DNA from: Archaeoglobus veneficus SNP6
Lineage (GTDB): Archaea > Halobacteriota > Archaeoglobi > Archaeoglobales > Archaeoglobaceae
Assembly (NCBI RefSeq): GCF_000194625.1
Contig: NC_015320.1
Span: 496,001 to 560,000 of the forward strand
Direction of reading: 5' to 3'
DNA: 64,000 bases
The notes below the pieces were generated by a model. The model was not told the DNA's origin, did not search any database, and saw only the letters and a program-made list of their open reading frames with translations. The stretch's first letter is position 1. Each line of letters opens with the position of its first letter. Made by a program: the position numbers and the translations under genes. Below are positions 1 through 64,000 of the stretch, in pieces.

Positions 1-2
1 CG

Positions 3-128
3 GAAGGGATGAGTATTGAAGACATTCTCGGAGAGTACCCCGAGCTTGAGGAGGCAGATGTCAGGGAAGCAGTGAGATATGCATCTTACCTTTTGAGCAG
101 AGAGGAGCTGCATGAAGTTCCTGCTTGA
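3..128 (+). CDS. DUF433-family antitoxin, C-terminal part
   Basis: The gene enters from the left edge of the window, so only about the last 41 codons are visible. The residues SIEDILGEYPELEEADVREA followed by AVRYASYLL are the typical C-terminal helix-turn-helix-like end of DUF433 proteins, which are small DNA-binding antitoxins. The stop codon at 126-128 overlaps the start of the next gene (ATG at 112) by 17 nt, the usual arrangement of DUF433 with a DUF5615 PIN-like toxin. By family it should neutralise the toxin and repress the pair. The true start lies outside the window. Confidence 0.75.
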   Translation, partial: EGMSIEDILGEYPELEEADVREAVRYASYLLSREELHEVPA

Positions 129-441
129 TGATAATGTTCCTTATAGCGTAAAAAAATGGTTTCAGAAGAAAGGACTTGAGGCGGTTAAGCTGTTTGAAAT
201 TGGTCTGAAGGGGGCAGATGATGAAACCATCTATAGATACGCTATTGAAAATGGCTTCGCAGTGATAACACTTGATCTGGATTTTGGATATCTATTCCTC
301 AAATTCCAAAAAGGGACTATAATAGTTCTAAGACCACACAGGTCAATACCAGATGAAATAGTATGCTTATTAGAAAGATCTGTAGAAGTTATACAGGAAA
401 AAGAAGGTCTAATTGTTGTTAAACCGGACATGTCAAGATAA
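112..441 (+). CDS. DUF5615 PIN-like toxin, C-terminus replaced by an insertion sequence
   Basis: 109 residues. The N-terminal LLDDNVP and the ITLDLDFGY motif are the acidic signatures of DUF5615 (Mut7-C/PIN-like RNase fold), the toxin partner of DUF433 antitoxins. The last codons (DMSR and the stop) come from the insertion sequence that begins at 426. Joining the sequence across one copy of the 9-bp duplication (417-425 to 1135) gives the uninterrupted end KPTKIRVIKP with a stop at 1160-1162. The toxin has therefore lost about eight residues and gained four foreign ones. The acidic core is intact, so it may still be active; this cannot be judged from sequence. Confidence 0.75.
   Translation: MKFLLDDNVPYSVKKWFQKKGLEAVKLFEIGLKGADDETIYRYAIENGFAVITLDLDFGYLFLKFQKGTIIVLRPHRSIPDEIVCLLERSVEVIQEKEGLIVVKPDMSR
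417..425 (+). repeat. 9-bp target-site duplication, left copy
   Basis: The nonamer tgttaaacc directly precedes the insertion sequence and recurs exactly after it at 1126-1134. It defines the element ends and shows that this family makes 9-bp duplications. Confidence 0.9.
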
Positions 442-1125
442 ACACCTCCAGTAGTTATAGAAAGCCATAAAGCTCTCTACCCAGCTCTGAACAGAATTAA
501 AAGAGCTTCTAAACGGAAATCTGTTCCAGAATCTTAACGTCCTATCTTTAAATCTCGAAAAGAACCCTTCAACAGCATTTCTATTACCAAACGTCTCATG
601 TCTGTATTTCAATCCCAACCTCTTCAAAGCCCACAGATACCAGAACCCCCTATCTACAACGATCTCTGGCTTGTTTTCACAGTGTTTAAGCATCTCTCTT
701 AAGAAAACGTAAGCTTCAAAGCTTCCTCTTCCTTCTGAAGCCCATATGGCTAAGCATTCTTTAGTATCAACGTCTATAGCAGCCCATACGAAGATTAGCT
801 TCTTCTCAAGTTTAATTTTTGTTTCATCTATTGCAATAAGTCTTCTTTTCTTCTTTCTTGGAGGTTTTAGAGCTGTTTTAAGCCTATGGTAGTAAATTCT
901 AACAGATTCGCGGCTTATTTCCTCGAAAAGAGATAGAAAATCGCTTGTCCTTCTTAAAGAGAGACCGAAGAAGTATAATAGAGCTGCTAATATCTTTAAT
1001 TCCACATTTTTCTTGTTCCTCCGAAAGACTTTTGTAGCCTTGACGTAATCTACCAATTGCCTAAGTGTGGGGAGCATATATTGTATTTCTACTATTTATT
1101 TTTTATTGCTATTCTTGACAGCACC
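426..1125 (-). mobile_element. Insertion sequence, diverged copy with IS240-like DDE transposase
   Basis: About 700 bp, bounded by a 9-bp direct duplication (tgttaaacc). The ends resemble those of the two copies at 55.0 and 61.0 kb but carry several mismatches (for example gctattcttgacagcacc against gttattttgacactgcc). The single gene on - encodes the transposase. The insertion clipped the 3' end of the DUF5615 toxin gene. The element is older than, or from a different lineage than, the two near-identical copies further right. Family naming (IS6/IS240-like) rests on the transposase domain; a 9-bp duplication is one base longer than usual for IS6. Confidence 0.85.
433..1077 (-). CDS. IS240-like DDE transposase (diverged copy)
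   Basis: 214 residues. An N-terminal helix-turn-helix-like region (about 20-70) is followed by a DDE catalytic core: D in AIDETKIKLEKK, D in EIVVDRGFWYLWALK, and E in RNAVEGFFSRFK. The protein matches the two 212-residue transposases at 55044 and 61017 over its whole length, with scattered substitutions. It appears intact and starts with ATG close to the element's inner left terminus. It catalyses movement of the element, presumably by a replicative route as in IS6-like enzymes. The reading frame ends with CLS instead of the C-terminal Cys seen in the other copies. Confidence 0.85.
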   Translation of the reverse strand: MLPTLRQLVDYVKATKVFRRNKKNVELKILAALLYFFGLSLRRTSDFLSLFEEISRESVRIYYHRLKTALKPPRKKKRRLIAIDETKIKLEKKLIFVWAAIDVDTKECLAIWASEGRGSFEAYVFLREMLKHCENKPEIVVDRGFWYLWALKRLGLKYRHETFGNRNAVEGFFSRFKDRTLRFWNRFPFRSSFNSVQSWVESFMAFYNYWRCLS

Positions 1126-1134
1126 TGTTAAACC
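1126..1134 (+). repeat. 9-bp target-site duplication, right copy
   Basis: Exact repeat of tgttaaacc (417-425) at the other end of the insertion sequence. The displaced 3' end of the DUF5615 toxin gene continues from here to its old stop at 1160-1162. Confidence 0.9.
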
Positions 1135-1185
1135 TACAAAAATTAGAGTTATAAAGCCTTGATTGTTTTTTCATTATATATCTCC

Positions 1186-1385
1186 ATGTTAAAGTTCCAT
1201 TCCGACATAATAGCCAACTCACTGGACATAATTCCGAGATACCACATCTACGAAGTGCGATTCAGATCATTTTATCAACCGTAATTTCTGAAGTTTTCTT
1301 AACTGCTGATAAGCAGCTTGCCGAGATTGCCAAAAACCTTGGAATTGATGCATTTGATGTAGAGAATGAAGAAGACGAAGTTTGA
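1186..1385 (+). pseudogene. Decayed PIN-domain (VapC-like) toxin gene
   Basis: Two fragments in different frames. The first, from ATG 1186, reads HSDIIANSLDIIPRYHIYEV. The second, ending at 1385, reads SEVFLTADKQLAEIAKNLGI, which is the C-terminal block of VapC-type PIN nucleases (FLTADxxL then a terminal helix). A frameshift separates them near 1265-1280, and the N-terminal catalytic part is missing. It is a relic within a stretch rich in toxin-antitoxin genes. Confidence 0.55.
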
Positions 1386-1415
1386 CAAATATTCCAGGAC
1401 CAATAATATTTCATG

Positions 1416-1823
1416 TTATTCCACAAAACTTTCAGCCGTTTTCACGAGCTTTACGGCAATCCTGTACAGTTCGTCAACAAAATCAAGCGCCTCTTCAACC
1501 CTGCTGAGATCCAGATGGTTGTAGTGGTGAGCTATAGCATTCCTCAGACCGTTAAATCTTCTTAGCGTATCTCCTTCCTCCTCGTTTATAATTCTCTCGT
1601 CTACAAGCTTGGATATGTTTGTGTAATCGTCCTCAACTTCCAGACCCACATCCTTAACAAGCATGGCAACGATGTCCATGACAGCTTCGATGGCAGTCTG
1701 CAGTGAGTAGAGAACAGCCCTTCTGCTGACCTCGTCCTCCATTGCGTGTTCAGCCAGTTCAGACATGAAGATAGTTTCCTTTTCTACCCACTCAAGTTTT
1801 TCCGAGTATCTTTTTCTTCTCAT
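1416..1823 (-). CDS. HepT-like HEPN ribonuclease toxin (DUF86)
   Basis: 135 residues, helical. The HEPN signature RX4HXY is present as RNAIAHHY near residue 92, so the RNase active site is intact. It overlaps the preceding nucleotidyltransferase gene (1792-2220) by 32 nt in the order MntA then HepT, the standard layout of this type of toxin-antitoxin module. By family, HepT cleaves RNA and is silenced when MntA nucleotidylates the tyrosine of the HXY motif. A second ATG lies at residue 20 of the frame; the first ATG, inside the upstream gene, gives the expected family length. Confidence 0.85.
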   Translation of the reverse strand: MRRKRYSEKLEWVEKETIFMSELAEHAMEDEVSRRAVLYSLQTAIEAVMDIVAMLVKDVGLEVEDDYTNISKLVDERIINEEEGDTLRRFNGLRNAIAHHYNHLDLSRVEEALDFVDELYRIAVKLVKTAESFVE

Positions 1824-2220
1824 TGAGCCATCTCCTCCTGAGTCTGAGTTTTTCTTCTATGCTTTCAAATGAGTTCTCCTTTATTCTGTGCTCCATGTCC
1901 TTCCATATCTTCATCTGCCTGTAGAGGTACAGGTCGAGTTCATCTTTTGAGTATACCTTAACGTGATTTCTCACAATATCCACACGGATGTAAAGTGGGA
2001 GCTCCTCGAAGACCTTGATGTCATACTTCCCACCCAGTTTGCCAAAAACTCTGCTTATTGCCTGCTTTGATGGCATAACGAGGCAAACGTCAACATCACT
2101 CCTCTTTGTTTCCTCACCCCTCGCGTAGGAGCCGTAAAGCAGTACACCGAGACAATCTGTAGCAAACTCTCTGAAGTCTTCCCTGAGCTCTCGAAGAAGC
2201 TCCTTCAGCTCTTTCTTCAC
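1792..2220 (-). CDS. MntA-like minimal nucleotidyltransferase antitoxin
   Basis: 142 residues. It has the nucleotidyltransferase signature GSX10DXD (GSYARG followed by SDVDVCL, residues about 30-46), with a further acidic strand expected near IRVDIV. The length is in the upper range for MNT proteins because of a basic C-terminal helix (EEKLRLRRRWLNEKKK). It is paired with the HEPN toxin gene immediately downstream. By family the enzyme transfers AMP residues to the toxin's HXY tyrosine and so detoxifies it. Start ATG at 2220; no strong Shine-Dalgarno is visible. Confidence 0.85.
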   Translation of the reverse strand: MKKELKELLRELREDFREFATDCLGVLLYGSYARGEETKRSDVDVCLVMPSKQAISRVFGKLGGKYDIKVFEELPLYIRVDIVRNHVKVYSKDELDLYLYRQMKIWKDMEHRIKENSFESIEEKLRLRRRWLNEKKKILGKT

Positions 2221-2502
2221 GTCTCGAAATATGCCATGATATTTCTTAAGCTTTTCCTGCCGTTCAGTCGTACTAGCAAGATCTCATGAAGATGCGGGCA
2301 CATCACCAGTCTACAACAGGCAAGAGCCGCTCGAAACCCGCTAACGTCATCATCTCTGACCACACCAGAAGTCGAAAACTGAAGAAGTTAGGCGTTTAAC
2401 AGAGAGTCGCTTGCCCATAAAGGGAATCTCGGGAGAAAGGCGTCAAAAAGCTCCCGAGTTAAATGTCTGAGCGATATCAGTCATAAGCGAGCAGTTAATC
2501 TG
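2221..2502. other. Intergenic stretch, nothing recognised
   Basis: No reading frame here resembles a known protein, and I found no tRNA, terminator or clear repeat. It lies between the MntA gene and a decayed PIN gene and may be fully degenerate coding sequence. Confidence 0.5.
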
Positions 2503-2798
2503 ATGAAGAGGTTAGATGAGGGAGAACTTGGAAATAGTTACTGTAGTTATGCTCAGAACGAGTTTGGAGAAGCTGTTGAAGTTGGGGAATTTTTACTGGA
2601 CTCGGACATAGAGGTGCTAAAAGTTAATGATGAAGCATTCAATAGGCTTGGAAGATATTCAGAGAATCAAAGGTGAGTTTTACCGATTGCACAATTGCAA
2701 CAATGATCAAGTTATTTGAGATAGAGATACTCGCCAGTTTCTATAACGATTATGGAAATTTAAATGGGTACGGGCGATTCAGTAGCGCCGTATTGTAG
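2503..2798 (+). pseudogene. Decayed PIN-domain (VapC-like) toxin gene with frameshift
   Basis: From ATG 2503 the frame reads EVLKVNDEAFNRLGRYSENQ and stops at about 2675. The next frame continues without a gap as SFTDCTIATMIKLFEIEILA followed by SFYNDYGN, ending at 2798. The SFTDCTIAT block with its conserved Asp is the third acidic motif of PIN nucleases. A frameshift near 2670 therefore splits the C-terminal half of a VapC toxin. The usual N-terminal catalytic Asp strand is missing or unrecognisable. Third toxin-type relic within 3 kb. Confidence 0.65.
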
Positions 2799-2958
2799 AG
2801 CTAAACTAAATCAGGTCCAAACACGGTGCTTTGCGTTGAGCGTATAAAAGGGGAAGAGAGTAGGCCCCAGTACTGGAATAACTTCTGCAGGAATGTTCAC
2901 GTTGCTACAACATTATGGTGAATTACTATTAAAATATATATTAAATCATGCCAAACGC

Positions 2959-2966
2959 TTATATAA
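2959..2966 (+). promoter_or_regulatory. TATA box that decides a leaderless start
   Basis: The sequence ttatataa is centred about 25 nt upstream of the ATG at 2987. In archaea this spacing places transcription start on or next to that ATG, so the gene at 2987 probably makes a leaderless mRNA and the earlier in-frame ATG at 2948 is untranscribed. Confidence 0.6.
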
Positions 2967-2986
2967 GATGCAAGTTTATTAAATAT

Positions 2987-3715
2987 ATGCCAGAAGTCGA
3001 GATGGATATAGACGGGCTTATCGAATTTTGTAATGGAAAGAGAGTGCGCATTATTTACAGTGTCCACATTCCTGCGCTCGCATTTTTGTTCCACCATTAC
3101 CTGCCACATTTCATCAGAAAAGAAAAGGAAATAGTTTTTCTCCTGTATTCAGAAGGTTTAGCGAGAAAACTCGAAGTAGAATATCAGGCATTTTTTGAGA
3201 AAATGGATCCTGAAAAGCAGAAAATAAAAGATGCTCTCGACAATGCAAGGATTATAAAAGTTGGATCAAATGAAAAAATACCTTTTGGCAAGCTCGGAGA
3301 TTACATTCAGTTAACCGATCTGGATACTATAATGGACGAACTGACCACAAAATTGTCGAATTTTGATGGAAACGTCCTTCTCGTGATTTACGGCCTACAT
3401 CTTGTCTCAGCTGTTTATGGGTCTAAGGGCGTCGAGAGAATTCTCAAACTTTTTGATGTTCTGGAAGACGATCTAACAATGGTCTCAATGGTTCCCTCTG
3501 AGATATACCCAACGTCCCATCACGTGCTCTTTCAGGAGCTGTATGACATTGTGATAAAGATCAGCACTGAAGAAGAATTCGTAGCTTTCGGAGAAGATAC
3601 ATTCCTTGTGGGAATAGTGCAGAGTTTCACACCCAAAATCCCTATTGGATACATGCGGGTTCGAGTCATTCCCGAGCTCAGACTTGAAAGAATTGGGACT
3701 TTGGTACGTTCTTAA
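2987..3715 (+). CDS. DUF257-like protein (paralogue 1)
   Basis: 242 residues from the ATG chosen by the TATA box; an earlier in-frame ATG at 2948 would add 13. The sequence has an alternating strand/helix pattern (VRIIYSVH, KEIVFLLYS, VLLVIYGLH, DIVIKIST) like a RecA/KaiC-type core but lacks a Walker A loop. It shares this layout and several blocks (YDIVIKI, FGEDTFLVGI, PxGYMRxRV) with the convergent gene at 3811-4491, so the two are paralogues. Function is unknown. I assign DUF257 by resemblance only. It has a separate promoter and converges on its paralogue across 95 bp. Confidence 0.6.
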   Translation: MPEVEMDIDGLIEFCNGKRVRIIYSVHIPALAFLFHHYLPHFIRKEKEIVFLLYSEGLARKLEVEYQAFFEKMDPEKQKIKDALDNARIIKVGSNEKIPFGKLGDYIQLTDLDTIMDELTTKLSNFDGNVLLVIYGLHLVSAVYGSKGVERILKLFDVLEDDLTMVSMVPSEIYPTSHHVLFQELYDIVIKISTEEEFVAFGEDTFLVGIVQSFTPKIPIGYMRVRVIPELRLERIGTLVRS

Positions 3716-3810
3716 ATGATATTTTTATTTTATTGATTAGTGAGAAATTTGAGGCCGGGGCTTGTCAGACAGAAAAAAGCAAGAGGAATCTGCTGGCAAG
3801 GCAGTATAAT

Positions 3811-4491
3811 CTATATGGATTCAAGTCTTCCGTTCTTTCCAATCCTGAACCTTGCAAATCCCGGCCGTATCTCTCTCACTATACTCTGTTCTATTCCGAG
3901 CAAGTAAACGTCCTCACCAAAAGAGTGACTCTCCTTGTTGATTCGGATAACAACATCGTACAGCTTTTCCATCAGCTTGTTCGTTAAGTTGTCGAGGGAA
4001 TCCTCTGAGTATAGGGAGAATACGGTAATCTTCTCTGGAAGGCAGCTGAAAAACCTGTAGATGTGCCTGACGGCATCTATACCGTATATAGCGGGAATTA
4101 TGTAGAAGCCAACGAAAACGAATACGTCGTCGTCTCTGGCCCTCCTGGCGATCCTGAGAAATTCTTCGCCGAAGAACTTGCTCTCAGGAATAGAAATACC
4201 GTCGTTCTTCACACACTCACTTCCAAAAGGGAAGCACTTCTTCTCTCCTATCTTAACGAGCTTAACACCCTCAAGAGTTTCCGCAACCTCTGGTGACTCC
4301 CTTCTAATGGACTCGTAGGTCTCCCTGAGCCTTCTGCAGACAACGTCCGAGTAGATTACGAAGTGAACTCTTTCGGGTGGGAAGTTTGGGAGGATGTGGT
4401 AGAAGAGGAGGTTTATAGCGGCGTAGGGCGAATCGTAGGCTATTCGTACCCTTCTGTTTTCAAGTTTCGGAACAAGTTCTGCAAGTTCCAT
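3811..4491 (-). CDS. DUF257-like protein (paralogue 2)
   Basis: 226 residues. It matches the preceding gene along its length: RVRIAYDSPYAAINLLFYHI at the N-terminus, VFVFVGFYIIPAIYG in the middle, YDVVIRINKE and FGEDVYLLGIEQS at the end. No P-loop, metal site or membrane segment is seen. The strand/helix pattern suggests a degenerate RecA-like fold, possibly a signalling or scaffold protein. Start ATG at 4491 lies about 20 nt downstream of an AT-rich TATA-like tract (aaatatttaataatta on -). Function unknown. Confidence 0.6.
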   Translation of the reverse strand: MELAELVPKLENRRVRIAYDSPYAAINLLFYHILPNFPPERVHFVIYSDVVCRRLRETYESIRRESPEVAETLEGVKLVKIGEKKCFPFGSECVKNDGISIPESKFFGEEFLRIARRARDDDVFVFVGFYIIPAIYGIDAVRHIYRFFSCLPEKITVFSLYSEDSLDNLTNKLMEKLYDVVIRINKESHSFGEDVYLLGIEQSIVREIRPGFARFRIGKNGRLESI

Positions 4492-4584
4492 ATTATTTTT
4501 AGCAGATTAATTATTAAATATTTTTTGTTTTTTCCTTAGTTAATTAAGTAATTGGAATGAAATCAAAAGAGTGTATAATTTAAG

Positions 4585-6255
4585 TCAGGTCTTTTTACCT
4601 TTAAACTGGCTTTCGTAGAGCCTCGCTACCCTGTCTATCGTGTCAGCCTCGCCAACGTCCTTGTCTTCCCTCAGCCTCACAAAACGTGGAAAGCGAAGCG
4701 CATATCCACTTTCGTACTTCGGGCTCTTCTGTATCTCCTGATACGCTACCTCAAACACGTACTTTGGCTGGAGAACAATCTTCTTCCCTTCCTCGTACTC
4801 TATCAAGGGTCTGAAAAGTTCGGTGAACTCCTCGAGTTCCTCGTCCGTGAATCCGGTTGCAACCTTTCCAACGGGTAAGAGTTTTCCCGTTGTGGGGTCG
4901 AGACACGCAATCTCGTAAGAGCTTATCACGTGGCTCCTCTTGCCCTCTCCCCACTCTCCACCAATAACAACGAGGTCGAGGGTTTCCATCACTGGCTTTA
5001 GCTTCAGCCAGTGCTTGCCCCTCTTCCCCGGTATATACGGCGACTTGGGATTTTTCAGCATCGCTCCCTCATGGCCAGCGTTTAAGGCTTCGTTGTAAAC
5101 CTGCTCTATGACGGCAGCGTCGCTCGTAACAACCTGCTTCGCAACCCATATTCTGTCTGAACTTCTTACGACAGACTCGAGAAGCTTTCTGCGCTCCTCA
5201 AGGGGCAGGTCTATCACTTCCTTGCCGTCGCAGTAGAGGATGTCAAAGAACTGCGCGTGAATGGGGATTTTCTCCATCATTTTGCTGACCTCGTATTTCC
5301 GCCTGAAACGTCGCAGAATGTGCTGGAAGGGCATTGGTCTGCCCTCCTTCATGGCAACAACCTCGCCGTCGAGTATAACGCCCTCTTTCACGTTACTCTT
5401 TATCTCCTCCACTATCTCCGGCAGCGCCCTCGTTACGTTCTCCAGTCTCCTCGAGTATATCGTTACCTTTCCATTCCCCCAGTGAACCTGAACCCTCGTG
5501 CCGTCAAACTTCCATTCTACAGCAACTCTACTCATCTCTCTTATTGCCTGGTCTATGCTCTCAGCAACCTGGGCGAGCATCATTCTCACAGGCACGTGCA
5601 GTTCTATTTTCATCTTCTCGAGACCTTCCTTCCCTTCATTCTTCGCAACGACGGCAACCTTCCCAAAGTCGTTGGTTATCATGTAAGCCCTTTCCACCAG
5701 CGCTTCCTCGATTCCCCACGCCCTCGCTATCGCATCCCTAACAATACCCTCACCAACTCCGAGCCTCATTTCGCTCAATATGAGCCTCGTCAGATACCTC
5801 GCCTCAATCGGTGTTGCGGAGAAGTAGAGATCTGCAAGCAACCTGATTTTCCTCTTCTGGCTACCCTCTCCGGTCAGAGAGCTCATGGTGTCGAACACTT
5901 CCCTAACCTTCGCTACGGTAAGCTCCTCTTCGAAGAGTGTAAGCTGCGTTTTCGTCTGGAGAAGCTTTTCTGCAGCGATTCCGAGATCGCCTGTCTCTTT
6001 TATCAGTTCTTCAATCTTGCTTCTGTTCGTCCCCGTTGCCACACGTAACGCCTCGTAGATGAGCCCAACACCAACGCCAAGTTCTCTCTCATCCCACGGC
6101 GGGTAAACCTTGCCCATGAGAAAGAGAACGACGTTGTACAGGTCGTTATCGTCCTCAATGCCCTTTATAAAGGCAGCAATTCTCGCGGCAAGTTCGAGAG
6201 TTGATGAAATTTTTTCTATCACTGAGCAGAATTCAGCGAACTCTTTGAATAGCAT
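4585..6255 (-). CDS. lig: ATP-dependent DNA ligase
   Basis: 556 residues, the usual length for archaeal replicative ligases. The N-terminal DNA-binding domain spans about 1-215. The adenylation domain has the nucleotidylated lysine K249 in EWKFDGTRVQ, then DGEVVAM, and GHEGAMLKNP. The C-terminal OB domain begins near KLKPVMETLDLVVIGG and includes FPRFVRLREDK. It seals nicks in DNA during replication and repair. It stands alone with no operon partner in the same direction. All catalytic motifs appear intact. Confidence 0.97.
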   Translation of the reverse strand: MLFKEFAEFCSVIEKISSTLELAARIAAFIKGIEDDNDLYNVVLFLMGKVYPPWDERELGVGVGLIYEALRVATGTNRSKIEELIKETGDLGIAAEKLLQTKTQLTLFEEELTVAKVREVFDTMSSLTGEGSQKRKIRLLADLYFSATPIEARYLTRLILSEMRLGVGEGIVRDAIARAWGIEEALVERAYMITNDFGKVAVVAKNEGKEGLEKMKIELHVPVRMMLAQVAESIDQAIREMSRVAVEWKFDGTRVQVHWGNGKVTIYSRRLENVTRALPEIVEEIKSNVKEGVILDGEVVAMKEGRPMPFQHILRRFRRKYEVSKMMEKIPIHAQFFDILYCDGKEVIDLPLEERRKLLESVVRSSDRIWVAKQVVTSDAAVIEQVYNEALNAGHEGAMLKNPKSPYIPGKRGKHWLKLKPVMETLDLVVIGGEWGEGKRSHVISSYEIACLDPTTGKLLPVGKVATGFTDEELEEFTELFRPLIEYEEGKKIVLQPKYVFEVAYQEIQKSPKYESGYALRFPRFVRLREDKDVGEADTIDRVARLYESQFKGKKT

Positions 6256-6326
6256 GTATATCTCTGGGTGCTGAATGTTTATGCTTTTTTCGATAGCTTT
6301 AACTTCATCCGCGTTGGCAGGAGAAC

Positions 6327-6557
6327 ATGGAAGACGTGAAAAGAGAAATCCTCAGGGCTGTCGAGGAGCTTTTTGAGAGCTTTGCGAGAGACAACGTCGA
6401 TTACGAGAGGGTGAGATGGGAACTCGACTACATCGTGTATCCGAGTATAGGCTCGTATCTTGCTGATGGAAGCCTTACGAAGGAAGAAGGTATAGAAATA
6501 TTCGAATTCTGCGAGCGAAAGCTGAGAGAGCTGAAGCTCATGATGGATTCAGCCTGA
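6327..6557 (+). CDS. Small conserved-looking helical protein, function unknown
   Basis: 76 residues, acidic and predicted helical, with no Cys or His pairs. It diverges from DNA ligase and converges on trm1. The frame starts with ATG at 6327 preceded by GGAG at 6319-6322, a plausible Shine-Dalgarno. Residues such as YERVRWELDYIVYPSIGSYL and TKEEGIEIFEFCERKL look like a folded helical domain. I do not recognise the family. Codon use is like its neighbours, supporting a real gene. Confidence 0.6.
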   Translation: MEDVKREILRAVEELFESFARDNVDYERVRWELDYIVYPSIGSYLADGSLTKEEGIEIFEFCERKLRELKLMMDSA

Positions 6558-6572
6558 AGTTCGGCAGTAGTA

Positions 6573-7631
6573 TTACAATTTTTCCAGTATGGACATGATG
6601 TCCTCAATGTCCGCATCGGTTTTGAACCCGGTTCCGGAACACCTCGTCCTCGAAGCTTTGAAGCCTCTATCTTTCAACCCCTCGATGACATTTTGCAGGG
6701 GTGGAGGCGATTTTCCTGCGAGTTTTGCAAGGATGTGGAGTTCATAGTAGAATGGTACATCTATCTCCTCTGCAATCCTCGTGAAAAGGTTTCTCACCTC
6801 ATCACTGCTTATCTCCACGGCTTTTTCAACAGCTTTTGATACAAACTCCTCGTTGTGTAGCTCTCCAAGCCACAGCGGCCCCATCATTGTATATTTGTTA
6901 CCGCACACACATTTCTCAACTACGCTTCCATCCATTGGCCTCCACTCTCTCCTGAGGCACTTTGTGCAGTAGAACAGGTAGCCAAGCTTCTCGTAAACCT
7001 TTCCAGCTCTCCGAGGAGAGCGCCTGAAGAAGACGTGGATGCGATAATAGTGCTCCCTTGCCCACGAAATGAGGACTTCCATCGCTTTGTCGTACTTTGT
7101 AGCCTCTCTCGCAATTTTTCCAGCTAAAACTCTCAGTCCAAGCTCAGGGTAGAACTCTGTCTTTTCCGCGTAACTCGAGTACTTGCGAAGCCCTGAAACA
7201 GTTGCGGAGCCGCACAGAGCAGCAGTGTCGGTTGCTGTAACACTCAGGTATCGCTTTACGGAGGAGCAGGCAGAGTCTATGAACTCTGCTGGAGAGCCGA
7301 AGGGGTCGAGGTCTATGTGCTCGAAGCCTCTCTCCCTCATCAGTGCGGCAGCGTCCCTTCTCAGGACCTCACACTCGAGCCCGTTGTGTTCGAGGTTTTT
7401 CCTTAGGAGCCTGACGGCGTTCGGGTTTCTGTCGTTAAAAATTGCCCTAAAGTCCGCTTCGAGACATGCCCTTATCCCCCTTATGCCCGTAGCCGCCAGA
7501 GCGTCGAGGTACTCGTGGCTATCCATGCAGGAAAAAACGACCATATCCGCATCTCTGCAAAACTTCATGCGGGGGTTGTAGAAAACGCCGTTTTCCACGA
7601 AAACCTCTGCCTTACCTTCCCTTACAAGCAT
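6573..7631 (-). CDS. trm1: tRNA (guanine26-N2)-dimethyltransferase Trm1
   Basis: 352 residues. It makes N2,N2-dimethylguanosine at position 26 of tRNAs using SAM. The SAM-binding motif is ALAATGIRGIRACLE (about 45-59), the catalytic DPFG is at 109-112, and a zinc-ribbon-like pair of Cys clusters appears at YCTKCLRREW and EKCVCGNKY. The N-terminal EGKAEVFVENGVFYNPRMKF is typical. The start ATG overlaps the end of the THEP1 gene by 20 nt, so the two are probably co-transcribed, with THEP1 first. Confidence 0.95.
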   Translation of the reverse strand: MLVREGKAEVFVENGVFYNPRMKFCRDADMVVFSCMDSHEYLDALAATGIRGIRACLEADFRAIFNDRNPNAVRLLRKNLEHNGLECEVLRRDAAALMRERGFEHIDLDPFGSPAEFIDSACSSVKRYLSVTATDTAALCGSATVSGLRKYSSYAEKTEFYPELGLRVLAGKIAREATKYDKAMEVLISWAREHYYRIHVFFRRSPRRAGKVYEKLGYLFYCTKCLRREWRPMDGSVVEKCVCGNKYTMMGPLWLGELHNEEFVSKAVEKAVEISSDEVRNLFTRIAEEIDVPFYYELHILAKLAGKSPPPLQNVIEGLKDRGFKASRTRCSGTGFKTDADIEDIMSILEKL

Positions 7632-8130
7632 CTATCAGCCTCCCGGCAACGTCATCAACCAGCGCATCTCTGTTGCTCTCATCGAGAGTTATCACTTTAA
7701 ATTCCCTTCTTATGCGCTCGAGCAGCCTGTGCCTCGCCTTGAGGTGTATAGAGAAAAGGCAGCAAACTGGAGCGTTTATCAGCTCTTCGACGGCTTTGAT
7801 GAACGCACCGCTCTTGAGCTCCATTGGCCCAACTTCGTCCAGAATAACGAGCTCGCAATCGCATTTGAGCTTCGAAGCGAAGGATTCGACTGCAGCAACG
7901 TCAACGCCGTACTTACCAACGGCAGGCCCGGGAAGGCCAACTCTTGCGAGCCACGCTTCCTCGCCAGTCCTCAGGTCTCTCAGTCTGAAGCCAACTCTTT
8001 TACCCCTTTCTCTGACCTCCACTGTTATGAAGCCAGTGATGTCGAGGGTGTCTTTGAGCTTCTCATAAACGCGAAGGCAGAATGTGGTCTTTCCGATTCC
8101 CGGCCTGCCAGTCACAGCAATTCTGAGCAT
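7612..8130 (-). CDS. THEP1-family nucleoside triphosphatase
   Basis: 172 residues. Walker A GRPGIGKTT lies at residues 8-16 and Walker B LVILDEVGPMEL near 94-104, with the family-specific GFITVEVRERGKRVGF block between. THEP1 proteins are soluble NTPases that hydrolyse ATP, GTP and other NTPs; their cellular role is unclear, and human NTPCR is a homologue. It overlaps trm1 downstream. Start ATG at 8130. Confidence 0.9.
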   Translation of the reverse strand: MLRIAVTGRPGIGKTTFCLRVYEKLKDTLDITGFITVEVRERGKRVGFRLRDLRTGEEAWLARVGLPGPAVGKYGVDVAAVESFASKLKCDCELVILDEVGPMELKSGAFIKAVEELINAPVCCLFSIHLKARHRLLERIRREFKVITLDESNRDALVDDVAGRLIDACKGR

Positions 8131-8184
8131 ACCTGCTGTAGTGCAGGGGACAATTTATCTGTTGCGAGTGCTGGCAGGAAAAAA

Positions 8185-9162
8185 TCAGAGATCGTAAGCC
8201 TTGTAGCAGGTTCTGCAGGTTTCAGGGAGTTGAGGAATTCTTGGTTGTGTTCCAGGCCATATGGCTATCTGTTCAAGACCCCAGAGCCTCTTCCTGAACG
8301 TCTCCCTTAATGTTCTGTAGGATTCTTTATCCAATACGTCATCCAGCCTTTCTGTATTCAGATCTCCAAAACTCCTGCGTTCGATGTAATACATCTTTCC
8401 GTTGAAAAGCCTTGGAATCGGATTCAGGTGGAGTGCAAGGTATACACAGGGGAAGACGAGACCATCGGATGAGATAACAACGTTCTCAACAGGGTTTTCC
8501 GCACACACAAGCACTTCTCCGGGTTCGAGTGGTGGAAAGTTCGTTTTTACACCAAACTCCTTTGCCCTTTCCCTTGCTTTTTCAACAAATTTTTCCATTC
8601 CTGGTGTGGAGAAAACTCTGAGCTCATCGCTCATCTTATCGAAAACATAATCAAGGTTTGTTGCAAAGAAGTCGGCGTTGAGATTTGCGGCAAGCTCAAC
8701 AGCGTTTGCCAGCTCATGTATATTCGTTTTTGTGAGCATATATGACAGCTTGAGGTTCGTCAGCCTGTTCACTCTCTTGGCATTCTCGATTAATGGTTTT
8801 AAGCTACACTTTCTTATCTTTCTGTGCGTTTCCTCGCTTGCCCCTGCAATGGAAATCACGACGAAATCGCACAATTCAAGGGTTTCATCTGAAAGCCTGT
8901 CGATAAGGTAACCGTTCGTTGTGAAGCTTACCGCTGCGTGCTTCGCAGCAATTCTGACCATCTTTTCAAAGTCTGGATGCAGGATAGGTTCTCCCCAGCC
9001 CTGCAGATGGATGAGTTTAGCGTTTGAGAAGCTCTCGCTGACTCTCTTGAAAAGATTGAAGTCCATATCACTGCCTTCCCACTCTTCGAGCCGTGTTGGG
9101 CACATCAGGCAGTTCATGCCACATCTCGAAGTAACCTCAACCTGTATGTATCCCAGCTTCAT
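8185..9162 (-). CDS. Radical SAM protein with C-terminal cysteine cluster
   Basis: 325 residues. The radical SAM cluster motif CX3CX2C is at C14, C18 and C21 (SRCGMNCLMCP), followed by QGWGEPILHP (about 54-63), the SAM-contacting GGEP-type strand. Extra Cys residues at the C-terminus (PETCRTCYKAYDL) and near GEVLVCAENP suggest a SPASM or twitch-like auxiliary iron-sulfur site. Substrate unknown; no maturase peptide gene is adjacent. The annotated ATG sits immediately after an AGGAG tract, so the start spacing is odd. Confidence 0.8.
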   Translation of the reverse strand: MKLGYIQVEVTSRCGMNCLMCPTRLEEWEGSDMDFNLFKRVSESFSNAKLIHLQGWGEPILHPDFEKMVRIAAKHAAVSFTTNGYLIDRLSDETLELCDFVVISIAGASEETHRKIRKCSLKPLIENAKRVNRLTNLKLSYMLTKTNIHELANAVELAANLNADFFATNLDYVFDKMSDELRVFSTPGMEKFVEKARERAKEFGVKTNFPPLEPGEVLVCAENPVENVVISSDGLVFPCVYLALHLNPIPRLFNGKMYYIERRSFGDLNTERLDDVLDKESYRTLRETFRKRLWGLEQIAIWPGTQPRIPQLPETCRTCYKAYDL

Positions 9163-9445
9163 CTCCTGAAGTTGGTTTTTGATGGAGATAAGGTTTTCCT
9201 GATTGGCAGGTTCGAATGTTGGGTCTGCCAGACTTCGTCAACCAGATGTTTAAGCTCCCTCACGGCAAGGTTGTTGACTACCTTAAATAATAGTTCAATG
9301 GCGAGGTCGTGAAAATCGGCGAGGGAATACACCTCCGGTGTTAACTCTGCCAAGCACGGATATCCCTCCAAGCTGCAAGTTGTTCAATGTAGAGTTTGGA
9401 GTAGAACTCCATAAATTTTAAAAATCTTATGGAATATCACTCCAT
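9163..9445. other. Intergenic region upstream of the AAA ATPase gene
   Basis: Apart from the promoter and inverted repeats at 9397-9445, no convincing gene is seen. An open frame on - at 9159-9371 ends on the ATG of the radical SAM gene but matches nothing I recognise and lacks a convincing ribosome site. Confidence 0.4.
9397..9445 (+). promoter_or_regulatory. Two related inverted repeats flanking a TATA-like element
   Basis: The perfect inverted repeat tggagt-aga-actcca (9397-9411) is followed by an AT-rich TATA-like tract (9413-9428) and then a second, imperfect repeat atggaat-atc-actccat (9429-9445) that ends next to the ATG at 9446. Both share the half-site ACTCCA(T). The layout fits operators on both sides of the promoter of the ATPase gene. 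The binding protein is unknown; the ATPase itself is one candidate. Confidence 0.6.
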
Positions 9446-10687
9446 ATGCTAAAGGAGATTACATTCGAATACATAGACTCGCTGAAGTTTGTAGATGAAA
9501 TTAAGAGAAATGTCCAGTTAATGGTGAGCCCGGACATCTATGCACTGATGGGCCCCAGGAGAGTTGGAAAGACCTTTTTAATGCTGAAAAAAGCAGATGA
9601 GTTATTGAACATGGAAAAAAATGTAATCTACGTTAGCTTTGATGAACCGGGATTAAAGAACATTCCAGTGAGGGACTTCGCAACCCTTGTCAGGAAAGAG
9701 TATCCCGAAGGGAAAGTGTACCTGTTTCTGGACGAAATACAGGAATGGAAGGATTGGGATTTTAATCTGAGGTGGCTTCATGACGTTAAGGATTTTACAA
9801 TCTTCGTTTCTGGCTCCTCTTCAGTCCTGATGTCCTCGGAGATACCTTCAAGACTCAGAGGGAGGTACACTTCAAAACTCCTTTTGCCCCTGTCCTTCTC
9901 TGAAATAGCAGACTTCGAGTTGAAAACTTTTAGAGAAAAAGGAAAAGCTCTAAGGCTCATGGAAGATTACGTCAAGTTCGGTGGGTTCCCTGAAGTCTGG
10001 ACAACGAGATCCAGAGAGAAAATAATATCCATTCTGGAGACCATTTTTTACAGGGACATTATTGAGAGATTCCGTGTAAGGAATGTGAAATTGTTTGAGG
10101 AGGTTTTCTATTATGTCATATCTAATTACGCCAACAGGATGACCTACAATGCTTTAAGGAGAAGCCTTGGGGCACTTGGAGTAAAGCTCGACACGAAAAC
10201 GGTTATGAGTTATTTGAAATACATGCAAGATGCCTTTTTGATCTTTCCTCTTTACAAATTTAGCTATTCCGAAAAAGAAAAAATGGTAAGTCCAAGGAAA
10301 GTTTACATCGTGGATACCTGTTTTTCCAACCTGTTCTTCAAGGGCTTGGATACGGGGAGGAAGATGGAAAATATAGTTTTCATAGAGTTGTTGAGAAAAA
10401 AGCACTACGAAAACAAACTTCTGGAGTTTTACTATTACATGTCTGAAGACTGTGAGGTTGATTTTGTTGTTAGGGAAGGGAACCAGACAAAGCAGCTCAT
10501 TCAAGTGACATACGAACTTAATGGAGAAAACTATGAGAGGGAGGTGAAAGGACTGGTTAAGGCAAGCAAAAAGCTGAGATGTGATAATCTGCTGATAATA
10601 ACATGGAATCTGGATGATGTACTCAGAGAAAACAGCAAGGAAATCAAAGTCGTACCTCTCTGGAGGTGGCTGATGTCGGGGGCTTGA
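9446..10687 (+). CDS. AAA ATPase with DUF4143 C-terminal domain
   Basis: 413 residues. Walker A GPRRVGKT lies at 36-43 and Walker B VYLFLDEIQEW near 91-101, with the sensor-like FVSGSSSVL after it. The second half (about 210-413) has the DUF4143 pattern, including YRDIIERFRVRN and a late PD-(D/E)XK-like strand CEVDFVVREGN with QLIQVTYEL. These archaeal ATPases are a large lineage-expanded family of uncertain role, often associated with mobile DNA. It is monocistronic with its own repeat-flanked promoter. Confidence 0.85.
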   Translation: MLKEITFEYIDSLKFVDEIKRNVQLMVSPDIYALMGPRRVGKTFLMLKKADELLNMEKNVIYVSFDEPGLKNIPVRDFATLVRKEYPEGKVYLFLDEIQEWKDWDFNLRWLHDVKDFTIFVSGSSSVLMSSEIPSRLRGRYTSKLLLPLSFSEIADFELKTFREKGKALRLMEDYVKFGGFPEVWTTRSREKIISILETIFYRDIIERFRVRNVKLFEEVFYYVISNYANRMTYNALRRSLGALGVKLDTKTVMSYLKYMQDAFLIFPLYKFSYSEKEKMVSPRKVYIVDTCFSNLFFKGLDTGRKMENIVFIELLRKKHYENKLLEFYYYMSEDCEVDFVVREGNQTKQLIQVTYELNGENYEREVKGLVKASKKLRCDNLLIITWNLDDVLRENSKEIKVVPLWRWLMSGA

Positions 10688-10759
10688 GAACGGTGATTGC
10701 CTTTGTCGTGCTTTAAAAGTATATTCCGATTTCGAATTTTTAGAATCACGTTATAAAGT

Positions 10760-10767
10760 TTTATATA
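10760..10767 (+). promoter_or_regulatory. TATA box for a leaderless geranylgeranyl reductase gene
   Basis: The tract tttatata is centred about 26 nt before the ATG at 10790, which predicts a leaderless or near-leaderless transcript and supports that start. Confidence 0.55.
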
Positions 10768-10789
10768 CCCGTGCTCCAACGTCAAGCAG

Positions 10790-11917
10790 ATGCGAGTACT
10801 CGTTGTAGGTGGAGGGCCAGCTGGAAGCCTCGCAGCCTTGCATCTCGCTGAGAAGGCAGACGTGACCATTGTGGAGGAGCACCCTTCAGCGGGCTTCCCC
10901 GTTCAGTGTGCTGGCCTCATCAGCGATACGTGCTACTCCGAACTGAGAAATTACGTTTCTGATAGATGCCTCCTGAACAGGATCGAGGGTGCGTTTGTTC
11001 TCGCTCCCGACGGGAGCTACGTGGAGCTGAAGGGGAGAAGCAAAGCCGTTGTTGTGGAACGGAAGATCTTCGACAGCGAACTCCTAAGAAAGGCTGCGGA
11101 AATGGATCGCATCGACGTACGGATCAAGACGAGGTTCATGAACTGTAACGGGAAGAAGGCCCTCGTTAGAGGGATGAATGGCGAAGAACTTCTGCAGTAC
11201 GACGCAATAATCGGGGCAGATGGTGTGGCATCGACTGTAGCTAAGGTCTTCGGTTTTCCTCGCCCCCGAACGCTGCTGGCCATGCAGGTGGAGTGCAGGT
11301 TCGAAGCAATGGACGAACACATGGTGGAGCTTTACTTTGGAAAGGACTATTCAGACTGCTTTTTCGGGTATGCAGTGCCTCTGGGCGATACCGCCCGTAT
11401 TGGCGTTGTAGCATCAGAGAATCCCCAGCAATACCTCATGAACCTGCTCGAAAAACATCCGTCCGTCTCTAAAAGGGTGAAGGGGGGAGTTATCGAGCTT
11501 AACACCGGAGCAATTCCCGTCAAGCCCATAAACTTTGCAAGGGGCAACGTCGCACTTATAGGAGATGCGGCTGGCATGGTTAAGCCCTACACAGGCGGCG
11601 GGATTTACTATCACTACATTGCAGCCCAGACACTCGGCGAGACATTTCCAGACCTCGACGCCTACCGACGCATATACATGAAGAAGATGGGTTACGAGTA
11701 CAAGATGGGTGAGAGGATAGCCAGGCTTTACAGCCTGCTGACTGACGACGACTACGTAAACCTCGTAAAAATTGGAAAGGGGGCCGAAGAGCTTGCTGCA
11801 GAGCTGCACATGGACTCGCCGTCATCTCTCCTGAAGGTAATACCCAGGTTCATCCGCCTGCTCACAAACCCAAGGCTTTCCGCAAAGTTTGGCAGGGCGC
11901 TTTTAATGGGGCTTTAG
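10790..11917 (+). CDS. Geranylgeranyl reductase family flavoprotein
   Basis: 375 residues. The N-terminal FAD dinucleotide-binding motif is VVGGGPAGSLAALHLAE (5-21), followed by FPVQCAGLIS, the PxxCxGxxS signature of geranylgeranyl reductases. The GDAAGMVKPYTGGGIYYHY block near 260 is the second FAD contact. Family members reduce isoprenoid double bonds of archaeal lipids or of menaquinone side chains. Archaeoglobales encode several paralogues, so the exact substrate of this one is open. Monocistronic with a clear TATA box. Confidence 0.88.
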   Translation: MRVLVVGGGPAGSLAALHLAEKADVTIVEEHPSAGFPVQCAGLISDTCYSELRNYVSDRCLLNRIEGAFVLAPDGSYVELKGRSKAVVVERKIFDSELLRKAAEMDRIDVRIKTRFMNCNGKKALVRGMNGEELLQYDAIIGADGVASTVAKVFGFPRPRTLLAMQVECRFEAMDEHMVELYFGKDYSDCFFGYAVPLGDTARIGVVASENPQQYLMNLLEKHPSVSKRVKGGVIELNTGAIPVKPINFARGNVALIGDAAGMVKPYTGGGIYYHYIAAQTLGETFPDLDAYRRIYMKKMGYEYKMGERIARLYSLLTDDDYVNLVKIGKGAEELAAELHMDSPSSLLKVIPRFIRLLTNPRLSAKFGRALLMGL

Positions 11918-11992
11918 GTGCCAGTAGTTTTGACCAGAGATTCTACCAAAATCTTTGCGCAAATATTATAGTCATGCAGGCGAGCATTCTCC

Positions 11993-12955
11993 ATGCGCTG
12001 GAAATTGATTATTGCGCTGCTGGCCATCGCCGTGCTGTTTGCTGGCTGTCAGACAGAGAAGCCTGAAAGTGTTACGAGTGAAAAAGCTACTGAAAAAGTA
12101 AAGATAAGGATTGGACTGCTGCCAATCGAGGACACTTTTCCCGTAACAGTTGCGAAAGAGGGAGGACTGTTCGAGAAGTACGGTGTAGAAGTTGAAATCG
12201 TTCCATTCCAGAGCGCTCTTGAAAGAGATGCTGCTCTGCAGGCAGGAGAAATCGACGCATGCATTGCTGACCCCCTTGCTGTCATTCTGCTCCGCAACGC
12301 AGGCTACGATGTCCGCATAGTCTCGCTGTGCCTTGGGGCTACGCCTGAGGAAGGAGTCTTTGCAATCCTTGCAGCCCCCAACTCCAGCATAAACAGCGTG
12401 AAAGACCTCGAAGGCAGGAAGATTGCGATATCGAGCAACACAATAATCGAGTACGTTACGGACATCATGCTGAAGAGCTACGGAGTTGAAAACGTCGAGA
12501 AGGTTGAGATAAAGCAGATTCCTGTCAGAATGCAGACACTCCTCGCCGGACAGGTCGATGCTGCCACACTTCCAGAGCCGCTCGCAAGCCTCGCAGCCTT
12601 CAGAGGGGCGAAGCTCGTTTTAAGCGATGCCATGATGGACAGGAGCATAAGCCAGACAGTCATAGTGTTCAGAGGAGAACTCGTCGATTCGAAGCCCGAT
12701 GCGGTTAATGCATTCCTCAAGGCCTACGGAGAAGCTGCGGAGAAAATAAACGCAAACCCTGAGAGCTATAGAGAAGAGTTCATAGAGAAAGCAAGAATAC
12801 CGAAGGACATAGCCGAAAACTACAAGATGCCTCACTATCCGCATCCGCAGCAGTATCCGAAGGAGTTCTACGAAGAGGTGCACGAGTGGGCTGTGGAGAA
12901 GGGGCTGCTGAGCAAGGAGATACCCTACGAAGAAGCAGTGGTATGGCTCCAGTAA
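11993..12955 (+). CDS. ABC transporter substrate-binding lipoprotein (SsuA/NMT1-like)
   Basis: 320 residues. A lipoprotein signal peptide ends in LLAIAVLFAGC, with lipidated Cys at residue 19, so the protein is anchored outside the cell membrane. The mature part begins KIRIGLLPIEDTFPVTVAKE and contains GEIDACIADPLAV, typical of periplasmic binding proteins of the nitrate/sulfonate/taurine and thiamine-precursor class. The ligand cannot be told from sequence. TATA-like aaatattata lies about 27 nt before the ATG. First gene of a three-gene operon with ATPase and permease overlapping downstream. Confidence 0.88.
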   Translation: MRWKLIIALLAIAVLFAGCQTEKPESVTSEKATEKVKIRIGLLPIEDTFPVTVAKEGGLFEKYGVEVEIVPFQSALERDAALQAGEIDACIADPLAVILLRNAGYDVRIVSLCLGATPEEGVFAILAAPNSSINSVKDLEGRKIAISSNTIIEYVTDIMLKSYGVENVEKVEIKQIPVRMQTLLAGQVDAATLPEPLASLAAFRGAKLVLSDAMMDRSISQTVIVFRGELVDSKPDAVNAFLKAYGEAAEKINANPESYREEFIEKARIPKDIAENYKMPHYPHPQQYPKEFYEEVHEWAVEKGLLSKEIPYEEAVVWLQ

Positions 12956-13686
12956 TCGAAGCAAGAAAGCTCGGAATGGTCTATCCCGATGGGACGAGGG
13001 CTATCGAAGGCGTTAGCTTCAGCGTCGAAGAGGGGGAAAGCTGCGCCATCATCGGGCCTTCGGGATGCGGGAAAACAACACTTCTCTTCATTTTTTCAGG
13101 ACTTCTGAGGCCAACGGAGGGTATAGCCCTCATAGAGGGAAAGGAGGTCGTTGCTCCGCCGAAAAATGCTGCCCTGATACTCCAGAACTACGGACTCTTC
13201 CCATGGAAAACGGTAATTGAGAACGCTGCCCTGGGCCTTGAAATCAGGGGGGTGAAGGCGAGGGATGCAAGAAAGGCTGTAAAACCAATACTCAGGGAGC
13301 TTGGACTCGAGGGCTTCGAGAATCACTATCCGAAGCAGCTCTCTGGAGGGATGCAGCAGAGGGTTGCGTTTGCAAGGGCTCTTGCCATAAAACCGAGGAT
13401 AATGCTCATGGACGAGCCCTTTTCGTCTCTCGACGCGCTTTCGAGGGAAAAACTGCAGAACTTTTTGCTTGAGCTGTGGATGAAGGAAAGAATGACCATG
13501 CTCCTCGTTACCCACAGCATAGAGGAGGCGGTCTTTCTCGGGAAGCGGATAGTTGTCCTTTCGCACAGACCGGGGAGGGTGGTGAAGGTAATAGAAAACC
13601 CCATGGCCGGAAGCGTAGAATTCAGAAACAGGGGGGAGTTTTTCGAGAAATGCCGGGAAGTGAGGAGAAGCGTTGGGGCTACGTAG
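12943..13686 (+). CDS. ABC transporter ATPase (SsuB/TauB-like)
   Basis: 247 residues from ATG 12943, which overlaps the end of the binding-protein gene by 13 nt; the longer open frame to 12886 lies inside that gene and is not supported. Walker A GPSGCGKTT is at 38-46, the signature LSGGMQQR at 133-140, Walker B IMLMDEP at 153-159 and the switch His in VTHSIEEAV. It energises import of the ligand bound by the upstream lipoprotein. Confidence 0.92.
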   Translation: MAPVIEARKLGMVYPDGTRAIEGVSFSVEEGESCAIIGPSGCGKTTLLFIFSGLLRPTEGIALIEGKEVVAPPKNAALILQNYGLFPWKTVIENAALGLEIRGVKARDARKAVKPILRELGLEGFENHYPKQLSGGMQQRVAFARALAIKPRIMLMDEPFSSLDALSREKLQNFLLELWMKERMTMLLVTHSIEEAVFLGKRIVVLSHRPGRVVKVIENPMAGSVEFRNRGEFFEKCREVRRSVGAT

Positions 13687-14390
13687 TAGCAGGAGCAGTT
13701 CTTTTTATCATCTGGCACGTTCTCGCCTACTTTGTAAAATCGCCCGCTCTTCCGTATCCTTCGACGGTTTTTGCAGCGTTTATAGCGCAGCTTGGAGAAG
13801 GTTTGGCTATCCACATGGCCATAAGCGCTTGCAGAGCGATATACTCCATACTCCTCGCTTTGTCTCTTGCGATTCCAATCGGGCTGCTGTGTCACGAGAG
13901 GAAAATCGACAGATTCATTGCTCCTTTCCTGTACCTCCTCTACCCGATCCCCCACATTGTTCTGCTTCCACTCATAATTCTCCTCTTTGGTATCGGCGAT
14001 GTTTCAAAGGTTATCCTGATAGGAATGATAGTCTTCTTCCAGATACTCGTAACGACGAGAGATGCTGCAAGGAATATCGACGAGTATTACGTCTACTCCC
14101 TTCTATCGCTGGGTGCGGACAAGAAGGACATCTACAGACACGTGGTTTTTCCCGCGTGCTTGCCAAAGATTCTTACGGCTTTACGCATAAGCGTTGGAAC
14201 GGCAATAGCAGTGCTGTTCTTTGCCGAATCCTTCGCCACCACAACTGGTTTGGGCTACCTGATAATGACAGCGTGGAGCAGGGCTGACTACGTATCCCTT
14301 TATGCGGGCATAGTTGCCATGGCCCTCCTCGGCTTCAGCCTGTACATGGCTCTCGAGGTGATTGAAAGAAGACTCTGCAGGTGGGTGTAG
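13650..14390 (+). CDS. ABC transporter permease (SsuC/TauC-like)
   Basis: 246 residues from ATG 13650, overlapping the ATPase gene by 37 nt. There are about six hydrophobic helices. The EAA-type cytoplasmic loop reads SLGADKKDIYRHVVFPACLP, where the ATPase docks. With the two preceding genes it completes a sulfonate/nitrate/taurine-type importer. Stop at 14390 is 9 nt from the convergent purP stop. Confidence 0.9.
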   Translation: MPGSEEKRWGYVVAGAVLFIIWHVLAYFVKSPALPYPSTVFAAFIAQLGEGLAIHMAISACRAIYSILLALSLAIPIGLLCHERKIDRFIAPFLYLLYPIPHIVLLPLIILLFGIGDVSKVILIGMIVFFQILVTTRDAARNIDEYYVYSLLSLGADKKDIYRHVVFPACLPKILTALRISVGTAIAVLFFAESFATTTGLGYLIMTAWSRADYVSLYAGIVAMALLGFSLYMALEVIERRLCRWV

Positions 14391-14399
14391 CCAGCAAGG

Positions 14400-15473
14400 T
14401 TAGTAGATTACCTCTTCGAGCATGTTCTTCTCGGCTGCAAGCCTGATTTCTCTTGCAATCCTCCTGCCCATGTACATTGGTTCTCCGAACAGCACGTAGG
14501 AGTACGGTGAGGCAGGTATGCCGACGTTGCTCCCCGCAACTATCCTCGCAGATATCTCGAAAACAACCATGCGGGCGTTCTCGTCGAAAACTGCTTCGAG
14601 GCAGAAGGGGCCGACCATTCCCGGATATGCTATCTGCTTTGACACCTCAACGACGCTCCTCGCAGCTTTTATGGCCTGAGCAAGAAGGCTCTCCCTCAGC
14701 ACGACGGGAAAGTTCCCTATTACTGTGTACGTGGGCGTAATCTCTGCCTTGAGCTGCTGCTCTGCAGGAATCCTGCCAAGCCCGTCTGCACTCGACTCGT
14801 AACGCCTGTCGACGGCTATCAGCTCCACTCTGCCAAAGACGGGGGAGTAGAAGAATGAGAAGTAAACGTTCGCCCCGACGATGTACTCCTGAATGTGTGC
14901 ATTCTCGACATCTCCTGCATCGATGAGACCCTTTTCGACCATCTGTTTCGCCTTCTCGTAGAACTCTTCGGGACTTGATGCGAGGAAGTAGCCCATTCCG
15001 CCCTTCGCTCCGGGGTACTTGACGATTACAAGCCTGTCTATATCCTCTGGTCTTTCGAAGGTTCTGGGGAGGGTTAAACCAGCGTCGAGCAGCCACTTCC
15101 TCTGCTTTTCTCTGTCCACCTCCCACAGCATGAGCACTCTGTTTCCAAAAACGGGAACTCTCAGCTCGTCGAGCCTGCCGATGTATGCGTTGAATGTGCC
15201 GTGTGGGATGATAATGGCATTCTTCTCAATGAGTTCGTCCTGCATGCTTTTATCAAGCAAATCGGAGTAATCCCCAAGCTCGATTATCTCGTCAGCAACG
15301 CCGAAAGACTCGTAAATTATCCTCTCCCTTTCTCTGCAGAGGCAGATCGTCCTGAACCCCTCATCCTTTGCCCCTCTAAGGATGTTGAGGGCTGAGTGGC
15401 TGCCGAGAGTTGCGATGGTGAGTCTTTCCTTGTCGTACTGGCTGAGAACCTCGATGATCCTGCTTCTGTCCAT
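14400..15473 (-). CDS. purP: FAICAR synthetase PurP (formate-dependent)
   Basis: 357 residues. It is an ATP-grasp enzyme that forms 5-formamidoimidazole-4-carboxamide ribotide (FAICAR) from AICAR, formate and ATP in archaeal purine synthesis. The N-terminal LTIATLGSHSALNILRGAKD binds AICAR. ATP-grasp elements include RLVIVKYPGAKGGMGYFLA and EYIVGANVYFSFFYSP, and GPFCLEAVFDE carries metal ligands. Length agrees with the family. It replaces the folate-dependent PurH step of bacteria. Monocistronic on this strand. Confidence 0.93.
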   Translation of the reverse strand: MDRSRIIEVLSQYDKERLTIATLGSHSALNILRGAKDEGFRTICLCRERERIIYESFGVADEIIELGDYSDLLDKSMQDELIEKNAIIIPHGTFNAYIGRLDELRVPVFGNRVLMLWEVDREKQRKWLLDAGLTLPRTFERPEDIDRLVIVKYPGAKGGMGYFLASSPEEFYEKAKQMVEKGLIDAGDVENAHIQEYIVGANVYFSFFYSPVFGRVELIAVDRRYESSADGLGRIPAEQQLKAEITPTYTVIGNFPVVLRESLLAQAIKAARSVVEVSKQIAYPGMVGPFCLEAVFDENARMVVFEISARIVAGSNVGIPASPYSYVLFGEPMYMGRRIAREIRLAAEKNMLEEVIY

Positions 15474-15572
15474 GGCCGGAGTTGGGAGGGGTTGTATTAA
15501 AATATTCGGGATTAATTGCTAAATTAACGAGCTTGAGAGGTTTCCAATAAAAAGCAAATAAAAGCTTGGAAA

Positions 15573-15828
15573 GGGGAGTGGCGGTAGTAAGCCCCCTTTT
15601 GTTTCAGGCGGCATTAGTCTTAGCGGGCTTACGCCCTTGCACCGGCGGGGTCGGCGCGTTTCATCCGGCTGGAGTGACCTCAGCCTTTCGGCCTCCTCGC
15701 ATTTCCTCCAGCCGGTGTCGTTTCTGTGCCGTTGCCACCCCTCTCGGGGTATCCCCTTGCAGGGATCCGCCTTTTAGCGGTGGGGGGACTTTCCTCCCTT
15801 TCGGGTCAGCCGCCCACCGCCGCTCCCC
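15573..15828 (-). ncRNA. rnpB: RNase P RNA (archaeal type A)
   Basis: On - the transcript begins ggggagcggcggt and ends accgccactcccc; these pair as helix P1. Inside are the conserved core blocks gaggaaagtccc (CR-I) and acagaaacgac (CR-IV-like), with many GC-rich hairpins (for example ggccgaaaggctg and taccccgagaggggtggc). Length is about 256 nt. Together with protein subunits it removes 5' leaders from pre-tRNAs. The reading frames overlapping it are chance open frames in GC-rich structured RNA. A TATA-like ttattaa lies about 30 nt upstream of the 5' end (near 15855). Confidence 0.9.
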
Positions 15829-15889
15829 ACAGTATGATTTCTCAGAAGTGCTTAATAACGTTTTACTCCTTGTCTGTCTAAAATAAAAA

Positions 15890-16099
15890 TTATGCTTCTG
15901 TAAGTTTAAGGAACTTAACTCCGACTTCTGTAAGCCTGTAACCTTCCTCACTTTTTTCGAGTATGCCCATGTACTCGAGGAGCTCTGCAAGCTGTTCTTC
16001 TGGCTCCTTTCCGTTGCTTTTGCCCTCGGCAATCTTTCCAAGTTCTTCGGCAAACTTCTTCATAACGTCACTCATCACGCTACTCATCATAACCATCAC
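15890..16099 (-). CDS. Small protein upstream of rnpB, possible winged-helix end
   Basis: 69 residues from the first ATG; several ATGs follow (MMVMMSSVMSDVMKKFAEEL), so the true start may be at residue 9 or 13. The C-terminal half, LAELLEYMGILEKSEEGYRL then TEVGVKFLKL, has the helix-wing-helix look of a small regulator's end. No family is recognised with confidence. It is transcribed in the same direction as rnpB, 60 nt upstream of it. Codon use is ordinary. Confidence 0.55.
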   Translation of the reverse strand: MMVMMSSVMSDVMKKFAEELGKIAEGKSNGKEPEEQLAELLEYMGILEKSEEGYRLTEVGVKFLKLTEA

Positions 16100-16216
16100 T
16101 TACAAATCATCATCATTAATAGTATATAAGCTTTTCGAAATATATTGTTGTGCTGGCAACTTTGACAGTTTAACCTGATTGAATGCATGAAGACAATAAA
16201 TTTCTGTGAATGATAT

Positions 16217-16900
16217 CTATAAACTCTTTGAAAATTCGTACATGAGTATCCCAGCCGCTACCGAGAGGTTGAGGCTTCCGACTTTGCCTCTCCCAGGTAT
16301 CTTTACGAGGAAATCGCAGAGCTTTCTGACAGGCTGGGATATCCCTCTGTCCTCTCCACCAATAACGAGAGCGGCAGGGGGAGTGAGGTCGGCATTTTCT
16401 ATGTTTTCTCCATCAAGTTCGGCCCCTATAACCTTTATTCCGAACTTTTTCGCCTTTTTTAGCGCATTTGTGATGTTGTCCCTCGCTATGCTGACGTGTA
16501 GCGCTGCACCGGCAGATACCTTGACTACGGTCTCATTTACCTGTACAGCTCTCCTTTTTGGAATAACCACCCCGGCACATCCGAAAAACTCGGCAGTACG
16601 GATCGCAGCTCCCAGATTTCTGGGATCTTCAACACCATCGAGAAACAGAAGAAAGGAGTTTTTACGAAGGCACAATTCTATGAGGTAATCAACATCATGG
16701 TATCTGATGGGTGAAATGTCCGCTGCCACGCCCTGTGAGTCGGGAGGCAGTTTTTCCTTTGGGACATAAACTATCGGCACGCCTGCCCTTCTTGCCATCC
16801 GCTCCAGCCTATCCCGTCTGTTCCCGGTAGCTAAGTAAACTTTGTTTGCCTTCTTGGCTTTTAGGGCTTCGACGACGCTGTTGACTCCGTAGACTCTCAT
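16217..16900 (-). CDS. SpoU/TrmH-family RNA 2'-O-methyltransferase (RlmB-like)
   Basis: 227 residues. An N-terminal RNA-binding domain (MRVYGVNSVVEALKAKK, to about 75) is followed by the SPOUT catalytic domain with motif 1 LDGVEDPRNLGAAIRTAEFF, motif 2 VIGGEDRGIS and motif 3 IPGRGKVGSLNLSVAAGILM, forming the knotted SAM site. Bacterial RlmB methylates G2251 of 23S rRNA; the archaeal target is an inference by similarity. It lies 19 bp downstream of the end of no co-directional gene overlap and follows the TraB gene on the same strand. Confidence 0.88.
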   Translation of the reverse strand: MRVYGVNSVVEALKAKKANKVYLATGNRRDRLERMARRAGVPIVYVPKEKLPPDSQGVAADISPIRYHDVDYLIELCLRKNSFLLFLDGVEDPRNLGAAIRTAEFFGCAGVVIPKRRAVQVNETVVKVSAGAALHVSIARDNITNALKKAKKFGIKVIGAELDGENIENADLTPPAALVIGGEDRGISQPVRKLCDFLVKIPGRGKVGSLNLSVAAGILMYEFSKSL

Positions 16901-16919
16901 GTATCCTCACCTGCTGGCG

Positions 16920-18173
16920 TTAAAGAATTTGCAGGAGGTGGGTGAAGTTTTCCCTCAGAATTTCGACGATGTCAATACCAGTAACCTGCATAACATACCA
17001 TGCTCCAATGATTGTTCCGGCTATGCTGCCAACGTTTGTGAGGGCTGCGACGAGCAGAATTCTGAAAACTCTGTTTCGCACGAGCTGGGAAAGACTTTCA
17101 GCTTTCGAGAGTTCCTCAATGTCTCTGGATGTTGGGCTTCTCTTCCACGCCTCCACGAGTCCCGAAACCCATCCGGCCGCAATTGCCGGATTAAGGGATG
17201 TGAGCCACGCAACGCAGAAGGCTGTGAGTATCGAAAGCGGATGTGCTCCGGCTATTGCTGCACCTATGGCTGAAAGGATGCCGTTTATGAGGAACCAGTA
17301 CGCGAAGGCTTTGAGAATTATGCCGGTGTTGAGGGTAGCGATGACCGCGATGAACAGCATGATTACAAAGGCAACAATTGTGTACCCCAAGATATTCATA
17401 ACGTTGATGCCCTTCTTGACTTCGAGAAGTTTCTCGATGGGTGGGATGGATGCAGGATTGGATATAAACCTCTCAAGTCCCTTTTTATGACCTGCTCCGA
17501 CGACAGCGACAATTTTGTCGTACTTTTTGAGTGCTGCTATCAGATTTGCGGCCATAAACGCGTCTCTCTCATCTATGAGTGTTTTCGCTGCGGAGGGGGC
17601 TATGTCTCTGAACTCCTTCACCATCACTTCGAGAACATCCTCCTTTAGCATTTCGTCCACATCAACGTCGTCCTTGCTAAATAAGCCCTTCAGGAGGTTG
17701 TAAACGATTTTAAGCTTTTCAACGAAGGAAAGGGAGTTCCAGAACCGCCTGAAGGTGATGGCGATATCTCTGTCTATGAGAAGGACATCCGCACCGACCT
17801 CTTCAGCCTTTTTAATTGCTGCAAGCATCTCGTCGCCTGGCTTTACTCCGTATTCTTCGCCAATCTTACGCTGGAAGTAGCTGAGGAGAAGCTGGAAAAG
17901 GAGAAGGTGTGCCTCGCCCCTCTTTATGATGTCAACAACAGGGATGTCCTGCTTCTCGCCCTTCAGGGCAAGGTATCTGCGCATGCACAGCTCGACAGCT
18001 ACGGCCTGCGGTTTTTCCCTCTCGATTGTTTCTTCAACATCCTTTATGCTCTTTGGAGAGACGTGTGCTGTACCGACTATGATTATCCTCTTTTCCCTTT
18101 CCTCTTGACTATCCACTCTCTCCTCGCTCATACCCTCTGACTCTGGTCTGCAGACTTTTGGCCCTTCACTCAC
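16920..18173 (-). CDS. TraB/PrgY-family membrane protein
   Basis: 417 residues. The N-terminal soluble domain (about 28-250) has the TraB/TIKI signatures IIIVGTAHVSPKS and AVAVELCMRRYLAL plus AVVGAGHKKGL. The C-terminal third has about five hydrophobic segments (MNILGYTIVAFVIMLFIAVI onward). TraB/PrgY proteins are putative membrane metalloproteases or signal modulators; in enterococci they limit pheromone signalling. The role in archaea is unknown. The first ATG overlaps the end of the site-2 protease gene by 8 nt, suggesting one operon; an internal ATG at residue 15 is an alternative. Confidence 0.85.
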   Translation of the reverse strand: MSEGPKVCRPESEGMSEERVDSQEEREKRIIIVGTAHVSPKSIKDVEETIEREKPQAVAVELCMRRYLALKGEKQDIPVVDIIKRGEAHLLLFQLLLSYFQRKIGEEYGVKPGDEMLAAIKKAEEVGADVLLIDRDIAITFRRFWNSLSFVEKLKIVYNLLKGLFSKDDVDVDEMLKEDVLEVMVKEFRDIAPSAAKTLIDERDAFMAANLIAALKKYDKIVAVVGAGHKKGLERFISNPASIPPIEKLLEVKKGINVMNILGYTIVAFVIMLFIAVIATLNTGIILKAFAYWFLINGILSAIGAAIAGAHPLSILTAFCVAWLTSLNPAIAAGWVSGLVEAWKRSPTSRDIEELSKAESLSQLVRNRVFRILLVAALTNVGSIAGTIIGAWYVMQVTGIDIVEILRENFTHLLQIL

Positions 18174-19224
18174 TGCCGATCGCCCCTACTATCTCCAGTG
18201 TTCTCACGAGGTCGGTTCTTGAAACTATCCCTACGAGTTTGCCATCTTCGACGACCGGCAGTCTTCCAACACGGTACTCATTTATCAATCTGAAGGCCTT
18301 AAAAGCGGAGTCGAAGGGGCCAATAGTCACGACTTCCCTCGTCATCACGTCTCTGACCAAAGCGTCCTTTGCCTTCGCCACATCGTTGAGAGTAACTATC
18401 CCTACGAGTTTGCCATCTTCGACGACCGGATAGCCGAGATGCTTGTACTTCAGCATCATCTCGAGAACCTCGCTGGCCTTCATATCAGGTGTGACACATA
18501 TAGGATTGGGAGTCATTATGTCCGCGATTTTTATCTTTTTCAGGACGTTTTCAATCAAAGCAACCTTCTCCTCCTCGCTCGCCCCCATGTATATGAACAG
18601 AGCTATAAGGATAAGCCAGGGACTCGTAAAGAGGCCAAGAACGCCCATGGCTATTGCGAATGCCTTGCCAGTTTCGGCAGCAATCTGGGTTGCCCTTAAA
18701 AAGCTCGTCCTTTTAGCGATAAGGCCTCTAAGGATTCTACCGCCATCAAGGGGGAATGCCGGTATAAGATTAAAGATTGCGAGAATCAGATTGAAGTTTC
18801 CGAATACAGTAAAGAATGTCGGGATAACTCCGATATAGGCTACTCCGTAGCTAAGGGCTGCAAGGGCGAGACTCGATAGAGGGCCAACAGCGGCGATGGA
18901 AATCTCCTTATTCGGCTCCTTCGGCATTTCTTCGAGCATCGAAACTCCGCCGAAAATGAAGAGGATGATCCCTTTAACTTTAATACCACTCTTCATGCTC
19001 AGAATTGAGTGAGATAGTTCGTGAATAAGGACTGCAACAAATAGGGAAATCGAGGCGGCAATGGACAGGGCAATTCTCAGCGACTCTGGGCTGACATCTT
19101 GAAACCCGTAGGGATATGGGTTGTAGTAGAGAAGATAGCTGAATATTGGGAGTATGATGAAGAGAGTTACGTGCACTCTGACCTCTATTCCAGCAATTTT
19201 ACCAATGCTGAAGGATAACTCCAT
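18166..19224 (-). CDS. Site-2 protease (M50) with two CBS domains
   Basis: 352 residues. The zinc site is HELSH at 68-72 in a membrane helix, with the third ligand in NLIPAFPLDGGRIL (Asp160). About six membrane segments occupy the first 220 residues. Two CBS domains follow (about 235-352), each with PVVEDGKLVGIV. These proteases cut substrates inside the membrane, and CBS pairs usually sense adenine nucleotides. The two CBS copies share an identical 36-bp stretch. Operon with TraB downstream. Confidence 0.92.
   Translation of the reverse strand: MELSFSIGKIAGIEVRVHVTLFIILPIFSYLLYYNPYPYGFQDVSPESLRIALSIAASISLFVAVLIHELSHSILSMKSGIKVKGIILFIFGGVSMLEEMPKEPNKEISIAAVGPLSSLALAALSYGVAYIGVIPTFFTVFGNFNLILAIFNLIPAFPLDGGRILRGLIAKRTSFLRATQIAAETGKAFAIAMGVLGLFTSPWLILIALFIYMGASEEEKVALIENVLKKIKIADIMTPNPICVTPDMKASEVLEMMLKYKHLGYPVVEDGKLVGIVTLNDVAKAKDALVRDVMTREVVTIGPFDSAFKAFRLINEYRVGRLPVVEDGKLVGIVSRTDLVRTLEIVGAIGSE
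18223..18258 (+). repeat. 36-bp exact direct repeat within the CBS-coding region, copy 1
   Basis: Identical to 18394-18429, offset by 171 bp (57 codons), in the same frame of the protease gene. It encodes PVVEDGKLVGIV in both CBS domains. Confidence 0.9.
18394..18429 (+). repeat. 36-bp exact direct repeat within the CBS-coding region, copy 2
   Basis: Second copy of the stretch at 18223-18258. Identity at silent positions suggests gene conversion or a recent duplication, since the flanking CBS sequence differs. Confidence 0.9.
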
Positions 19225-19309
19225 AACTTCAACTTAGAGTATGGAGTATAAAAGTGTACGGGCAAAAAAGTTAATATATTGTCTCCTTAAACAAAAATTG
19301 GTGAGTGTG

Positions 19310-19588
19310 ATGATTAGTGAAATCTCAACGCTTTTCGGGCTTCGGGTGTACACTGACGAGGGCAGGTACGTAGGCAGGGTTGACGATGTGGTGATCGACC
19401 TCGAGAGGAGGCAGATAAGGGGGCTCGCCCTCGGTGACTTCAACAGGAGCCTCATAGACTCTCGTGCACCCGGAATAATAATCCCCTACAGACTCGTAAA
19501 GTCCGTGGGTGACATTGTAATTGTAAAGGACATTTTTAAGTTCAAGAAGGAGAGGAAAAAAGAAGAACCACAGGTTGTCGAAGCTTAA
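19310..19588 (+). CDS. PRC-barrel domain protein
   Basis: 92 residues from ATG 19310, chosen because GGTGAG at 19300-19305 is a good ribosome site; an upstream in-frame ATG at 19241 would add 23 unrelated residues upstream of the TATA-like tract (ttaatatatt). The sequence MISEISTLFGLRVYTDEG then VGRVDDVVIDLERRQIRGL is a PRC barrel, a small beta barrel found in RNA-processing and envelope proteins. The C-terminal tail is highly charged (FKKERKKEEPQ). Specific role unknown. Confidence 0.85.
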   Translation: MISEISTLFGLRVYTDEGRYVGRVDDVVIDLERRQIRGLALGDFNRSLIDSRAPGIIIPYRLVKSVGDIVIVKDIFKFKKERKKEEPQVVEA

Positions 19589-19754
19589 GTAAATAGTTAT
19601 TTTTATAAATAATAATTTCAAAAATTCATACTTACTTTGTTCGGCTTTAAAGAAAGCTCTGGAATGTCTTTTTTTGTAGTTTAATTTTTAAACCAAAAAA
19701 ATTTAATAAAATTAGAAAGTAAACAGGAACCATTGGAACAGTGGAGGTGACGGA

Positions 19755-20531
19755 GTGATCGAAATATTATTGTTCATAACAGGTCTGATGGCCGGAATAC
19801 TTGGTGGACTGCTTGGAATAGGCGGATGCGTAATAATGCTTCCTGCACTCACGTTTCTCTTTGATTACCCACTTCCGTTTGCAATAGGCACGACGATAAC
19901 GGCGGTGATAATAACAGCATCCTCTGGAGCGATTGGGCATATCAAGATGAGAAACGTTGATTTTTCAACGGCAAGGGTTGTGGCCACAACTGGGGCTGCT
20001 GGTGCTGCAGTGGGCTCAATCATGTTCTTCTACATAGCAAACCGGTTATGGCTTCTGAACTTTGTGCTCGGCTTCGCTTTCCTCTACGTATCGATCAGGA
20101 TGATATACGAGGGACTTTTCAGGAGGAAGATGGGGGCAATGGATGGAAAGGAAGTTCCCGGCTCAGCAGCAGCGAAAGGTGTTATAGGTTTCTGCATAGG
20201 GGTGATAACAGGAATCGTCGGACTTGGAGGTGGTTACGCACTAGTTCCCTCCTTCATCTATCTGCTTGGCTCGCCCATTAAAATAGCCGTTGGGACTTCC
20301 CTCGCATCGTTCATCAGTATGGCTGTGGTGAGCGGGGCTTTCAAGCTCTATCAGGGGTTCGTTGACATCGTAGCAGCGGTGTGTCTTGGAGTGGGAACGG
20401 CAGCAGGTGCGCAGATAGGAGCAAGGCTAACAAAAGCTGTACCTCCGTGGGTCATTAAGGCTATTTTCGGGTTTGTGTTCCTGTACGTGTCGCTTAAATT
20501 TGTTTGGCAGGGATACTCCTGCCTCACCTGA
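19755..20531 (+). CDS. TauE/SafE-family anion exporter (DUF81)
   Basis: 258 residues with about eight hydrophobic segments. The repeat LMAGILGGLLGIGGCVIMLP near the N-terminus and VITGIVGLGGGYALVPSFIY in the middle are the paired glycine-rich motifs of the TauE/SafE family, which exports sulfite, sulfoacetate and related anions. The GTG start at 19755 is preceded by a strong GGAGGTGA at 19742-19749. In a sulfate-reducing organism sulfite export is plausible, but the substrate is an inference. Monocistronic. Confidence 0.88.
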   Translation: MIEILLFITGLMAGILGGLLGIGGCVIMLPALTFLFDYPLPFAIGTTITAVIITASSGAIGHIKMRNVDFSTARVVATTGAAGAAVGSIMFFYIANRLWLLNFVLGFAFLYVSIRMIYEGLFRRKMGAMDGKEVPGSAAAKGVIGFCIGVITGIVGLGGGYALVPSFIYLLGSPIKIAVGTSLASFISMAVVSGAFKLYQGFVDIVAAVCLGVGTAAGAQIGARLTKAVPPWVIKAIFGFVFLYVSLKFVWQGYSCLT

Positions 20532-20554
20532 TTTTTTGGCCTGAACTTTGTTTT

Positions 20555-21541
20555 TTATTCCTTCAGCTTATTAACGACTTCCTGGGCCATCTCCATGGTT
20601 TTTAGGTTTCCACCGAGGTCTGGAGTGGTCCTCCCTTCGACTATGACCTCCTCGAGAGCCTTCTCCACTCTCGCAGCCTCGTCGAGATAGCCGAAGTGTC
20701 TAAGCATCATAACTGCAGTCAGAATCATCGCCGAAGGATTTGCAATGCCTTTACCCGCTATGTCCGGAGCCGAGCCATGGACTGGCTCGAATATCGCATG
20801 CCTTTCTCCAATGTTGGCAGACGGAGCCATGCCGAGTCCGCCTACGAGGCCGGCAGCGAGGTCGCTGACGATGTCGCCGAACATGTTCGTCGTTACGATG
20901 ACGTCAAATCGATGCGGGTCCATTACAAGGTACATGCAGGCTGCATCTATGTAGTAATCGTTGAATTCGATGTCGCTGTAATCTCTGGCAACTTCTCTGC
21001 AGACGTCTCTGAACAGTCCGCACGTCTTCTTCATGACGTTTGCTTTATGTAATGCAGTCACCTTTTTTCTGCCCTCTCTCCTCGCAAGCTCGAAGGCGAA
21101 GCGGGCAATGCGCTCGCTGCCCTTTCGAGTTATCACCCTTATACCTTCCGTAACACCTTCCGCAACTTCGAACTCAAGCCCCTTGTAAAGGCACTCGGTG
21201 TTCTCCCTTACAATGACTATGTCCACACCATCGTAAAGGCACTTCACGCCCCTGTAGGACTTTGCGGGCCTTATGTTGGCAAAAGTTTCGAGCTCAAACC
21301 TGAGCCTGACGATAACATCTGCTGCAGTTTCGCCTGCAGCGCCGAAAAGGACAGCATCACTCTTTTTACACTCTTCAAGAGTTTCATCCGGCAATGCTTT
21401 TCCGTACTTCTCGTATGCTTCATCTCCTGCCTCCATCCATACGTACTCAAACGGAAGGTTGAGCTCTTCCAGAACGAGCATCGCGGCCTGCATTACTTCT
21501 TTGCCGATTCCGTCGCCCGGAATGACCGTTATCCGCTTCAT
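20555..21541 (-). CDS. leuB: 3-isopropylmalate dehydrogenase
   Basis: 328 residues from ATG 21541; the frame extends to a GTG at 21550, which would add three residues. It belongs to the isopropylmalate/isocitrate dehydrogenase family: MKRITVIPGDGIGKEVM at the start, the RxxxxxxxxR substrate region, NMFGDIVSDLAAGLVGGLGM with metal-binding Asp residues, and HGSAPDIAGKGIANP for NAD. It oxidises 3-isopropylmalate in leucine synthesis. The related homoisocitrate and isocitrate enzymes are alternatives, but length and motifs favour LeuB. Confidence 0.85.
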   Translation of the reverse strand: MKRITVIPGDGIGKEVMQAAMLVLEELNLPFEYVWMEAGDEAYEKYGKALPDETLEECKKSDAVLFGAAGETAADVIVRLRFELETFANIRPAKSYRGVKCLYDGVDIVIVRENTECLYKGLEFEVAEGVTEGIRVITRKGSERIARFAFELARREGRKKVTALHKANVMKKTCGLFRDVCREVARDYSDIEFNDYYIDAACMYLVMDPHRFDVIVTTNMFGDIVSDLAAGLVGGLGMAPSANIGERHAIFEPVHGSAPDIAGKGIANPSAMILTAVMMLRHFGYLDEAARVEKALEEVIVEGRTTPDLGGNLKTMEMAQEVVNKLKE

Positions 21542-21674
21542 TAAACCCACGATTGCTGCGGAAAATAAAAAAGTTGTGATGTTATGGATTTCTCTGGTTC
21601 AAAAGCTGCGGCTGAATAGTGGCGACAGCACAGCAGCAGGCAAAGCTTAAGTAGAAACCGGACAATAATATGCC

Positions 21675-22460
21675 ATGAGACATCCGGTTGTAGCGGGCTC
21701 GTTCTACCCGTCAAATCCGGACTCCCTGCTCGCGATGCTTGCAGAATTCGTCCGCCCGAGTCCCGATCCTACGATAGCTGCGTGCGTGGCTCCACATGCG
21801 GGTTACATGTATTCGGGCAGAACCGCGGGCAAGATCTATTCTCTCATACCCAAAGCCGAAACGTACGTCATTCTCGGCCCAAATCACACGGGCTACGGCT
21901 CTATGGTTGCCGTTTCAACAGACACCTGGCTTACTCCTCTTGGCGAAATTGAGCCAGACGTTGAGTTCATTGAGGCGATGCCAAAGGTCATCGTTGACAT
22001 GGACGAGATAGCTCATCGCTATGAGCACTCCATAGAGGTACAGCTACCGTTCCTCCAGTATGTTCACAAGGACTTCAAGATAGTACCCATATGCCTCGGC
22101 ATGCAGGATGAGGAGACTGCAAGAGAAGTAGCCCACGAGATCCTGACCGCTGAGGAGAGGACGGGCAGAAAGATAGTAGTCATAGCTTCGAGCGACATGC
22201 ACCACTATCTGCCTGACAGAACCTGCAGAGAGGCGGATGCGAAGGTTATCGATGCCATTCTCTCGATGGATGTCGCGAGATACTACCAGACGATATACGA
22301 CATGCAGGCGAGTGTCTGCGGGTATGGGGCAATAGGCGTTGTAATGATCTACGCAAAGCACCACAACTGCTACGCGAGCCTCGTGGACTACTCAACGAGC
22401 GGAGACGTTGCGGATAAGAGCAGCGTTGTTGGATATGCTGCAATCGCCTTCAGGCGATAA
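21675..22460 (+). CDS. MEMO1-family protein
   Basis: 261 residues. The sequence MRHPVVAGSFYPSNPDSLLA, the CVAPHAGYMYSGRTA block, LGPNHTGYGS, EHSIEVQLPFLQ and IASSDMHHYLP are diagnostic of the MEMO family, structurally related to extradiol dioxygenases and class III LigB enzymes with conserved His residues. Archaeal function is unsettled. It heads the isoprenoid gene row: mevalonate kinase begins 31 nt downstream, so they are probably one transcription unit. In other archaea MEMO also neighbours mevalonate genes. Confidence 0.92.
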   Translation: MRHPVVAGSFYPSNPDSLLAMLAEFVRPSPDPTIAACVAPHAGYMYSGRTAGKIYSLIPKAETYVILGPNHTGYGSMVAVSTDTWLTPLGEIEPDVEFIEAMPKVIVDMDEIAHRYEHSIEVQLPFLQYVHKDFKIVPICLGMQDEETAREVAHEILTAEERTGRKIVVIASSDMHHYLPDRTCREADAKVIDAILSMDVARYYQTIYDMQASVCGYGAIGVVMIYAKHHNCYASLVDYSTSGDVADKSSVVGYAAIAFRR

Positions 22461-22491
22461 GCTTAAGTTTTCTACCGGCAATGCGGGGCAA

Positions 22492-23364
22492 ATGAAAGCT
22501 TCGGCTCCGGGAAAAGTAATCCTCTTTGGCGAGCACGCGGTGGTCTACGGCAGACACGCTGTCGTGACTGCAATCAATCTAAGATGCTATGCTGAGGCAT
22601 TAAAAAGCAGTACCTTCAGAATAGAGTCACCAATCGCCACAACATCCCTCGATTTTGAGAAGCATCCCTATGTTAGCTATGCGATAAAGAGGTTCATGGA
22701 AGTAAAGCCTATAGATGGAGTTAAAATAAAAATTGAAAGTGAGATTCCAATCGCTTCTGGCCTTGGAAGCTCTGCAGCAGTTACAGTTGCTGTTCTCAAG
22801 GCCCTCGATGCTGAATTCGATGCTGGATTGAGCGACGAGGAGCTGTTTGAGCTCGCGAGAAAAGTTGAGCTGGATGTACAGGGCAGGGGGAGCGGAACAG
22901 ACCCCTTCGTCTCCACGTATGGAGGCGCGTGGCTCATTCCTGAAAGAAAGCCCCTTGATCTGGGAGAGTTCAGGATGCTCATTGTAAACAGCGGAGAGGA
23001 GTCGATAACCTCTGAGATGGTTGCAAAAGTTGCAAGACTGAGAGATGAGCTTGGAGACGTCGTCGAGAGGATATTCGACGTTATTGATACAATTTCACTC
23101 AAAGCCTTCGCGGGAGAAGGAGAAATCAGCCGCTTGATGGCCGTAAACCAGTGCATGCTTAAAGCGATTGGTGTCAGCACAAAGCGAATTGACGAAATTG
23201 TAGAAGAGCTCGAAGGACTCGGGATCGCTGCCAAGATAACCGGAGCGGGAGGAGGAGGTAGCGTTGTCGGAGTTGGTAGCGATGAAGCTCTTCAGCGTGC
23301 TGCTAAGCTATTTAGCGGCATAATTGTCGAGCCTGAAAGGGAGGGAGCGAGGGTTGAAGATTGA
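22492..23364 (+). CDS. mvk: Mevalonate kinase
   Basis: 290 residues from ATG 22492; the longer open frame back to 22408 lies within the MEMO gene. GHMP kinase motifs: MKASAPGKVILFGEHAVVYG (1-20), the phosphate loop PIASGLGSSAAVTV (86-99), and the C-terminal KITGAGGGGSVVGVG. It phosphorylates mevalonate with ATP, the first committed step towards archaeal lipids. A GCGGGG lies just upstream. The following kinase gene overlaps its end. In the archaeal pathway its product 5-phosphomevalonate can pass to phosphomevalonate dehydratase, whose large subunit appears at 38309. Confidence 0.94.
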   Translation: MKASAPGKVILFGEHAVVYGRHAVVTAINLRCYAEALKSSTFRIESPIATTSLDFEKHPYVSYAIKRFMEVKPIDGVKIKIESEIPIASGLGSSAAVTVAVLKALDAEFDAGLSDEELFELARKVELDVQGRGSGTDPFVSTYGGAWLIPERKPLDLGEFRMLIVNSGEESITSEMVAKVARLRDELGDVVERIFDVIDTISLKAFAGEGEISRLMAVNQCMLKAIGVSTKRIDEIVEELEGLGIAAKITGAGGGGSVVGVGSDEALQRAAKLFSGIIVEPEREGARVED

Positions 23365-24109
23365 TGGCCTGAGAATTCTGAAGATTGGCGGAGCACTGAT
23401 CACCGATAAATCGCGGGGCGTCTTCGATAGAGCTAAGGAAGATGTCATCGAGAAAATAGCAAAGGAAATAGCCACAAACCCGGAAAAACTCATTCTCATC
23501 CATGGAGTTGGCTCATTTGGCCATCCCTATGTGGAGAAGTACAATTTAAAGCAGGACAGGAGAAATGTAAGAGGTGTTGCAGAAACACACCTGGCGTGTG
23601 AGAGGCTCTGCTGCATCGTATGCAAAGCTCTGGCAGAATCCGGCCTGAATCCGGCTCCAATTCATCCCTTCTCGTCCTTCAGGCTAACAGATTCTCTTGA
23701 ATTCGATGCCGGATTCATTGCAGACCTCGTTAATGATGGTTTCATTCCCGTCATCCACGGCGACATGGTTCGCTCACACGATGGCTACGAGGTTCTTTCG
23801 GGAGATAAAATCGCTGTTGAACTTGCAAGAGTGTTCAAAGCCGAAAAGATTGGTTTTGCGAGCGATACAGCCATAGTCGCTGGGGGTAAAATCGTTGAGG
23901 AGGTTACTGCAGCCAACGTCGATTCTGTTCTGGCCGAACTTAACAGCGAAACGAGCAAATCGGACGTTACGGGAGGTATGAGGGGCAAGGTCATCGCTAT
24001 CCTCGAAGTCGCGAGGGCATCAGAAGTCTTTATATTTAGCGGCCTTGAGCCTGGAAACGTTGCGAAGTTTCTTGCTGGAGAGCACGTAGGCACCAAAATC
24101 AGGCTGTAA
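23354..24109 (+). CDS. ipk: Isopentenyl phosphate kinase
   Basis: About 251 residues from TTG 23354, which follows GAGGG and overlaps the mevalonate kinase gene by 11 nt; a GTG/ATG further upstream would lie deeper inside that gene. Amino-acid-kinase fold: RILKIGGALITDKS at the N-terminus and HGVGSFGHPYVEKYNL (about 50-65) with the IPK-specific His near 57. It phosphorylates isopentenyl phosphate to isopentenyl diphosphate, the last step of the archaeal mevalonate route. Exact start uncertain. Confidence 0.92.
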   Translation: MKIDGLRILKIGGALITDKSRGVFDRAKEDVIEKIAKEIATNPEKLILIHGVGSFGHPYVEKYNLKQDRRNVRGVAETHLACERLCCIVCKALAESGLNPAPIHPFSSFRLTDSLEFDAGFIADLVNDGFIPVIHGDMVRSHDGYEVLSGDKIAVELARVFKAEKIGFASDTAIVAGGKIVEEVTAANVDSVLAELNSETSKSDVTGGMRGKVIAILEVARASEVFIFSGLEPGNVAKFLAGEHVGTKIRL

Positions 24110-24125
24110 ATAGGTTGTGAGTGAA

Positions 24126-25202
24126 ATGAACACGTCAAACAGAAAGCTCGACCACATAAGGATATGTCTCGAAGAGGAAGTTGAATCGAGCTACACAGGA
24201 TTCGAAGATATCATGCTCGTACACAACGCCCTTCCTGAGGTCGATTTCGAGGAAATAGATACAAGCGTCGAGATGTTTGGGAAAAAACTCTCGGCTCCTT
24301 TCATCATAGCCTCCATGACGGGTGGACATCCAGACACAAAGGAAATCAACAGAAACCTTGCAATTGCAGTTGAAGAACTCGGCCTCGGTATGGGTGTTGG
24401 CAGCCAGAGAGCTGCCATCGAAGACGAGAAGCTTGCGGACAGCTTTACGGTTGTTAGGGATGCTGCTCCCAATGCCTTTATCTACGCGAATGTGGGTGTG
24501 GCACAGGTTAAGCAGAGTATAGAATTCGTCGAAAAGGCTGTTGAGATGATTGATGCCGATGCAGTTGCAATTCACCTTAACTTCCTTCAGGAAGTAATTC
24601 AGCCGGAAGGAGACGTTGATGCGAAGGGCTGTATTGAGGCGATAAAGGAAGTCTGTGAAGCTGTAAAGGTGCCCGTTATTGTGAAGGAGACCGGAGCGGG
24701 CATATCGAGAAGCGTTGCGTTGAAGCTTAAGGAGGTAGGCGTTGAGGCAATAGATGTTGGAGGAAAGGGCGGTACGAGCTGGAGCGGAGTGGAGGTTTAC
24801 AGAACCAGCGATATCATAGCAAAGAACGTGGGCCTCGACTTCTGGGACTGGGGGATTCCGACTGCATTCAGCGTCGTAGAATGTGGTGATGTGCTGCCGA
24901 CAATTGCGACTGGGGGAATAAGGAGTGGTCTTGATGCGGCCAAGGCCATTGCAATAGGGGCCTTTGCTGCAAGTGCTGCTCTGCCGTTCCTCCGCCCAGC
25001 CACGCAGTCGGCCGAAGAAGTTAAGCTCGAACTCGAGTACTTCCTCCACGGCCTGAAGGTTGCGATGTTCCTGACCGGATGCCAAAAAATTGAGGAACTC
25101 AGAAAGGCGGAGCTCTGTGTGTTTGGTAAGTTTAAAGAATGGCTTGAGCTGAGAGGTATTAATACCAGAGAGTTCTGCCTGAAGAGGCAGGGGAGGAGTT
25201 AA
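24126..25202 (+). CDS. fni: Type 2 isopentenyl-diphosphate isomerase (FMN)
   Basis: 358 residues from ATG 24126; GTGAG at 24117-24121 serves as ribosome site, or that GTG could be the start. TIM-barrel flavoprotein: LSAPFIIASMTGGHPDTKEI, LGMGVGSQRAAIED, HLNFLQEVIQPEGD, VKETGAGIS, VGGKGGTSWSGVE and TGGIRSGLDAAKAIAIGA contact FMN and substrate. It interconverts IPP and DMAPP. It follows the IPK gene by 16 nt and precedes GGPP synthase by 1 nt. Confidence 0.95.
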   Translation: MNTSNRKLDHIRICLEEEVESSYTGFEDIMLVHNALPEVDFEEIDTSVEMFGKKLSAPFIIASMTGGHPDTKEINRNLAIAVEELGLGMGVGSQRAAIEDEKLADSFTVVRDAAPNAFIYANVGVAQVKQSIEFVEKAVEMIDADAVAIHLNFLQEVIQPEGDVDAKGCIEAIKEVCEAVKVPVIVKETGAGISRSVALKLKEVGVEAIDVGGKGGTSWSGVEVYRTSDIIAKNVGLDFWDWGIPTAFSVVECGDVLPTIATGGIRSGLDAAKAIAIGAFAASAALPFLRPATQSAEEVKLELEYFLHGLKVAMFLTGCQKIEELRKAELCVFGKFKEWLELRGINTREFCLKRQGRS

Positions 25203-25203
25203 G

Positions 25204-26163
25204 ATGTCCATAAAAGAAGAGGTACTCAAAAGGTCTGAAATCATAAACAGGGCTATATCAGAGTACTTGCCTGTTAAAGAACCGGAAGGCCTGTACAATG
25301 CAGCGAGGCACCTCATAAACGCTGGAGGGAAGAGATTAAGGCCGGTTATGTGCCTAATCTCTGCCGAGGCTGTTGGAGGAGATGTTGAAAGTGTTATTCC
25401 TGCTGCAGTGGCTATTGAGACTATACACAACTTCACTCTCATTCACGATGACATTATGGACAGAGATGAATTAAGAAGAGGAGTTCCTACAGTTCATGTT
25501 GCCTACGACGAGCCTACGGCAATTCTTGCTGGCGACACTTTGTTTGCTGAAGCATTCAAGATACTCTCTTCCTGCAACGTCGAGGCGGAAAACCTCGTTA
25601 AGGCGAGCAGAATGCTCGCAGACGTCTGCATAGAAATTTGTGAGGGGCAGTACCTCGACATGAGCTTCGAAAAAAGGGAAAAGATAAGCGAGAGTGAGTA
25701 CCTCGAAATGGTAAGGAAGAAGACTGCTGTGCTTATAGCCAGCGCATGCGCCATGCCCGCAGTTCTGTTCGGAATGGACAGCTACGCTAAAGCTCTCTGG
25801 AACTTCGGAATATACAGCGGCATTGGATTCCAGATACACGACGACGTTCTGGATATAACGGGGAAGGACAAGATTGGGAAGGACTGGGGAAGCGACATCG
25901 TCGAGGGAAAGAAGACACTCATCATGATAAAGGCGATGGAGCTTGGCGTTGAGATTGAAATCTTCGGCAGAGGCAGTGCGAGCGTGGAAGAGATAGAAGA
26001 GGCCGTAGAGAAGCTTAAAGAGTGCGGAGCTCTTGACTACGCGAGGCAGAAGGCACAGGAGTACGTGGAAAGAGGGAAGAGGGAGCTGGATGTACTTCCC
26101 GATTCGAAGGCGAAGTCCCTGCTAATTGAGCTTGCCGATTACCTCGTGACGAGGGAGTATTGA
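25204..26163 (+). CDS. idsA: Geranylgeranyl diphosphate synthase (trans-polyprenyl transferase)
   Basis: 319 residues. The first aspartate-rich motif is HDDIMD with D82, D83 and D86; the second is HDDVLD with D213, D214 and D217. GGKRLRP is near 41-47. It condenses IPP units onto DMAPP to give the C20 chain for archaeal ether lipids (C15/C20 by family). Residues before the first motif (HNFTLI) fit a C20 chain-length, by inference. It starts 1 nt after the isomerase stop, so translation is likely coupled. Confidence 0.93.
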   Translation: MSIKEEVLKRSEIINRAISEYLPVKEPEGLYNAARHLINAGGKRLRPVMCLISAEAVGGDVESVIPAAVAIETIHNFTLIHDDIMDRDELRRGVPTVHVAYDEPTAILAGDTLFAEAFKILSSCNVEAENLVKASRMLADVCIEICEGQYLDMSFEKREKISESEYLEMVRKKTAVLIASACAMPAVLFGMDSYAKALWNFGIYSGIGFQIHDDVLDITGKDKIGKDWGSDIVEGKKTLIMIKAMELGVEIEIFGRGSASVEEIEEAVEKLKECGALDYARQKAQEYVERGKRELDVLPDSKAKSLLIELADYLVTREY

Positions 26164-26166
26164 GGA

Positions 26167-26733
26167 ATGGACGGTGGGGCGTATCGGGGAAGACACTCCA
26201 CGGTTTTTAGAGTTGGAGATAGAGCTATCAAGAGGTTTAAACCCGGACTTGAGGTTAATTTCAGGAAAGAGGTTTATTTCCTCGAAAAGCTTCAGCCCTA
26301 CGGTTTTGTCCCCAGACTTTACGGTTACGATGATCGCAACCTCGAAATTGAAATGGAGTTCATAGAAGGCCAGTATATCAGAGACATCGATATGGGAAGC
26401 GAAGAGGGCAGGAAAATAGTGGAGAGGTGCTTCGAAATATGCTATACTCTCGACAGGCTTGGAATTCAGAAGGAGGAGATGCACAGACCCGACAGACATA
26501 TCATCGTAAGGAACGGCAAGCCTTACTTCATAGACTTCGAAAGAGCCCATGAAACAAGCAAGCCGTCGAACGTGACTCAGTTCGCCGTTTATGTAGCGAA
26601 GAGACTTGGAGTGGATTTTGACGATATAAAAGAGGTTCTCGGAAAGTACAAGCTCACATATGCCGAGAAAGATTTTGAAGAGATTCTACGAAAACTTGGA
26701 TTCAGAACTCCTCGCCCTACGGTTAAAGATTAA
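26167..26733 (+). CDS. Predicted serine/threonine protein kinase (COG2112-like)
   Basis: 188 residues, short for a kinase. It has an N-lobe lysine in DRAIKRFK, a glutamate in FRKEVYFLEKL, a catalytic loop HRPDRHIIV and a metal-binding FIDFERA in place of DFG, as in Bud32/RIO-like atypical kinases. It starts 4 nt after the GGPP synthase stop and so belongs to the isoprenoid operon, perhaps only by position. The target is unknown. An alternative is a lipopolysaccharide-kinase-like small molecule kinase. Confidence 0.75.
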   Translation: MDGGAYRGRHSTVFRVGDRAIKRFKPGLEVNFRKEVYFLEKLQPYGFVPRLYGYDDRNLEIEMEFIEGQYIRDIDMGSEEGRKIVERCFEICYTLDRLGIQKEEMHRPDRHIIVRNGKPYFIDFERAHETSKPSNVTQFAVYVAKRLGVDFDDIKEVLGKYKLTYAEKDFEEILRKLGFRTPRPTVKD

Positions 26734-26757
26734 TAGCGTTAAGGCGATAGTTGAGCA

Positions 26758-27837
26758 ATGGTAACTGGAATTGTCTTCCATCCAAAATACCTCGAGCACG
26801 AGCAGACGCCGACGCATCCGGAGAGGAAAGAGCGCCTTGCGTACACACTCGACCAGCTTATGGAGGAAGGAATTTTCGAAAACCGGGAAATCGTTCTTCT
26901 CGAACCTTTTAAAGCTTCAGAAAGCGATGTTCTTGCCGTTCACACACCCGAATACTTCGAGTTTCTCAAGAGGGAAAGCAGAAAGGGCGGTGTAATTGAC
27001 TGGGACACGAGCATTCCAGTTGGCCTAATAGATGTGGCTCTGCTTGCAGCCGGCGGTGCGATAAGGGCTGCAAAGGCAGTGGCAGAAGGCGAGGTGGACA
27101 ACGCATTCGCCATGGTCAGGCCTCCCGGACATCACGCGAGACCGTACACGGGCGCAGGATTCTGCTACCTCAACAATATTGCGATAGCGACGAAATGGCT
27201 GCAGCGCAACGGCTTTAAGAAAATACTCATTCTCGACTGGGATGCGCACCACGGTGACGGGACGCAGGAGATATTTTACGAAGACTCTTCGGTTCTTTTC
27301 ATATCTCTTCACCAGATGCCACTGTATCCGGGCACGGGCTACCCTCATGAATATGGAAAGGGTGAAGGGGAGGGCTACACAATAAACGTCCCCTTGCCGC
27401 CCGGTGCAGGTGACGAGTGCTACCTTACGGTCTTCGATGAGATAATCGAACCTGTTGCCATCGACTTCGAGCCGGATTTCATAGCTGTATCTGCAGGACA
27501 GGACAACCACTTCACCGACCCGCTGACGAGCCTCGCTTTAACCGCAAGAGGCTACGCGGAGCTTATGGTGAGGGCGAGGAGACTTGCGGAGAAGCTCTGC
27601 GATGGGCGACTTTTTGCAGTCCTTGAAGGAGGTTACAGCGTCGAGAAGGCTTTGCCCTATACGAACTTGGCAATAATAGCAGCCATGGCAGAGATGGACA
27701 TCTCGTGCATCAGGGAACCGGAAAGCTATGCCGATGAGCTGAAGTGGAGAAAAAAGGAGAGTGCAATCGAAACAGTTAGAGCGACAATTCAGGAGGTAAA
27801 GAGAATACATTCCACCTACTGGGGGTGCTTCTTCTGA
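26758..27837 (+). CDS. Histone deacetylase/acetylpolyamine amidohydrolase family protein
   Basis: 359 residues. The catalytic His pair is in PPGHHARPYTGAGFCYLNN (H125, H126), zinc ligands are in ILDWDAHHGDGTQEIFY (Asp162, His164) and later DNHFTDPL, and the active-site LEGGYS is near 290. Family members deacetylate lysines or acetylpolyamines; the natural substrate here is unknown. It overlaps the HD-domain gene that follows by 13 nt. Confidence 0.9.
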   Translation: MVTGIVFHPKYLEHEQTPTHPERKERLAYTLDQLMEEGIFENREIVLLEPFKASESDVLAVHTPEYFEFLKRESRKGGVIDWDTSIPVGLIDVALLAAGGAIRAAKAVAEGEVDNAFAMVRPPGHHARPYTGAGFCYLNNIAIATKWLQRNGFKKILILDWDAHHGDGTQEIFYEDSSVLFISLHQMPLYPGTGYPHEYGKGEGEGYTINVPLPPGAGDECYLTVFDEIIEPVAIDFEPDFIAVSAGQDNHFTDPLTSLALTARGYAELMVRARRLAEKLCDGRLFAVLEGGYSVEKALPYTNLAIIAAMAEMDISCIREPESYADELKWRKKESAIETVRATIQEVKRIHSTYWGCFF

Positions 27838-28379
27838 AACCTCGCTTAGAGCTTCCTGAGGTCGTTGGGAGACTCTGGGATAAGTACAATCTGCCTGAGA
27901 ACGTTAGGATGCACTGCAGGGCTGTTGCGGAACTTGCGGTCAGGATAGCGGAGGCTGCGAGGGTAAGGGGCTACGACGTTGACATCGAAGCGGTGAGACT
28001 TGGCGCTCTGCTGCACGATATAGGAAGAGCCTACAGCCATGGACTCGATCACTTCGTGATAAGCGGGGAAATACTCAGGAAGGAAGGACTGGACGAAAAG
28101 ATAATCAGAATTGCTGAAAGGCACTTTTCTTCCGGAATAACTGCAGAGGAGGCGAAAGCTCTCGGTTTGCCAGCGAAAGATTTCATGCCTGAAACCCTCG
28201 AAGAAAAAATCGTCGCGTTTGCCGACAACCTCATCTTTGGCGATAGGGTGGGTAGCTTCGAGGAGTTTATGAAGAGACTCGACAGCATACAGGAGAACAG
28301 GTGGATAGTTGAGAGAAGCAAGGAAAGGGCGGTAAGACTGAAGGCAGAAATCGAGAGAGTTTCTGGATTAAAGTTTTGA
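27825..28379 (+). CDS. HD-domain phosphohydrolase
   Basis: 184 residues from GTG 27825 (overlap with the deacetylase gene). HD metal ligands are H30 in NVRMHCRAVAELA, H64-D65 in LGALLHDIGRAYSH and a later Asp in KIVAFADNLIFGD. The ALLHDIGRA form is of the HDIG type. Such proteins hydrolyse nucleotides or other phosphate esters; the substrate is not evident. The gene converges on the paralogue at 28368, overlapping it by 12 nt at the 3' ends. Confidence 0.85.
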   Translation: MLLLKPRLELPEVVGRLWDKYNLPENVRMHCRAVAELAVRIAEAARVRGYDVDIEAVRLGALLHDIGRAYSHGLDHFVISGEILRKEGLDEKIIRIAERHFSSGITAEEAKALGLPAKDFMPETLEEKIVAFADNLIFGDRVGSFEEFMKRLDSIQENRWIVERSKERAVRLKAEIERVSGLKF

Positions 28380-28976
28380 ATGCCTGTGTTTCCCTCCAAT
28401 GAAATCAATTGAAACCGACGGAACCCCTGGGATGACTGAATCAACTATTTCAAGCATGTATCCGTCGAGCTGGCTCGTCAGGCGAATAACGAGGTCGTGA
28501 GATTGCCTTATAAGTAGCCCTGTCCTCGAATTAAGAAGTTCTCTGAGTATAAATGTGACGAGGATTTTATCGTTAAGTCTGGAAATTGCGGAAAGAAGTT
28601 GTCTGGTGGTTTCAATCTCATCGAAAGTAAGGTGATAGTTTAGACCAAAGCAGAAGACGACTTCTCCTTTCGCATCGAGTATCGTTCTGCACACGTCTGG
28701 CTCTATCAGCGTAACATTTCCAAAGGGGAAGTCTCCGCCAACGATGTAGTAGTTTGCCCTTTTTACGAACTCTGGAATGCGTTCGAAATTCTCTACAAAG
28801 TTTCTGGCCTTTTTTACGGCGGTTTCACTTAGAAATATGAACGAAATCTCTTTTTCTGAAAAGAAGTCTGTAATTTTCTTGAGGATCGCTGGCACTGGTG
28901 TTACTGTGCTGTACTCTACTAATACGCTTACACCAGGCCGTAGGTTTGAGAGGACAGACTGCAGGGGGATTGACAT
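28368..28976 (-). CDS. DUF257-like or degenerate RecA-like protein (paralogue 3)
   Basis: 202 residues. The strand pattern VSVLVEYSTVTPVPAILKKI, ISFIFLSE, EVVFCFGLNYHL, ILVTFILRELL and DLVIRLTSQLDGYMLEIVDS resembles the two genes at 2987 and 3811 and, more loosely, KaiC-like proteins, but there is no Walker A. The final strand-turn SQLDGYMLEIV is typical of RecA-like archaeal proteins of unknown function. Role unknown. Its 3' end overlaps the convergent HD gene by 12 nt. Confidence 0.55.
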   Translation of the reverse strand: MSIPLQSVLSNLRPGVSVLVEYSTVTPVPAILKKITDFFSEKEISFIFLSETAVKKARNFVENFERIPEFVKRANYYIVGGDFPFGNVTLIEPDVCRTILDAKGEVVFCFGLNYHLTFDEIETTRQLLSAISRLNDKILVTFILRELLNSRTGLLIRQSHDLVIRLTSQLDGYMLEIVDSVIPGVPSVSIDFIGGKHRHSKL

Positions 28977-29120
28977 ATCTGCACGGGCTAACGTACTGCC
29001 ATAATATATAACTTCTTAAAAACTATGAATTAGAAGGATGATTATGATGCTCCGTGCAATGAAGTCGATTTCCTGTGGAGCACCTATAAGCGTTAATAAT
29101 GGAAGGATGGATGTATATCT

Positions 29121-29210
29121 ATGGACGGACTCGTTCTTGCCCTGACTCTCCAGAAGGAGAGTGACAGACTTCTCGACGTAATAAGGAGGAGATGCAAAGA
29201 TGAAGTATAG
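29121..29210 (+). CDS. Possible 29-residue leader or small protein
   Basis: A short frame from ATG 29121 reads MDGLVLALTLQKESDRLLDV and ends IRRRCKDEV at 29210. Its last 11 nt overlap the start of the next gene (ATG 29200), and GGAGGAG near 29187-29193, inside it, is the ribosome site for that gene. It may be a coupled small protein or an upstream leader; I see no family. Codon use looks coding. Confidence 0.35.
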   Translation: MDGLVLALTLQKESDRLLDVIRRRCKDEV

Positions 29211-29493
29211 AGTTGTGAAGATCGAGATGAAGGATGAGGAATGCGTTGCTGTGCACATGAAGCGCGTGGAAAGCAGCAATGCAATAGCAACGGCTGACGT
29301 GAGTGAGGCTCTCAGAGACCCGTTCAAGTTTATGGAGTTGAGCAAGCAGATGGGCATGGCGTATATGAAGGCAATCGAGAGTGCAGTTAGCGACGATGCT
29401 GTGCTTACCATGAGCTACGACGAGTACTATGAACTTGAGCTGAAGGTCGGAGATGTCGTCGAGGTTAGCGTTAGACTCGTTGATAAGGCCTGA
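29200..29493 (+). CDS. Small protein of unknown function
   Basis: 97 residues, start supported by GGAGGAG about 7 nt upstream. Predicted alpha/beta: strands KYRVVKIEMKDEECVAVHMK and YDEYYELELKVGDVVEVSVR flank a helical middle rich in Met (KFMELSKQMGMAYMKAIES). The C-terminal strands look like a small beta domain. I do not recognise the family. The tRNA-Arg gene lies 80 nt further on, on the other strand. Confidence 0.6.
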   Translation: MKYRVVKIEMKDEECVAVHMKRVESSNAIATADVSEALRDPFKFMELSKQMGMAYMKAIESAVSDDAVLTMSYDEYYELELKVGDVVEVSVRLVDKA

Positions 29494-29572
29494 AGTTTTT
29501 GTCTCAGTAACCATCTTCAAAATTTCTAATGCTGGCCTGTTGAACGAATGCAAAACTGAATAAAAACAAAAG

Positions 29573-29647
29573 CGGACCCGGCGGGATTTGAACCCGCGAT
29601 CCCCGGCTTAGAAGGCCGGTGCTTTATCCATGCTAAGCCACGGGCCC
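29573..29647 (-). tRNA. tRNA-Arg (anticodon UCU)
   Basis: On - the acceptor GGGCCCG pairs with CGGGTCC, the anticodon stem CCGGC/GCCGG encloses the loop CTTCTAA with anticodon TCT, and the T arm GCGGGTTCAAATCCCGC is canonical. Discriminator base is G. No intron is seen and CCA is not encoded. It reads AGA codons, which are common in this window. Confidence 0.97.
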
Positions 29648-29901
29648 TTTGAATTTGTGTTACGACTACTCCTTAACCCTCGCAATTTAAGATTTTTCTC
29701 TCGTGTGGTGCATCATAACACACCGGTATCTTGCTCCTGAAGAGTTGAGGGCCTGTTGTAAGATTGTCCAGACTCAAGTATAGATTTAAAAGACCAAGCT
29801 GTAGACCCTTATGCCACCCCCCAAAACAATCTCGTAAAGCAACTTCGAAAAAACTTATATTGGCCTTTGCATAGGCATTTAAGAGCCAGAGAGGTGGAGC
29901 C
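29648..29901. other. Intergenic region between tRNA-Arg and the next + strand gene
   Basis: No gene is recognised. It holds the promoter of the tRNA on - and, near 29850, a TATA-like cttatatt tract for the gene at 29902. An open frame on - across this stretch has no family resemblance. Confidence 0.4.
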
Positions 29902-30174
29902 ATGCAGGACTTAATCTGCAAATACGTGTATAAGGACGGCAAGGAGTTCGGAGAGAGTATAGACGTTTACAAAGATAGATTAATCATCAAGGTTGGCACG
30001 GACTTTTTCGCCGTTTCTCTCGATAGGGTGGAGAAGGTTGAGGGCGATAAGGTATACATCAAGGACTTTGACAGCAAGGAAGCTATAGAAGAGGGCAAGA
30101 AGTGGATTGAGGAAAAATCGAAGCCTGTAAGTCTCGAAGAGCTCAAAGCCTATGGGTTCGGTGAGGAAAGCTGA
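29902..30174 (+). CDS. Small conserved-type protein (DUF5749-like)
   Basis: 90 residues. The start ATG follows GAGAGGTGGAG, a good ribosome site. The N-terminal part forms short strands ([40 protein letters not shown]) like a small PRC- or SH3-like barrel; the C-terminal part is charged and helical. It precedes the Pth2 gene by 3 nt and is likely co-transcribed with it. The family name is a tentative resemblance; function unknown. Confidence 0.6.
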
Positions 30175-30177
30175 ACT

Positions 30178-30525
30178 ATGGGGTACAAGCAGGTCATCGT
30201 CGTAAGAGACGACCTGAATCTGTCAAGGGGTAAGCTCGCCGTTCAGGTTGCGCACGCAGCCATACTCGGCTACGAGCTTGCAGACAGGAGGGCTGTTGAG
30301 GAGTGGAAAAGAGAGGGCCAGAAAAAGATAGTTCTGAGGGTTGAAAATATTCAGAAGCTCATGGAGATAAAAGAGAAGGCTGCAAAATCTGGCCTTCCGA
30401 CGGCTGTTGTTAGAGATGCTGGTCTTACTGAAGTTCCACCCGGAACCGTTACTGCGGTGGTTATCGGCCCGGACGAAGAAAGGCGCATCGATAAAATAAC
30501 GGGAAATCTTCCTCTTTTAAAATAA
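30178..30525 (+). CDS. pth2: Peptidyl-tRNA hydrolase, archaeal/eukaryotic type (Pth2)
   Basis: 115 residues, full family length. The sequence MGYKQVIVVRDDLNLSRGKLAVQVAHA and PTAVVRDAGLTEVPPGTVTAVVIGP are diagnostic of Pth2. It cleaves the ester bond of peptidyl-tRNAs released by drop-off, recycling tRNA. Catalytic-site residues Lys19, His26 and Asp (in RDAGLTEV) are present. It lies 3 nt after the preceding small gene. Confidence 0.95.
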   Translation: MGYKQVIVVRDDLNLSRGKLAVQVAHAAILGYELADRRAVEEWKREGQKKIVLRVENIQKLMEIKEKAAKSGLPTAVVRDAGLTEVPPGTVTAVVIGPDEERRIDKITGNLPLLK

Positions 30526-30688
30526 TTGAAGTTGGCTGTATATATCTATAAATTTCGTAGCTGAGCCAAAGATATACCGAAAGCTGTAAGTCACTGCAGC
30601 CACGATTCATCACTCTTCAAGATCTTGTTTAGCCAGAGGCATAAACTTAAGAGCAAGAAATTCTATTATTTTCTGGAGGTGTGCTCCT

Positions 30689-31843
30689 TTGGAACATTCA
30701 ATCAAGAAGGTGGGCCTCGTTTCAAGGTACCCTCCCGTGCATTGCGGCGTAGCGGAATACACGAAGATGGTAGTATCGGCCCTTCGCTCCCTCAATCCCC
30801 GGCTTGAAGTGTACGTCTTCTCGACTGATGAAGCGGGCAATGAGGCTTGGCAGGATGAGCTTGGTGTTCATGTTATACCATGCTATCCCCGATTTGCATC
30901 TGACTACTCCATGCTGCTCAACGCACTGTCGGAAGTTTCCGTTGATGTTCTCCACCTCCAGCACGAGTACGGTATCTATGGAATGGGCAGGGAAGTAATC
31001 AACGCTCTCTCGAAGGCGAAAGAGGAGGGACTTGCAAAAAAGACCGTTGTAACCATGCACACTGTAGACCATCCATACACTGAAAGGAAGGATACACTGA
31101 AGTTTCAGGCCTCTCTCAACAGTGTAGATGCTGTAATCGTTCACAGCCCTCTACAGGAGTTCGAGCTGCAGATACAGGGAGTCGAAGCCCCAAGACTGCA
31201 CAGGATACCGCACGGAACGCTCATCAACCCATACCTCTGCTACACGAGAAGCTATTTAGCAAAAAGTCTCGGCTTGCAGGATGAGTTCAGTGGAGTCGTG
31301 CTTGCTGTGCCCGGCTTTCTACGAAGGGATAAGGGCATAGATGTACTGCTCGATGCCTTGGAAATGCTCAGAGACATGAGGTTCACCCTTCTAATAGCCG
31401 GCGAGTCCAAAGACCCGAAGGTGCACGACCTCGTGTCTGCAAGCACTTCGGCCAAGACCATAATTATGGAGAAGTACCTCTCCAGTGACGAAATACTGCG
31501 TGTTGTAGCGCTGGCCGATGCAATAGTTCTGCCATACAGGGACAGGCACGGAGCTTACGCTGTCAGCGGGATACTTCATCTGTCCATGGGAGGGCTGAAG
31601 CCAATAGTTGGCAGCAGAACTCCAAGGCTCGTGGAGCTATATCAATTCGCCCCCCGCCTGACAGTTCCTCCCGGAGAGCCTGGAGAGCTCGCCAGAAAAA
31701 TAGCCTGGCTTGTGGAAAATTACGATTATGCCGTAGCTTACATGACCGAACTTTATGGATATGCTGCGAGAACCCAGTGGATAAGGATGGCTCACCGCCA
31801 CCTGAAACTATATCAGAACTTGCTGACGTGTTCCAGTATTTGA
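30689..31843 (+). CDS. Glycosyltransferase, GT4 family
   Basis: 384 residues from TTG 30689, fixed by GGAGGTG at 30675-30681. GT-B fold: N-terminal GLVSRYPPVHCGVAEYTKM binds acceptor, HLQHEYGIYGMG lies mid-domain, and the C-terminal donor domain has VPGFLRRDKGIDVLLDALEM and the DAIVLPYRDRHGAYAVSGIL region with the EX7E-like stretch. It transfers a sugar from a nucleotide donor to an unknown acceptor; no polysaccharide cluster is adjacent. Confidence 0.88.
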   Translation: MEHSIKKVGLVSRYPPVHCGVAEYTKMVVSALRSLNPRLEVYVFSTDEAGNEAWQDELGVHVIPCYPRFASDYSMLLNALSEVSVDVLHLQHEYGIYGMGREVINALSKAKEEGLAKKTVVTMHTVDHPYTERKDTLKFQASLNSVDAVIVHSPLQEFELQIQGVEAPRLHRIPHGTLINPYLCYTRSYLAKSLGLQDEFSGVVLAVPGFLRRDKGIDVLLDALEMLRDMRFTLLIAGESKDPKVHDLVSASTSAKTIIMEKYLSSDEILRVVALADAIVLPYRDRHGAYAVSGILHLSMGGLKPIVGSRTPRLVELYQFAPRLTVPPGEPGELARKIAWLVENYDYAVAYMTELYGYAARTQWIRMAHRHLKLYQNLLTCSSI

Positions 31844-31850
31844 CTGGCGT

Positions 31851-32516
31851 TTAACGTCTGAAACCGTACTCTCCAACCAAGGGCACGAATCGAACAGGAC
31901 CCCATCTCTTCTTTTCAATGCTCCCGTCTGGTTTTTTGTCAACTATGTATAGGTACTGTACATAGTCGCCTACGGGGATTAGCATTCTACCTCCAGGCTT
32001 TAGCTGTTCTATCAACGGTTCAGGAATGTCTGGTGCTGCAGCGGTCACGTATATCTTGTCATAGGGTGCCTCCTTCTCGTAGCCTTTACTTCCGTCTCCA
32101 ACGACTATTTCGATGTTGTCGTAGCCTAACTCCTCCAGCAGTTTTTTCGCTCTTTCTGCAAGCTCCGGATAGCGCTCAATTGCAATAACCTTTCCCTCTT
32201 TGCCAACAATTTCCGCAACCACGGCAGCGTGGTAGCCGCTTCCACCACCAACCTCTAAAACCTTCTCTCCAGGCTTGAGATCGAGGAGTTCGCACATTAT
32301 GGCCACCATGTGTGGCGCGCTTATGGTCTGCCCGCTTCCAATGGGAAGGGGTGTATCGACATAAGATTCGCTGCGGTACTGGTAAGGTACAAAGAGGTGA
32401 CGTGGAACCTTAAGCAGAGCTTGGGCTACCCTGTCGCTCAGGTTGAGCTCGTCCTTCAGTCTTTCCACCATTCTCCTTCTTTTCTCATCGTAAAGCTTGT
32501 CTTCCACGCCTTCCAT
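31851..32516 (-). CDS. pcm: Protein-L-isoaspartate O-methyltransferase
   Basis: 221 residues. The N-terminal [14 protein letters not shown] and [19 protein letters not shown] are typical, [19 protein letters not shown] is the substrate loop, and [18 protein letters not shown] is SAM motif I. It methylates isoaspartyl residues to start repair of aged proteins, useful at high temperature. The start ATG lies 61 nt inside the cobY gene; an ATG at residue 16 (32471) would cut the overlap to 16 nt. Confidence 0.93.
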
Positions 32517-33025
32517 AATTCCTCAGCCCTTATCAAATCGTCGGGTGTGTTGATGTTCAGCACTTCATTCCTTCCAACTCTGTAAATTACTTCTTCCTGC
32601 TCATCCCCTAAAAACATTCCGTCTACAACATTAATGCCAGCATATTCTCCATCGGGATAGGCTGTGGCGAGAGCCCGTGTTGAAACCGTATAGTACGCGT
32701 TGATCACTTCGGGAATCACGTCCTTCAGAAAGAAGAGGTCTGCCGCAACAACAAGAACAGGCTCGGCAATGGACAGGCTGGTGATTGCCTCGCACATGTC
32801 CTCAACAAATCCAGCTCCAGACGTTTTGACGACCTCTATTCCTTCTCTTCTCAGGAATGCTGCGGTCTCGGGCGTGTAATCGGTTACTGCCCCAAGCACC
32901 TCTTCGCACGGCCATAGAGCATCGAGAACGTGCTCGATGAGTCTCTTTCCACAGACCTTCACGAGGGGTTTCTCGCCCATGCCGAGGCGTGAGCCCTTTC
33001 CACCGCACATTACAAGTGCGAGCAT
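32456..33025 (-). CDS. cobY: GTP:adenosylcobinamide-phosphate guanylyltransferase
   Basis: 189 residues from ATG 33025; a TTG five codons upstream is possible. The nucleotidyltransferase signature [20 protein letters not shown] is at the N-terminus, and [10 protein letters not shown] is the metal-site strand. Archaeal CobY activates adenosylcobinamide phosphate with GTP in cobalamin assembly. The neighbour cobS, which overlaps by 16 nt, catalyses the next step, strongly supporting the assignment over other NTP transferases. Confidence 0.9.
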
Positions 33026-33729
33026 GCAACCACCACGCAAAGGCCAGCAGCAATGGTCAGGCAGTTAAGCGCTCCAGCGATGTCTCCGTTAATGCCGCCG
33101 AATGCGCGCATCACGTACGCTCTAAATGCAAGGGCAAGGGCAATGGAAAAGGCCAGGAGCTGAAGGGCTGGAAATGTGAGCTGAATGGGTATCAAAAGGA
33201 TGACAGCGATGATCAGGCCGTAAATGAACTGCCTCACGTTTGCGAACTCCATAATGCTGCTGGCAAGACCACTCCATAGCGGTTTCGATGTGGTAAGTAA
33301 AAGCAGCATTGCGAGCTTTGCTGAAACCTCAAGGACTATCAAGGTGAGACAGAGCTGGATGGGTTCAAGTAATGCGGATGAAAAAGAGACTGCTACTATG
33401 TACAGACAGATGGAGAGACACCCTCCAGTTCCAAGGCGGGTGTCCTTCAAAACCTCTTTCTTCCTCGACCTATCGACGAAGAGCGCGTCACCAAAATCTG
33501 CAAGGCCATCAATGTGGTTTATCCCCTCAACCAGCAGGATAGCCACGATAGACAGGAAACCGAGGCTGGCAAGCGCAAGACCATATGCAGCAACACCGGC
33601 GATGATACCGGCAATAAAGCCCGCAATGGGTATTACGAAGAGCTTTCTGCGGAGACTCTCATAACTTTCAATATCTCTCCCCACGGGTAGTGTCGTGAAA
33701 AAGCCAAGAGCTCCGCGCAAAGCATCCAC
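33010..33729 (-). CDS. cobS: Adenosylcobinamide-GDP ribazoletransferase (cobalamin synthase)
   Basis: 239 residues with about six to seven membrane helices. FTTLPVGRDIES near the N-terminus and EGINHIDGLADFGDALFVDR plus KDTRLGTGGC carry the conserved acidic residues of CobS. It joins adenosylcobinamide-GDP and alpha-ribazole at the membrane, completing cobalamin. It overlaps cobY downstream. Start ATG at 33729. Confidence 0.93.
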   Translation of the reverse strand: MDALRGALGFFTTLPVGRDIESYESLRRKLFVIPIAGFIAGIIAGVAAYGLALASLGFLSIVAILLVEGINHIDGLADFGDALFVDRSRKKEVLKDTRLGTGGCLSICLYIVAVSFSSALLEPIQLCLTLIVLEVSAKLAMLLLLTTSKPLWSGLASSIMEFANVRQFIYGLIIAVILLIPIQLTFPALQLLAFSIALALAFRAYVMRAFGGINGDIAGALNCLTIAAGLCVVVACSHL

Positions 33730-33780
33730 GGCACGACTTGGACAAATACATTAATATGGTTTTCCGGCCATTATCACTGG

Positions 33781-34419
33781 ATGCTCAGACTCGTGCTTCT
33801 CGAAGCTTCCCTCGAAAGGGTTCCCGCATCCATAGCGAGACATCCTGCAGTGGTTAGCGACGCCAGGAGGAGGAAGAAAAAGCCCACTGAGATTATACTC
33901 GACGACTCGAAGCATCATGCGGCGATGAAGAACCTGCCAAACAGGGAAAAGAGGGGAAGGCCGGACATAGTCCACGCATGTCTGCTCGCTGCCCTCGATT
34001 CGGAGCTGAATCAGGCAGGCCAGCTCGAAATCTTCATCCACACCATCGGAGGGGAGATAATAAGAGTAAGTGGTGAGACAAGGATTCCGAGGAACTACAA
34101 CAGGTTCGTGGGTCTTATGGAAGACCTTTTCAGGAAGAGGGTTATAGAGGCTGACGGCGTTAGACTGCTGGAAATCCTGGATTCAAGCCTTGAAAGCATT
34201 ATCCTCCAGCCTACTGTTCTGATGAGGGAGGGTGGTGAGGCTTTCAGGCCTGATGCCAGAACCGTATGCATAGGTGCGTTCCCACACGGTGATTTTGATC
34301 CTTCAACTCTCGAAGTCCTCGAAAGGTGCAATGCCAGGCAGGCATCCATAGGAAACAGGCACTACACGAGCCTCTACGTCACGTACAAGGTAATATGCAG
34401 CTATGAGGTGATCCTATGA
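33781..34419 (+). CDS. nep1: Ribosome biogenesis protein Nep1 (SPOUT pseudouridine N1-methyltransferase)
   Basis: 212 residues. The sequences LVLLEASLERVP, EIILDDSKHHAAMKNL, KRGRPDIVHACLLAALDSEL and ETRIPRNYNRFVGLMEDLF are diagnostic of Nep1/Emg1. It is a knotted SPOUT enzyme that methylates a pseudouridine in helix 35 of 16S rRNA and assists small-subunit assembly. Its stop overlaps the thiL start (34416) by 4 nt. Confidence 0.95.
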   Translation: MLRLVLLEASLERVPASIARHPAVVSDARRRKKKPTEIILDDSKHHAAMKNLPNREKRGRPDIVHACLLAALDSELNQAGQLEIFIHTIGGEIIRVSGETRIPRNYNRFVGLMEDLFRKRVIEADGVRLLEILDSSLESIILQPTVLMREGGEAFRPDARTVCIGAFPHGDFDPSTLEVLERCNARQASIGNRHYTSLYVTYKVICSYEVIL

Positions 34420-35312
34420 ACGAGTTCGAGCTGATACGAATAGCATCGAGAATCTTCTCCACAGACAGGCAAGACGTCATCGTAGGCCCGGGAGAAGACG
34501 ACTGCGCGGTTGTAGAGATAAACGGAAAAAACATCGTGCTCACTGCAGACGTCCTGCACGAGAAGACTGACTTTCCCGAAGGCATAAAGGCTGAAGAGAT
34601 AGGCCACCTCAGCCTTGCTGTGAACCTGAGTGATCTTGCAGCCATGGGTGCAAAACCCCTTTACTTTATCCACACTGTAACACTAAGCCGGAAGTGGATT
34701 AACGAGTTCGAAGATATGATGAAAGGGATGAAAAAGCTCGCAGAGAGGTACGGCGTGGCGGTTGTAGGAGGAGACATAGACTTTGGTGATGAGCTCAGCA
34801 TTGCAGGCTTTGCAGTTGGGGTTGCCGATAGATTCGTTACTCAGAGCGGTGCTAAGCCTGGCGAATTCGTCTGCCTTACCGGCCCCCTCGGAAAGGCCCA
34901 GCTTAGCTTGGAACAGCTATTCTCCGGCATGAGTAGAGAGAAGATAGCGTATCCCGAAAGCCTCTTTACGCCGGAACCAAGGGTAAGGGAGGGGATGGAG
35001 GTAGCAAAGCATGCGGGTGCAATGACAGACATAAGCGACAGCCTCGCAATATCGCTACATCTCATTGCAGAGAAGAGCAGGGTAGGAATTGAAATCAGGA
35101 GTGATCTGCTTCCACTTGACCACCTGACTCCCTACGTTGGTGAAGAAAAAGCCCTTGAGCTCTTTCTGTACTCTGGAGGAGATTACGAGCTTGTTTACAC
35201 CTCAAATGAATGCACTCACGGATTTGTTATCGGAAGGGTCGTGGAAGAAAAAGGTGTCAGGATCGATGGCGAGGAAATCGAGTTCAGGGGATACATGCAT
35301 AAACCAGACTGA
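34416..35312 (+). CDS. thiL: Thiamine-monophosphate kinase
   Basis: 298 residues. PurM/ThiL fold: GPGEDDCAVVEINGKNIVLT and ADVLHEKTDFPE carry the acidic Mg-ATP ligands, then HLSLAVNLSDLAAMGAKP, VVGGDIDFGDELSI, AMTDISDSLAISLHLIAE and YSGGDYELVYT. It converts thiamine monophosphate to the diphosphate cofactor. It is translationally coupled to nep1 by an ATGA-type overlap. Confidence 0.94.
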   Translation: MNEFELIRIASRIFSTDRQDVIVGPGEDDCAVVEINGKNIVLTADVLHEKTDFPEGIKAEEIGHLSLAVNLSDLAAMGAKPLYFIHTVTLSRKWINEFEDMMKGMKKLAERYGVAVVGGDIDFGDELSIAGFAVGVADRFVTQSGAKPGEFVCLTGPLGKAQLSLEQLFSGMSREKIAYPESLFTPEPRVREGMEVAKHAGAMTDISDSLAISLHLIAEKSRVGIEIRSDLLPLDHLTPYVGEEKALELFLYSGGDYELVYTSNECTHGFVIGRVVEEKGVRIDGEEIEFRGYMHKPD

Positions 35313-35316
35313 ACAA

Positions 35317-35706
35317 CTACTTGACGGCAACAACCGGCCGCTTCGCATTCAGAATAACGTACTGAGCAACACTTCCAAGGATAAGCTTTCCCACGGCACT
35401 TCTCCTTCTCACACCCACGACGATGAGTGATGCGTCGATTTCCTCCGCGTAACTAACTATGTCGTATCCCGGCTCGTTGCCCCTGACGAGGAGGTGGGTT
35501 TCTATTTCAACTCCCGCCTCCTCAGCCCGCTTTCTCGCTTCTTCAAGAATCTCTTCACCTCTGATAACGTCTTCGGACTTTGTTCTGTCCCCGCCAAAAA
35601 GGGAATGTATTGCAACAACCTTTGTGTTTCTTATCTTTGCTTCCTCTATTGCAAAATCGAGGGCAGCGAAGCTCGCGTTGCTTCCGTCGAGGCCAACAAG
35701 TATCAT
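35317..35706 (-). CDS. Universal stress protein (UspA family)
   Basis: 129 residues from ATG 35706; the longer open frame upstream has no family match. MILVGLDGSNASFAALDFAI and the C-terminal VVGVRRRSAVGKLILGSVAQ (the GX2GX9GS-type ATP loop) mark it as an ATP-binding UspA. Role in stress physiology is unspecified. It lies just downstream of apgM on the same strand and convergent with thiL. Confidence 0.92.
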   Translation of the reverse strand: MILVGLDGSNASFAALDFAIEEAKIRNTKVVAIHSLFGGDRTKSEDVIRGEEILEEARKRAEEAGVEIETHLLVRGNEPGYDIVSYAEEIDASLIVVGVRRRSAVGKLILGSVAQYVILNAKRPVVAVK

Positions 35707-35794
35707 ATTATGCTCCTGAGGTCTGTCAGATATAATTTTTTTGTTTAGTGGATGATGGTTGAAGACAGCATTGAGTATGCAGGGAAGATAAAAT

Positions 35795-36937
35795 CTAACG
35801 GGAATCAAAAAAGACGTCCATAAGCTTTAACCCATCAATCAGGCCAAATCTGCCCTTTTTACATGCTCTTTCCGAGAAATTCTTCACGTCATCCCTCTTA
35901 ACGCCGTGGATGGCAAATGGTACAGGCTCAGCAACATGCGTTCTCACTTTAACCGGCGTAGGGTGGTCGGGTAGCAGCAGTATTTTCACTTCTTCGAGGT
36001 CGAGCCTGTCGAGCAGGTAGCCAACTATTTTTTCGTCGTAAATTTCGATTGCCTCGATTTTACCATCCAGGTCGCCCTCGTGACTTATTTCATCGATTCC
36101 TTCGGTGTGCAGAACCACGAAGTCTCTTCTTTTCAGGGCCCTCAGTGCTGCCTTTGCGAGGCCCTTGTAGTTGGTGTCAACGTAGCCTGTTGCCCCTTCA
36201 ACCTCAACCACTTCAAATCCGAGGCCCCTGCCTATCCCCTGAAGTAAATCCACTTCCGAGATCATTACCCCTCTAACACCCCTCGTTTTTTCGAAGTCCG
36301 GGAAAGAGGGTATTTTTCCACCACTCCAGGGCCATATCATGTTTGCCTTCTCCGTTACACTCTGCATGATCTCTGTCGATTTCTCCATGAGGTTTCTGAG
36401 CAATTCTGCGAGCTCTCCATCCCGGGGCAGGTAGGAAGAAATTTCCTTTCCCGTTATGTCGTGAGGAGGTGTTGTTTTAACAGGTTCAAACTCTCTGTCA
36501 AAAGCGAGGATGTGTCTGTATCCCCGCCCGGCGTGAAAGTGAAGCCAGTCAGTTGCGAGCTCCTTGTTCAGCACCTCTATTACCTTCCTTGCTTCATCGT
36601 CGCCTATCCTTCTCCCGCTGTAATCCACCATTACGCCGTTTTCAACGTAAACGAGGTTACACCGAAATGCCATCTTTGCCTCTACACCCCTCGCAAGGGC
36701 CTCGATCGGCCCCCTGCCCGTGTAGTACTTCGCAACGTCAACCCCGAGAATCGTGAGGTTTGCTATGTCGCTTCCCGGCTCAAAACCGTCGGGAACGGTC
36801 TTGGCTAAGCCACATGCTCCCTCGTCCGCGATATAATCCATGTTTGGAGTATCAGCATATTCAAGGGGGGTTTTTCCATTGAGCTTTTCACTTTTCCAGT
36901 CAGCCATGCCGTCAGGGATGAGAATGAGCCTTTTCAT
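35795..36937 (-). CDS. apgM: Cofactor-independent phosphoglycerate mutase, archaeal type
   Basis: 380 residues from ATG 36937, which begins [20 protein letters not shown]; the open frame extends 43 codons further with non-family sequence. Alkaline-phosphatase superfamily: PDGMAD carries a metal-binding Asp, [12 protein letters not shown] holds the catalytic serine region, and [13 protein letters not shown] plus [14 protein letters not shown] give further ligands. It interconverts 3- and 2-phosphoglycerate in glycolysis and gluconeogenesis. Confidence 0.92.
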
Positions 36938-37047
36938 AGCCCTCCGATTGTTCAGGGGTAGATAACTGTTACTGGTCTTGCCTGACGTTATCAGCATCAG
37001 GCCCGCAATCGGCATAACGTTAAATATTGACCGGAAAACGGAACAGT

Positions 37048-38283
37048 ATGAGCTTGAGAGATGCAATCCCTCCAGATGTCGTTGTCCATGATGAAGAGCT
37101 CAAGCACGACGAGGTTGCGAACTTTGTAAAAGAGCATGGATATGAGAAAACTCCGCTCATTCTCAACGTTGAGGGAAAGAGGGTTGCCATGAACTTCATC
37201 TCAACGAGAGAAAGGCTTTGCAGCTACCTCGGCATAAAAAAGGAGGAGCTTGCCCCCTACCTCGCAAAATCTGGTTACGATGGCCCAATACGAATTGGAA
37301 AGGCAGAACTCAGCAGAAAGAACTGGAATCTTCTCGATCTTCCAATTCTCAGGTACTTCCCCCGCGACGGCGGTAGGTACGTTACTGCTGGAGTTGTCAT
37401 AGCGAGGTGGGGGGATGTAGAGGACACAAACTCGTACAACGCGTGCATTCACCGCCTGATGCTCCTCGATGAAAAGAGACTCGTTGCGAGACTCGTTAAG
37501 CCGAGACACACGTATCTGCTCTGGAAAAAGGCCGTTGAAAGGGGCGAGGACTTGCCCGTTGCCATAGCAATAGGCGTGCACCCCCTCTTCCTCTTCGCCT
37601 CAGCCACGAGGGTGCCGGAAGGTAAGGAGTTTGGTTATGCTGCCTCGCTCATGAACGGTCTCGACCTGAACATAATCGAGGATATGCTCGTCCCCAGCGC
37701 TGAGATAGTCCTCGTGGGAAGGATAACCAAAGAGCTTGCGGACGAAGGGCCGTTTGTGGACATAACCGGAACCTACGACCTCGTAAGGAAGGAGCCTGTC
37801 ATCGAAATCGACGCAATCTACGCGAAGGACGACCCAATTTACTACTCCATAACTCCGGCGAGCAGCGAGCATCAGGTACTCATGGGCATTCCGTACGAGC
37901 CGGAGATATACAGAGCCGTTGCGAAGGTGTGCAGGGTAAAGAACGTTGCCATGAGCCCCGGAGGAATGCACTACTTCCATGCCGTGGTTCAAATCGAAAA
38001 ACACAGTGAGGGAGACGGGAAGAACGCAATCCTTGCAGCCTTTGCAGCCCATCACAGCCTGAAACATGTTGTAGTAGTAGACGATGACATAGACATCTAC
38101 AGCAGCGAGGATGTTGAATACGCAATAGCGACGCGCTTCCAGGCAGACAGAGACCTCGTAATAGTTCCGAACGCGAGGGGTAGCAGTCTCGACCCATCGT
38201 CGAATAAGGGCCTGACGGCAAAGTGGGGTATCGACGCAACCAAGGAGCTCTCGAGGCGTGAGGACTTCGAGAGAGTTGTCTGA
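37048..38283 (+). CDS. UbiD-family decarboxylase (likely anhydromevalonate phosphate decarboxylase)
   Basis: 411 residues from ATG 37048. UbiD hallmarks are present: [38 protein letters not shown] (prenyl-FMN and metal contacts), and the late [17 protein letters not shown]-type block with Glu and Asp ligands. UbiD enzymes use prenylated FMN made by UbiX. In archaea one UbiD homologue decarboxylates trans-anhydromevalonate phosphate to isopentenyl phosphate. The adjacent aconitase X gene, 25 nt downstream, would make that substrate, so this role is the best inference. Other UbiD substrates remain possible. Confidence 0.85.
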
Positions 38284-38308
38284 GAAGGCGGTCTGAAAGG
38301 TGGTCTGA

Positions 38309-39436
38309 TTGTACCTCAGCAGGGAAGAGGAGAAACTGCTCGAAAGCGATAACCCAACGGTTGCGAAATCAATGGAGATTCTCGTAGCCCTCGGCGAAAT
38401 ATACGGAGCTGACCGCCTTGTGGATATCAAATCGGCCCACGTGTCAGGTATATCTTACCAGAATATAGGTGATGCGGGCCTTGAGTGGCTCGAAGGTCTG
38501 AACGCAAGGGTTGCTGTTCCCACCACTGTAAACCCCGCGGGCATGGATGTAATTAGATGGAAGGAAATGGGAATCGATGAGGGCTTCTACAGAAAGCAGA
38601 TGCGGATTTTAAAGGCCCTCGAAAGAATAGGGGCAGAAATGAGCCTGACGTGCACACCCTACTACTTCTCTGATGTATCTAAAGGTGACCACCTTGCGTG
38701 GGCGGAAAGCAACGCCGTTATTTACGCAAACTCTGTTCTGGGGGCAAGAACGAACAGGGAGAGCGGGATAAGTGCGATAGCTGCGGGAATAACAGGAAAA
38801 ACTCCCCGCTACGGCATGCACGTAAAGGGGAACAGAGCACCAAACGTTCTCGTGAAAGTGGGGGGGGATAACGCATCCCTCATAGGCTACGAAATTGGAA
38901 AGCTGTTGAAGCACGACGAAATCCCCCTCATAGTCGCAGATAGAAAGTTCAGCAACGACGAGCTGAAGCTCATGGGGGCGGCGATGGCTGCAACGGGGAA
39001 CAAGGCAATTTTCCATGTTGAGGGTCAGACACCCGAGTGGGATGACTTCGAAAGACCGTCGGAGAAGCTCGAAATCGACGTGAAAGAGGTTGAAAAAACC
39101 TGCGAGCCGGATCTGGTTGCTATTGGCTGCCCTCATCTATCCAGGGAAGAGCTTTTGAGGATTGTGGAATTACTGAGAGGTAAAAAGGTGAAAAGGGAAT
39201 TCTGGGTCTTCACTTCGAGAAAGCTTGCAGAGGAATGCAGGAGCATCGTTGAGAGCATCGAAAGGAGTGGAGCGAAGGTCTTCTGCGATACATGCATGGT
39301 TGTGTCGCCAGCAACGGAGAACTTCGAGTGTGTAATGGTGAATTCAGGAAAAGCTCTGGAGTACATTCCAAAACTCAGGGGGGTAAAGGCAGTTTTTGGA
39401 AGCCTCGAGGAATGCATAAAAGTGGCAATTTCATAA
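38309..39436 (+). CDS. Aconitase X catalytic subunit (likely phosphomevalonate dehydratase, large)
   Basis: 375 residues from TTG 38309, supported by AAAGGTGG just upstream. Aconitase X signatures: KSAHVSGISYQNIGDAGLEW, PTTVNPAGMD, SLTCTPYY and SNAVIYANSVLGARTNRESG, with Cys residues for an iron-sulfur cluster (Cys in LTCTPY, CDTCMV). In archaea the AcnX large and small subunits dehydrate 5-phosphomevalonate. No small subunit is seen in this window. Adjacency to the UbiD homologue fits the archaeal mevalonate pathway; cis-3-hydroxyproline dehydratase is an alternative family role. Confidence 0.87.
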   Translation: MYLSREEEKLLESDNPTVAKSMEILVALGEIYGADRLVDIKSAHVSGISYQNIGDAGLEWLEGLNARVAVPTTVNPAGMDVIRWKEMGIDEGFYRKQMRILKALERIGAEMSLTCTPYYFSDVSKGDHLAWAESNAVIYANSVLGARTNRESGISAIAAGITGKTPRYGMHVKGNRAPNVLVKVGGDNASLIGYEIGKLLKHDEIPLIVADRKFSNDELKLMGAAMAATGNKAIFHVEGQTPEWDDFERPSEKLEIDVKEVEKTCEPDLVAIGCPHLSREELLRIVELLRGKKVKREFWVFTSRKLAEECRSIVESIERSGAKVFCDTCMVVSPATENFECVMVNSGKALEYIPKLRGVKAVFGSLEECIKVAIS

Positions 39437-39457
39437 GTTTTTGTAACTCAGAGATAA

Positions 39458-40966
39458 TTAAGAGAAGAAGTCGAGGGTGACTTCCTTCCCCTTCGACTTT
39501 TTCTTCCTTCGCTTTTCTCTTCTTTCTCTTTTCACCTTTTCTTCTGTCTCTTCCTCGCTCTCATCTCCTTCTTCGCTAACAACTTCGATAAGCTTTTCTT
39601 CTTCCGCTTCGGCTGCCGTAGCAAGCTCTTCTTCTCTCTCGAGCATTTCAAACGCTGTGAGGAAGCTCTCGTCCTCAACTCTGTGGAGCCTGTGCTCTTT
39701 TACATACTTCATAATCTCCTTTGCTCTCTCCTCGTCACCAGTAATGAACTTGATGTCGTCTTCACTGAAATCGTAAAAAGCAGCAACACTTGCAGCAATC
39801 GGGATTTCGGTCTTTGACAGCAGGAATTTGATGGTGAAATACATTTCCGTCGAAGCTTTCTTCTTCGAAAGGTGGGAATAGCGACCAATCTTTGCGAGGA
39901 TTGTCTTCATTTTCTCTCTTCTCTGCCTGCTCGCAGCAAGCATCTGCCATATTGCCGGTCTTCGATAGCGGGTGAAGCCCCTTCTTGCCTCCTTCTTCAC
40001 CTGCTGCACACCAGCAGTCATGAGGTACGTGGCGTACTTCCACAGCCTGTAGAACTGCCTCCTTCTGACCCTTCCGAGGAATATGTCGGCTCTCGAAAGG
40101 ACGAGGTATCCCTTCAGGAGGTCTTCTCCGCTGTACTCAAGTGGGAGATTTTCATCTATCCAGTTTATGAAATCGTCGGGCGATTCGTCCAGGAGCATCG
40201 CCTCGCTGTAAACTGCCGAACTCGTGGTTTTGAAGATCTTCTGCATTACCTTGAAAACGTCAGTCTCCTGGGTTCTTTTTGCTGTTACGACATCTTCAAC
40301 TCTTATCTCAGTCTTCCCTTCTGCAATCGCCTGAAGGTCGTTTATCGCCGCTCTCAAATCTCCTCCAGCGTTCCTCGCTATCGATTCGAGCGCCCTTCTG
40401 TCCGCCCTGATTCCTTCTTGGGCGCAGATTCTTTCGAGAACTGCTACAACTCTCCTGACATCGAGACGCCTGAAAGTAATCATCTCACAGAGGTTTCTCA
40501 GCTCTGCAGAGAGATTGTAGGGTTCGTTTGCAGTGAGAATTATAGGCTGCCTCGGTTTCTTCTTGAGCAGCCTGATAAGGGCTCCTTCTCCACCAGCATC
40601 TTCCTTTTTGTGAATGTTGTCAACCTCATCGAGTATGATCAGTTTGAGCCTACCCTGTCTGATGGAGAGAAACTCTCCTTCATCGCTTATCGTCTCACTG
40701 AACGCTCCCTCTCCAACTATATGATAGATTATCCTCCAGTTCCTCTGATCGCTGGCGTTAAGCTCCACAACTTCCCATCCGAAGGTGTTGGCTATGGCGA
40801 GCGCAAGGGATGTCTTGCCGGTTCCCGGAGGACCGGCGAAAAGCAGGGGCTTTTGAACTATACCTTTTTCCCAGTTCTTCGCCCACGTAACGACTTTCTC
40901 CAATACTTTCTTATCCGCAACCACGTCCTTTATCGTCTTCGGCCGGTACTTCTCAACCCAGAGCAC
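39458..40966 (-). CDS. rfcL: Replication factor C large subunit
   Basis: 502 residues. Walker A is AGPPGTGKTS (44-53), Walker B IILDEVDNI, and sensor LTANEPYNL. AAA+ clamp-loader domains run to about 340; the C-terminal 80 residues are highly charged (long E and K runs). The extreme end KEVTLDFFS resembles a PCNA-interacting PIP box. With RfcS it loads PCNA onto primed DNA. It lies downstream of the phosphoesterase gene (21-nt gap), so the two are probably one operon. Confidence 0.95.
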   Translation of the reverse strand: MLWVEKYRPKTIKDVVADKKVLEKVVTWAKNWEKGIVQKPLLFAGPPGTGKTSLALAIANTFGWEVVELNASDQRNWRIIYHIVGEGAFSETISDEGEFLSIRQGRLKLIILDEVDNIHKKEDAGGEGALIRLLKKKPRQPIILTANEPYNLSAELRNLCEMITFRRLDVRRVVAVLERICAQEGIRADRRALESIARNAGGDLRAAINDLQAIAEGKTEIRVEDVVTAKRTQETDVFKVMQKIFKTTSSAVYSEAMLLDESPDDFINWIDENLPLEYSGEDLLKGYLVLSRADIFLGRVRRRQFYRLWKYATYLMTAGVQQVKKEARRGFTRYRRPAIWQMLAASRQRREKMKTILAKIGRYSHLSKKKASTEMYFTIKFLLSKTEIPIAASVAAFYDFSEDDIKFITGDEERAKEIMKYVKEHRLHRVEDESFLTAFEMLEREEELATAAEAEEEKLIEVVSEEGDESEEETEEKVKRERREKRRKKKSKGKEVTLDFFS

Positions 40967-40987
40967 ACATCTACTTGTCGCAGGGGG

Positions 40988-42133
40988 TTAAAAGGGTTTG
41001 GCTTTCGCAGGATATTCCCAAGCTATCAGTCTCGATATTAAATCCCTGACTCTTCTCTCAATTTCTTTCGCAGCTTTTCTACACTCATCCAGATTTTCCG
41101 GACTCTTGACTTTCCAGTACTCGTCTGCATTCACATCTTCATCAAAGGATACTACGAGATCGAAGTCCTCGCCTTCGGGAAGCTTCTTTGGCCTTCTGTC
41201 CGAATTTAAGCCAAGTTCAGCAAGTAGAGCTTTTGCAGAATCGTCTATCCTCTCCGCCGGCTCCAGTCCCGAGCTTACTGCGAGCATGTTGTGAGGAGAG
41301 AGCCTGTTGAACAGCGCTTCAGCTATCTGGGTTCTGCAGGCGTTTCTTCTGGAAACGAAGAGTATCTTCTTGGGCTTAGCTATCCTGCGGTATATGTCCA
41401 CGGACTCAGGAACAGTTGTATGGATGCTGTACTCGCCTATCTTCACCTCTCCGTAATCGACGAATTTGAGTGTTAACGAGATTTTGTCGTCTTCTATCTC
41501 TATGATGTTGTAGTTGTGATCGGGCATGCCGAGGATTTTGAAGGAGCCGAGAGAGCCAGCATGTATTATGTGCGTCCTCATCAGCCTTATGGAGTATGGC
41601 ATGTGGCGGTGACCGGCAAGCACGAAGCTGACACCGTTCCTTATGAGCAGTTCGACCATCTCCCCAGCATCAATCAGAACGTTCCTCTCCCTTCCTGTCT
41701 CCGGAATCGGCACGATGTGGTGGTGCAGGGCTATTGCGTTGATCTTTCCCTTCTTTATGTTCCCTTCAATCCACTCTCTCTGCTCTATCCCAATGTGTCC
41801 CTCGTCGATGTCTGGCTGGGTGCTATCCGCCGTTATCAGCCTGAAATCCTCGAAATCGAGAACTTTCTTCGTCTTTCCAAAGTAAAGCTTGAAGTACTCG
41901 TAACCTATGTTTCTCGCATCATGGTTGCCGGGCAGCGCAACGAACTCGGGCGTGAGGTTGGACAGCTCCTCGTAAGCATCCCTCATTTCGTGGTGAGTCC
42001 CCCAGCATGTTAAGTCACCGGTTATTATGACTAGGTCAGGGTCCATCTCGTTTATCTGCCTTACAGCCTTTCTGACCTTATCTCTAACGAGCTCTTCACC
42101 AAAATGAATGTCTGAGATGTGAACGATCTTCAT
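40988..42133 (-). CDS. Metallophosphoesterase fused to a low-molecular-weight phosphatase/ArsC-like domain
   Basis: 381 residues from ATG 42133. Residues 1-245 are a calcineurin-like phosphoesterase with all ligand motifs: D8 and H10 (SDIH), GD at 39-40, GNHD (69-72), HHH near 137-139 and GHRH (174-177). Residues 254-381 match the LMW protein tyrosine phosphatase/arsenate reductase fold (KKILFVSRRNACRTQIAEAL). The catalytic Cys of the CX5R loop is replaced by Ser261, while C266 and R267 remain. The second domain is therefore probably not a phosphatase by the usual mechanism. Upstream of rfcL. Confidence 0.88.
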   Translation of the reverse strand: MKIVHISDIHFGEELVRDKVRKAVRQINEMDPDLVIITGDLTCWGTHHEMRDAYEELSNLTPEFVALPGNHDARNIGYEYFKLYFGKTKKVLDFEDFRLITADSTQPDIDEGHIGIEQREWIEGNIKKGKINAIALHHHIVPIPETGRERNVLIDAGEMVELLIRNGVSFVLAGHRHMPYSIRLMRTHIIHAGSLGSFKILGMPDHNYNIIEIEDDKISLTLKFVDYGEVKIGEYSIHTTVPESVDIYRRIAKPKKILFVSRRNACRTQIAEALFNRLSPHNMLAVSSGLEPAERIDDSAKALLAELGLNSDRRPKKLPEGEDFDLVVSFDEDVNADEYWKVKSPENLDECRKAAKEIERRVRDLISRLIAWEYPAKAKPF

Positions 42134-42244
42134 AACAACCACCAACTGCAATAGTTGTATTTTGTGACACTTAACATTTCCGTGTTAGAACAGCAGGCCA
42201 GCAGTACATTTTTAAAAACCATATTAGCATACAAACAGATTACG

Positions 42245-44941
42245 ATGCTTTCCCAGCAGGTCCTCGAAGCTCTGAAGCATGCAGGAATTGAAAAGCTCAG
42301 CAGGTTGCAGGAGGAGGCGGCGAAAAGAGTACTTGAAGGAAGGAACCTGCTCATAATAGCTCCCACAGGCTCTGGAAAAACGGAAGCTGCAATAACCCCC
42401 ATTCTGCAGCGGATGGTTGAGGAGAGACCAGAGGGTATAGCTCTCGTCTACATAACCCCGCTGCGAGCCCTCAACCGTGACATGCTCCGCAGGCTCAAAG
42501 CTATTGCCGAAGAACTCGGCTTTAAAATTGCCGTAAGGCACGGCGATACGAGCCAGTCCGAGCGATCAAAGCAATCCAGAAAACCTCCCCACATCCTCGT
42601 AACGACACCCGAAACCCTTCAGATTCTGTTTCTCGGAAAGAATCTCAGGAATGCTTTGAAAAACGTAAGATACGTTGTCGTTGATGAGGTTCATGAGCTT
42701 GCAGACAGCGAGAGGGGTATACAGCTCAGCGTTGCCCTTGAAAGGCTTAGGGAGCTTGCGAGATTCCAGACTATCGGCCTTTCCGCAACAGTAAGCAATC
42801 CAAAGAGGATTGCAGCCTTCCTTGGTAGAAATGTGGAGGTAATTGAGGGCGGAGAGGAGAAGCTCTACCAGTACGAGGTTGTAAAGCCGGAAGTTTGCGA
42901 AGAGGACTCAAAGCTTGCAGAAGAGCTGTTCGTTGATGCCGAAATAGCTGCACAGCTCAGACTTATCAGGGAAATTGCTGAGAAACACACGTCCGCTTTA
43001 ATCTTCGTCAATACCCGCCAGACCGCCGAAGCTCTCGGTTTGAAGCTGAAAAAGCTATTAAGCGTTGAAGTTCACCACGGATCTCTGTCGAAGGAGGCGA
43101 GGATTGAGAGCGAGAATAGATTTGCCAGAGGAGACCTCAAAGCCCTGATCTGTACATCCTCCATGGAGCTCGGTATAGATATCGGCCACGTCGATGTCGT
43201 TATCCAGTACAACAGCCCGAGGCAAGTTTCGAGGCTTATCCAGAGGGTTGGCAGGAGCGGGCATAAGGCTGGCAAAGTTTCGAAGGGCTGTATAATTGCC
43301 TCGAGCTTCGACGAAATCCTTGAGTCGTGGGTAATCGTCAAAAGGGCTGAGGAGGGGCTGATAGAAGACGAAACGATGCACGTGATGAGCCTTGACACCC
43401 TCGCAAATCAGATAGCTGCCATAGCCCTCGAATATGGCCGGATTAGGGCTGAAAAGGTCTATTCGATTATAAGACGGGCGTATCCCTACAGGGGTTTGAG
43501 CTACGAGAAGTTCGTTGAGATATGCGAGTTCCTCGCAGACGGGAACGTAATTGCCTTCGACGGCGAGGAAATAGCGCCTTTGAGAAAGACGAGGAGGTAT
43601 TTCTACGACAACATATCGATGATTCCCGATGAGAAGCACTACAGGGTCGTTGACATCACGACGGGTAAAACGATAGGTGTTCTCGACGAGAGCTTCCTCT
43701 CAACCTTCAGCGGTGAAGTATTTGCCATGAAAGGCGAGCTCTGGAGAGTTGTATCCGTTGATGACGTCGTAAAAGTTGAGCCTGTGGCAAAAGAGGGTGA
43801 TATCCCGTCGTGGGCTGGCGAGGAAATTCCTGTACCCTACGAAGTTGCCCAGGATGTTGGCTTGCTCCGACTGTGGATTGCAAACATGCTGAGGAACGAA
43901 GGCAGAGAGGAGACCATCAAAGCTCTTATGGAGAAGTTCAGAACGAACAGGGCTGCATGCCTGGAGGTTTTTGACGTAATCGAGGAGCACATAAAGAACT
44001 TCGAAGTGTCTTCTGACAGGCATATAACCATTGAATCGTCGGGCGGGGTGGCAATCATCAACGCCTGCTTCGGGCACAGAGTAAACGAGGCACTCGGTAG
44101 AATCGTGGCAATGCTTCTGTCTGCAAGGAGGGGCAGCAACGTTGCCGTTGAGATCGACCCATACAGGATAAAGCTCTCGCCCGCAAGGGCAGAAGAAGTT
44201 AAAGAAGTTTTGCTTTCGATAGATAGCGATGCGGTTGAATGGCTTGCGGAAAGGGCTTTGATTGACACGAAGCTCCTGCAGTGGAAGGTAATCAACGCTG
44301 CGAGGAAGTTCGGATACCTGAGCAAGGATGCTGATTTGAGCAGGATGAACCTCAGAAACCTCGTTTTGAGGCTAAAGGACACGCCAATATACAGCGAGGC
44401 GGTCAGGGAAATATTTGTCGAGAGATTCGATGTTGAAAGGGTAAAAGAAATCGTCTCAAAGCTTGGAAGTGAAATTGGCATCTCTGTTTACGGCAGCCTG
44501 AGTCCTATCTCTCTCGTTCCGAGGCAACAGGCCTTCGACCTGCTAATGCCATCAAAGCCTACAGAAGCGATTCTTGCTGTTTTCAGGAGGAGACTCGACG
44601 AGGAGTTCTGCATCCTCCACTGCCTTAACTGCGGTTGCACGATTCGAGAAAGGGTAGGCTCTATAGATGAAGTCAGGTGTATTAGGTGCGGATCTAAGCT
44701 CGTCGCATGCGTAAACGCGAGGAGGAGCATCGAGGAGTTCAAAAAGGAGGAACTCTTCAGGATCGCAAATCTCGTGATGAGCTACGGCAAAAAGGCCGTT
44801 TATGCGATGAACACCCACGGCGTTGGGGCTGAGAACGCTGCGAGGATACTTGCAAGGTTTTATCCAAGCGAAAGAGACTTTTTCCTGGAACTGCTGGAGG
44901 CGGAGAAAAGGTACATCAGGACGAGGAAGTTCTGGGATTGA
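42245..44941 (+). CDS. lhr: Lhr-family DEAD/DEAH helicase
   Basis: 898 residues from ATG 42245, near-leaderless behind a TATA-like tttttaaaaa at 42209. Walker A is APTGSGKTEAA (39-49), box II VVDEVHEL, motif III LSATVSN, and motif VI QRVGRSGHKAG. The C-terminal part has the winged-helix and Lhr-Core regions, then a zinc-ribbon-like Cys set (HCLNCGCTIRE, VRCIRCGSKL). Lhr enzymes are ATP-driven 3'-5' DNA or RNA-DNA helicases linked to repair. The longer upstream frame (to 42155) is not family-like. Confidence 0.93.
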   Translation: MLSQQVLEALKHAGIEKLSRLQEEAAKRVLEGRNLLIIAPTGSGKTEAAITPILQRMVEERPEGIALVYITPLRALNRDMLRRLKAIAEELGFKIAVRHGDTSQSERSKQSRKPPHILVTTPETLQILFLGKNLRNALKNVRYVVVDEVHELADSERGIQLSVALERLRELARFQTIGLSATVSNPKRIAAFLGRNVEVIEGGEEKLYQYEVVKPEVCEEDSKLAEELFVDAEIAAQLRLIREIAEKHTSALIFVNTRQTAEALGLKLKKLLSVEVHHGSLSKEARIESENRFARGDLKALICTSSMELGIDIGHVDVVIQYNSPRQVSRLIQRVGRSGHKAGKVSKGCIIASSFDEILESWVIVKRAEEGLIEDETMHVMSLDTLANQIAAIALEYGRIRAEKVYSIIRRAYPYRGLSYEKFVEICEFLADGNVIAFDGEEIAPLRKTRRYFYDNISMIPDEKHYRVVDITTGKTIGVLDESFLSTFSGEVFAMKGELWRVVSVDDVVKVEPVAKEGDIPSWAGEEIPVPYEVAQDVGLLRLWIANMLRNEGREETIKALMEKFRTNRAACLEVFDVIEEHIKNFEVSSDRHITIESSGGVAIINACFGHRVNEALGRIVAMLLSARRGSNVAVEIDPYRIKLSPARAEEVKEVLLSIDSDAVEWLAERALIDTKLLQWKVINAARKFGYLSKDADLSRMNLRNLVLRLKDTPIYSEAVREIFVERFDVERVKEIVSKLGSEIGISVYGSLSPISLVPRQQAFDLLMPSKPTEAILAVFRRRLDEEFCILHCLNCGCTIRERVGSIDEVRCIRCGSKLVACVNARRSIEEFKKEELFRIANLVMSYGKKAVYAMNTHGVGAENAARILARFYPSERDFFLELLEAEKRYIRTRKFWD

Positions 44942-45053
44942 CGGGTATTGTATATGACGAATTTAATGGCTTGTGGTTTTAATTTTGAGCTTTAATTGTG
45001 ATTTAGAATAATTATAGCAGCACACTTTTGTATTTTGAAGGCGTACTATCAGT

Positions 45054-46346
45054 ATGCATGTAGCCGTAGTTGGTGGTGGCGCAGCAGGCATGACCGCTGC
45101 GTCGAGAATCAGAGCCATAAAACCGGAGTGGAAGGTGTCTGTATTTGAAGCATCGAGCTTTGTTAGCCACGCTCCCTGTGGAATCCCATATGCAGTAGCG
45201 GGAATTACTGATGTTGATGGCCTCATGTACTACCCACCAGAGTTTTTCGTTAAGGAAAGGGGAATTGACCTTCACACTAACGCAAAGGTTGTTGAAGCAG
45301 GCTACGGCTATTTGCTGGTTGAAGAAGGCGGAAAAGAGAAAAAGTACTGGTGGGACGTTCTAATTCTTGCAACTGGAGCTTCGCCCGTGATACCTCGCAT
45401 AGATGGTGTAGGGCTTGAAAATATATTCACCGTTGACTTACCGCCAGATGCAGAGCGAATAATCCGGGCCAGAGGAGAAAACGTTGTTATCGTTGGTTCG
45501 GGTTACATTGGCCTTGAGATGGCGGAAGCACTCTCTAACAAAAAAGTGACCGTAATCGAGACGCTCGAGCACCCTCTCCCCAATTTTGATGCAGATATTG
45601 CGTCTGTTGTTACAAAAGAGGTGAAGAAAAAAGTAAATCTGAGGTTGAATGAAAGAGTTGTGGCCTTTGAGGGTAAGGACAGGGTTGAGAGGGTTATTAC
45701 GGATAAGGGGGAGTACAAAGCCGACTTTGTTATTCTGGCCGTGGGGGCAGAGCCGAATGTAGAGCTGGCGAAGCAGATAGGCGTCAGACTGGGTGAAACC
45801 GGGGCGATAGAAGTCGACGAGCACATGAGAACGAACATTGATGAGGTTTTTGCAGCAGGTGACTGTGTGGAGACGACTAACCTCGTGACCGGAAAGAAGG
45901 ACTGGATTCCCCTCGCACCCGTGGCGAACAAAATGGGATACGTAGCAGGAGTGAACGCGTGTGGCGGAAGTCTGGAATTTCCAGGAGCGATAGGAGCACA
46001 GATAACGAGGTTCCACGATTTGGAAATAGGTAAGGCGGGTTTGAGCGAGACGGAGGCGAAAAAAGAAGGACTTGATGTACAGTCTGTGATGATAAAGACC
46101 CGGGCAGAGGCGCACTACTGCGGAAGCGGTGAGATATGGCTCAAAATGGTGGTTGACGAAAACAAACGGCTACTGGGAGTTCAGGCCGTTGGAAAAAGCG
46201 TTTTTCCAAGGATTAACGCTGCAGCCATCGCAATTCAAAACGGACTGACTACTAAAGACGTCTTTTTCTCAGACCTACCTTACGCACCACCTTTCTCACC
46301 TGTGTGGGACCCGTTGATTGTTGCGGCGAGAAAGCTCAGGTTTTAG
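45054..46346 (+). CDS. CoA-disulfide reductase/NADH oxidase-like flavoprotein
   Basis: 430 residues. FAD motif VVGGGAAGMTAASRI (5-19), the single redox Cys42 in SHAPCGIPYAV, NAD motif VVIVGSGYIGLEMAEAL and the second FAD contact EVFAAGDCVETTN. A single active-site Cys and the SxxPCGxPY form are typical of CoA-disulfide reductases and NADH oxidases/polysulfide reductases of hyperthermophiles. It may lower disulfides, sulfur or O2; sequence cannot distinguish. Monocistronic. Confidence 0.9.
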   Translation: MHVAVVGGGAAGMTAASRIRAIKPEWKVSVFEASSFVSHAPCGIPYAVAGITDVDGLMYYPPEFFVKERGIDLHTNAKVVEAGYGYLLVEEGGKEKKYWWDVLILATGASPVIPRIDGVGLENIFTVDLPPDAERIIRARGENVVIVGSGYIGLEMAEALSNKKVTVIETLEHPLPNFDADIASVVTKEVKKKVNLRLNERVVAFEGKDRVERVITDKGEYKADFVILAVGAEPNVELAKQIGVRLGETGAIEVDEHMRTNIDEVFAAGDCVETTNLVTGKKDWIPLAPVANKMGYVAGVNACGGSLEFPGAIGAQITRFHDLEIGKAGLSETEAKKEGLDVQSVMIKTRAEAHYCGSGEIWLKMVVDENKRLLGVQAVGKSVFPRINAAAIAIQNGLTTKDVFFSDLPYAPPFSPVWDPLIVAARKLRF

Positions 46347-46391
46347 TGAGCAAAGCTCAAAGCTTTTATTGAGCTAAGTTCCCCGTCTGTC

Positions 46392-47000
46392 ATGGAAAGC
46401 CTTGAAGACATCGAGGCAGAAATACGGAGCTGCAAAAAGTGTAATCTGTGGAAAACAAAGACTAACTACGTCCCGGGAGAGGGAAATCCAAAAGCAGAGG
46501 TCGTTTTTGTTGGTGAAGCTCCTGGCAGGGAGGAGGACAGGCAGGGCAGACCTTTCGTTGGCAACGCCGGTAAGATCCTTACAGAAATGATTGAAAAACT
46601 CGGACTCAGGAGAGAAGATGTCTTCATCGGTAACATACTGAAGTGCAGACCGCCGAATAACAGGGATCCTCTGCCCGAGGAGATTGAAGCGTGCAGCCCG
46701 TACCTGATAAGACAGCTCGATGTTATAAAGCCTTCAATAATTGTGTGCCTTGGCAGACACTCAGCATCATTCCTTTTCAACTTCTTCGGCATCGAGTTCA
46801 GAGGAATTTCGAAGGAGAGGGGGAGAGTTAAGGAGGTTGAGCGGTGGGGGAAGAAGGTAAGGCTGATAGCAATATACCATCCGGCGGCAATCCTCTACCG
46901 GCCTCAGCTCAGGGAGATGTTTGAGGAGGATTTCGCGGTCATAGCAGGGCTGCTCAGGGAGAAAAAGAGAAGTCCAACTCTGCTGGACTTCTTTGACTGA
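46392..47000 (+). CDS. Uracil-DNA glycosylase, family 4 (iron-sulfur)
   Basis: 202 residues. Cluster ligands are C14 and C17 (SCKKCNLW), C85 and C101. Active-site motif VGEAPGREEDRQGRPFVGNAG and the late YHPAAILYRPQLR carry the catalytic and uracil-binding residues. It removes uracil formed by cytosine deamination, frequent at high temperature. The C-terminus RSPTLLDFFD resembles a PIP box for PCNA. It converges on the next gene. Confidence 0.93.
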   Translation: MESLEDIEAEIRSCKKCNLWKTKTNYVPGEGNPKAEVVFVGEAPGREEDRQGRPFVGNAGKILTEMIEKLGLRREDVFIGNILKCRPPNNRDPLPEEIEACSPYLIRQLDVIKPSIIVCLGRHSASFLFNFFGIEFRGISKERGRVKEVERWGKKVRLIAIYHPAAILYRPQLREMFEEDFAVIAGLLREKKRSPTLLDFFD

Positions 47001-47008
47001 TGTTCTGA

Positions 47009-47626
47009 TTAACCAAAAACTTCGGCACTTCCGAGCATATCCGAAAGTAGATTAAGCACGAAGCGGTCGTTATCTCCGAGTTTGAAGGCTCTGTCGGACA
47101 GAATGTCTGCGGAAAATACGACGAGATTTCCTTTCCTTTGACCGAGGATGACGTCTTTCCCCGTTCTAACAGCAAGGTCTCCAAGCATCGCCTTACATCC
47201 CTCGCTACCGTTAAGCACGACCTCCCAGCCGGAGTAGAGGTGGTATGGTTTTATCGCTGCGATGTATTCAACTCCTGCAAAGTATGTGTGCTTTCCTCTC
47301 ATTGAAGCTGCTGAAAGGAGAACTTCATCACCGTCAACCCACAGGATTTCTTCCAGGCGTATGCCATGCATGTTCAGCCAGTGCTCCCTTCTTTTTGACT
47401 TTTCGAGGAGTGTGAACGCATCGGGCTGGCATATAATGGGTTTGTACTTCACGAGTCTCGAAACGAGGGGTATTTCAGATTCGAGCGGTTCCTGAAGGAG
47501 AAAAACAACATCTGCTTCAAACTCAAGCTTTTTGCTGATATTACATACTTCGACGGTAAAATCGTGAGCAAGCAAAAGCTCCTCCAATTCTCTGAATCCA
47601 TCGCCGATGATGGCACAGTTAAGCAT
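47009..47626 (-). CDS. Protein of unknown function, possible glutaminase-like fold
   Basis: 205 residues from ATG 47626; two further codons upstream are possible. Alternating strands (CAIIGDGFRELEELLLAHDF, ADVVFLLQ, GNLVVFSADILSDRAF) resemble the class-I amidotransferase or DUF4350-type flavodoxin-like fold, but no catalytic Cys-His pair can be assigned. No membrane segment or signal is visible. It stands downstream of the CARF-like regulator on the same strand, 30 nt apart. I do not recognise the family. Confidence 0.55.
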   Translation of the reverse strand: MLNCAIIGDGFRELEELLLAHDFTVEVCNISKKLEFEADVVFLLQEPLESEIPLVSRLVKYKPIICQPDAFTLLEKSKRREHWLNMHGIRLEEILWVDGDEVLLSAASMRGKHTYFAGVEYIAAIKPYHLYSGWEVVLNGSEGCKAMLGDLAVRTGKDVILGQRKGNLVVFSADILSDRAFKLGDNDRFVLNLLSDMLGSAEVFG

Positions 47627-47655
47627 ACACAAAAATTAAAAAAGAGGTATAAAAA

Positions 47656-48357
47656 TTAAGCGGCCATCAGGGCGTAGGCCTTACCAAGCTCAGTCAGCTT
47701 TATCTTGACGTTCTTGCCCTCTCTGCGCATCTCAACAAGTCCGTCCTCTTCAAGTCCCTTGAGGTGATAGCTCATTCTTGCTCTCTGGGCCATGTACTTC
47801 TTCTGGTCTTCGGTCTTGCCCTCGAGGAGTTCGATGAGCTTGTTGATGGACTCTACCTCTCCACCCTGCTCCTGAATTGTCTTCACTATCACTATCTTGT
47901 CGTCGCTAATCCTCTTGAGCGGTGGAATCGGTATCTCTACGATCTTTTCGATGCCGACTTCCTTGCCACCCTCATATTTCGGCATTGCTATGTACAGCCT
48001 GCTTCCCGAAAGCTGGGCAGCTATATAGCACGCGATGCAGAGCGTCCTCGGCGCATCGCTTGCGTTGATGAGTATCTCGTTACCCTCGTCCAGCTCCGTC
48101 TTTATTACCTTCAACATGTCGAGCGCTGCAGAGTAGACGTCGAGTTTATCAACGTAAATCTTCTCTACCTCTACGAGTACATTCAGCGTCTTCTCGATCT
48201 CTTCTGCAGCTTTGTGAACGTCTTCTTCACCGCTAAGTCCCTTGTCATTTCCCAGAACCAGATATACCTTTTGAATCGGGTAACCGCTTCTTCTTATGCT
48301 TTCGAGCAACCTCTCTTTGTTTAAACCAACCGGCATTATGTGTACTACTTTGCTCAT
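47656..48357 (-). CDS. CARF-like/winged-helix transcription regulator (DUF6293-like)
   Basis: 233 residues from ATG 48357; seven upstream codons in frame are not family-like. The N-terminal Rossmann-like domain has VVHIMPVGLNKERLLESIRR and the loop ILINASDAPRTLCIACYIAA, placed like the ligand-binding N-x-T/S-G-G loop of CARF proteins. The C-terminal domain is a winged helix (RARMSYHLKGLEEDGLVEMR followed by EGKNVKIKLTELG). It is probably a ligand-responsive regulator. No CRISPR array or cas gene occurs in the window. Confidence 0.75.
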   Translation of the reverse strand: MSKVVHIMPVGLNKERLLESIRRSGYPIQKVYLVLGNDKGLSGEEDVHKAAEEIEKTLNVLVEVEKIYVDKLDVYSAALDMLKVIKTELDEGNEILINASDAPRTLCIACYIAAQLSGSRLYIAMPKYEGGKEVGIEKIVEIPIPPLKRISDDKIVIVKTIQEQGGEVESINKLIELLEGKTEDQKKYMAQRARMSYHLKGLEEDGLVEMRREGKNVKIKLTELGKAYALMAA

Positions 48358-48597
48358 AGTAATGCTTTGCAATATCAACTAAATAAACTTTTCTATGTTT
48401 CTAAAAATCAGAAAGACATGAAGGTAGAGAATATTAATCCGATAAAGTAACCCATCAGATTCTTCCTGTTGATGATGTTCACATGTGTATTCATATGCAG
48501 ATTTGATCCTCGTTAAAATTACAGTATATTAAGTTTTCCATTTTGTGGTAGGTTATTCAATTTTGTGGAACATCTGACAACCAATCATTACGTCAAT
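48358..48597. other. AT-rich intergenic region, nothing recognised
   Basis: About 240 bp between the CARF-like regulator start and the end of the YkgJ-like gene. It contains a partial direct repeat attttgtgg (near 48540 and 48573). No RNA gene or clear terminator was found. Confidence 0.4.
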
Positions 48598-49002
48598 TTA
48601 ACTATTTTTTATCTCGATTGCGTATTTTATCCATTGCAATAAACTATTTGGGTCCCCTTTATTAATTCCTCTGCATTCAGCATCGATGTATATAAAGAAT
48701 CCGTCGAAGTACGCGTCCTCTTCCCCCTCTTTCCTCACGTAAAATGGGTAGCTCCTGCACGCCTTAGGTCTCTCTGCGTAAATCGTGCATCCCCTGTTTT
48801 TTCTCCAGAAGACACATTTTCCCTTCTTTTTTCTGAGGTAGAGGCCGATTTTAGCCTTTTTGAAAACGTTTCCATACTTTTTTAGCCTCTCCTCTTCTTC
48901 AAACGTTACGGGGATGTCGTAGCTTGAGCAGCATTTCCCGCAATGCACACACGCCCAGCTCTCTATCTTCTTCCAGGGGATCAGATTCAGCGGAGAGAGG
49001 TA
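48598..49002 (-). CDS. YkgJ-family zinc/iron-chelating cysteine-cluster protein
   Basis: 134 residues from ATG 49002; the frame is open 16 codons further upstream. The CX2CX2CC motif lies at C19, C22, C25 and C26 (WACVHCGKCCSS), and further Cys residues occur in GKCVFWR, GCTIYAERPKACRSYPF. This is the UPF0153/YkgJ family, thought to bind Zn or an iron-sulfur cluster; biochemical function is unknown. It diverges from argC, whose start is 62 nt away. Confidence 0.87.
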   Translation of the reverse strand, partial: YLSPLNLIPWKKIESWACVHCGKCCSSYDIPVTFEEEERLKKYGNVFKKAKIGLYLRKKKGKCVFWRKNRGCTIYAERPKACRSYPFYVRKEGEEDAYFDGFFIYIDAECRGINKGDPNSLLQWIKYAIEIKNS

Positions 49003-49063
49003 CATAAAGAAATGGCGTTGACTAAACAGAAAGCTTTTTACCAAGGGCATTGAGGTGGCCTGT

Positions 49064-50065
49064 ATGGTGAAGGTGGGAATAGTTGGTGGGAGCGGTTATA
49101 CGGGCTCCGAACTCCTCAGGCTACTCTACAAGCATCCCAAAGCCGAAGTGGTGGCAGTAACGTCGAGGAAGTGGGAAGGGAAGCCCGTGTGGGAGTGTCA
49201 TCCATTTCTTAAGGGTTTCTGCGATCTCACGTTCGTCTCTCCGGAAATTAAGAACTTTGACGGCTGTGATATCGTTTTCACGGCAGTTCCACATGGTGAA
49301 GCGATGAAGTACGTTCCGCAACTGCTCGATGTTGGGATAAAGGTCGTTGACCTCTCTGCAGATTACAGGCTTCAAAAGGATGTTTACGAAAAAGCCTACG
49401 GGCTCGAGCACGAGGCTTACAGAGAGGCTGTTTACGGCCTGCCAGAGCTGCACAGGGATGAGGTTGCGAAAGCAGACCTCGTTGCAAATCCAGGCTGCTA
49501 TCCGACGGGATGCATTCTCGCTGCCGCACCGCTCGCGAAGGCTGGGCTAATCGAAAGGGTTGTTTTTGACTCAAAGAGCGGAATCACTGGAGCAGGCATA
49601 AAGCCTACGGAATTCACACACTACCCTAACCTGCATGAGGCAATCGTGCCGTACAAGGTTACGAACCACAGGCACTACTACGAGATGGTTCAGGAAATCG
49701 GGGAGTTACAGGATGGAGTTAAAGTCTCGTTCACACCACAGGTTTTTCCGGGGTCGAGGGGGATTCTGACGAATGCTCATATCTTCCTGAAGGAGAACGT
49801 GAGTTTGGAGGAGGTTAGAAGAATATACGAAGAGTTCTACAAAGACTGCTACTTCGTCAGGATGCAGAATATGGTGAGGCTGAGCTGGGTGAGGGGCAGC
49901 AACTTCTGCGACATCGCAGTATTCGCTGGAGAAGATAGGGTTGTTGTGTCATCTGCCATAGACAACCTCGTTAAGGGAGCGAGCGGACAGGCGATTCAGA
50001 ACATGAACATAATGCTCGGATTTGACGAGAAGGAGGGTCTGGATTTCCCGCCACTCTTTCCGTGA
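49064..50065 (+). CDS. argC: N-acetyl-gamma-glutamyl-phosphate reductase
   Basis: 333 residues from ATG 49064, chosen because GAGGTG at 49051-49056 sits 7 nt upstream; a GTG at 49055 is less likely. NADP-binding VGIVGGSGYTGSELLRLL is at 4-21, the catalytic Cys145 is in ANPGCYPTG, and the later HRHYYEM carries the active-site His. It forms N-acetylglutamate semialdehyde in arginine synthesis; in some archaea the LysW-dependent version works on lysine too. A T-rich terminator follows. Confidence 0.93.
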   Translation: MVKVGIVGGSGYTGSELLRLLYKHPKAEVVAVTSRKWEGKPVWECHPFLKGFCDLTFVSPEIKNFDGCDIVFTAVPHGEAMKYVPQLLDVGIKVVDLSADYRLQKDVYEKAYGLEHEAYREAVYGLPELHRDEVAKADLVANPGCYPTGCILAAAPLAKAGLIERVVFDSKSGITGAGIKPTEFTHYPNLHEAIVPYKVTNHRHYYEMVQEIGELQDGVKVSFTPQVFPGSRGILTNAHIFLKENVSLEEVRRIYEEFYKDCYFVRMQNMVRLSWVRGSNFCDIAVFAGEDRVVVSSAIDNLVKGASGQAIQNMNIMLGFDEKEGLDFPPLFP

Positions 50066-50096
50066 TTTTTTTGATTTTTTTGGTTTTGGACTTTTT
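50066..50096 (+). terminator. T-rich terminator after argC
   Basis: Three runs of T (five to eight long) in 31 bp follow the argC stop directly, the usual archaeal intrinsic termination signal. No hairpin is present. Confidence 0.6.
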
Positions 50097-50133
50097 AAAA
50101 TTAAAATAGTAAATTAATGACTAAATATAATTT

Positions 50134-50730
50134 TTATTTCATAGCTTCTTTAAGCCTCTCTTCGATGAAATTCCAGTTAACGACGTTCCACCAGTTTTTA
50201 ACGAATGAAGCTCTGTCATTCTTGTACTGTAAATAGTAGGCGTGTTCCCAGACATCTATGCACGCAAGAATGTGCAGGCCGGGGGCGAGATTTACGTTGT
50301 GCTTCTCAATTTGCTGTATGATCAGCCTTCCCGTTAGCGGGCAGTACATCAAAGCTGCCCAGCCAGAACCTTCAACGCTGTTTGCTGCCTTGCTGAACTC
50401 ATCCTTGAACCTTTCAACGCTACCGAATTCTTCTTTTATTTTCTCAGCGAGTACACCTGAAGGCTCGCCTTTTTCGGGCGTCATGCAGTTCCAAAATATT
50501 GTGTGGAGGATGTGTCCACCAACGTGGAAGCTGAGTTCTTTAAGAACTGCCTTAATGTCCACTTCTATTTCGCCTTTTCTCGCTTTTTCGAGCTTTTCGA
50601 GGGCTGCGTTTGCCCCCTTCACATACGCACTGTGGTGCTTGTCGTGGTGCAGTTTCAAAATCTCCTCGCTTATGTATGGTTCGAGTGCGTTGTACTCATA
50701 AGGCAATTCGGGCAAAACGTATCTGGACAT
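50134..50730 (-). CDS. sod: Superoxide dismutase (Fe/Mn)
   Basis: 198 residues. N-terminal [20 protein letters not shown], then [17 protein letters not shown] with metal ligand His28, [13 protein letters not shown] with the second His, and [14 protein letters not shown] with the DX3H pair. It dismutates superoxide. A classical SOD is unusual for strict anaerobes of this group, which commonly use superoxide reductase. It neighbours the metal-efflux set and lies 6 kb from the bd-type oxidase. Confidence 0.95.
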
Positions 50731-50823
50731 ATTATCACCTAAGTCACATTATTTTTTAAAGTATTTAAGTTTTGAGTATCTCTCGGGAATTTGAAGAAGA
50801 ATTGATAGATACAAAAATGAGAA

Positions 50824-50988
50824 TTAGTGCATGCCCACTGGCCCCTCTTTAAGGTACTTCTCGGGATTTTTCTCGAACATGTACTTGCAACCCGGGGCGC
50901 AGAAATAGTACGTTTTGCCCTTATACTCTGTCTTGAATTTTGCAGTTTTTTCATCCACTTCCATTCCGCATACGGGATCTATTGCCAG
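50824..50988 (-). CDS. YHS-domain protein, start codon unclear
   Basis: About 54 residues. The YHS pattern is clear: AIDPVCGMEVDEKTAKF, then YKGKTYYFCAPGCKYMFEKN. YHS modules bind metals through these Cys residues and often accompany P1B ATPases, as here: it lies 43 nt downstream of the ATPase stop on the same strand. No ATG, GTG or TTG is in frame between the upstream TGA and the motif; I give the CTG at 50988, preceded by GGGGGTGAG. An internal ATG (50964) would remove the first Cys. Confidence 0.7.
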   Translation of the reverse strand: MAIDPVCGMEVDEKTAKFKTEYKGKTYYFCAPGCKYMFEKNPEKYLKEGPVGMH

Positions 50989-51033
50989 AATCTCACCCCC
51001 ATCATAAATTGTTCAACACAATTTTAACGATTG

Positions 51034-52890
51034 CTATCTGAGTATCCTCATGGCATTGAAAACAGCAATTAAAGAGACTCCTACATCCGCAAAGACAGCT
51101 TCCCACATGGTGGCCATGCCGAAAGACCCCAAAATTATGAATAGTCCCTTCACGCTCAGGGCGAAGGCTATGTTTTGCCAGACGATGCGCTGAGTTTTTC
51201 TCGATAGTTTGATGACTTTAGCAACCTTGGACGGCATGTCGTCCATGATCGCAACGTCAGCAACCTCTATTGCTGCGTCGCTTCCAAGTCCACTCATTGC
51301 TACGCCCACGTCTGCTCTGGCAATAGCAGGAGCATCGTTTATGCCGTCTCCAGCAAAAACAACTGTATTTTCACTTTCGAGTTTTTCTACAATCTTCACC
51401 TTACCTTCTGGCAGAAGTTCAGCGTAGAACTCATCCAGTCCCAGCTTTCTGGCAACTATTTCAGCCACTCCTCTGCTGTCGCCAGTGAGCATAACCACTC
51501 TGCATCCCAACATCTTTAACTCTTCAACAGCTTTTGCAGCGTCATCCTTTATCTCGTCGGATATGATTATGTAACCGGCATACACGCCATTGACAGCGAC
51601 ATGTACGACTGTTCCTTCAACCCTGCACGTGTCGTGCTCTATTTCTTCAGCGTGCATAAGGGCATCGTTACCGGCTATTATGGTGTCTCCGTTTACCTTC
51701 ACCTTTACACCCATTCCGGCGATCTCCTCATAGCTTTCAACAGAACCGCTAACTTTGCAGGCTTCGAGTATCGACTTCGCTATCGGATGGTTTGAGTGCA
51801 TTTCCGCCAGAGCCGCAAACTTCAGCACATCGTCTTCGTTAAATCCGTTCTTTGCAATCACACCTACAACCTTAAAACTTCCTTTCGTCAGTGTTCCGGT
51901 TTTGTCGAAGGCAACAACGCCAGCTTTGCTTAACGCATCTATGAAGTTCGCCCCTTTAACCAGTATACCTTCCTTAGCGGCTTTGCCGATGCCAGCAAAG
52001 TAGCTCAGAGGTATCGAGAGAACCAGGGCACATGGGCACGAGATAACCAGTAAAACCAGTGCTCTGTAAATCCACGGCGAAAAAGGCTCAGCTAACAGCA
52101 CTGGAGGGATTACTGCCATACTTACTGCTAACAGTATAACTGCCGGCGTGTAGTACCGAGCAAATCTCGTTATGGACTTCTCAGCCTTTGCCTTTCTGAC
52201 ACCTGCCTTCTCAACCAGCTCGAGTATCCTGGAAACCGTAGATTCGCTGAATGGCTTTGTTACTCTGACTGTTAGCAATCCACTGACGTTTACCATGCCC
52301 GACAGAACTTCGTCTCCAGCGCCAACCTTTCTCGGCCTGGATTCTCCGGTGAGGGCTGAAGTGTCAACGATTGATGAACCTTCGATAACAACTCCATCCA
52401 GCGGGATTCTCTCTCCGGGCTTAACGATGATCAGATCTCCCACTTTCACCTGTTCAGGTTTTACCCTCTCAATCCTTTCATCAATCTTGAGATTTGCGAA
52501 GGGTGGCCTTATCTCAAGTAGAGATTTTATAGAGCGTCTTGAACGATCTACGGCTAAATCCTGAAAAAACTCACCGATCCTGAAGAATAACATGACTCCA
52601 ACAGCTTCCGGCATTTCGTGTATTGCAATTGCTCCAGCAGTTGCAATGGTCATCAGGGAGTACTCGTCGAATATCACGCCAGTCCTTACGTTTTTTACAG
52701 CATTCCATATCACTTTCCAGCCTGCTACGAGGTAGGCTGTAATGAATACTCCGTATTCAAATACGGGAATTTCGTGTAACGATTCTCTAAAAATCATCCC
52801 TACAATGAACAAAATGGAAGAAACGGCAATTGGGATTAGCTCTTTTACCACATTTTCCTTATCCTCTCCATGCTCGTGCATAAATACCAC
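51034..52890 (-). CDS. Zn/Cd/Pb-type P1B ATPase
   Basis: 618 residues. Phosphorylation motif DKTGT at 329-333, TGES at 181-184, the metal-transport CPC at 285-287 (SCPCALVLS), and GDGINDAPA. The last helices carry NIAFALSVK and ADVG, the residues typical of Zn/Cd/Pb exporters (P1B-2). There is no N-terminal HMA domain; a short His-containing leader (MHEHGED) is present instead. It exports toxic divalent metals. It follows the ArsR/SmtB regulator by 3 nt in one operon. Confidence 0.93.
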   Translation of the reverse strand: MVFMHEHGEDKENVVKELIPIAVSSILFIVGMIFRESLHEIPVFEYGVFITAYLVAGWKVIWNAVKNVRTGVIFDEYSLMTIATAGAIAIHEMPEAVGVMLFFRIGEFFQDLAVDRSRRSIKSLLEIRPPFANLKIDERIERVKPEQVKVGDLIIVKPGERIPLDGVVIEGSSIVDTSALTGESRPRKVGAGDEVLSGMVNVSGLLTVRVTKPFSESTVSRILELVEKAGVRKAKAEKSITRFARYYTPAVILLAVSMAVIPPVLLAEPFSPWIYRALVLLVISCPCALVLSIPLSYFAGIGKAAKEGILVKGANFIDALSKAGVVAFDKTGTLTKGSFKVVGVIAKNGFNEDDVLKFAALAEMHSNHPIAKSILEACKVSGSVESYEEIAGMGVKVKVNGDTIIAGNDALMHAEEIEHDTCRVEGTVVHVAVNGVYAGYIIISDEIKDDAAKAVEELKMLGCRVVMLTGDSRGVAEIVARKLGLDEFYAELLPEGKVKIVEKLESENTVVFAGDGINDAPAIARADVGVAMSGLGSDAAIEVADVAIMDDMPSKVAKVIKLSRKTQRIVWQNIAFALSVKGLFIILGSFGMATMWEAVFADVGVSLIAVFNAMRILR

Positions 52891-52893
52891 TTT

Positions 52894-53255
52894 TCATTTC
52901 TTTTCAGTCACATGCACAAGGGCTGTTTCCAGAATTGCTGCTACGTGCTCATCATCAAGGCTATAATAAACGTTCTTACCCTCACGTCGATATTTTACGA
53001 GCTTTTTATCGCGCAAAATCCTGAGTTGATGAGAAACGGCAGAAACAGATAAGCCTGATATGGCTGAAATATCACATGGGCGTAATTCACGTTGTCGTAG
53101 TGCGAGAAGAATCTTTATACGCGAAAAATCGCTGAAAGCTTCGAGAAATTCAGATAGTTCAGCTATTCTTTCATCTGGTGGTAACTTTGACATCACTTCG
53201 TTGATTATCTTGTTTGCTTTTACCTGGCAGGTTGGCAAATCCTCTAACTTTTCCA
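52894..53255 (-). CDS. ArsR/SmtB-family metal-sensing repressor
   Basis: 120 residues from ATG 53255; a TTG in frame at 53274 would place coding sequence over the operator and is rejected. Winged helix with recognition region SVSAVSHQLRILRDKKLV. The C-terminal metal site DXHX10HX2E (D102, H104, H115, E118) is the alpha-5 Zn/Cd sensor of SmtB/CzrA; Cys10 and Cys61 might add a thiol site. It should repress the operon with the ATPase until metal binds. A palindromic operator lies 4 nt upstream of the start. Confidence 0.92.
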
Positions 53256-53258
53256 TAT

Positions 53259-53274
53259 TTGAACAATTGTTCAA
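53259..53274 (-). promoter_or_regulatory. SmtB/ArsR-type operator
   Basis: Perfect 16-bp palindrome ttgaacaattgttcaa directly upstream of the repressor ATG. It contains TGAA-N6-TTCA, the core of SmtB/CzrA/CadC-type operators. Position near the transcription start fits repression by blocking polymerase. Confidence 0.85.
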
Positions 53275-53502
53275 TTGTTTTATAACTTTTACTGGTGAAG
53301 GTCAAATTGAGAATTCATCGAAAAAATTCTCCAGTAAGATTTACACTAACGTCTTCAGCACCGGCATCTCTTACAACCACGGTACAGGTCATTCCAGGCA
53401 TTCTGAACTTTTCTCGAGCGACCCGGACGTCACATTCTGTTTTTCACCCGCAGTTTCGATGCTATTCCACTTCACTCGTCTTTCCACCTGCCTCTCCAAC
53501 CG

Positions 53503-53751
53503 CTACTGAATTCTGAACATAAATGCATAGTCTTCGTTTATCTTAATCTTTAAATTTCCACCTCTATTCTTAGCGTAAATTTCCCAGCTATTTTCACCGC
53601 AGCATTCAACGTCTGGATTTCTCACTCCTCTTTTATAATCGCACCAGGAGAGTAGCATCGCCTCTCCAAAGTTTGATGCTATCGAATTTGCCAGACTTGT
53701 CGCTTTTTCGAAATCAATTTCATAGTCTTTTATCTTAACTTCTACCTCCAT
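53503..53751 (-). CDS. Small protein, DUF5619-like
   Basis: 82 residues. SLANSIASNFGEAMLLSWCD, NPDVECCGENSWEIYAKNRG and LKIKINEDYAFMFRI form a compact alpha/beta protein of the DUF5619 type by resemblance. A double Cys (CC, about residues 51-52) stands before the conserved W-x-IYAKNRGG block. Function unknown. It lies between the metal-resistance operon and the half-ferritin gene. Confidence 0.65.
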   Translation of the reverse strand: MEVEVKIKDYEIDFEKATSLANSIASNFGEAMLLSWCDYKRGVRNPDVECCGENSWEIYAKNRGGNLKIKINEDYAFMFRIQ

Positions 53752-53858
53752 ACTTCTACCTGGCTTTAATCTTTTATTAATTTTGGGTTAAATGGTCTAA
53801 TTGACTTACAGAAATCATAAACACCAGAAGAAATGGAGGTATTCATGCAGTATAAGGA

Positions 53859-54056
53859 GTGAAAGGTATAAAGGCCGAAGAAATCCTCAAAAAAGCTCTG
53901 GAGATGGAAAAAGGAGCGATTGAAGAATACACGAAAATGAAGAAGGATGCAGATCATGAAACTGCAGACTTACTGGATTTCCTGATAGCGCAGGAGAGGG
54001 AGCATATTAAAATGATAAATGAGAGACTGAAAGCCATCAGGCTTCTGAAAGATTAG
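53859..54056 (+). CDS. Half-ferritin-like two-helix protein
   Basis: 65 residues. It is a helix-turn-helix hairpin with ferritin-like metal ligands: E17 and E21-E22 region (MEKGAIEEYTKM) and EREHIKMI (E46, E48-H49 region). A complete four-helix diiron site would need two copies, as in encapsulated or half-ferritins. GTG 53859 is the start; AAGGA upstream is close to it (spacing about 2-3 nt), so the start is uncertain. Its stop overlaps the 3' end of the broken membrane-protein gene by 4 nt. Confidence 0.65.
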   Translation: MKGIKAEEILKKALEMEKGAIEEYTKMKKDADHETADLLDFLIAQEREHIKMINERLKAIRLLKD

Positions 54057-54999
54057 AAGATATTAGGTATACAGTACATCAGAAAGGTTACGGCGACTAT
54101 AACGGCTGCCATAACCACGAACCGCTTCGATATTCTTCTTTCTCTTATCCACTCTCCAAAGACCTCCGTGAAAGCTACGACAGAAGTTGTGAATACCAGT
54201 AGCAGCAAAAACGAGATGGAAGTGGGAACATTTTCGAGAGGTGTGAAGTAATCCCATGTCTTCAGGGTGTAATAAAATATGGCAACGAATTCAATTATCG
54301 CTGCTGCAGCCTGCAGAGATGCAGTTCTCCTCTGTAAATCCAGGTTTTCTCTGTTTCTGAGCGTATCGAGCCTTAAAGAAATGAGTGTAAACAAATCCCT
54401 TATTCCGTTCAGCGTCTGCTCGAACTTCGATTCGAAGTATCTCAATCTCTCAAAAAACTCCTTTAATTCGGAGGTTTTCTCCATAAACAGATCTGCACTT
54501 CTGGAGATAACTTCCAGTTTCGTTATGGATGAGAATAGTTCCTCGCTGATGTCCTTAAAGTGCATGAACTTCCTGAAGAAATCTACGTGAATCGTTGAAA
54601 CTTCGGATAGAACGCTTTCCAGCTCGGAAACTTCACTGGATTTCTTGGCCATATCTGAGAGCTTTGAGACTTCCTTTATTATTTCACTCTCCTCTCTTGA
54701 AATCACCTCTGCCTGCAAGTTGCATTCCTTAAGTAGTACCTCTGCTTTTGTAATCTCAATTTGAAGAGCTGGAATTAAATCGTAAAAAAGTTCGCCGCTG
54801 AATTCTGCATCAAGCTTAATTCTGCTTTCATCTTCAACCTTAAATTTTCCAAATTTGAATTCGTTAAATGATTCATCGGCCTGAGTAATCTCCACATTGA
54901 TCTTCTTTAAAAAGTCACAAGGAATTTTTATCTCTCTATTTGAAATGATGAATGCGACATTTTCGTACTTTCCAAGAACAATTTCTTCATCCGCTGCGA
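54053..54999 (-). pseudogene. 3' part of a membrane-protein gene split by IS-driven inversion
   Basis: The frame is open from the IS end at 54999 to the stop at 54053. It starts ADEEIVLGKYENVAFIISNR upstream of the apparent GTG at 54895. It encodes long coiled-coil helices (about 80-230), then three hydrophobic segments (AAAIIEFVAIFYYTL, TSISFLLLLVFTTSVVAF, FVVMAAVIVAVTFLMYC). The stalk-plus-membrane-hairpin layout is loosely like CorA or RMD1-type proteins. The first 42 codons lie at 60878-61004. Joined across one copy of the 9-bp target, the frame is continuous (about 354 codons). Function unknown. Confidence 0.85.
54991..54999 (+). repeat. Target copy ccgctgcga at the outer left IS end
   Basis: The nonamer adjoining IS copy 1. 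Its reverse complement tcgcagcgg adjoins IS copy 2 at 60996-61004. Such inverted, exchanged duplications mark an inversion between the elements. Confidence 0.9.
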
Positions 55000-55694
55000 G
55001 GCAGTGTCAAAATAACAAAAAATAAATAACTAAGATACAACTTATGCAGCCTGCGCTAAGCCAGTTGGTAGATTACGTCAAGTCTACAAAAGTCTTTCGA
55101 AGGAACAGGAAAGATGTGGAACTTAAAATACTTGCAGCATTATTATACTTCTTTGGCCTTTCTTTGAGAAAAACAAGTGATTTTCTATCTTTATTCGAAG
55201 AAATAAGTCACGAATCTGTTAGGATTTACTACCATAGACTCAAAACAGTCTTAAAACAACCAGAAAAGAAGAAAAGAAGACTTGTTGCGATAGATGAAAC
55301 AAAAATAAAACTGGAAAAGAAACAAATCTTTGTTTGGGCTGCTATAGACGTTGATACCATGGAATGCCTAGCTATATGGGCTTCTGGAGGAAGAGGAAGC
55401 TTTGAAGCTTACGTTTTCCTTAGAGAAGTTCTCAAGCATTGCGAAAACAAGCCAGAGATCGTTGTTGATAGAGGTTTCTGGTATCTGTGGGCTTTGAAAA
55501 GGTTAGGGCTGAGATACAGGCATGAAACGTTTGGTAGAAGAAATGCTGTAGAAGGATTCTTTTCGAGGTTTAAAGAGAGAACGAAGAGGTTCTGGAACAG
55601 ATTTCCATTCAGGAGTTCTTTTGTCTCTGTACAGAGCTGGTTGGAGAGCTTTATGGCCTTCTACAACTACTGGAGGTGTTAACTTGACACTACC
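55000..55694 (+). mobile_element. Insertion sequence copy 1 (695 bp)
   Basis: Terminal inverted repeats of 17 bp: GGCAGTGTCAAAATAAC at the left and GGTAGTGTCAAGTTAAC (reverse complement) at the right, 14 of 17 identical. One transposase gene on +. It matches copy 2 at 61005-61699 in length and, where compared, in sequence, but lies in the opposite orientation. Outer flank ccgctgcga and inner flank gggcggagg are not a matching pair here; each pairs with a flank of copy 2. Confidence 0.93.
55044..55682 (+). CDS. IS240-like DDE transposase (copy 1)
   Basis: 212 residues. DDE residues: D in AIDETKIKLEKK, D in EIVVDRGFWYLWALK, E in RNAVEGFFSRFK. The protein is identical to that of copy 2 (61017) and about 85-90 percent like the copy at 433 by eye. 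A typical N-terminal helix-turn-helix region precedes the core. Intact and probably active. IS6-like enzymes transpose replicatively, which can invert flanking DNA when the target is in the same molecule. Confidence 0.9.
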   Translation: MQPALSQLVDYVKSTKVFRRNRKDVELKILAALLYFFGLSLRKTSDFLSLFEEISHESVRIYYHRLKTVLKQPEKKKRRLVAIDETKIKLEKKQIFVWAAIDVDTMECLAIWASGGRGSFEAYVFLREVLKHCENKPEIVVDRGFWYLWALKRLGLRYRHETFGRRNAVEGFFSRFKERTKRFWNRFPFRSSFVSVQSWLESFMAFYNYWRC

Positions 55695-55703
55695 GGGCGG
55701 AGG
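55695..55703 (+). repeat. Target copy gggcggagg at the inner right of IS copy 1
   Basis: Its reverse complement cctccgccc adjoins the outer right end of copy 2 at 61700-61708. This is the second half of the reciprocal exchange. Confidence 0.9.
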
Positions 55704-55860
55704 CGGATTGCACATAACTTCAATTTCCCGCAATGTTTTCGGGAAACTACATAATTTCGGATACAAAGCTGCTGTAATTTCTTGCTTTTACCAGACCAGG
55801 ATAACTCTCAAAAATTCAGCTTCAAAGCTTGACTGGCAAATCCCAGAACTATAGTAGCGC
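55695..55860 (-). pseudogene. Degenerate coding remnant at the inversion junction
   Basis: On -, a short frame reads KQEITAALYPKLCSFPKTLR and runs into the IS at MCNPPPP. Across the old junction (joining to 61709 onward) it continues LLIEELY and stops. Further upstream another frame reads TIVLGFASQALKLNF, like a fragment of a membrane transporter. Neither is a recognisable gene; the stretch looks decayed. Confidence 0.35.
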
Positions 55861-55892
55861 TGAAAAAGACTATGAGCGTTTTTATCCCGGAA

Positions 55893-56549
55893 TTATATTT
55901 TTATTTTCTTTATCGAAAATTCACAAAACTCGTAGCCATTTCCCCAGCATTTCACTTCACGCACAATGTACTTATCTCCCGTAGCCTTTTCAAGGGCTCC
56001 CGATATTAGCCCCTCATCGAATTTGCAGTAGGTCTTTCCTGTATTGGGTAAATTGCTGCAGAAGAAGCAATCTTCTACAACGATTTTGTCAATGGTTATC
56101 TCAGCAACGACTCCAAGCCCTATTTTTTCCCATATATCTGCCAGTTCATCAAGTGGCCTGTCTTTAATAAACTCCCCAAAAACTCCATATCCAACTTCGA
56201 ATCCCACCTTTCGTAACAGGTACGGCGAAGTTGACAGCAGACCCAGCCCAAAGAACCTCGTTAAACTCTTTGAGAACTCCTCTCCGCTCAAGTTCTTCAG
56301 TGATAGACGTATTTCATCCATTAGTTTCTTATCAGCCCCTCCATTTGGAAGAGAGACAGTATAATACTTCTTTATAAAGTTCTTGACTCTCTCTTCCCTT
56401 GTTACCCTTACAAGCCCTTCTTCTGAGAGGTACCTTATGTGGTGAAGAACTGTTGCCTTCGTCAGTCCAAGCTCCTTCGATAAATCGGAAACTGCCATCT
56501 CTCTTTCCGAGAGCAAATCCAGGATTTTCAGTCTTACATCGTCTTTCAT
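55893..56549 (-). CDS. V4R-domain winged-helix regulator (MsvR-like)
   Basis: 218 residues from ATG 56549; a TTG three codons upstream is possible. The N-terminal ArsR-type helix-turn-helix (VSDLSKELGLTKATVLHHIR) is joined to a V4R domain with clustered Cys: C161, C164 (CFFC), C175, C201 and C209, plus FDEGLISGALEKATG. The layout matches MsvR-type redox regulators of methanogens and relatives. Next to rubrerythrin and the bd-type oxidase, an O2/redox-sensing role is likely, by inference. Confidence 0.8.
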   Translation of the reverse strand: MKDDVRLKILDLLSEREMAVSDLSKELGLTKATVLHHIRYLSEEGLVRVTREERVKNFIKKYYTVSLPNGGADKKLMDEIRLSLKNLSGEEFSKSLTRFFGLGLLSTSPYLLRKVGFEVGYGVFGEFIKDRPLDELADIWEKIGLGVVAEITIDKIVVEDCFFCSNLPNTGKTYCKFDEGLISGALEKATGDKYIVREVKCWGNGYEFCEFSIKKIKI

Positions 56550-56602
56550 GGCTCTCAAATGTTCAAAAAAATGGATTGGAGTGTAATTAATTTTTTGATT
56601 CC

Positions 56603-57037
56603 TTATACATCTTCGTTAAAGTATCTCTTAAGCAATCCCCTCAGAGCTTCTGCGTGCCTGTACTCGTCCCTCGATGCTTCATCCCATATATCGTGCGCTT
56701 CATCGATTCCAAGTTCCTTTGCTTTAACTGCAACTTCCCTCTTCCACTTGTTGGCTTTCATTTCTCCGCTGAGGGCGGCCTTCAGACTTTCCTTTATATT
56801 CTCCTTAATCATTCCGTTGAGCTCGGCAAATCTTGCTGCATGATAGGCTTCATCCATTGCTATGTCTCTCAACGCCACTGCAATTTCCGGATAACCTTCT
56901 CTTTCTGCCTGCCTCGCCATTGCAAGATAGATCCCAACTTCCATCGTTTCTCCTCTGAACTCGTTGTTTACCGCTTCCTCCAACTCCGTGCCCTTCGTTA
57001 CACCAATCCTGTTCACGTTCTCGCCGTACTCGACCAT
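56603..57037 (-). CDS. Rubrerythrin-like ferritin-family protein
   Basis: 144 residues, a single four-helix diiron domain without rubredoxin. Ligand Glu and His appear in NEFRGETMEVGIYLAMARQA, MDEAYHAARFAEL, and ASRDEYRHAEALRGLL. Such proteins reduce peroxide or O2. It starts with ATG 57037 and diverges from cydA (108 bp between). A TATA-like gcttatatg precedes it on -. The neighbouring oxidase and V4R regulator suggest an oxygen-defence role. Confidence 0.9.
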   Translation of the reverse strand: MVEYGENVNRIGVTKGTELEEAVNNEFRGETMEVGIYLAMARQAEREGYPEIAVALRDIAMDEAYHAARFAELNGMIKENIKESLKAALSGEMKANKWKREVAVKAKELGIDEAHDIWDEASRDEYRHAEALRGLLKRYFNEDV

Positions 57038-57144
57038 GTTTGTAAGTTATATTATGGTGTCATATAAGCTTTACGGTTAGAGTAATTTCAAACCAAGTAG
57101 AAAGCTATATATGGTTAGATAATTATAAAACTATAGGTGGTCGT

Positions 57145-58665
57145 ATGGACTGGCTGAGCTATCCGGCTGCGAGCGATAGAGTGCTGTCGATGATAGGCAT
57201 CGAGGTTCACTGGATAATACTGCAGTACATTCTCGGACTGCCACTGATGGCAGTGATTGCTGAAGTAATGTGGCTCAAAACGAAAGATGAACGATGGCTG
57301 AAGATTGCAAAAACACTGGCCAAGGGATTCATAATGGTCTTTGCTGTGGGAGCAGCCATGGGGACTGCCTCAGAGTTCGGTCTCGTGTTGCTCTGGCCGA
57401 ATCTGATTGAGATGGCCGGCAGGTACATCTACTTCCCGCTCTACGCAGAGATATTCGCATTTTTAATGGAAGTAGTGTTTATCTACATGTTCTGGTATGC
57501 CTGGAACAGGATACCAGCAAAAGCGCACATTGTCGTGGGCTTGCTTGCGATAACTGGGGCGTGGTTCTCTGCTGCAATGATAACGAGTGTAAACAGCTAC
57601 ATGCAGGCCCCAACCGGCATAATTCCCGCAAGCTACGATGGAGGATGGAACTACGATGATGGCTATCCGAAGCTCACGCTGTACGTGCCCGCTGAAATTG
57701 TAAAGGCACTTGATGTTGAAAAATTGCAGTCGCTGGGAATGGACGTTCTTGGAAAAACAGAAGACAGCGTCATCGTTGCGATGCCAGTCAGGATAGTAAG
57801 CACACTCGTAAGCGAAGCTTTCAGCGGTAAGACCGTTGACGAGAGCATACTGCAGCTCGTGCTGCTGGAAGACGCTAAAAAAGCTCTGAGCAGTGTTGCA
57901 GTAAAAGACGTTGTGGATGCAATAATCATGAATACAGTCAGACACGTTGGAATTTACTCCGTAACGTTCCAGTCTCCAGTTTATGCAGCCTCCTTCGCCC
58001 ACGCGCTGTTTTCCGGCATAACCGTGTCAGCCTTCACGGCACTTGGTGGTTATGCACTGGCTGCTTCAAGGAAAAAGAGTGAACACGCCATACTCGGACT
58101 GAAGTATGCCGCCACGTTCGCTCTCGTGTCTGTTATAATTCAGGGGGCTGTGATGGGGCACGAGATGGGTGTCGCCGTTGCTGAGTGGAATCCCGAAAAG
58201 TTTGCAGCCATGGAAGCAAACACACCTGAATTCGCCGAGAAATTCGTTGCATTCATGGCGTACGGTAGCTTTGAAGAAGAGATACCAGATTACTCCTCGA
58301 TTCCTGATGAATTCAAACCACCTGAATCAATACATACGCTCTATTATGCCAAGATAGCCCTCGCAGTGGTGCTGTTTCTCACAGCATTGCTCGTTGTGGT
58401 GATGATCTGGAAGGGAAAGGAGATACCAAAAATGGAATACCTGATACTCCTCGCCCCACTTGCACAACTCGTCAGCTTCCTTGGGTGGGCTGTAAGAGAG
58501 ATAGGCAGAAAGCCCTGGACGATTTACGGAATCATGGATGTCCAGACAGCGCACACTATAAATCCACCGGACGTGGCAACAGCAGCGTTAATATCGCTGT
58601 ACTTCGTCGCACTGCTTTCAGTGCTGAGCTTTGCTGTTTATAGATTCCTCTGGAAGGAGGTGTGA
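57145..58665 (+). CDS. cydA: Cytochrome bd-type oxidase subunit I
   Basis: 506 residues, about nine membrane helices. H22 in IEVHWIILQYI is the axial heme ligand position; the Glu-bearing FPLYAEIFAFLMEVVF helix (Glu102, Glu109) and NSYMQAPTGI match CydA; a long hydrophilic Q-loop-like stretch (about 155-265) is unusual and predicted soluble; the GRKPWTIYG motif is near 453. It reduces O2 to water using quinol. The start follows GGTGG. Operon with the next gene (3-nt gap). Confidence 0.9.
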   Translation: MDWLSYPAASDRVLSMIGIEVHWIILQYILGLPLMAVIAEVMWLKTKDERWLKIAKTLAKGFIMVFAVGAAMGTASEFGLVLLWPNLIEMAGRYIYFPLYAEIFAFLMEVVFIYMFWYAWNRIPAKAHIVVGLLAITGAWFSAAMITSVNSYMQAPTGIIPASYDGGWNYDDGYPKLTLYVPAEIVKALDVEKLQSLGMDVLGKTEDSVIVAMPVRIVSTLVSEAFSGKTVDESILQLVLLEDAKKALSSVAVKDVVDAIIMNTVRHVGIYSVTFQSPVYAASFAHALFSGITVSAFTALGGYALAASRKKSEHAILGLKYAATFALVSVIIQGAVMGHEMGVAVAEWNPEKFAAMEANTPEFAEKFVAFMAYGSFEEEIPDYSSIPDEFKPPESIHTLYYAKIALAVVLFLTALLVVVMIWKGKEIPKMEYLILLAPLAQLVSFLGWAVREIGRKPWTIYGIMDVQTAHTINPPDVATAALISLYFVALLSVLSFAVYRFLWKEV

Positions 58666-58668
58666 GCT

Positions 58669-59835
58669 ATGGAAGCAGTTCTCTTCTTCCTTGCACTGGT
58701 ATTTGGATTGCACATAGCAATGGTCAATCTGGGTATCACATTCTCCACGGTCGTTCCCATAACAAAAAGAAGGGCTGAATTAAAGAACGATGAAGAGATG
58801 CTAAAGGTTTCAAGGGAACTCATGAGGTTCTATGGAGCAACTTACGGCATAGCAGGAGTTTTTGGGACAGCATTCACCGTCTTTTTGCTGAGCTTCTATC
58901 CTGGATTTATCGGACTTGCAGGGCATCTGACCTTTGTGCCCTTTGGCATAGCGATACTTGCGATAGTCATTCATTTCCTGGCGATTGTTCTCTACTGGTA
59001 CGGCTGGGATAAGTTCAGCAGTAGCACGCACTACGCCATCGGACTCATACTGCTCGTTTCAGTTTACATAATCCCTCTCGGCTTCAGAGCAATTTCAGCG
59101 TTCCTCAACATACCTGTTGGTCTGGAGTTGCAGCCGAAGCTTCATCTGAACGTTCTCGCTGCACTTGGCAATCCAACTCTCCTGCCTTTGTATCTTAAAT
59201 CTGTAGCCGCTGCACTCACTGCAGGTACGCTAACCATATCCTCAGCCTACATGTTCAGGTACCTAAAAACAAGGGACGCAACAGCCATCAGAGTCGTGCA
59301 CAGATTCATGCCATACGCAGCGTTTTTAATGGTAGCAACGCTGATATTGGGTGCAATATATGCTGGAACGCTTTATGTATTCGCGAACTACAAGTTCAGA
59401 AATGCCTTCGGAATAGACGCAGCATACAACTACTCCTGGCTCTTTGCAATCAAAGCAATACTGATTCTCATTCAGGTTTTAGCAATAGCCGTCTATTTCA
59501 CAAAGATAAGGAAAAACGACTTTGGCATGGCAAAACTCATAGTATTTGCAGGTCCGGCAGCTTTGGTAGCAGTGTTTGCCGGAGAAATGCTAAATTCATT
59601 CAGCCAGTACCCGTATCTTGTTGCAGCTCTGGCAGACCCTGCATTTGTTGCATCGATTCCCGAACCTGCAAGGAGTACGCTCGTCAGTGTGCTTGATTTA
59701 ACCAGAGTAAATCCACTCACAACCCAGCAGAGTTTGTACATTATAACTCTTGCCTTCCTGGGCCCTCTGCTTGCATCCACAGCTCTTTTCCTGTATCTGC
59801 TGCTGTTCACAGGAGAAAGGGCCGAGTCAACTTAG
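58669..59835 (+). CDS. Second bd-type oxidase subunit, CydA-like rather than CydB
   Basis: 388 residues, about nine membrane helices. The opening FLALVFGLHIAMVNLGITFS carries a His in helix 1 as in CydA, and later LYWYGWDKFSSSTHYAIGL and YGATYGIAGVFGTAFTVFLL follow the CydA plan rather than the CydB plan. A pair of CydA and a CydA-like partner (CydAA') has been described in archaea. It lacks the quinol GRxPW motif of the partner. It probably forms a heterodimer with the upstream subunit; a SD (GGAGGTGTGAG) lies inside that gene's end. Confidence 0.75.
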   Translation: MEAVLFFLALVFGLHIAMVNLGITFSTVVPITKRRAELKNDEEMLKVSRELMRFYGATYGIAGVFGTAFTVFLLSFYPGFIGLAGHLTFVPFGIAILAIVIHFLAIVLYWYGWDKFSSSTHYAIGLILLVSVYIIPLGFRAISAFLNIPVGLELQPKLHLNVLAALGNPTLLPLYLKSVAAALTAGTLTISSAYMFRYLKTRDATAIRVVHRFMPYAAFLMVATLILGAIYAGTLYVFANYKFRNAFGIDAAYNYSWLFAIKAILILIQVLAIAVYFTKIRKNDFGMAKLIVFAGPAALVAVFAGEMLNSFSQYPYLVAALADPAFVASIPEPARSTLVSVLDLTRVNPLTTQQSLYIITLAFLGPLLASTALFLYLLLFTGERAEST

Positions 59836-59900
59836 TCCAAAGAGTGTTGGAGGTCGTAATATTTATTTATTATTTTATAATATTTTAAGTGGGTGGAAAA

Positions 59901-60545
59901 ATGAGCTTAGACAGAACTGAAATTAGAGAATTGCTTAAACTAAGAAAGTTCGACGAACTTTCCAGATTTGGGCAGAAGAAACTCGCATCCGTCCTTATTG
60001 GGTTTCTAAGCGATGGCGATGAACTGTACAGATTTCGAGCTGCCGAGGCGCTCGGAATTGTGTGCAAAAATATAGCAGAAAGTGACGAAGAACACGTTCG
60101 GAAAATTCTGAGGCGTCTTTTCTGGTCTCTAAACGACGAATCAGGAAGTTATTGCGTGGGGGCACCTCTTGGAATTGGCGAAATTGGGAGAAACGCCCCA
60201 CATCCCTTTGAAGGGTTCAAAAACATGCTCGTTTCACTGGTAGATAACTGGGAAGTCGAGCTTAAGTACGTAATATATGCCATCGGGAGGGCTGCCAGCA
60301 GCGTTAAAGATTCTTATCCCGATCCCATCGAAAAGTTAACTCCACTGCTCGAACATGAAAATGCCGAAATCAGGGGGCTTGCTGCATGGGCTCTGGGCGA
60401 GCTCAGAGCTGTAAGCGCAAAGGAGGCACTGGAGAAGCTTAGAGAGGACAACGAAGAGATCACAATTTACGACGGAGATTTCAGAGTGGTAAAAGTTGGG
60501 AAACTCGTCGAGGAAGTGCTGGTAAAGTTAAGTCAAACTGGCTGA
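59901..60545 (+). CDS. HEAT-repeat protein
   Basis: 214 residues from ATG 59901 (GGGTGG upstream); a GTG at 59889 is possible. Repeating helical pairs with GDELYRFRAAEALGIVC, ELKYVIYAIGRAASSVKDSY and ENAEIRGLAAWALGELRAVS are HEAT-like (phycocyanobilin-lyase type) repeats, a protein-binding scaffold. It lies 65 nt after the oxidase genes and may assist their assembly, but this is only a positional inference. Confidence 0.75.
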   Translation: MSLDRTEIRELLKLRKFDELSRFGQKKLASVLIGFLSDGDELYRFRAAEALGIVCKNIAESDEEHVRKILRRLFWSLNDESGSYCVGAPLGIGEIGRNAPHPFEGFKNMLVSLVDNWEVELKYVIYAIGRAASSVKDSYPDPIEKLTPLLEHENAEIRGLAAWALGELRAVSAKEALEKLREDNEEITIYDGDFRVVKVGKLVEEVLVKLSQTG

Positions 60546-60639
60546 ATTACTTGTGGCCCACTCCGAGGTTTGACGTTTCTGGTTCGAGTGTAAAAACTTA
60601 TAAATATTTTTTGAAAAAATATTAGTGGAGGTGAAAGGT

Positions 60640-60828
60640 GTGACCGATAAAAAGCAGATGGTTCTTGAGGCGATGAAAAAAGCTGGTAAACCCCTCAGGC
60701 CGGGAGACATTGCAAAGATGACCGGCCTTGACAAGGATGAAGTCTCAAAAATTATAAAAGAGCTGAAAAAAGAGGGAGCCGTATATTCGCCGAAGAGGTG
60801 CTTTTACTCTCCGGTTGAGGGAAAGTAA
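60640..60828 (+). CDS. Small winged-helix DNA-binding protein
   Basis: 62 residues from GTG 60640, preceded by GGAGGTGA at 60627-60634; an upstream GTG (60625) is less likely. The sequence KQMVLEAMKKAGKPLRPGDI then AKMTGLDKDEVSKIIKELKK and EGAVYSPKRCFYSP is a compact winged helix of the MarR/IclR-like kind, without an effector domain. A single Cys is in the wing. A TATA-like tataaatatttt is near 60600. Confidence 0.7.
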   Translation: MTDKKQMVLEAMKKAGKPLRPGDIAKMTGLDKDEVSKIIKELKKEGAVYSPKRCFYSPVEGK

Positions 60829-60877
60829 GCCCGGGTGAGACACAACGTTTTTCTATTTTTAATTATTATGCTATCGT

Positions 60878-61004
60878 GTGAACTACGTTTACATCTATTT
60901 CCACTCGGATGATATGGATTGCGTTGTTGAAGGGCTCAAAAAAGCTGGAATAGATTTAAAGCCAAAGTTTGAGAAGTACAGATACGTTGAAATAATCGCA
61001 GCGG
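60878..61004 (+). pseudogene. 5' part of the membrane-protein gene split by IS-driven inversion
   Basis: From GTG 60878 the frame reads NYVYIYFHSDDMDCVVEGLK, then KYRYVEIIAA, and runs into the IS, whose first bases ggtag supply a stop. The remainder of the gene lies in the opposite orientation at 54053-54999. Joining GAAATAATC-GCAGCG from here to GAT-GAAGAA there restores the frame. Leaderless start behind an AT-rich tract is likely. Confidence 0.85.
60996..61004 (+). repeat. Target copy tcgcagcgg at the inner left of IS copy 2
   Basis: Reverse complement of ccgctgcga at 54991-54999. Together they are the original duplication separated by inversion. Confidence 0.9.
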
Positions 61005-61699
61005 GGTAGTGTCAAGTTAACACCTCCAGTAGTTGTAGAAGGCCATAAAGCTCTCCAACCAGCTCTGTACAGAGACAAAAGAACTCCTGAATGGAAATCT
61101 GTTCCAGAACCTCTTCGTTCTCTCTTTAAACCTCGAAAAGAATCCTTCTACAGCATTTCTTCTACCAAACGTTTCATGCCTGTATCTCAGCCCTAACCTT
61201 TTCAAAGCCCACAGATACCAGAAACCTCTATCAACAACGATCTCTGGCTTGTTTTCGCAATGCTTGAGAACTTCTCTAAGGAAAACGTAAGCTTCAAAGC
61301 TTCCTCTTCCTCCAGAAGCCCATATAGCTAGGCATTCCATGGTATCAACGTCTATAGCAGCCCAAACAAAGATTTGTTTCTTTTCCAGTTTTATTTTTGT
61401 TTCATCTATCGCAACAAGTCTTCTTTTCTTCTTTTCTGGTTGTTTTAAGACTGTTTTGAGTCTATGGTAGTAAATCCTAACAGATTCGTGACTTATTTCT
61501 TCGAATAAAGATAGAAAATCACTTGTTTTTCTCAAAGAAAGGCCAAAGAAGTATAATAATGCTGCAAGTATTTTAAGTTCCACATCTTTCCTGTTCCTTC
61601 GAAAGACTTTTGTAGACTTGACGTAATCTACCAACTGGCTTAGCGCAGGCTGCATAAGTTGTATCTTAGTTATTTATTTTTTGTTATTTTGACACTGCC
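61005..61699 (-). mobile_element. Insertion sequence copy 2 (695 bp, inverted relative to copy 1)
   Basis: Same 17-bp ends and length as copy 1. The two copies appear identical across the parts I compared, pointing to a recent duplication. Copies 1 and 2 enclose a 5.3-kb segment with the V4R regulator, rubrerythrin, oxidase, HEAT and winged-helix genes. Confidence 0.93.
61017..61655 (-). CDS. IS240-like DDE transposase (copy 2)
   Basis: 212 residues, identical in protein sequence to the transposase at 55044, with the full DDE triad. It can act on either copy. Its presence in inverted orientation also allows later homologous recombination that would flip the segment back. Confidence 0.9.
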   Translation of the reverse strand: MQPALSQLVDYVKSTKVFRRNRKDVELKILAALLYFFGLSLRKTSDFLSLFEEISHESVRIYYHRLKTVLKQPEKKKRRLVAIDETKIKLEKKQIFVWAAIDVDTMECLAIWASGGRGSFEAYVFLREVLKHCENKPEIVVDRGFWYLWALKRLGLRYRHETFGRRNAVEGFFSRFKERTKRFWNRFPFRSSFVSVQSWLESFMAFYNYWRC

Positions 61700-61708
61700 C
61701 CTCCGCCC
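61700..61708 (+). repeat. Target copy cctccgccc at the outer right IS end
   Basis: Reverse complement of gggcggagg at 55695-55703, completing the reciprocal pattern. Confidence 0.9.
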
Positions 61709-61756
61709 CTCTTGATAGAAGAACTTTATTAAGAATTACAAATTTACAATTACAAT

Positions 61757-61915
61757 ATGGAGAAATCACTGAAACTTAAATTCGATACGTTAGATAAAAT
61801 AGTGCCGCAGGATGACGAGCATCTGTTAGAACAAATTGCCGAGGCTCACCGGTATGTCGAAAAAGGACACAAAAAGGGAAATGTGGTAATAACTTTGGAA
61901 CATAATAGCAAATAA
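61757..61915 (+). pseudogene. C-terminal remnant of a medium-chain (zinc) alcohol dehydrogenase/quinone reductase
   Basis: 52 residues from ATG 61757. The end [21 protein letters not shown] is the conserved C-terminus of MDR-family dehydrogenases, while the first 30 residues do not match that family. It is a small leftover, probably of a transferred gene, and heads the cluster of DUF6326 and DUF4386 genes. It may be translated but cannot form an active enzyme. Confidence 0.7.
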
Positions 61916-61927
61916 AAGGAGAAAAAA

Positions 61928-62347
61928 ATGAATTCAAACAGAAAGACCACCGAAATGGAAGATAGGAAAGTAATACTTTCAACATTATGGATATTTGCAA
62001 TGTTCAATTATGTTTATGCAGATATTCTTACTCTCTTTGAGCCTGGAATGCTAGAGGAAATAATGACAGGATCTGTAGGGGGTATTCAATTTACTCAAGG
62101 ATTTTTGTTGGGAGCCGCAATATTAATGGAGACTGCGATTGCTATGGTTCTCCTGTCCCGGGTATTGAAGTATAGAGCAAATCGCTGGGCAAACATCAGC
62201 GCAGGTACAATACATACTGCTGCTGTTTCCTTATCAATGTTTCTTGGAACGCCGGCTCTTCACTATATGTTTTTTGGAACTATAGAAATTGCTTGTACTT
62301 TGTTCATCATCTGGTATGCATGGACGTGGCCTAACCCTGAAGGTTAG
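61928..62347 (+). CDS. DUF6326-family membrane protein
   Basis: 139 residues with four membrane helices. MFNYVYADILTLFEPGMLEE, AAILMETAIAMVLLSRVLKY and LHYMFFGTIEIACTLFIIWY match the DUF6326 family by resemblance. The start has a strong bacterial-type site (AAAAGGAG) 6-7 nt upstream. AT-rich codon use differs from the flanking archaeal genes. Family members occur mainly in Bacteria and some methanogens, so transfer is likely. Function unknown. Confidence 0.75.
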   Translation: MNSNRKTTEMEDRKVILSTLWIFAMFNYVYADILTLFEPGMLEEIMTGSVGGIQFTQGFLLGAAILMETAIAMVLLSRVLKYRANRWANISAGTIHTAAVSLSMFLGTPALHYMFFGTIEIACTLFIIWYAWTWPNPEG

Positions 62348-62385
62348 TCCTAATAACAAAACCTAACAAATTAGGAGGAATTGAA

Positions 62386-63084
62386 ATGAAAAGTCATATC
62401 GCCGATATATCACTACGCAAAGCCGCAATAGTTGCAGGGTTCGGGTTACTATTCATGACAATAGCCGCTACCTTCGCTTATTTTTATGTTCTCTCGAACC
62501 TTATTGTGCCGGGAGATGCAGCAACAACAGCAAATAATATTATGGCTAATGAGTTGCTATTCCGCACCGCTATTGATAGCTTTATAATCGTGGTTATTCT
62601 TGATGTGGTGGTGGCTTGGGCACTTTATGTTTTACTCAAACCGGTAAACAAGAGTCTCTCGTTGCTTGCGGCGTGGTTTAGGTTGGTGTATGCCACTATT
62701 TTTGGAATCTCATTGCATAATTTTTTCAGTGTTTTGCTACTTTTAAGTGGTGCTGACTACTTGACAGTATTTGAAACAGGTCAGTTGCATGCTCAGGTGA
62801 TGTTATTTCTCAATGCGTTTAGCTATGGTTGGCTTATTGGATTGGTATTTTTCGGCCTTCATTTATCTGTCCTTGGTTATTTAGTTTTCAAGTCGGGCTA
62901 TATCCCCAGAATTCTGGGCGTCTTGTTGATAATTGCAGGTTTTGGCTATCTAATAGATAGTTTTGCAAAATTTCTTTTTCCCAACTACGAAGCGACAATT
63001 GGCTTGTTTACGTTTATCGGGGAATTGCTATTTATGTTGTGGCTTTTGTTGAAAGGTGCAAAAATACCCGAAATGAAATCCTGA
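62386..63084 (+). CDS. DUF4386-family membrane protein
   Basis: 232 residues with about seven membrane helices. KAAIVAGFGLLFMTIAATFA, RTAIDSFIIVVILDVVVAWA, LYVLLKPVNKSLSLLAAWFR and LGYLVFKSGYIPRILGVLLI are characteristic of DUF4386. A perfect AGGAGG at 62373-62378 precedes the ATG. Same AT-rich codon use as the previous gene, supporting joint acquisition. Function unknown. Confidence 0.85.
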   Translation: MKSHIADISLRKAAIVAGFGLLFMTIAATFAYFYVLSNLIVPGDAATTANNIMANELLFRTAIDSFIIVVILDVVVAWALYVLLKPVNKSLSLLAAWFRLVYATIFGISLHNFFSVLLLLSGADYLTVFETGQLHAQVMLFLNAFSYGWLIGLVFFGLHLSVLGYLVFKSGYIPRILGVLLIIAGFGYLIDSFAKFLFPNYEATIGLFTFIGELLFMLWLLLKGAKIPEMKS

Positions 63085-63127
63085 AATTGATTCATTATAA
63101 CATTTGACAAAAACTATAGAAGAGAAA

Positions 63128-63184
63128 ATGAACACATCTGAAAAATTGTATACGCAAAATGACAGAACCGGTTATGGCATCTAA
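63128..63184 (+). pseudogene. Truncated start of a further gene in the foreign cluster
   Basis: An 18-residue frame, MNTSEKLYTQNDRTGYGI, follows GAAGAG and then ends. It looks like the first codons of a gene whose body has been lost, since the following 90 bp hold nothing recognisable. Together with the dehydrogenase tail at 61757 it suggests that the transferred block was trimmed at both ends. Confidence 0.35.
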
Positions 63185-63277
63185 TTTAATTAGAAAGGCA
63201 CTTAAAAAAGCCGTTGAGCGAGTAATTACCCATCACCTGTGTTATTGAATATTCAGTTTCAACTCAAAAGTAAAAAA

Positions 63278-63901
63278 TTAAAGTACGGCCTTCTTAAACT
63301 CTTCAAAGCCGATTGAGTCGATGAAATCTCCCAGTCTCTGACCATTCTTGGCGTTGGCCTTGTAGAATTCTATGATCTTTTCAACCAGCTTTTCTGCATC
63401 CTCTGGACTGACCTTTTCAGCCAGCACGTAGCCAATTCTTGGTTTTCTGCCAGCAGATCCACCGACGAATATCGTGTATCCGTCCTTTGTTCCCATCAGT
63501 CCTATGTCTCTGACGGCAGGCTCCGTGCATGAGTTGGAGCATCCAGCAATAGCAATCTTCAGCTTACCCGGCAACTCCATGCCGTCGAACTTCTTGAGTT
63601 TCTGCGCCATTTCAATGGTATTCTGCAGCCCCATTACGCAAAGGGTGTTACCTGGGCAGAACTTTATACTTCTAACGACCCTGCCAACAGCGTTCGCAAG
63701 CTTGACACCCATTTCATTGCACATCTCTTCGACTTTTTCGGGATCAACGCCAACTATGACCATTCTCTGGGATTCGCTGAACTTTATCAGACTAACTCCG
63801 TACTTTTCCAGCACTTCAGCTATCTTCTTTAACTCCTGCGGTGTCGTTATTGCTGCATCCAGCACTACCGCATAAGACCCATCTCTCTGCTTTATTGCCA
63901 T
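63278..63901 (-). CDS. Small siroheme-type sulfite/nitrite reductase-like protein
   Basis: 207 residues from ATG 63901; a further 25 codons of open frame upstream overlap the palindrome and lack family character. The [4Fe-4S]-siroheme ligands are C82 and C88 (FCPGNTLC) and C121 and C125 (GCSNSC), with a ferredoxin-like N-terminal half (VVLDAAITTPQELKKIAEVL). This is the small assimilatory-type reductase of archaea, distinct from dissimilatory DsrAB. It probably reduces sulfite or nitrite; electron donor unknown. Confidence 0.88.
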   Translation of the reverse strand: MAIKQRDGSYAVVLDAAITTPQELKKIAEVLEKYGVSLIKFSESQRMVIVGVDPEKVEEMCNEMGVKLANAVGRVVRSIKFCPGNTLCVMGLQNTIEMAQKLKKFDGMELPGKLKIAIAGCSNSCTEPAVRDIGLMGTKDGYTIFVGGSAGRKPRIGYVLAEKVSPEDAEKLVEKIIEFYKANAKNGQRLGDFIDSIGFEEFKKAVL

Positions 63902-63933
63902 GTTTTTGTAGCTTTCATTCGTGTGATTTAACA

Positions 63934-63959
63934 ATATTTTCGAACATGTTCGAAAATAT
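63934..63959. promoter_or_regulatory. 26-bp perfect palindrome, candidate operator of the siroheme reductase gene
   Basis: Each half is atattttcgaaca, giving a perfect dyad around CGAACATGTTCG. It lies 33-58 nt upstream of the ATG at 63901. A TATA-like aaaaatatatttt on - overlaps its outer edge, so a bound dimer could block transcription. It contains TTCG-N6-TTCG, reminiscent of but not identical to the TTCG-containing boxes reported for MsvR regulators. Confidence 0.75.
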
Positions 63960-64000
63960 ATTTTTAAGAATATCATTTGGAATTCTTGGCCGATAGTGTT

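Follow-up and report, generated by a model that had tools for sequence, protein, structure and literature searches.

Pseudophosphatases are well documented in eukaryotes. In STYX the P-loop Cys is replaced by Gly, and in MK-STYX the nucleophilic Cys is lost with a Ser in its place, the fold being kept as a regulatory module (PMC9464862). These proteins are the nearest concept to the gene described here, which joins a calcineurin-like phosphoesterase (MPE) domain to a degenerate LMWP/ArsC domain, in that a P-loop Cys is replaced while the fold is retained. However, STYX and MK-STYX are eukaryotic, belong to the dual-specificity superfamily and lack an MPE. We found no paper on a pseudophosphatase of the LMW-PTP/ArsC fold fused to an archaeal phosphoesterase, and in the open literature none was found on MPE-LMWP fusions, on archaeal LMWP pseudophosphatases or on pst-linked archaeal MPE or ArsC genes. 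With the LMW-PTP/ArsC family (PF01451; A. fulgidus ArsC, 1y1l) the second domain shares the fold, the position of the loop, the P-loop Arg and the W...P loop frame, but it has Ser for Cys, is devoid of the DP-loop Asp and the redox Cys, and is joined to an MPE. The first domain has all metal-site motifs of the GpdQ/Rv0805/CpdA-type MPEs (PF00149), whereas the fused protein belongs to a halobacteriotal family of its own and has an extra C-terminal domain. The stand-alone MPEs of halobacteriotal pst operons are orthologous to this N-terminal domain (about 40-46% identity); unlike the fused protein they have no LMWP domain, and they often lie among pst genes.

The fused gene is located on the minus strand at 40988..42133 of the window, that is, the whole stretch of 64,000 nucleotides of Archaeoglobus veneficus SNP6 that was analysed. 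Its open reading frame starts with an ATG at 42133 and encodes 381 amino acids followed by a stop codon. Residues 1 to about 230 form the MPE domain (41444..42133, minus strand) and residues 255 to 370, approximately, the LMWP/ArsC-fold domain (41024..41371, minus strand). In the first of these, PF00149 matches residues 1-179 with an E-value of 4e-21. The earlier note had stated that this domain keeps every metal ligand, and indeed D8, H10, D40, N70, H71, H137-139, H175 and H177 are all present and are invariant in the 16 of 16 fused sequences that cover them, the motifs DxH / GDx / GNHD / H / GHxH being found in every fused orthologue that extends over them. The best PDB matches of the MPE domain are the phosphohydrolase 2dxl/2zo9, which we take to be GpdQ, and Rv0805, both ahead of SbcD. 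Because the MPE fold is not preceded by an N-terminal extension, the fused protein is probably cytosolic. Matches to anti-phage models (NCBIfam, PADLOC) were weak, covered only part of the MPE fold and fell far below the NCBIfam cut-offs, and such a role was rejected.

The assignment of the second domain to the LMW phosphatase/ArsC proteins, also made in the earlier note, was confirmed by Pfam (PF01451 LMWPc at residues 257-335, E-value 7e-10, above the gathering cut-off) and by its best solved relative, the A. fulgidus arsenate reductase 1y1l (E-value 4e-14). An AF2 model of this domain was good (pLDDT 84.1, 11 sequences), and a Foldseek search with it again gave 1y1l as the best match (E-value 9e-9), followed by other ArsC/LMW-PTPs. 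Among the matches were two engineered proteins, 1jf8 (ArsC C10S, C15A) and 4kk4 (YwlE C7S, with a phosphorylated active-site Ser). Both structures show that the LMWP fold tolerates a Cys-to-Ser replacement, and 4kk4 shows that contact with phosphate is still possible for a Ser in the nucleophile position. The AF2 model of the whole protein (pLDDT 60.6, 6 sequences) was too poor for reading the domain geometry.

Compared with stand-alone relatives, in which the catalytic loop reads FVC-x-x-N-x-x-R-S, the fused domain has FVS261-R-R-N-A-C266-R267-T, so that the remnant of the P-loop, V260-S261-R-R-N-A-C266-R267-T268 (41330..41356, minus strand), carries Ser261 where the nucleophile Cys would be. 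As the earlier note had inferred from the single gene, the catalytic cysteine is thus lost, and both the fusion and the Cys-to-Ser change proved to be common to all fused orthologues. Ser occupies this position in 17 of 17 of them and in two decayed second copies of the gene, while each of the 30 stand-alone LMWP/ArsC proteins read from the class has the nucleophile Cys. No fused orthologue with an intact Cys exists among the 17, which rules out a sequence error or a private mutation. The Ser261 codon is TCN in 15 genomes and AGC in G022 and G023, consistent with either two independent Cys-to-Ser changes or a single change followed by a codon switch. The loss extends beyond the nucleophile. 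In the DP loop (W-x-x-x-D-P) the W and P are kept in nearly all fused proteins, whereas K, S, R, T, V, L, P or A, never an acidic residue, stands in place of the Asp; among the 30 stand-alone LMWPs, 26 have Asp at this position and 4 have Asn. Moreover, the fused domain has Phe or some other residue instead of the ArsC redox Cys behind the 'VTV' strand. Since the nucleophile of the CX5R motif, the DP-loop Asp and the redox Cys are all gone, the fused C-domain is shown, at the residue level, not to be a phosphatase or arsenate reductase.

The earlier note had further drawn attention to the remaining C266-R267 pair as a possible phosphate-binding element. Of the two residues, Arg267 is retained in 16 of the 17 fused proteins; Cys266 is retained in 14 only (two genomes have Ala and one has Leu), so that they are not conserved as a pair. 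In G022 and G023 both Cys266 and the loop residue N264 are replaced. The fused protein of G033 (L056:212-1246) has a broken P-loop (VSKDHNLSS), no Arg267 and a shortened C-domain.

A search of 59 genomes of the class found the same fusion in 17 of them, which belong to 7 genera and without exception to Archaeoglobaceae; two of these orthologues are incomplete, that of G006 being cut by the contig end and that of G028 being split over two contigs. Outside this family, in a set of 394 genomes of the phylum, the MPE half occurs solely in stand-alone form, with a usual length of about 245-280 amino acids; beyond Halobacteriota, the search for fusions was a pattern scan that reaches close relatives. 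In the MPE tree the fused proteins form a single clade (100/100), whose sister group consists of stand-alone MPEs from a neighbouring family (98/95); at this node two long branches meet, according to a warning of the program. The LMWP-domain tree likewise contains a single fused clade (SH-aLRT 99), which the tree, weakly resolved here, does not place inside the pst-linked ArsC clade. Based on this one fused clade in either tree, the fusion is of single origin. The two decayed copies, with stops or frameshifts and with the loop Ser still readable, are additional to the fused gene in G022 (L048:5663-6766) and G031 (L052:5583-6689).

To judge how the two halves evolve, we compared dN/dS in close pairs with unsaturated dS. 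The ratios are mostly about 0.05-0.1 for the LMWP part and about 0.02-0.06 for the MPE, which means that the LMWP domain evolves roughly two times faster than the MPE domain. By these ratios the LMWP domain is not drifting but is kept by purifying selection. A catalytic residue that is lost throughout the lineage, in a fold that is kept under selection, is the mark of a pseudophosphatase, and the view that the second domain is a lineage-wide pseudoenzyme domain is therefore strongly supported by the alignments and substitution rates. The possibility that the C-domain is a decaying passenger without function would agree with its faster divergence, with the partial deletion in G033 and with the decay that has struck the extra full copies of the gene in G022 and G031. 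Nonetheless, we regard it as very improbable in view of the low dN/dS in close pairs and of a reading frame that stays open to the end, in all 7 genera, in every fused orthologue whose contig covers it.

Clues to the function of the fused gene come from the stand-alone relatives of its two halves. PstC/PstA permease genes lie within 5 kb of 27 of the 44 stand-alone MPE loci examined, a set that consists mostly of best-scoring matches and not of a random draw, and that includes related, non-independent genomes. The typical order is PstS-MPE-PstC-PstA-PstB-PhoU, with genes abutting or overlapping (the identities of PstS, PstC, PstB and PhoU were verified on representatives). The pst-linked loci come from 7 families, the class-level relative f3 among them; stand-alone MPE genes in pst operons were recorded at L059, L060, L103, L105-L107, L111, L113-L115, L118, L123-L129, L131, L138 and L140. 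A comparable picture is seen for the other half. In at least 9 genomes of Archaeoglobaceae (G001, G022, G024, G026, G027, G028, G031, G048 and G051) a stand-alone, Cys-bearing LMWP/ArsC gene resides in a pst operon, where it overlaps or abuts PstB and/or PhoU; catalytic proteins of the 1y1l family beside PstB/PhoU are found at L173, L174, L175, L176, L185, L186, L187, L190 and L192. The G001 protein matches 1y1l, which suggests that this 'arsenate reductase' structure belongs to a phosphate operon. The pst-operon LMWP/ArsC may handle arsenate that enters via Pst, or may have another phosphate-related role. As the stand-alone forms of both are linked to pst, the two families that were fused are recurrent phosphate-operon genes. 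The linkage also provides a lead to the function of a widespread, unnamed halobacteriotal MPE family.

It should be noted here that no pst linkage is seen for the MPEs of family f2, which are the closest stand-alone ones. Their gene overlaps a 2-phosphoglycerate kinase gene (L057:5084-6046, L058). The kinase was detected over the cut-off in no Archaeoglobaceae genome, and the 2-phosphoglycerate kinase/cyclic 2,3-diphosphoglycerate pathway is therefore unlikely to be the source of a substrate for the fused protein. The fused gene itself neighbours pst genes in no genome examined and was not found to be a member of a pst operon there. Thus, the phosphate link of the fused gene is one to which the relatives of each half point.

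Our preferred reading, to which we assign a probability of about 0.5, is that the fused gene encodes a phosphate-linked phosphoesterase of the cytosol whose second domain is non-catalytic and may bind phosphate, regulate or act in docking. The N-terminal calcineurin-like domain, whose metal site is complete, is predicted to hydrolyse a phosphate ester or diester, and the MPE would act in phosphate homeostasis. The C-domain, a module without catalysis that selection has preserved, may bind inorganic phosphate or a phosphorylated ligand through Arg267 and the Ser-containing loop or, alternatively, provide an interdomain or partner docking surface; in this manner it could tune the MPE to the phosphate status. 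Phospho-binding by the C-domain is plausible because Arg267 is so widely kept, yet it would not be universal, since G033 has neither an intact P-loop nor Arg267. A narrower version, in which two enzymes of phosphate operons were fused and the ArsC/LMWP half became a dead sensor of Pi or a phospho-ligand that controls the phosphoesterase half, is rather doubtful as it stands. If the C-domain does sense phosphate, this would represent a route by which phosphate status is coupled to a cytosolic phosphoesterase in archaea.

Other roles for the domain or the gene have to be weighed against this reading. The C-domain could be purely structural, serving the MPE in dimerisation, stability or as a substrate-channelling cap without any ligand of its own. 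This would fit its persistence, though shortened, in G033 despite the broken P-loop, the replacement of Cys266 and N264 in G022 and G023, and its faster divergence relative to the MPE. Since the conservation of Arg267, and of Ser261 through two codon classes, suggests that the loop is still constrained, we consider a purely structural role possible but on the whole unlikely. Ser261 might also act as a slow nucleophile that forms a stable phosphoserine, as a phospho-relay or trap with some catalysis kept. A Ser that is fixed in every copy and the phosphorylated active-site Ser in the YwlE C7S crystal (4kk4, according to its title) speak for this, but the loss of the DP-loop Asp in all fused proteins makes turnover unlikely and the loop is broken in G033, so that there is little chance of this being correct.

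A role in DNA metabolism was suggested in the earlier note on the basis of the operon with rfcL. That rfcL (replication factor C large subunit, NF003234, 830 bits; 39458..40966, minus strand) adjoins the fused gene is real: it follows the latter on the same strand after a gap of 21 nt. In addition, an Lhr-type DEAD/DEAH helicase gene (Pfam DEAD, DEAD_assoc and WH_Lhr; 42245..44941, plus strand) is located divergently upstream. Taken together, these neighbours would be compatible with a DNA replication or repair factor, a nuclease or phosphatase co-transcribed with rfcL. However, neither rfcL nor the helicase lies beside the fused gene in any of the other genomes examined, and the neighbourhood comparison revealed no neighbour gene common to the fused loci across Archaeoglobaceae. 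Furthermore, the stand-alone MPE relatives sit with Pst/PhoU, and the best solved relatives of the MPE are of the GpdQ and Rv0805 type with SbcD behind. Because the rfcL adjacency is private to the genome of the window, we dropped the hint of a DNA-related role, and such a factor now appears very improbable.

Besides the fused gene, the genome of the window has a single stand-alone LMWPc gene, whose product retains an intact Cys loop (FVCVQNTCRS). Stop-containing LMWP remnants in G014, G046 and G043 (L193, L194 and L195, respectively) were rejected as fused genes, as they carry the Cys and resemble decayed stand-alone LMWPs.
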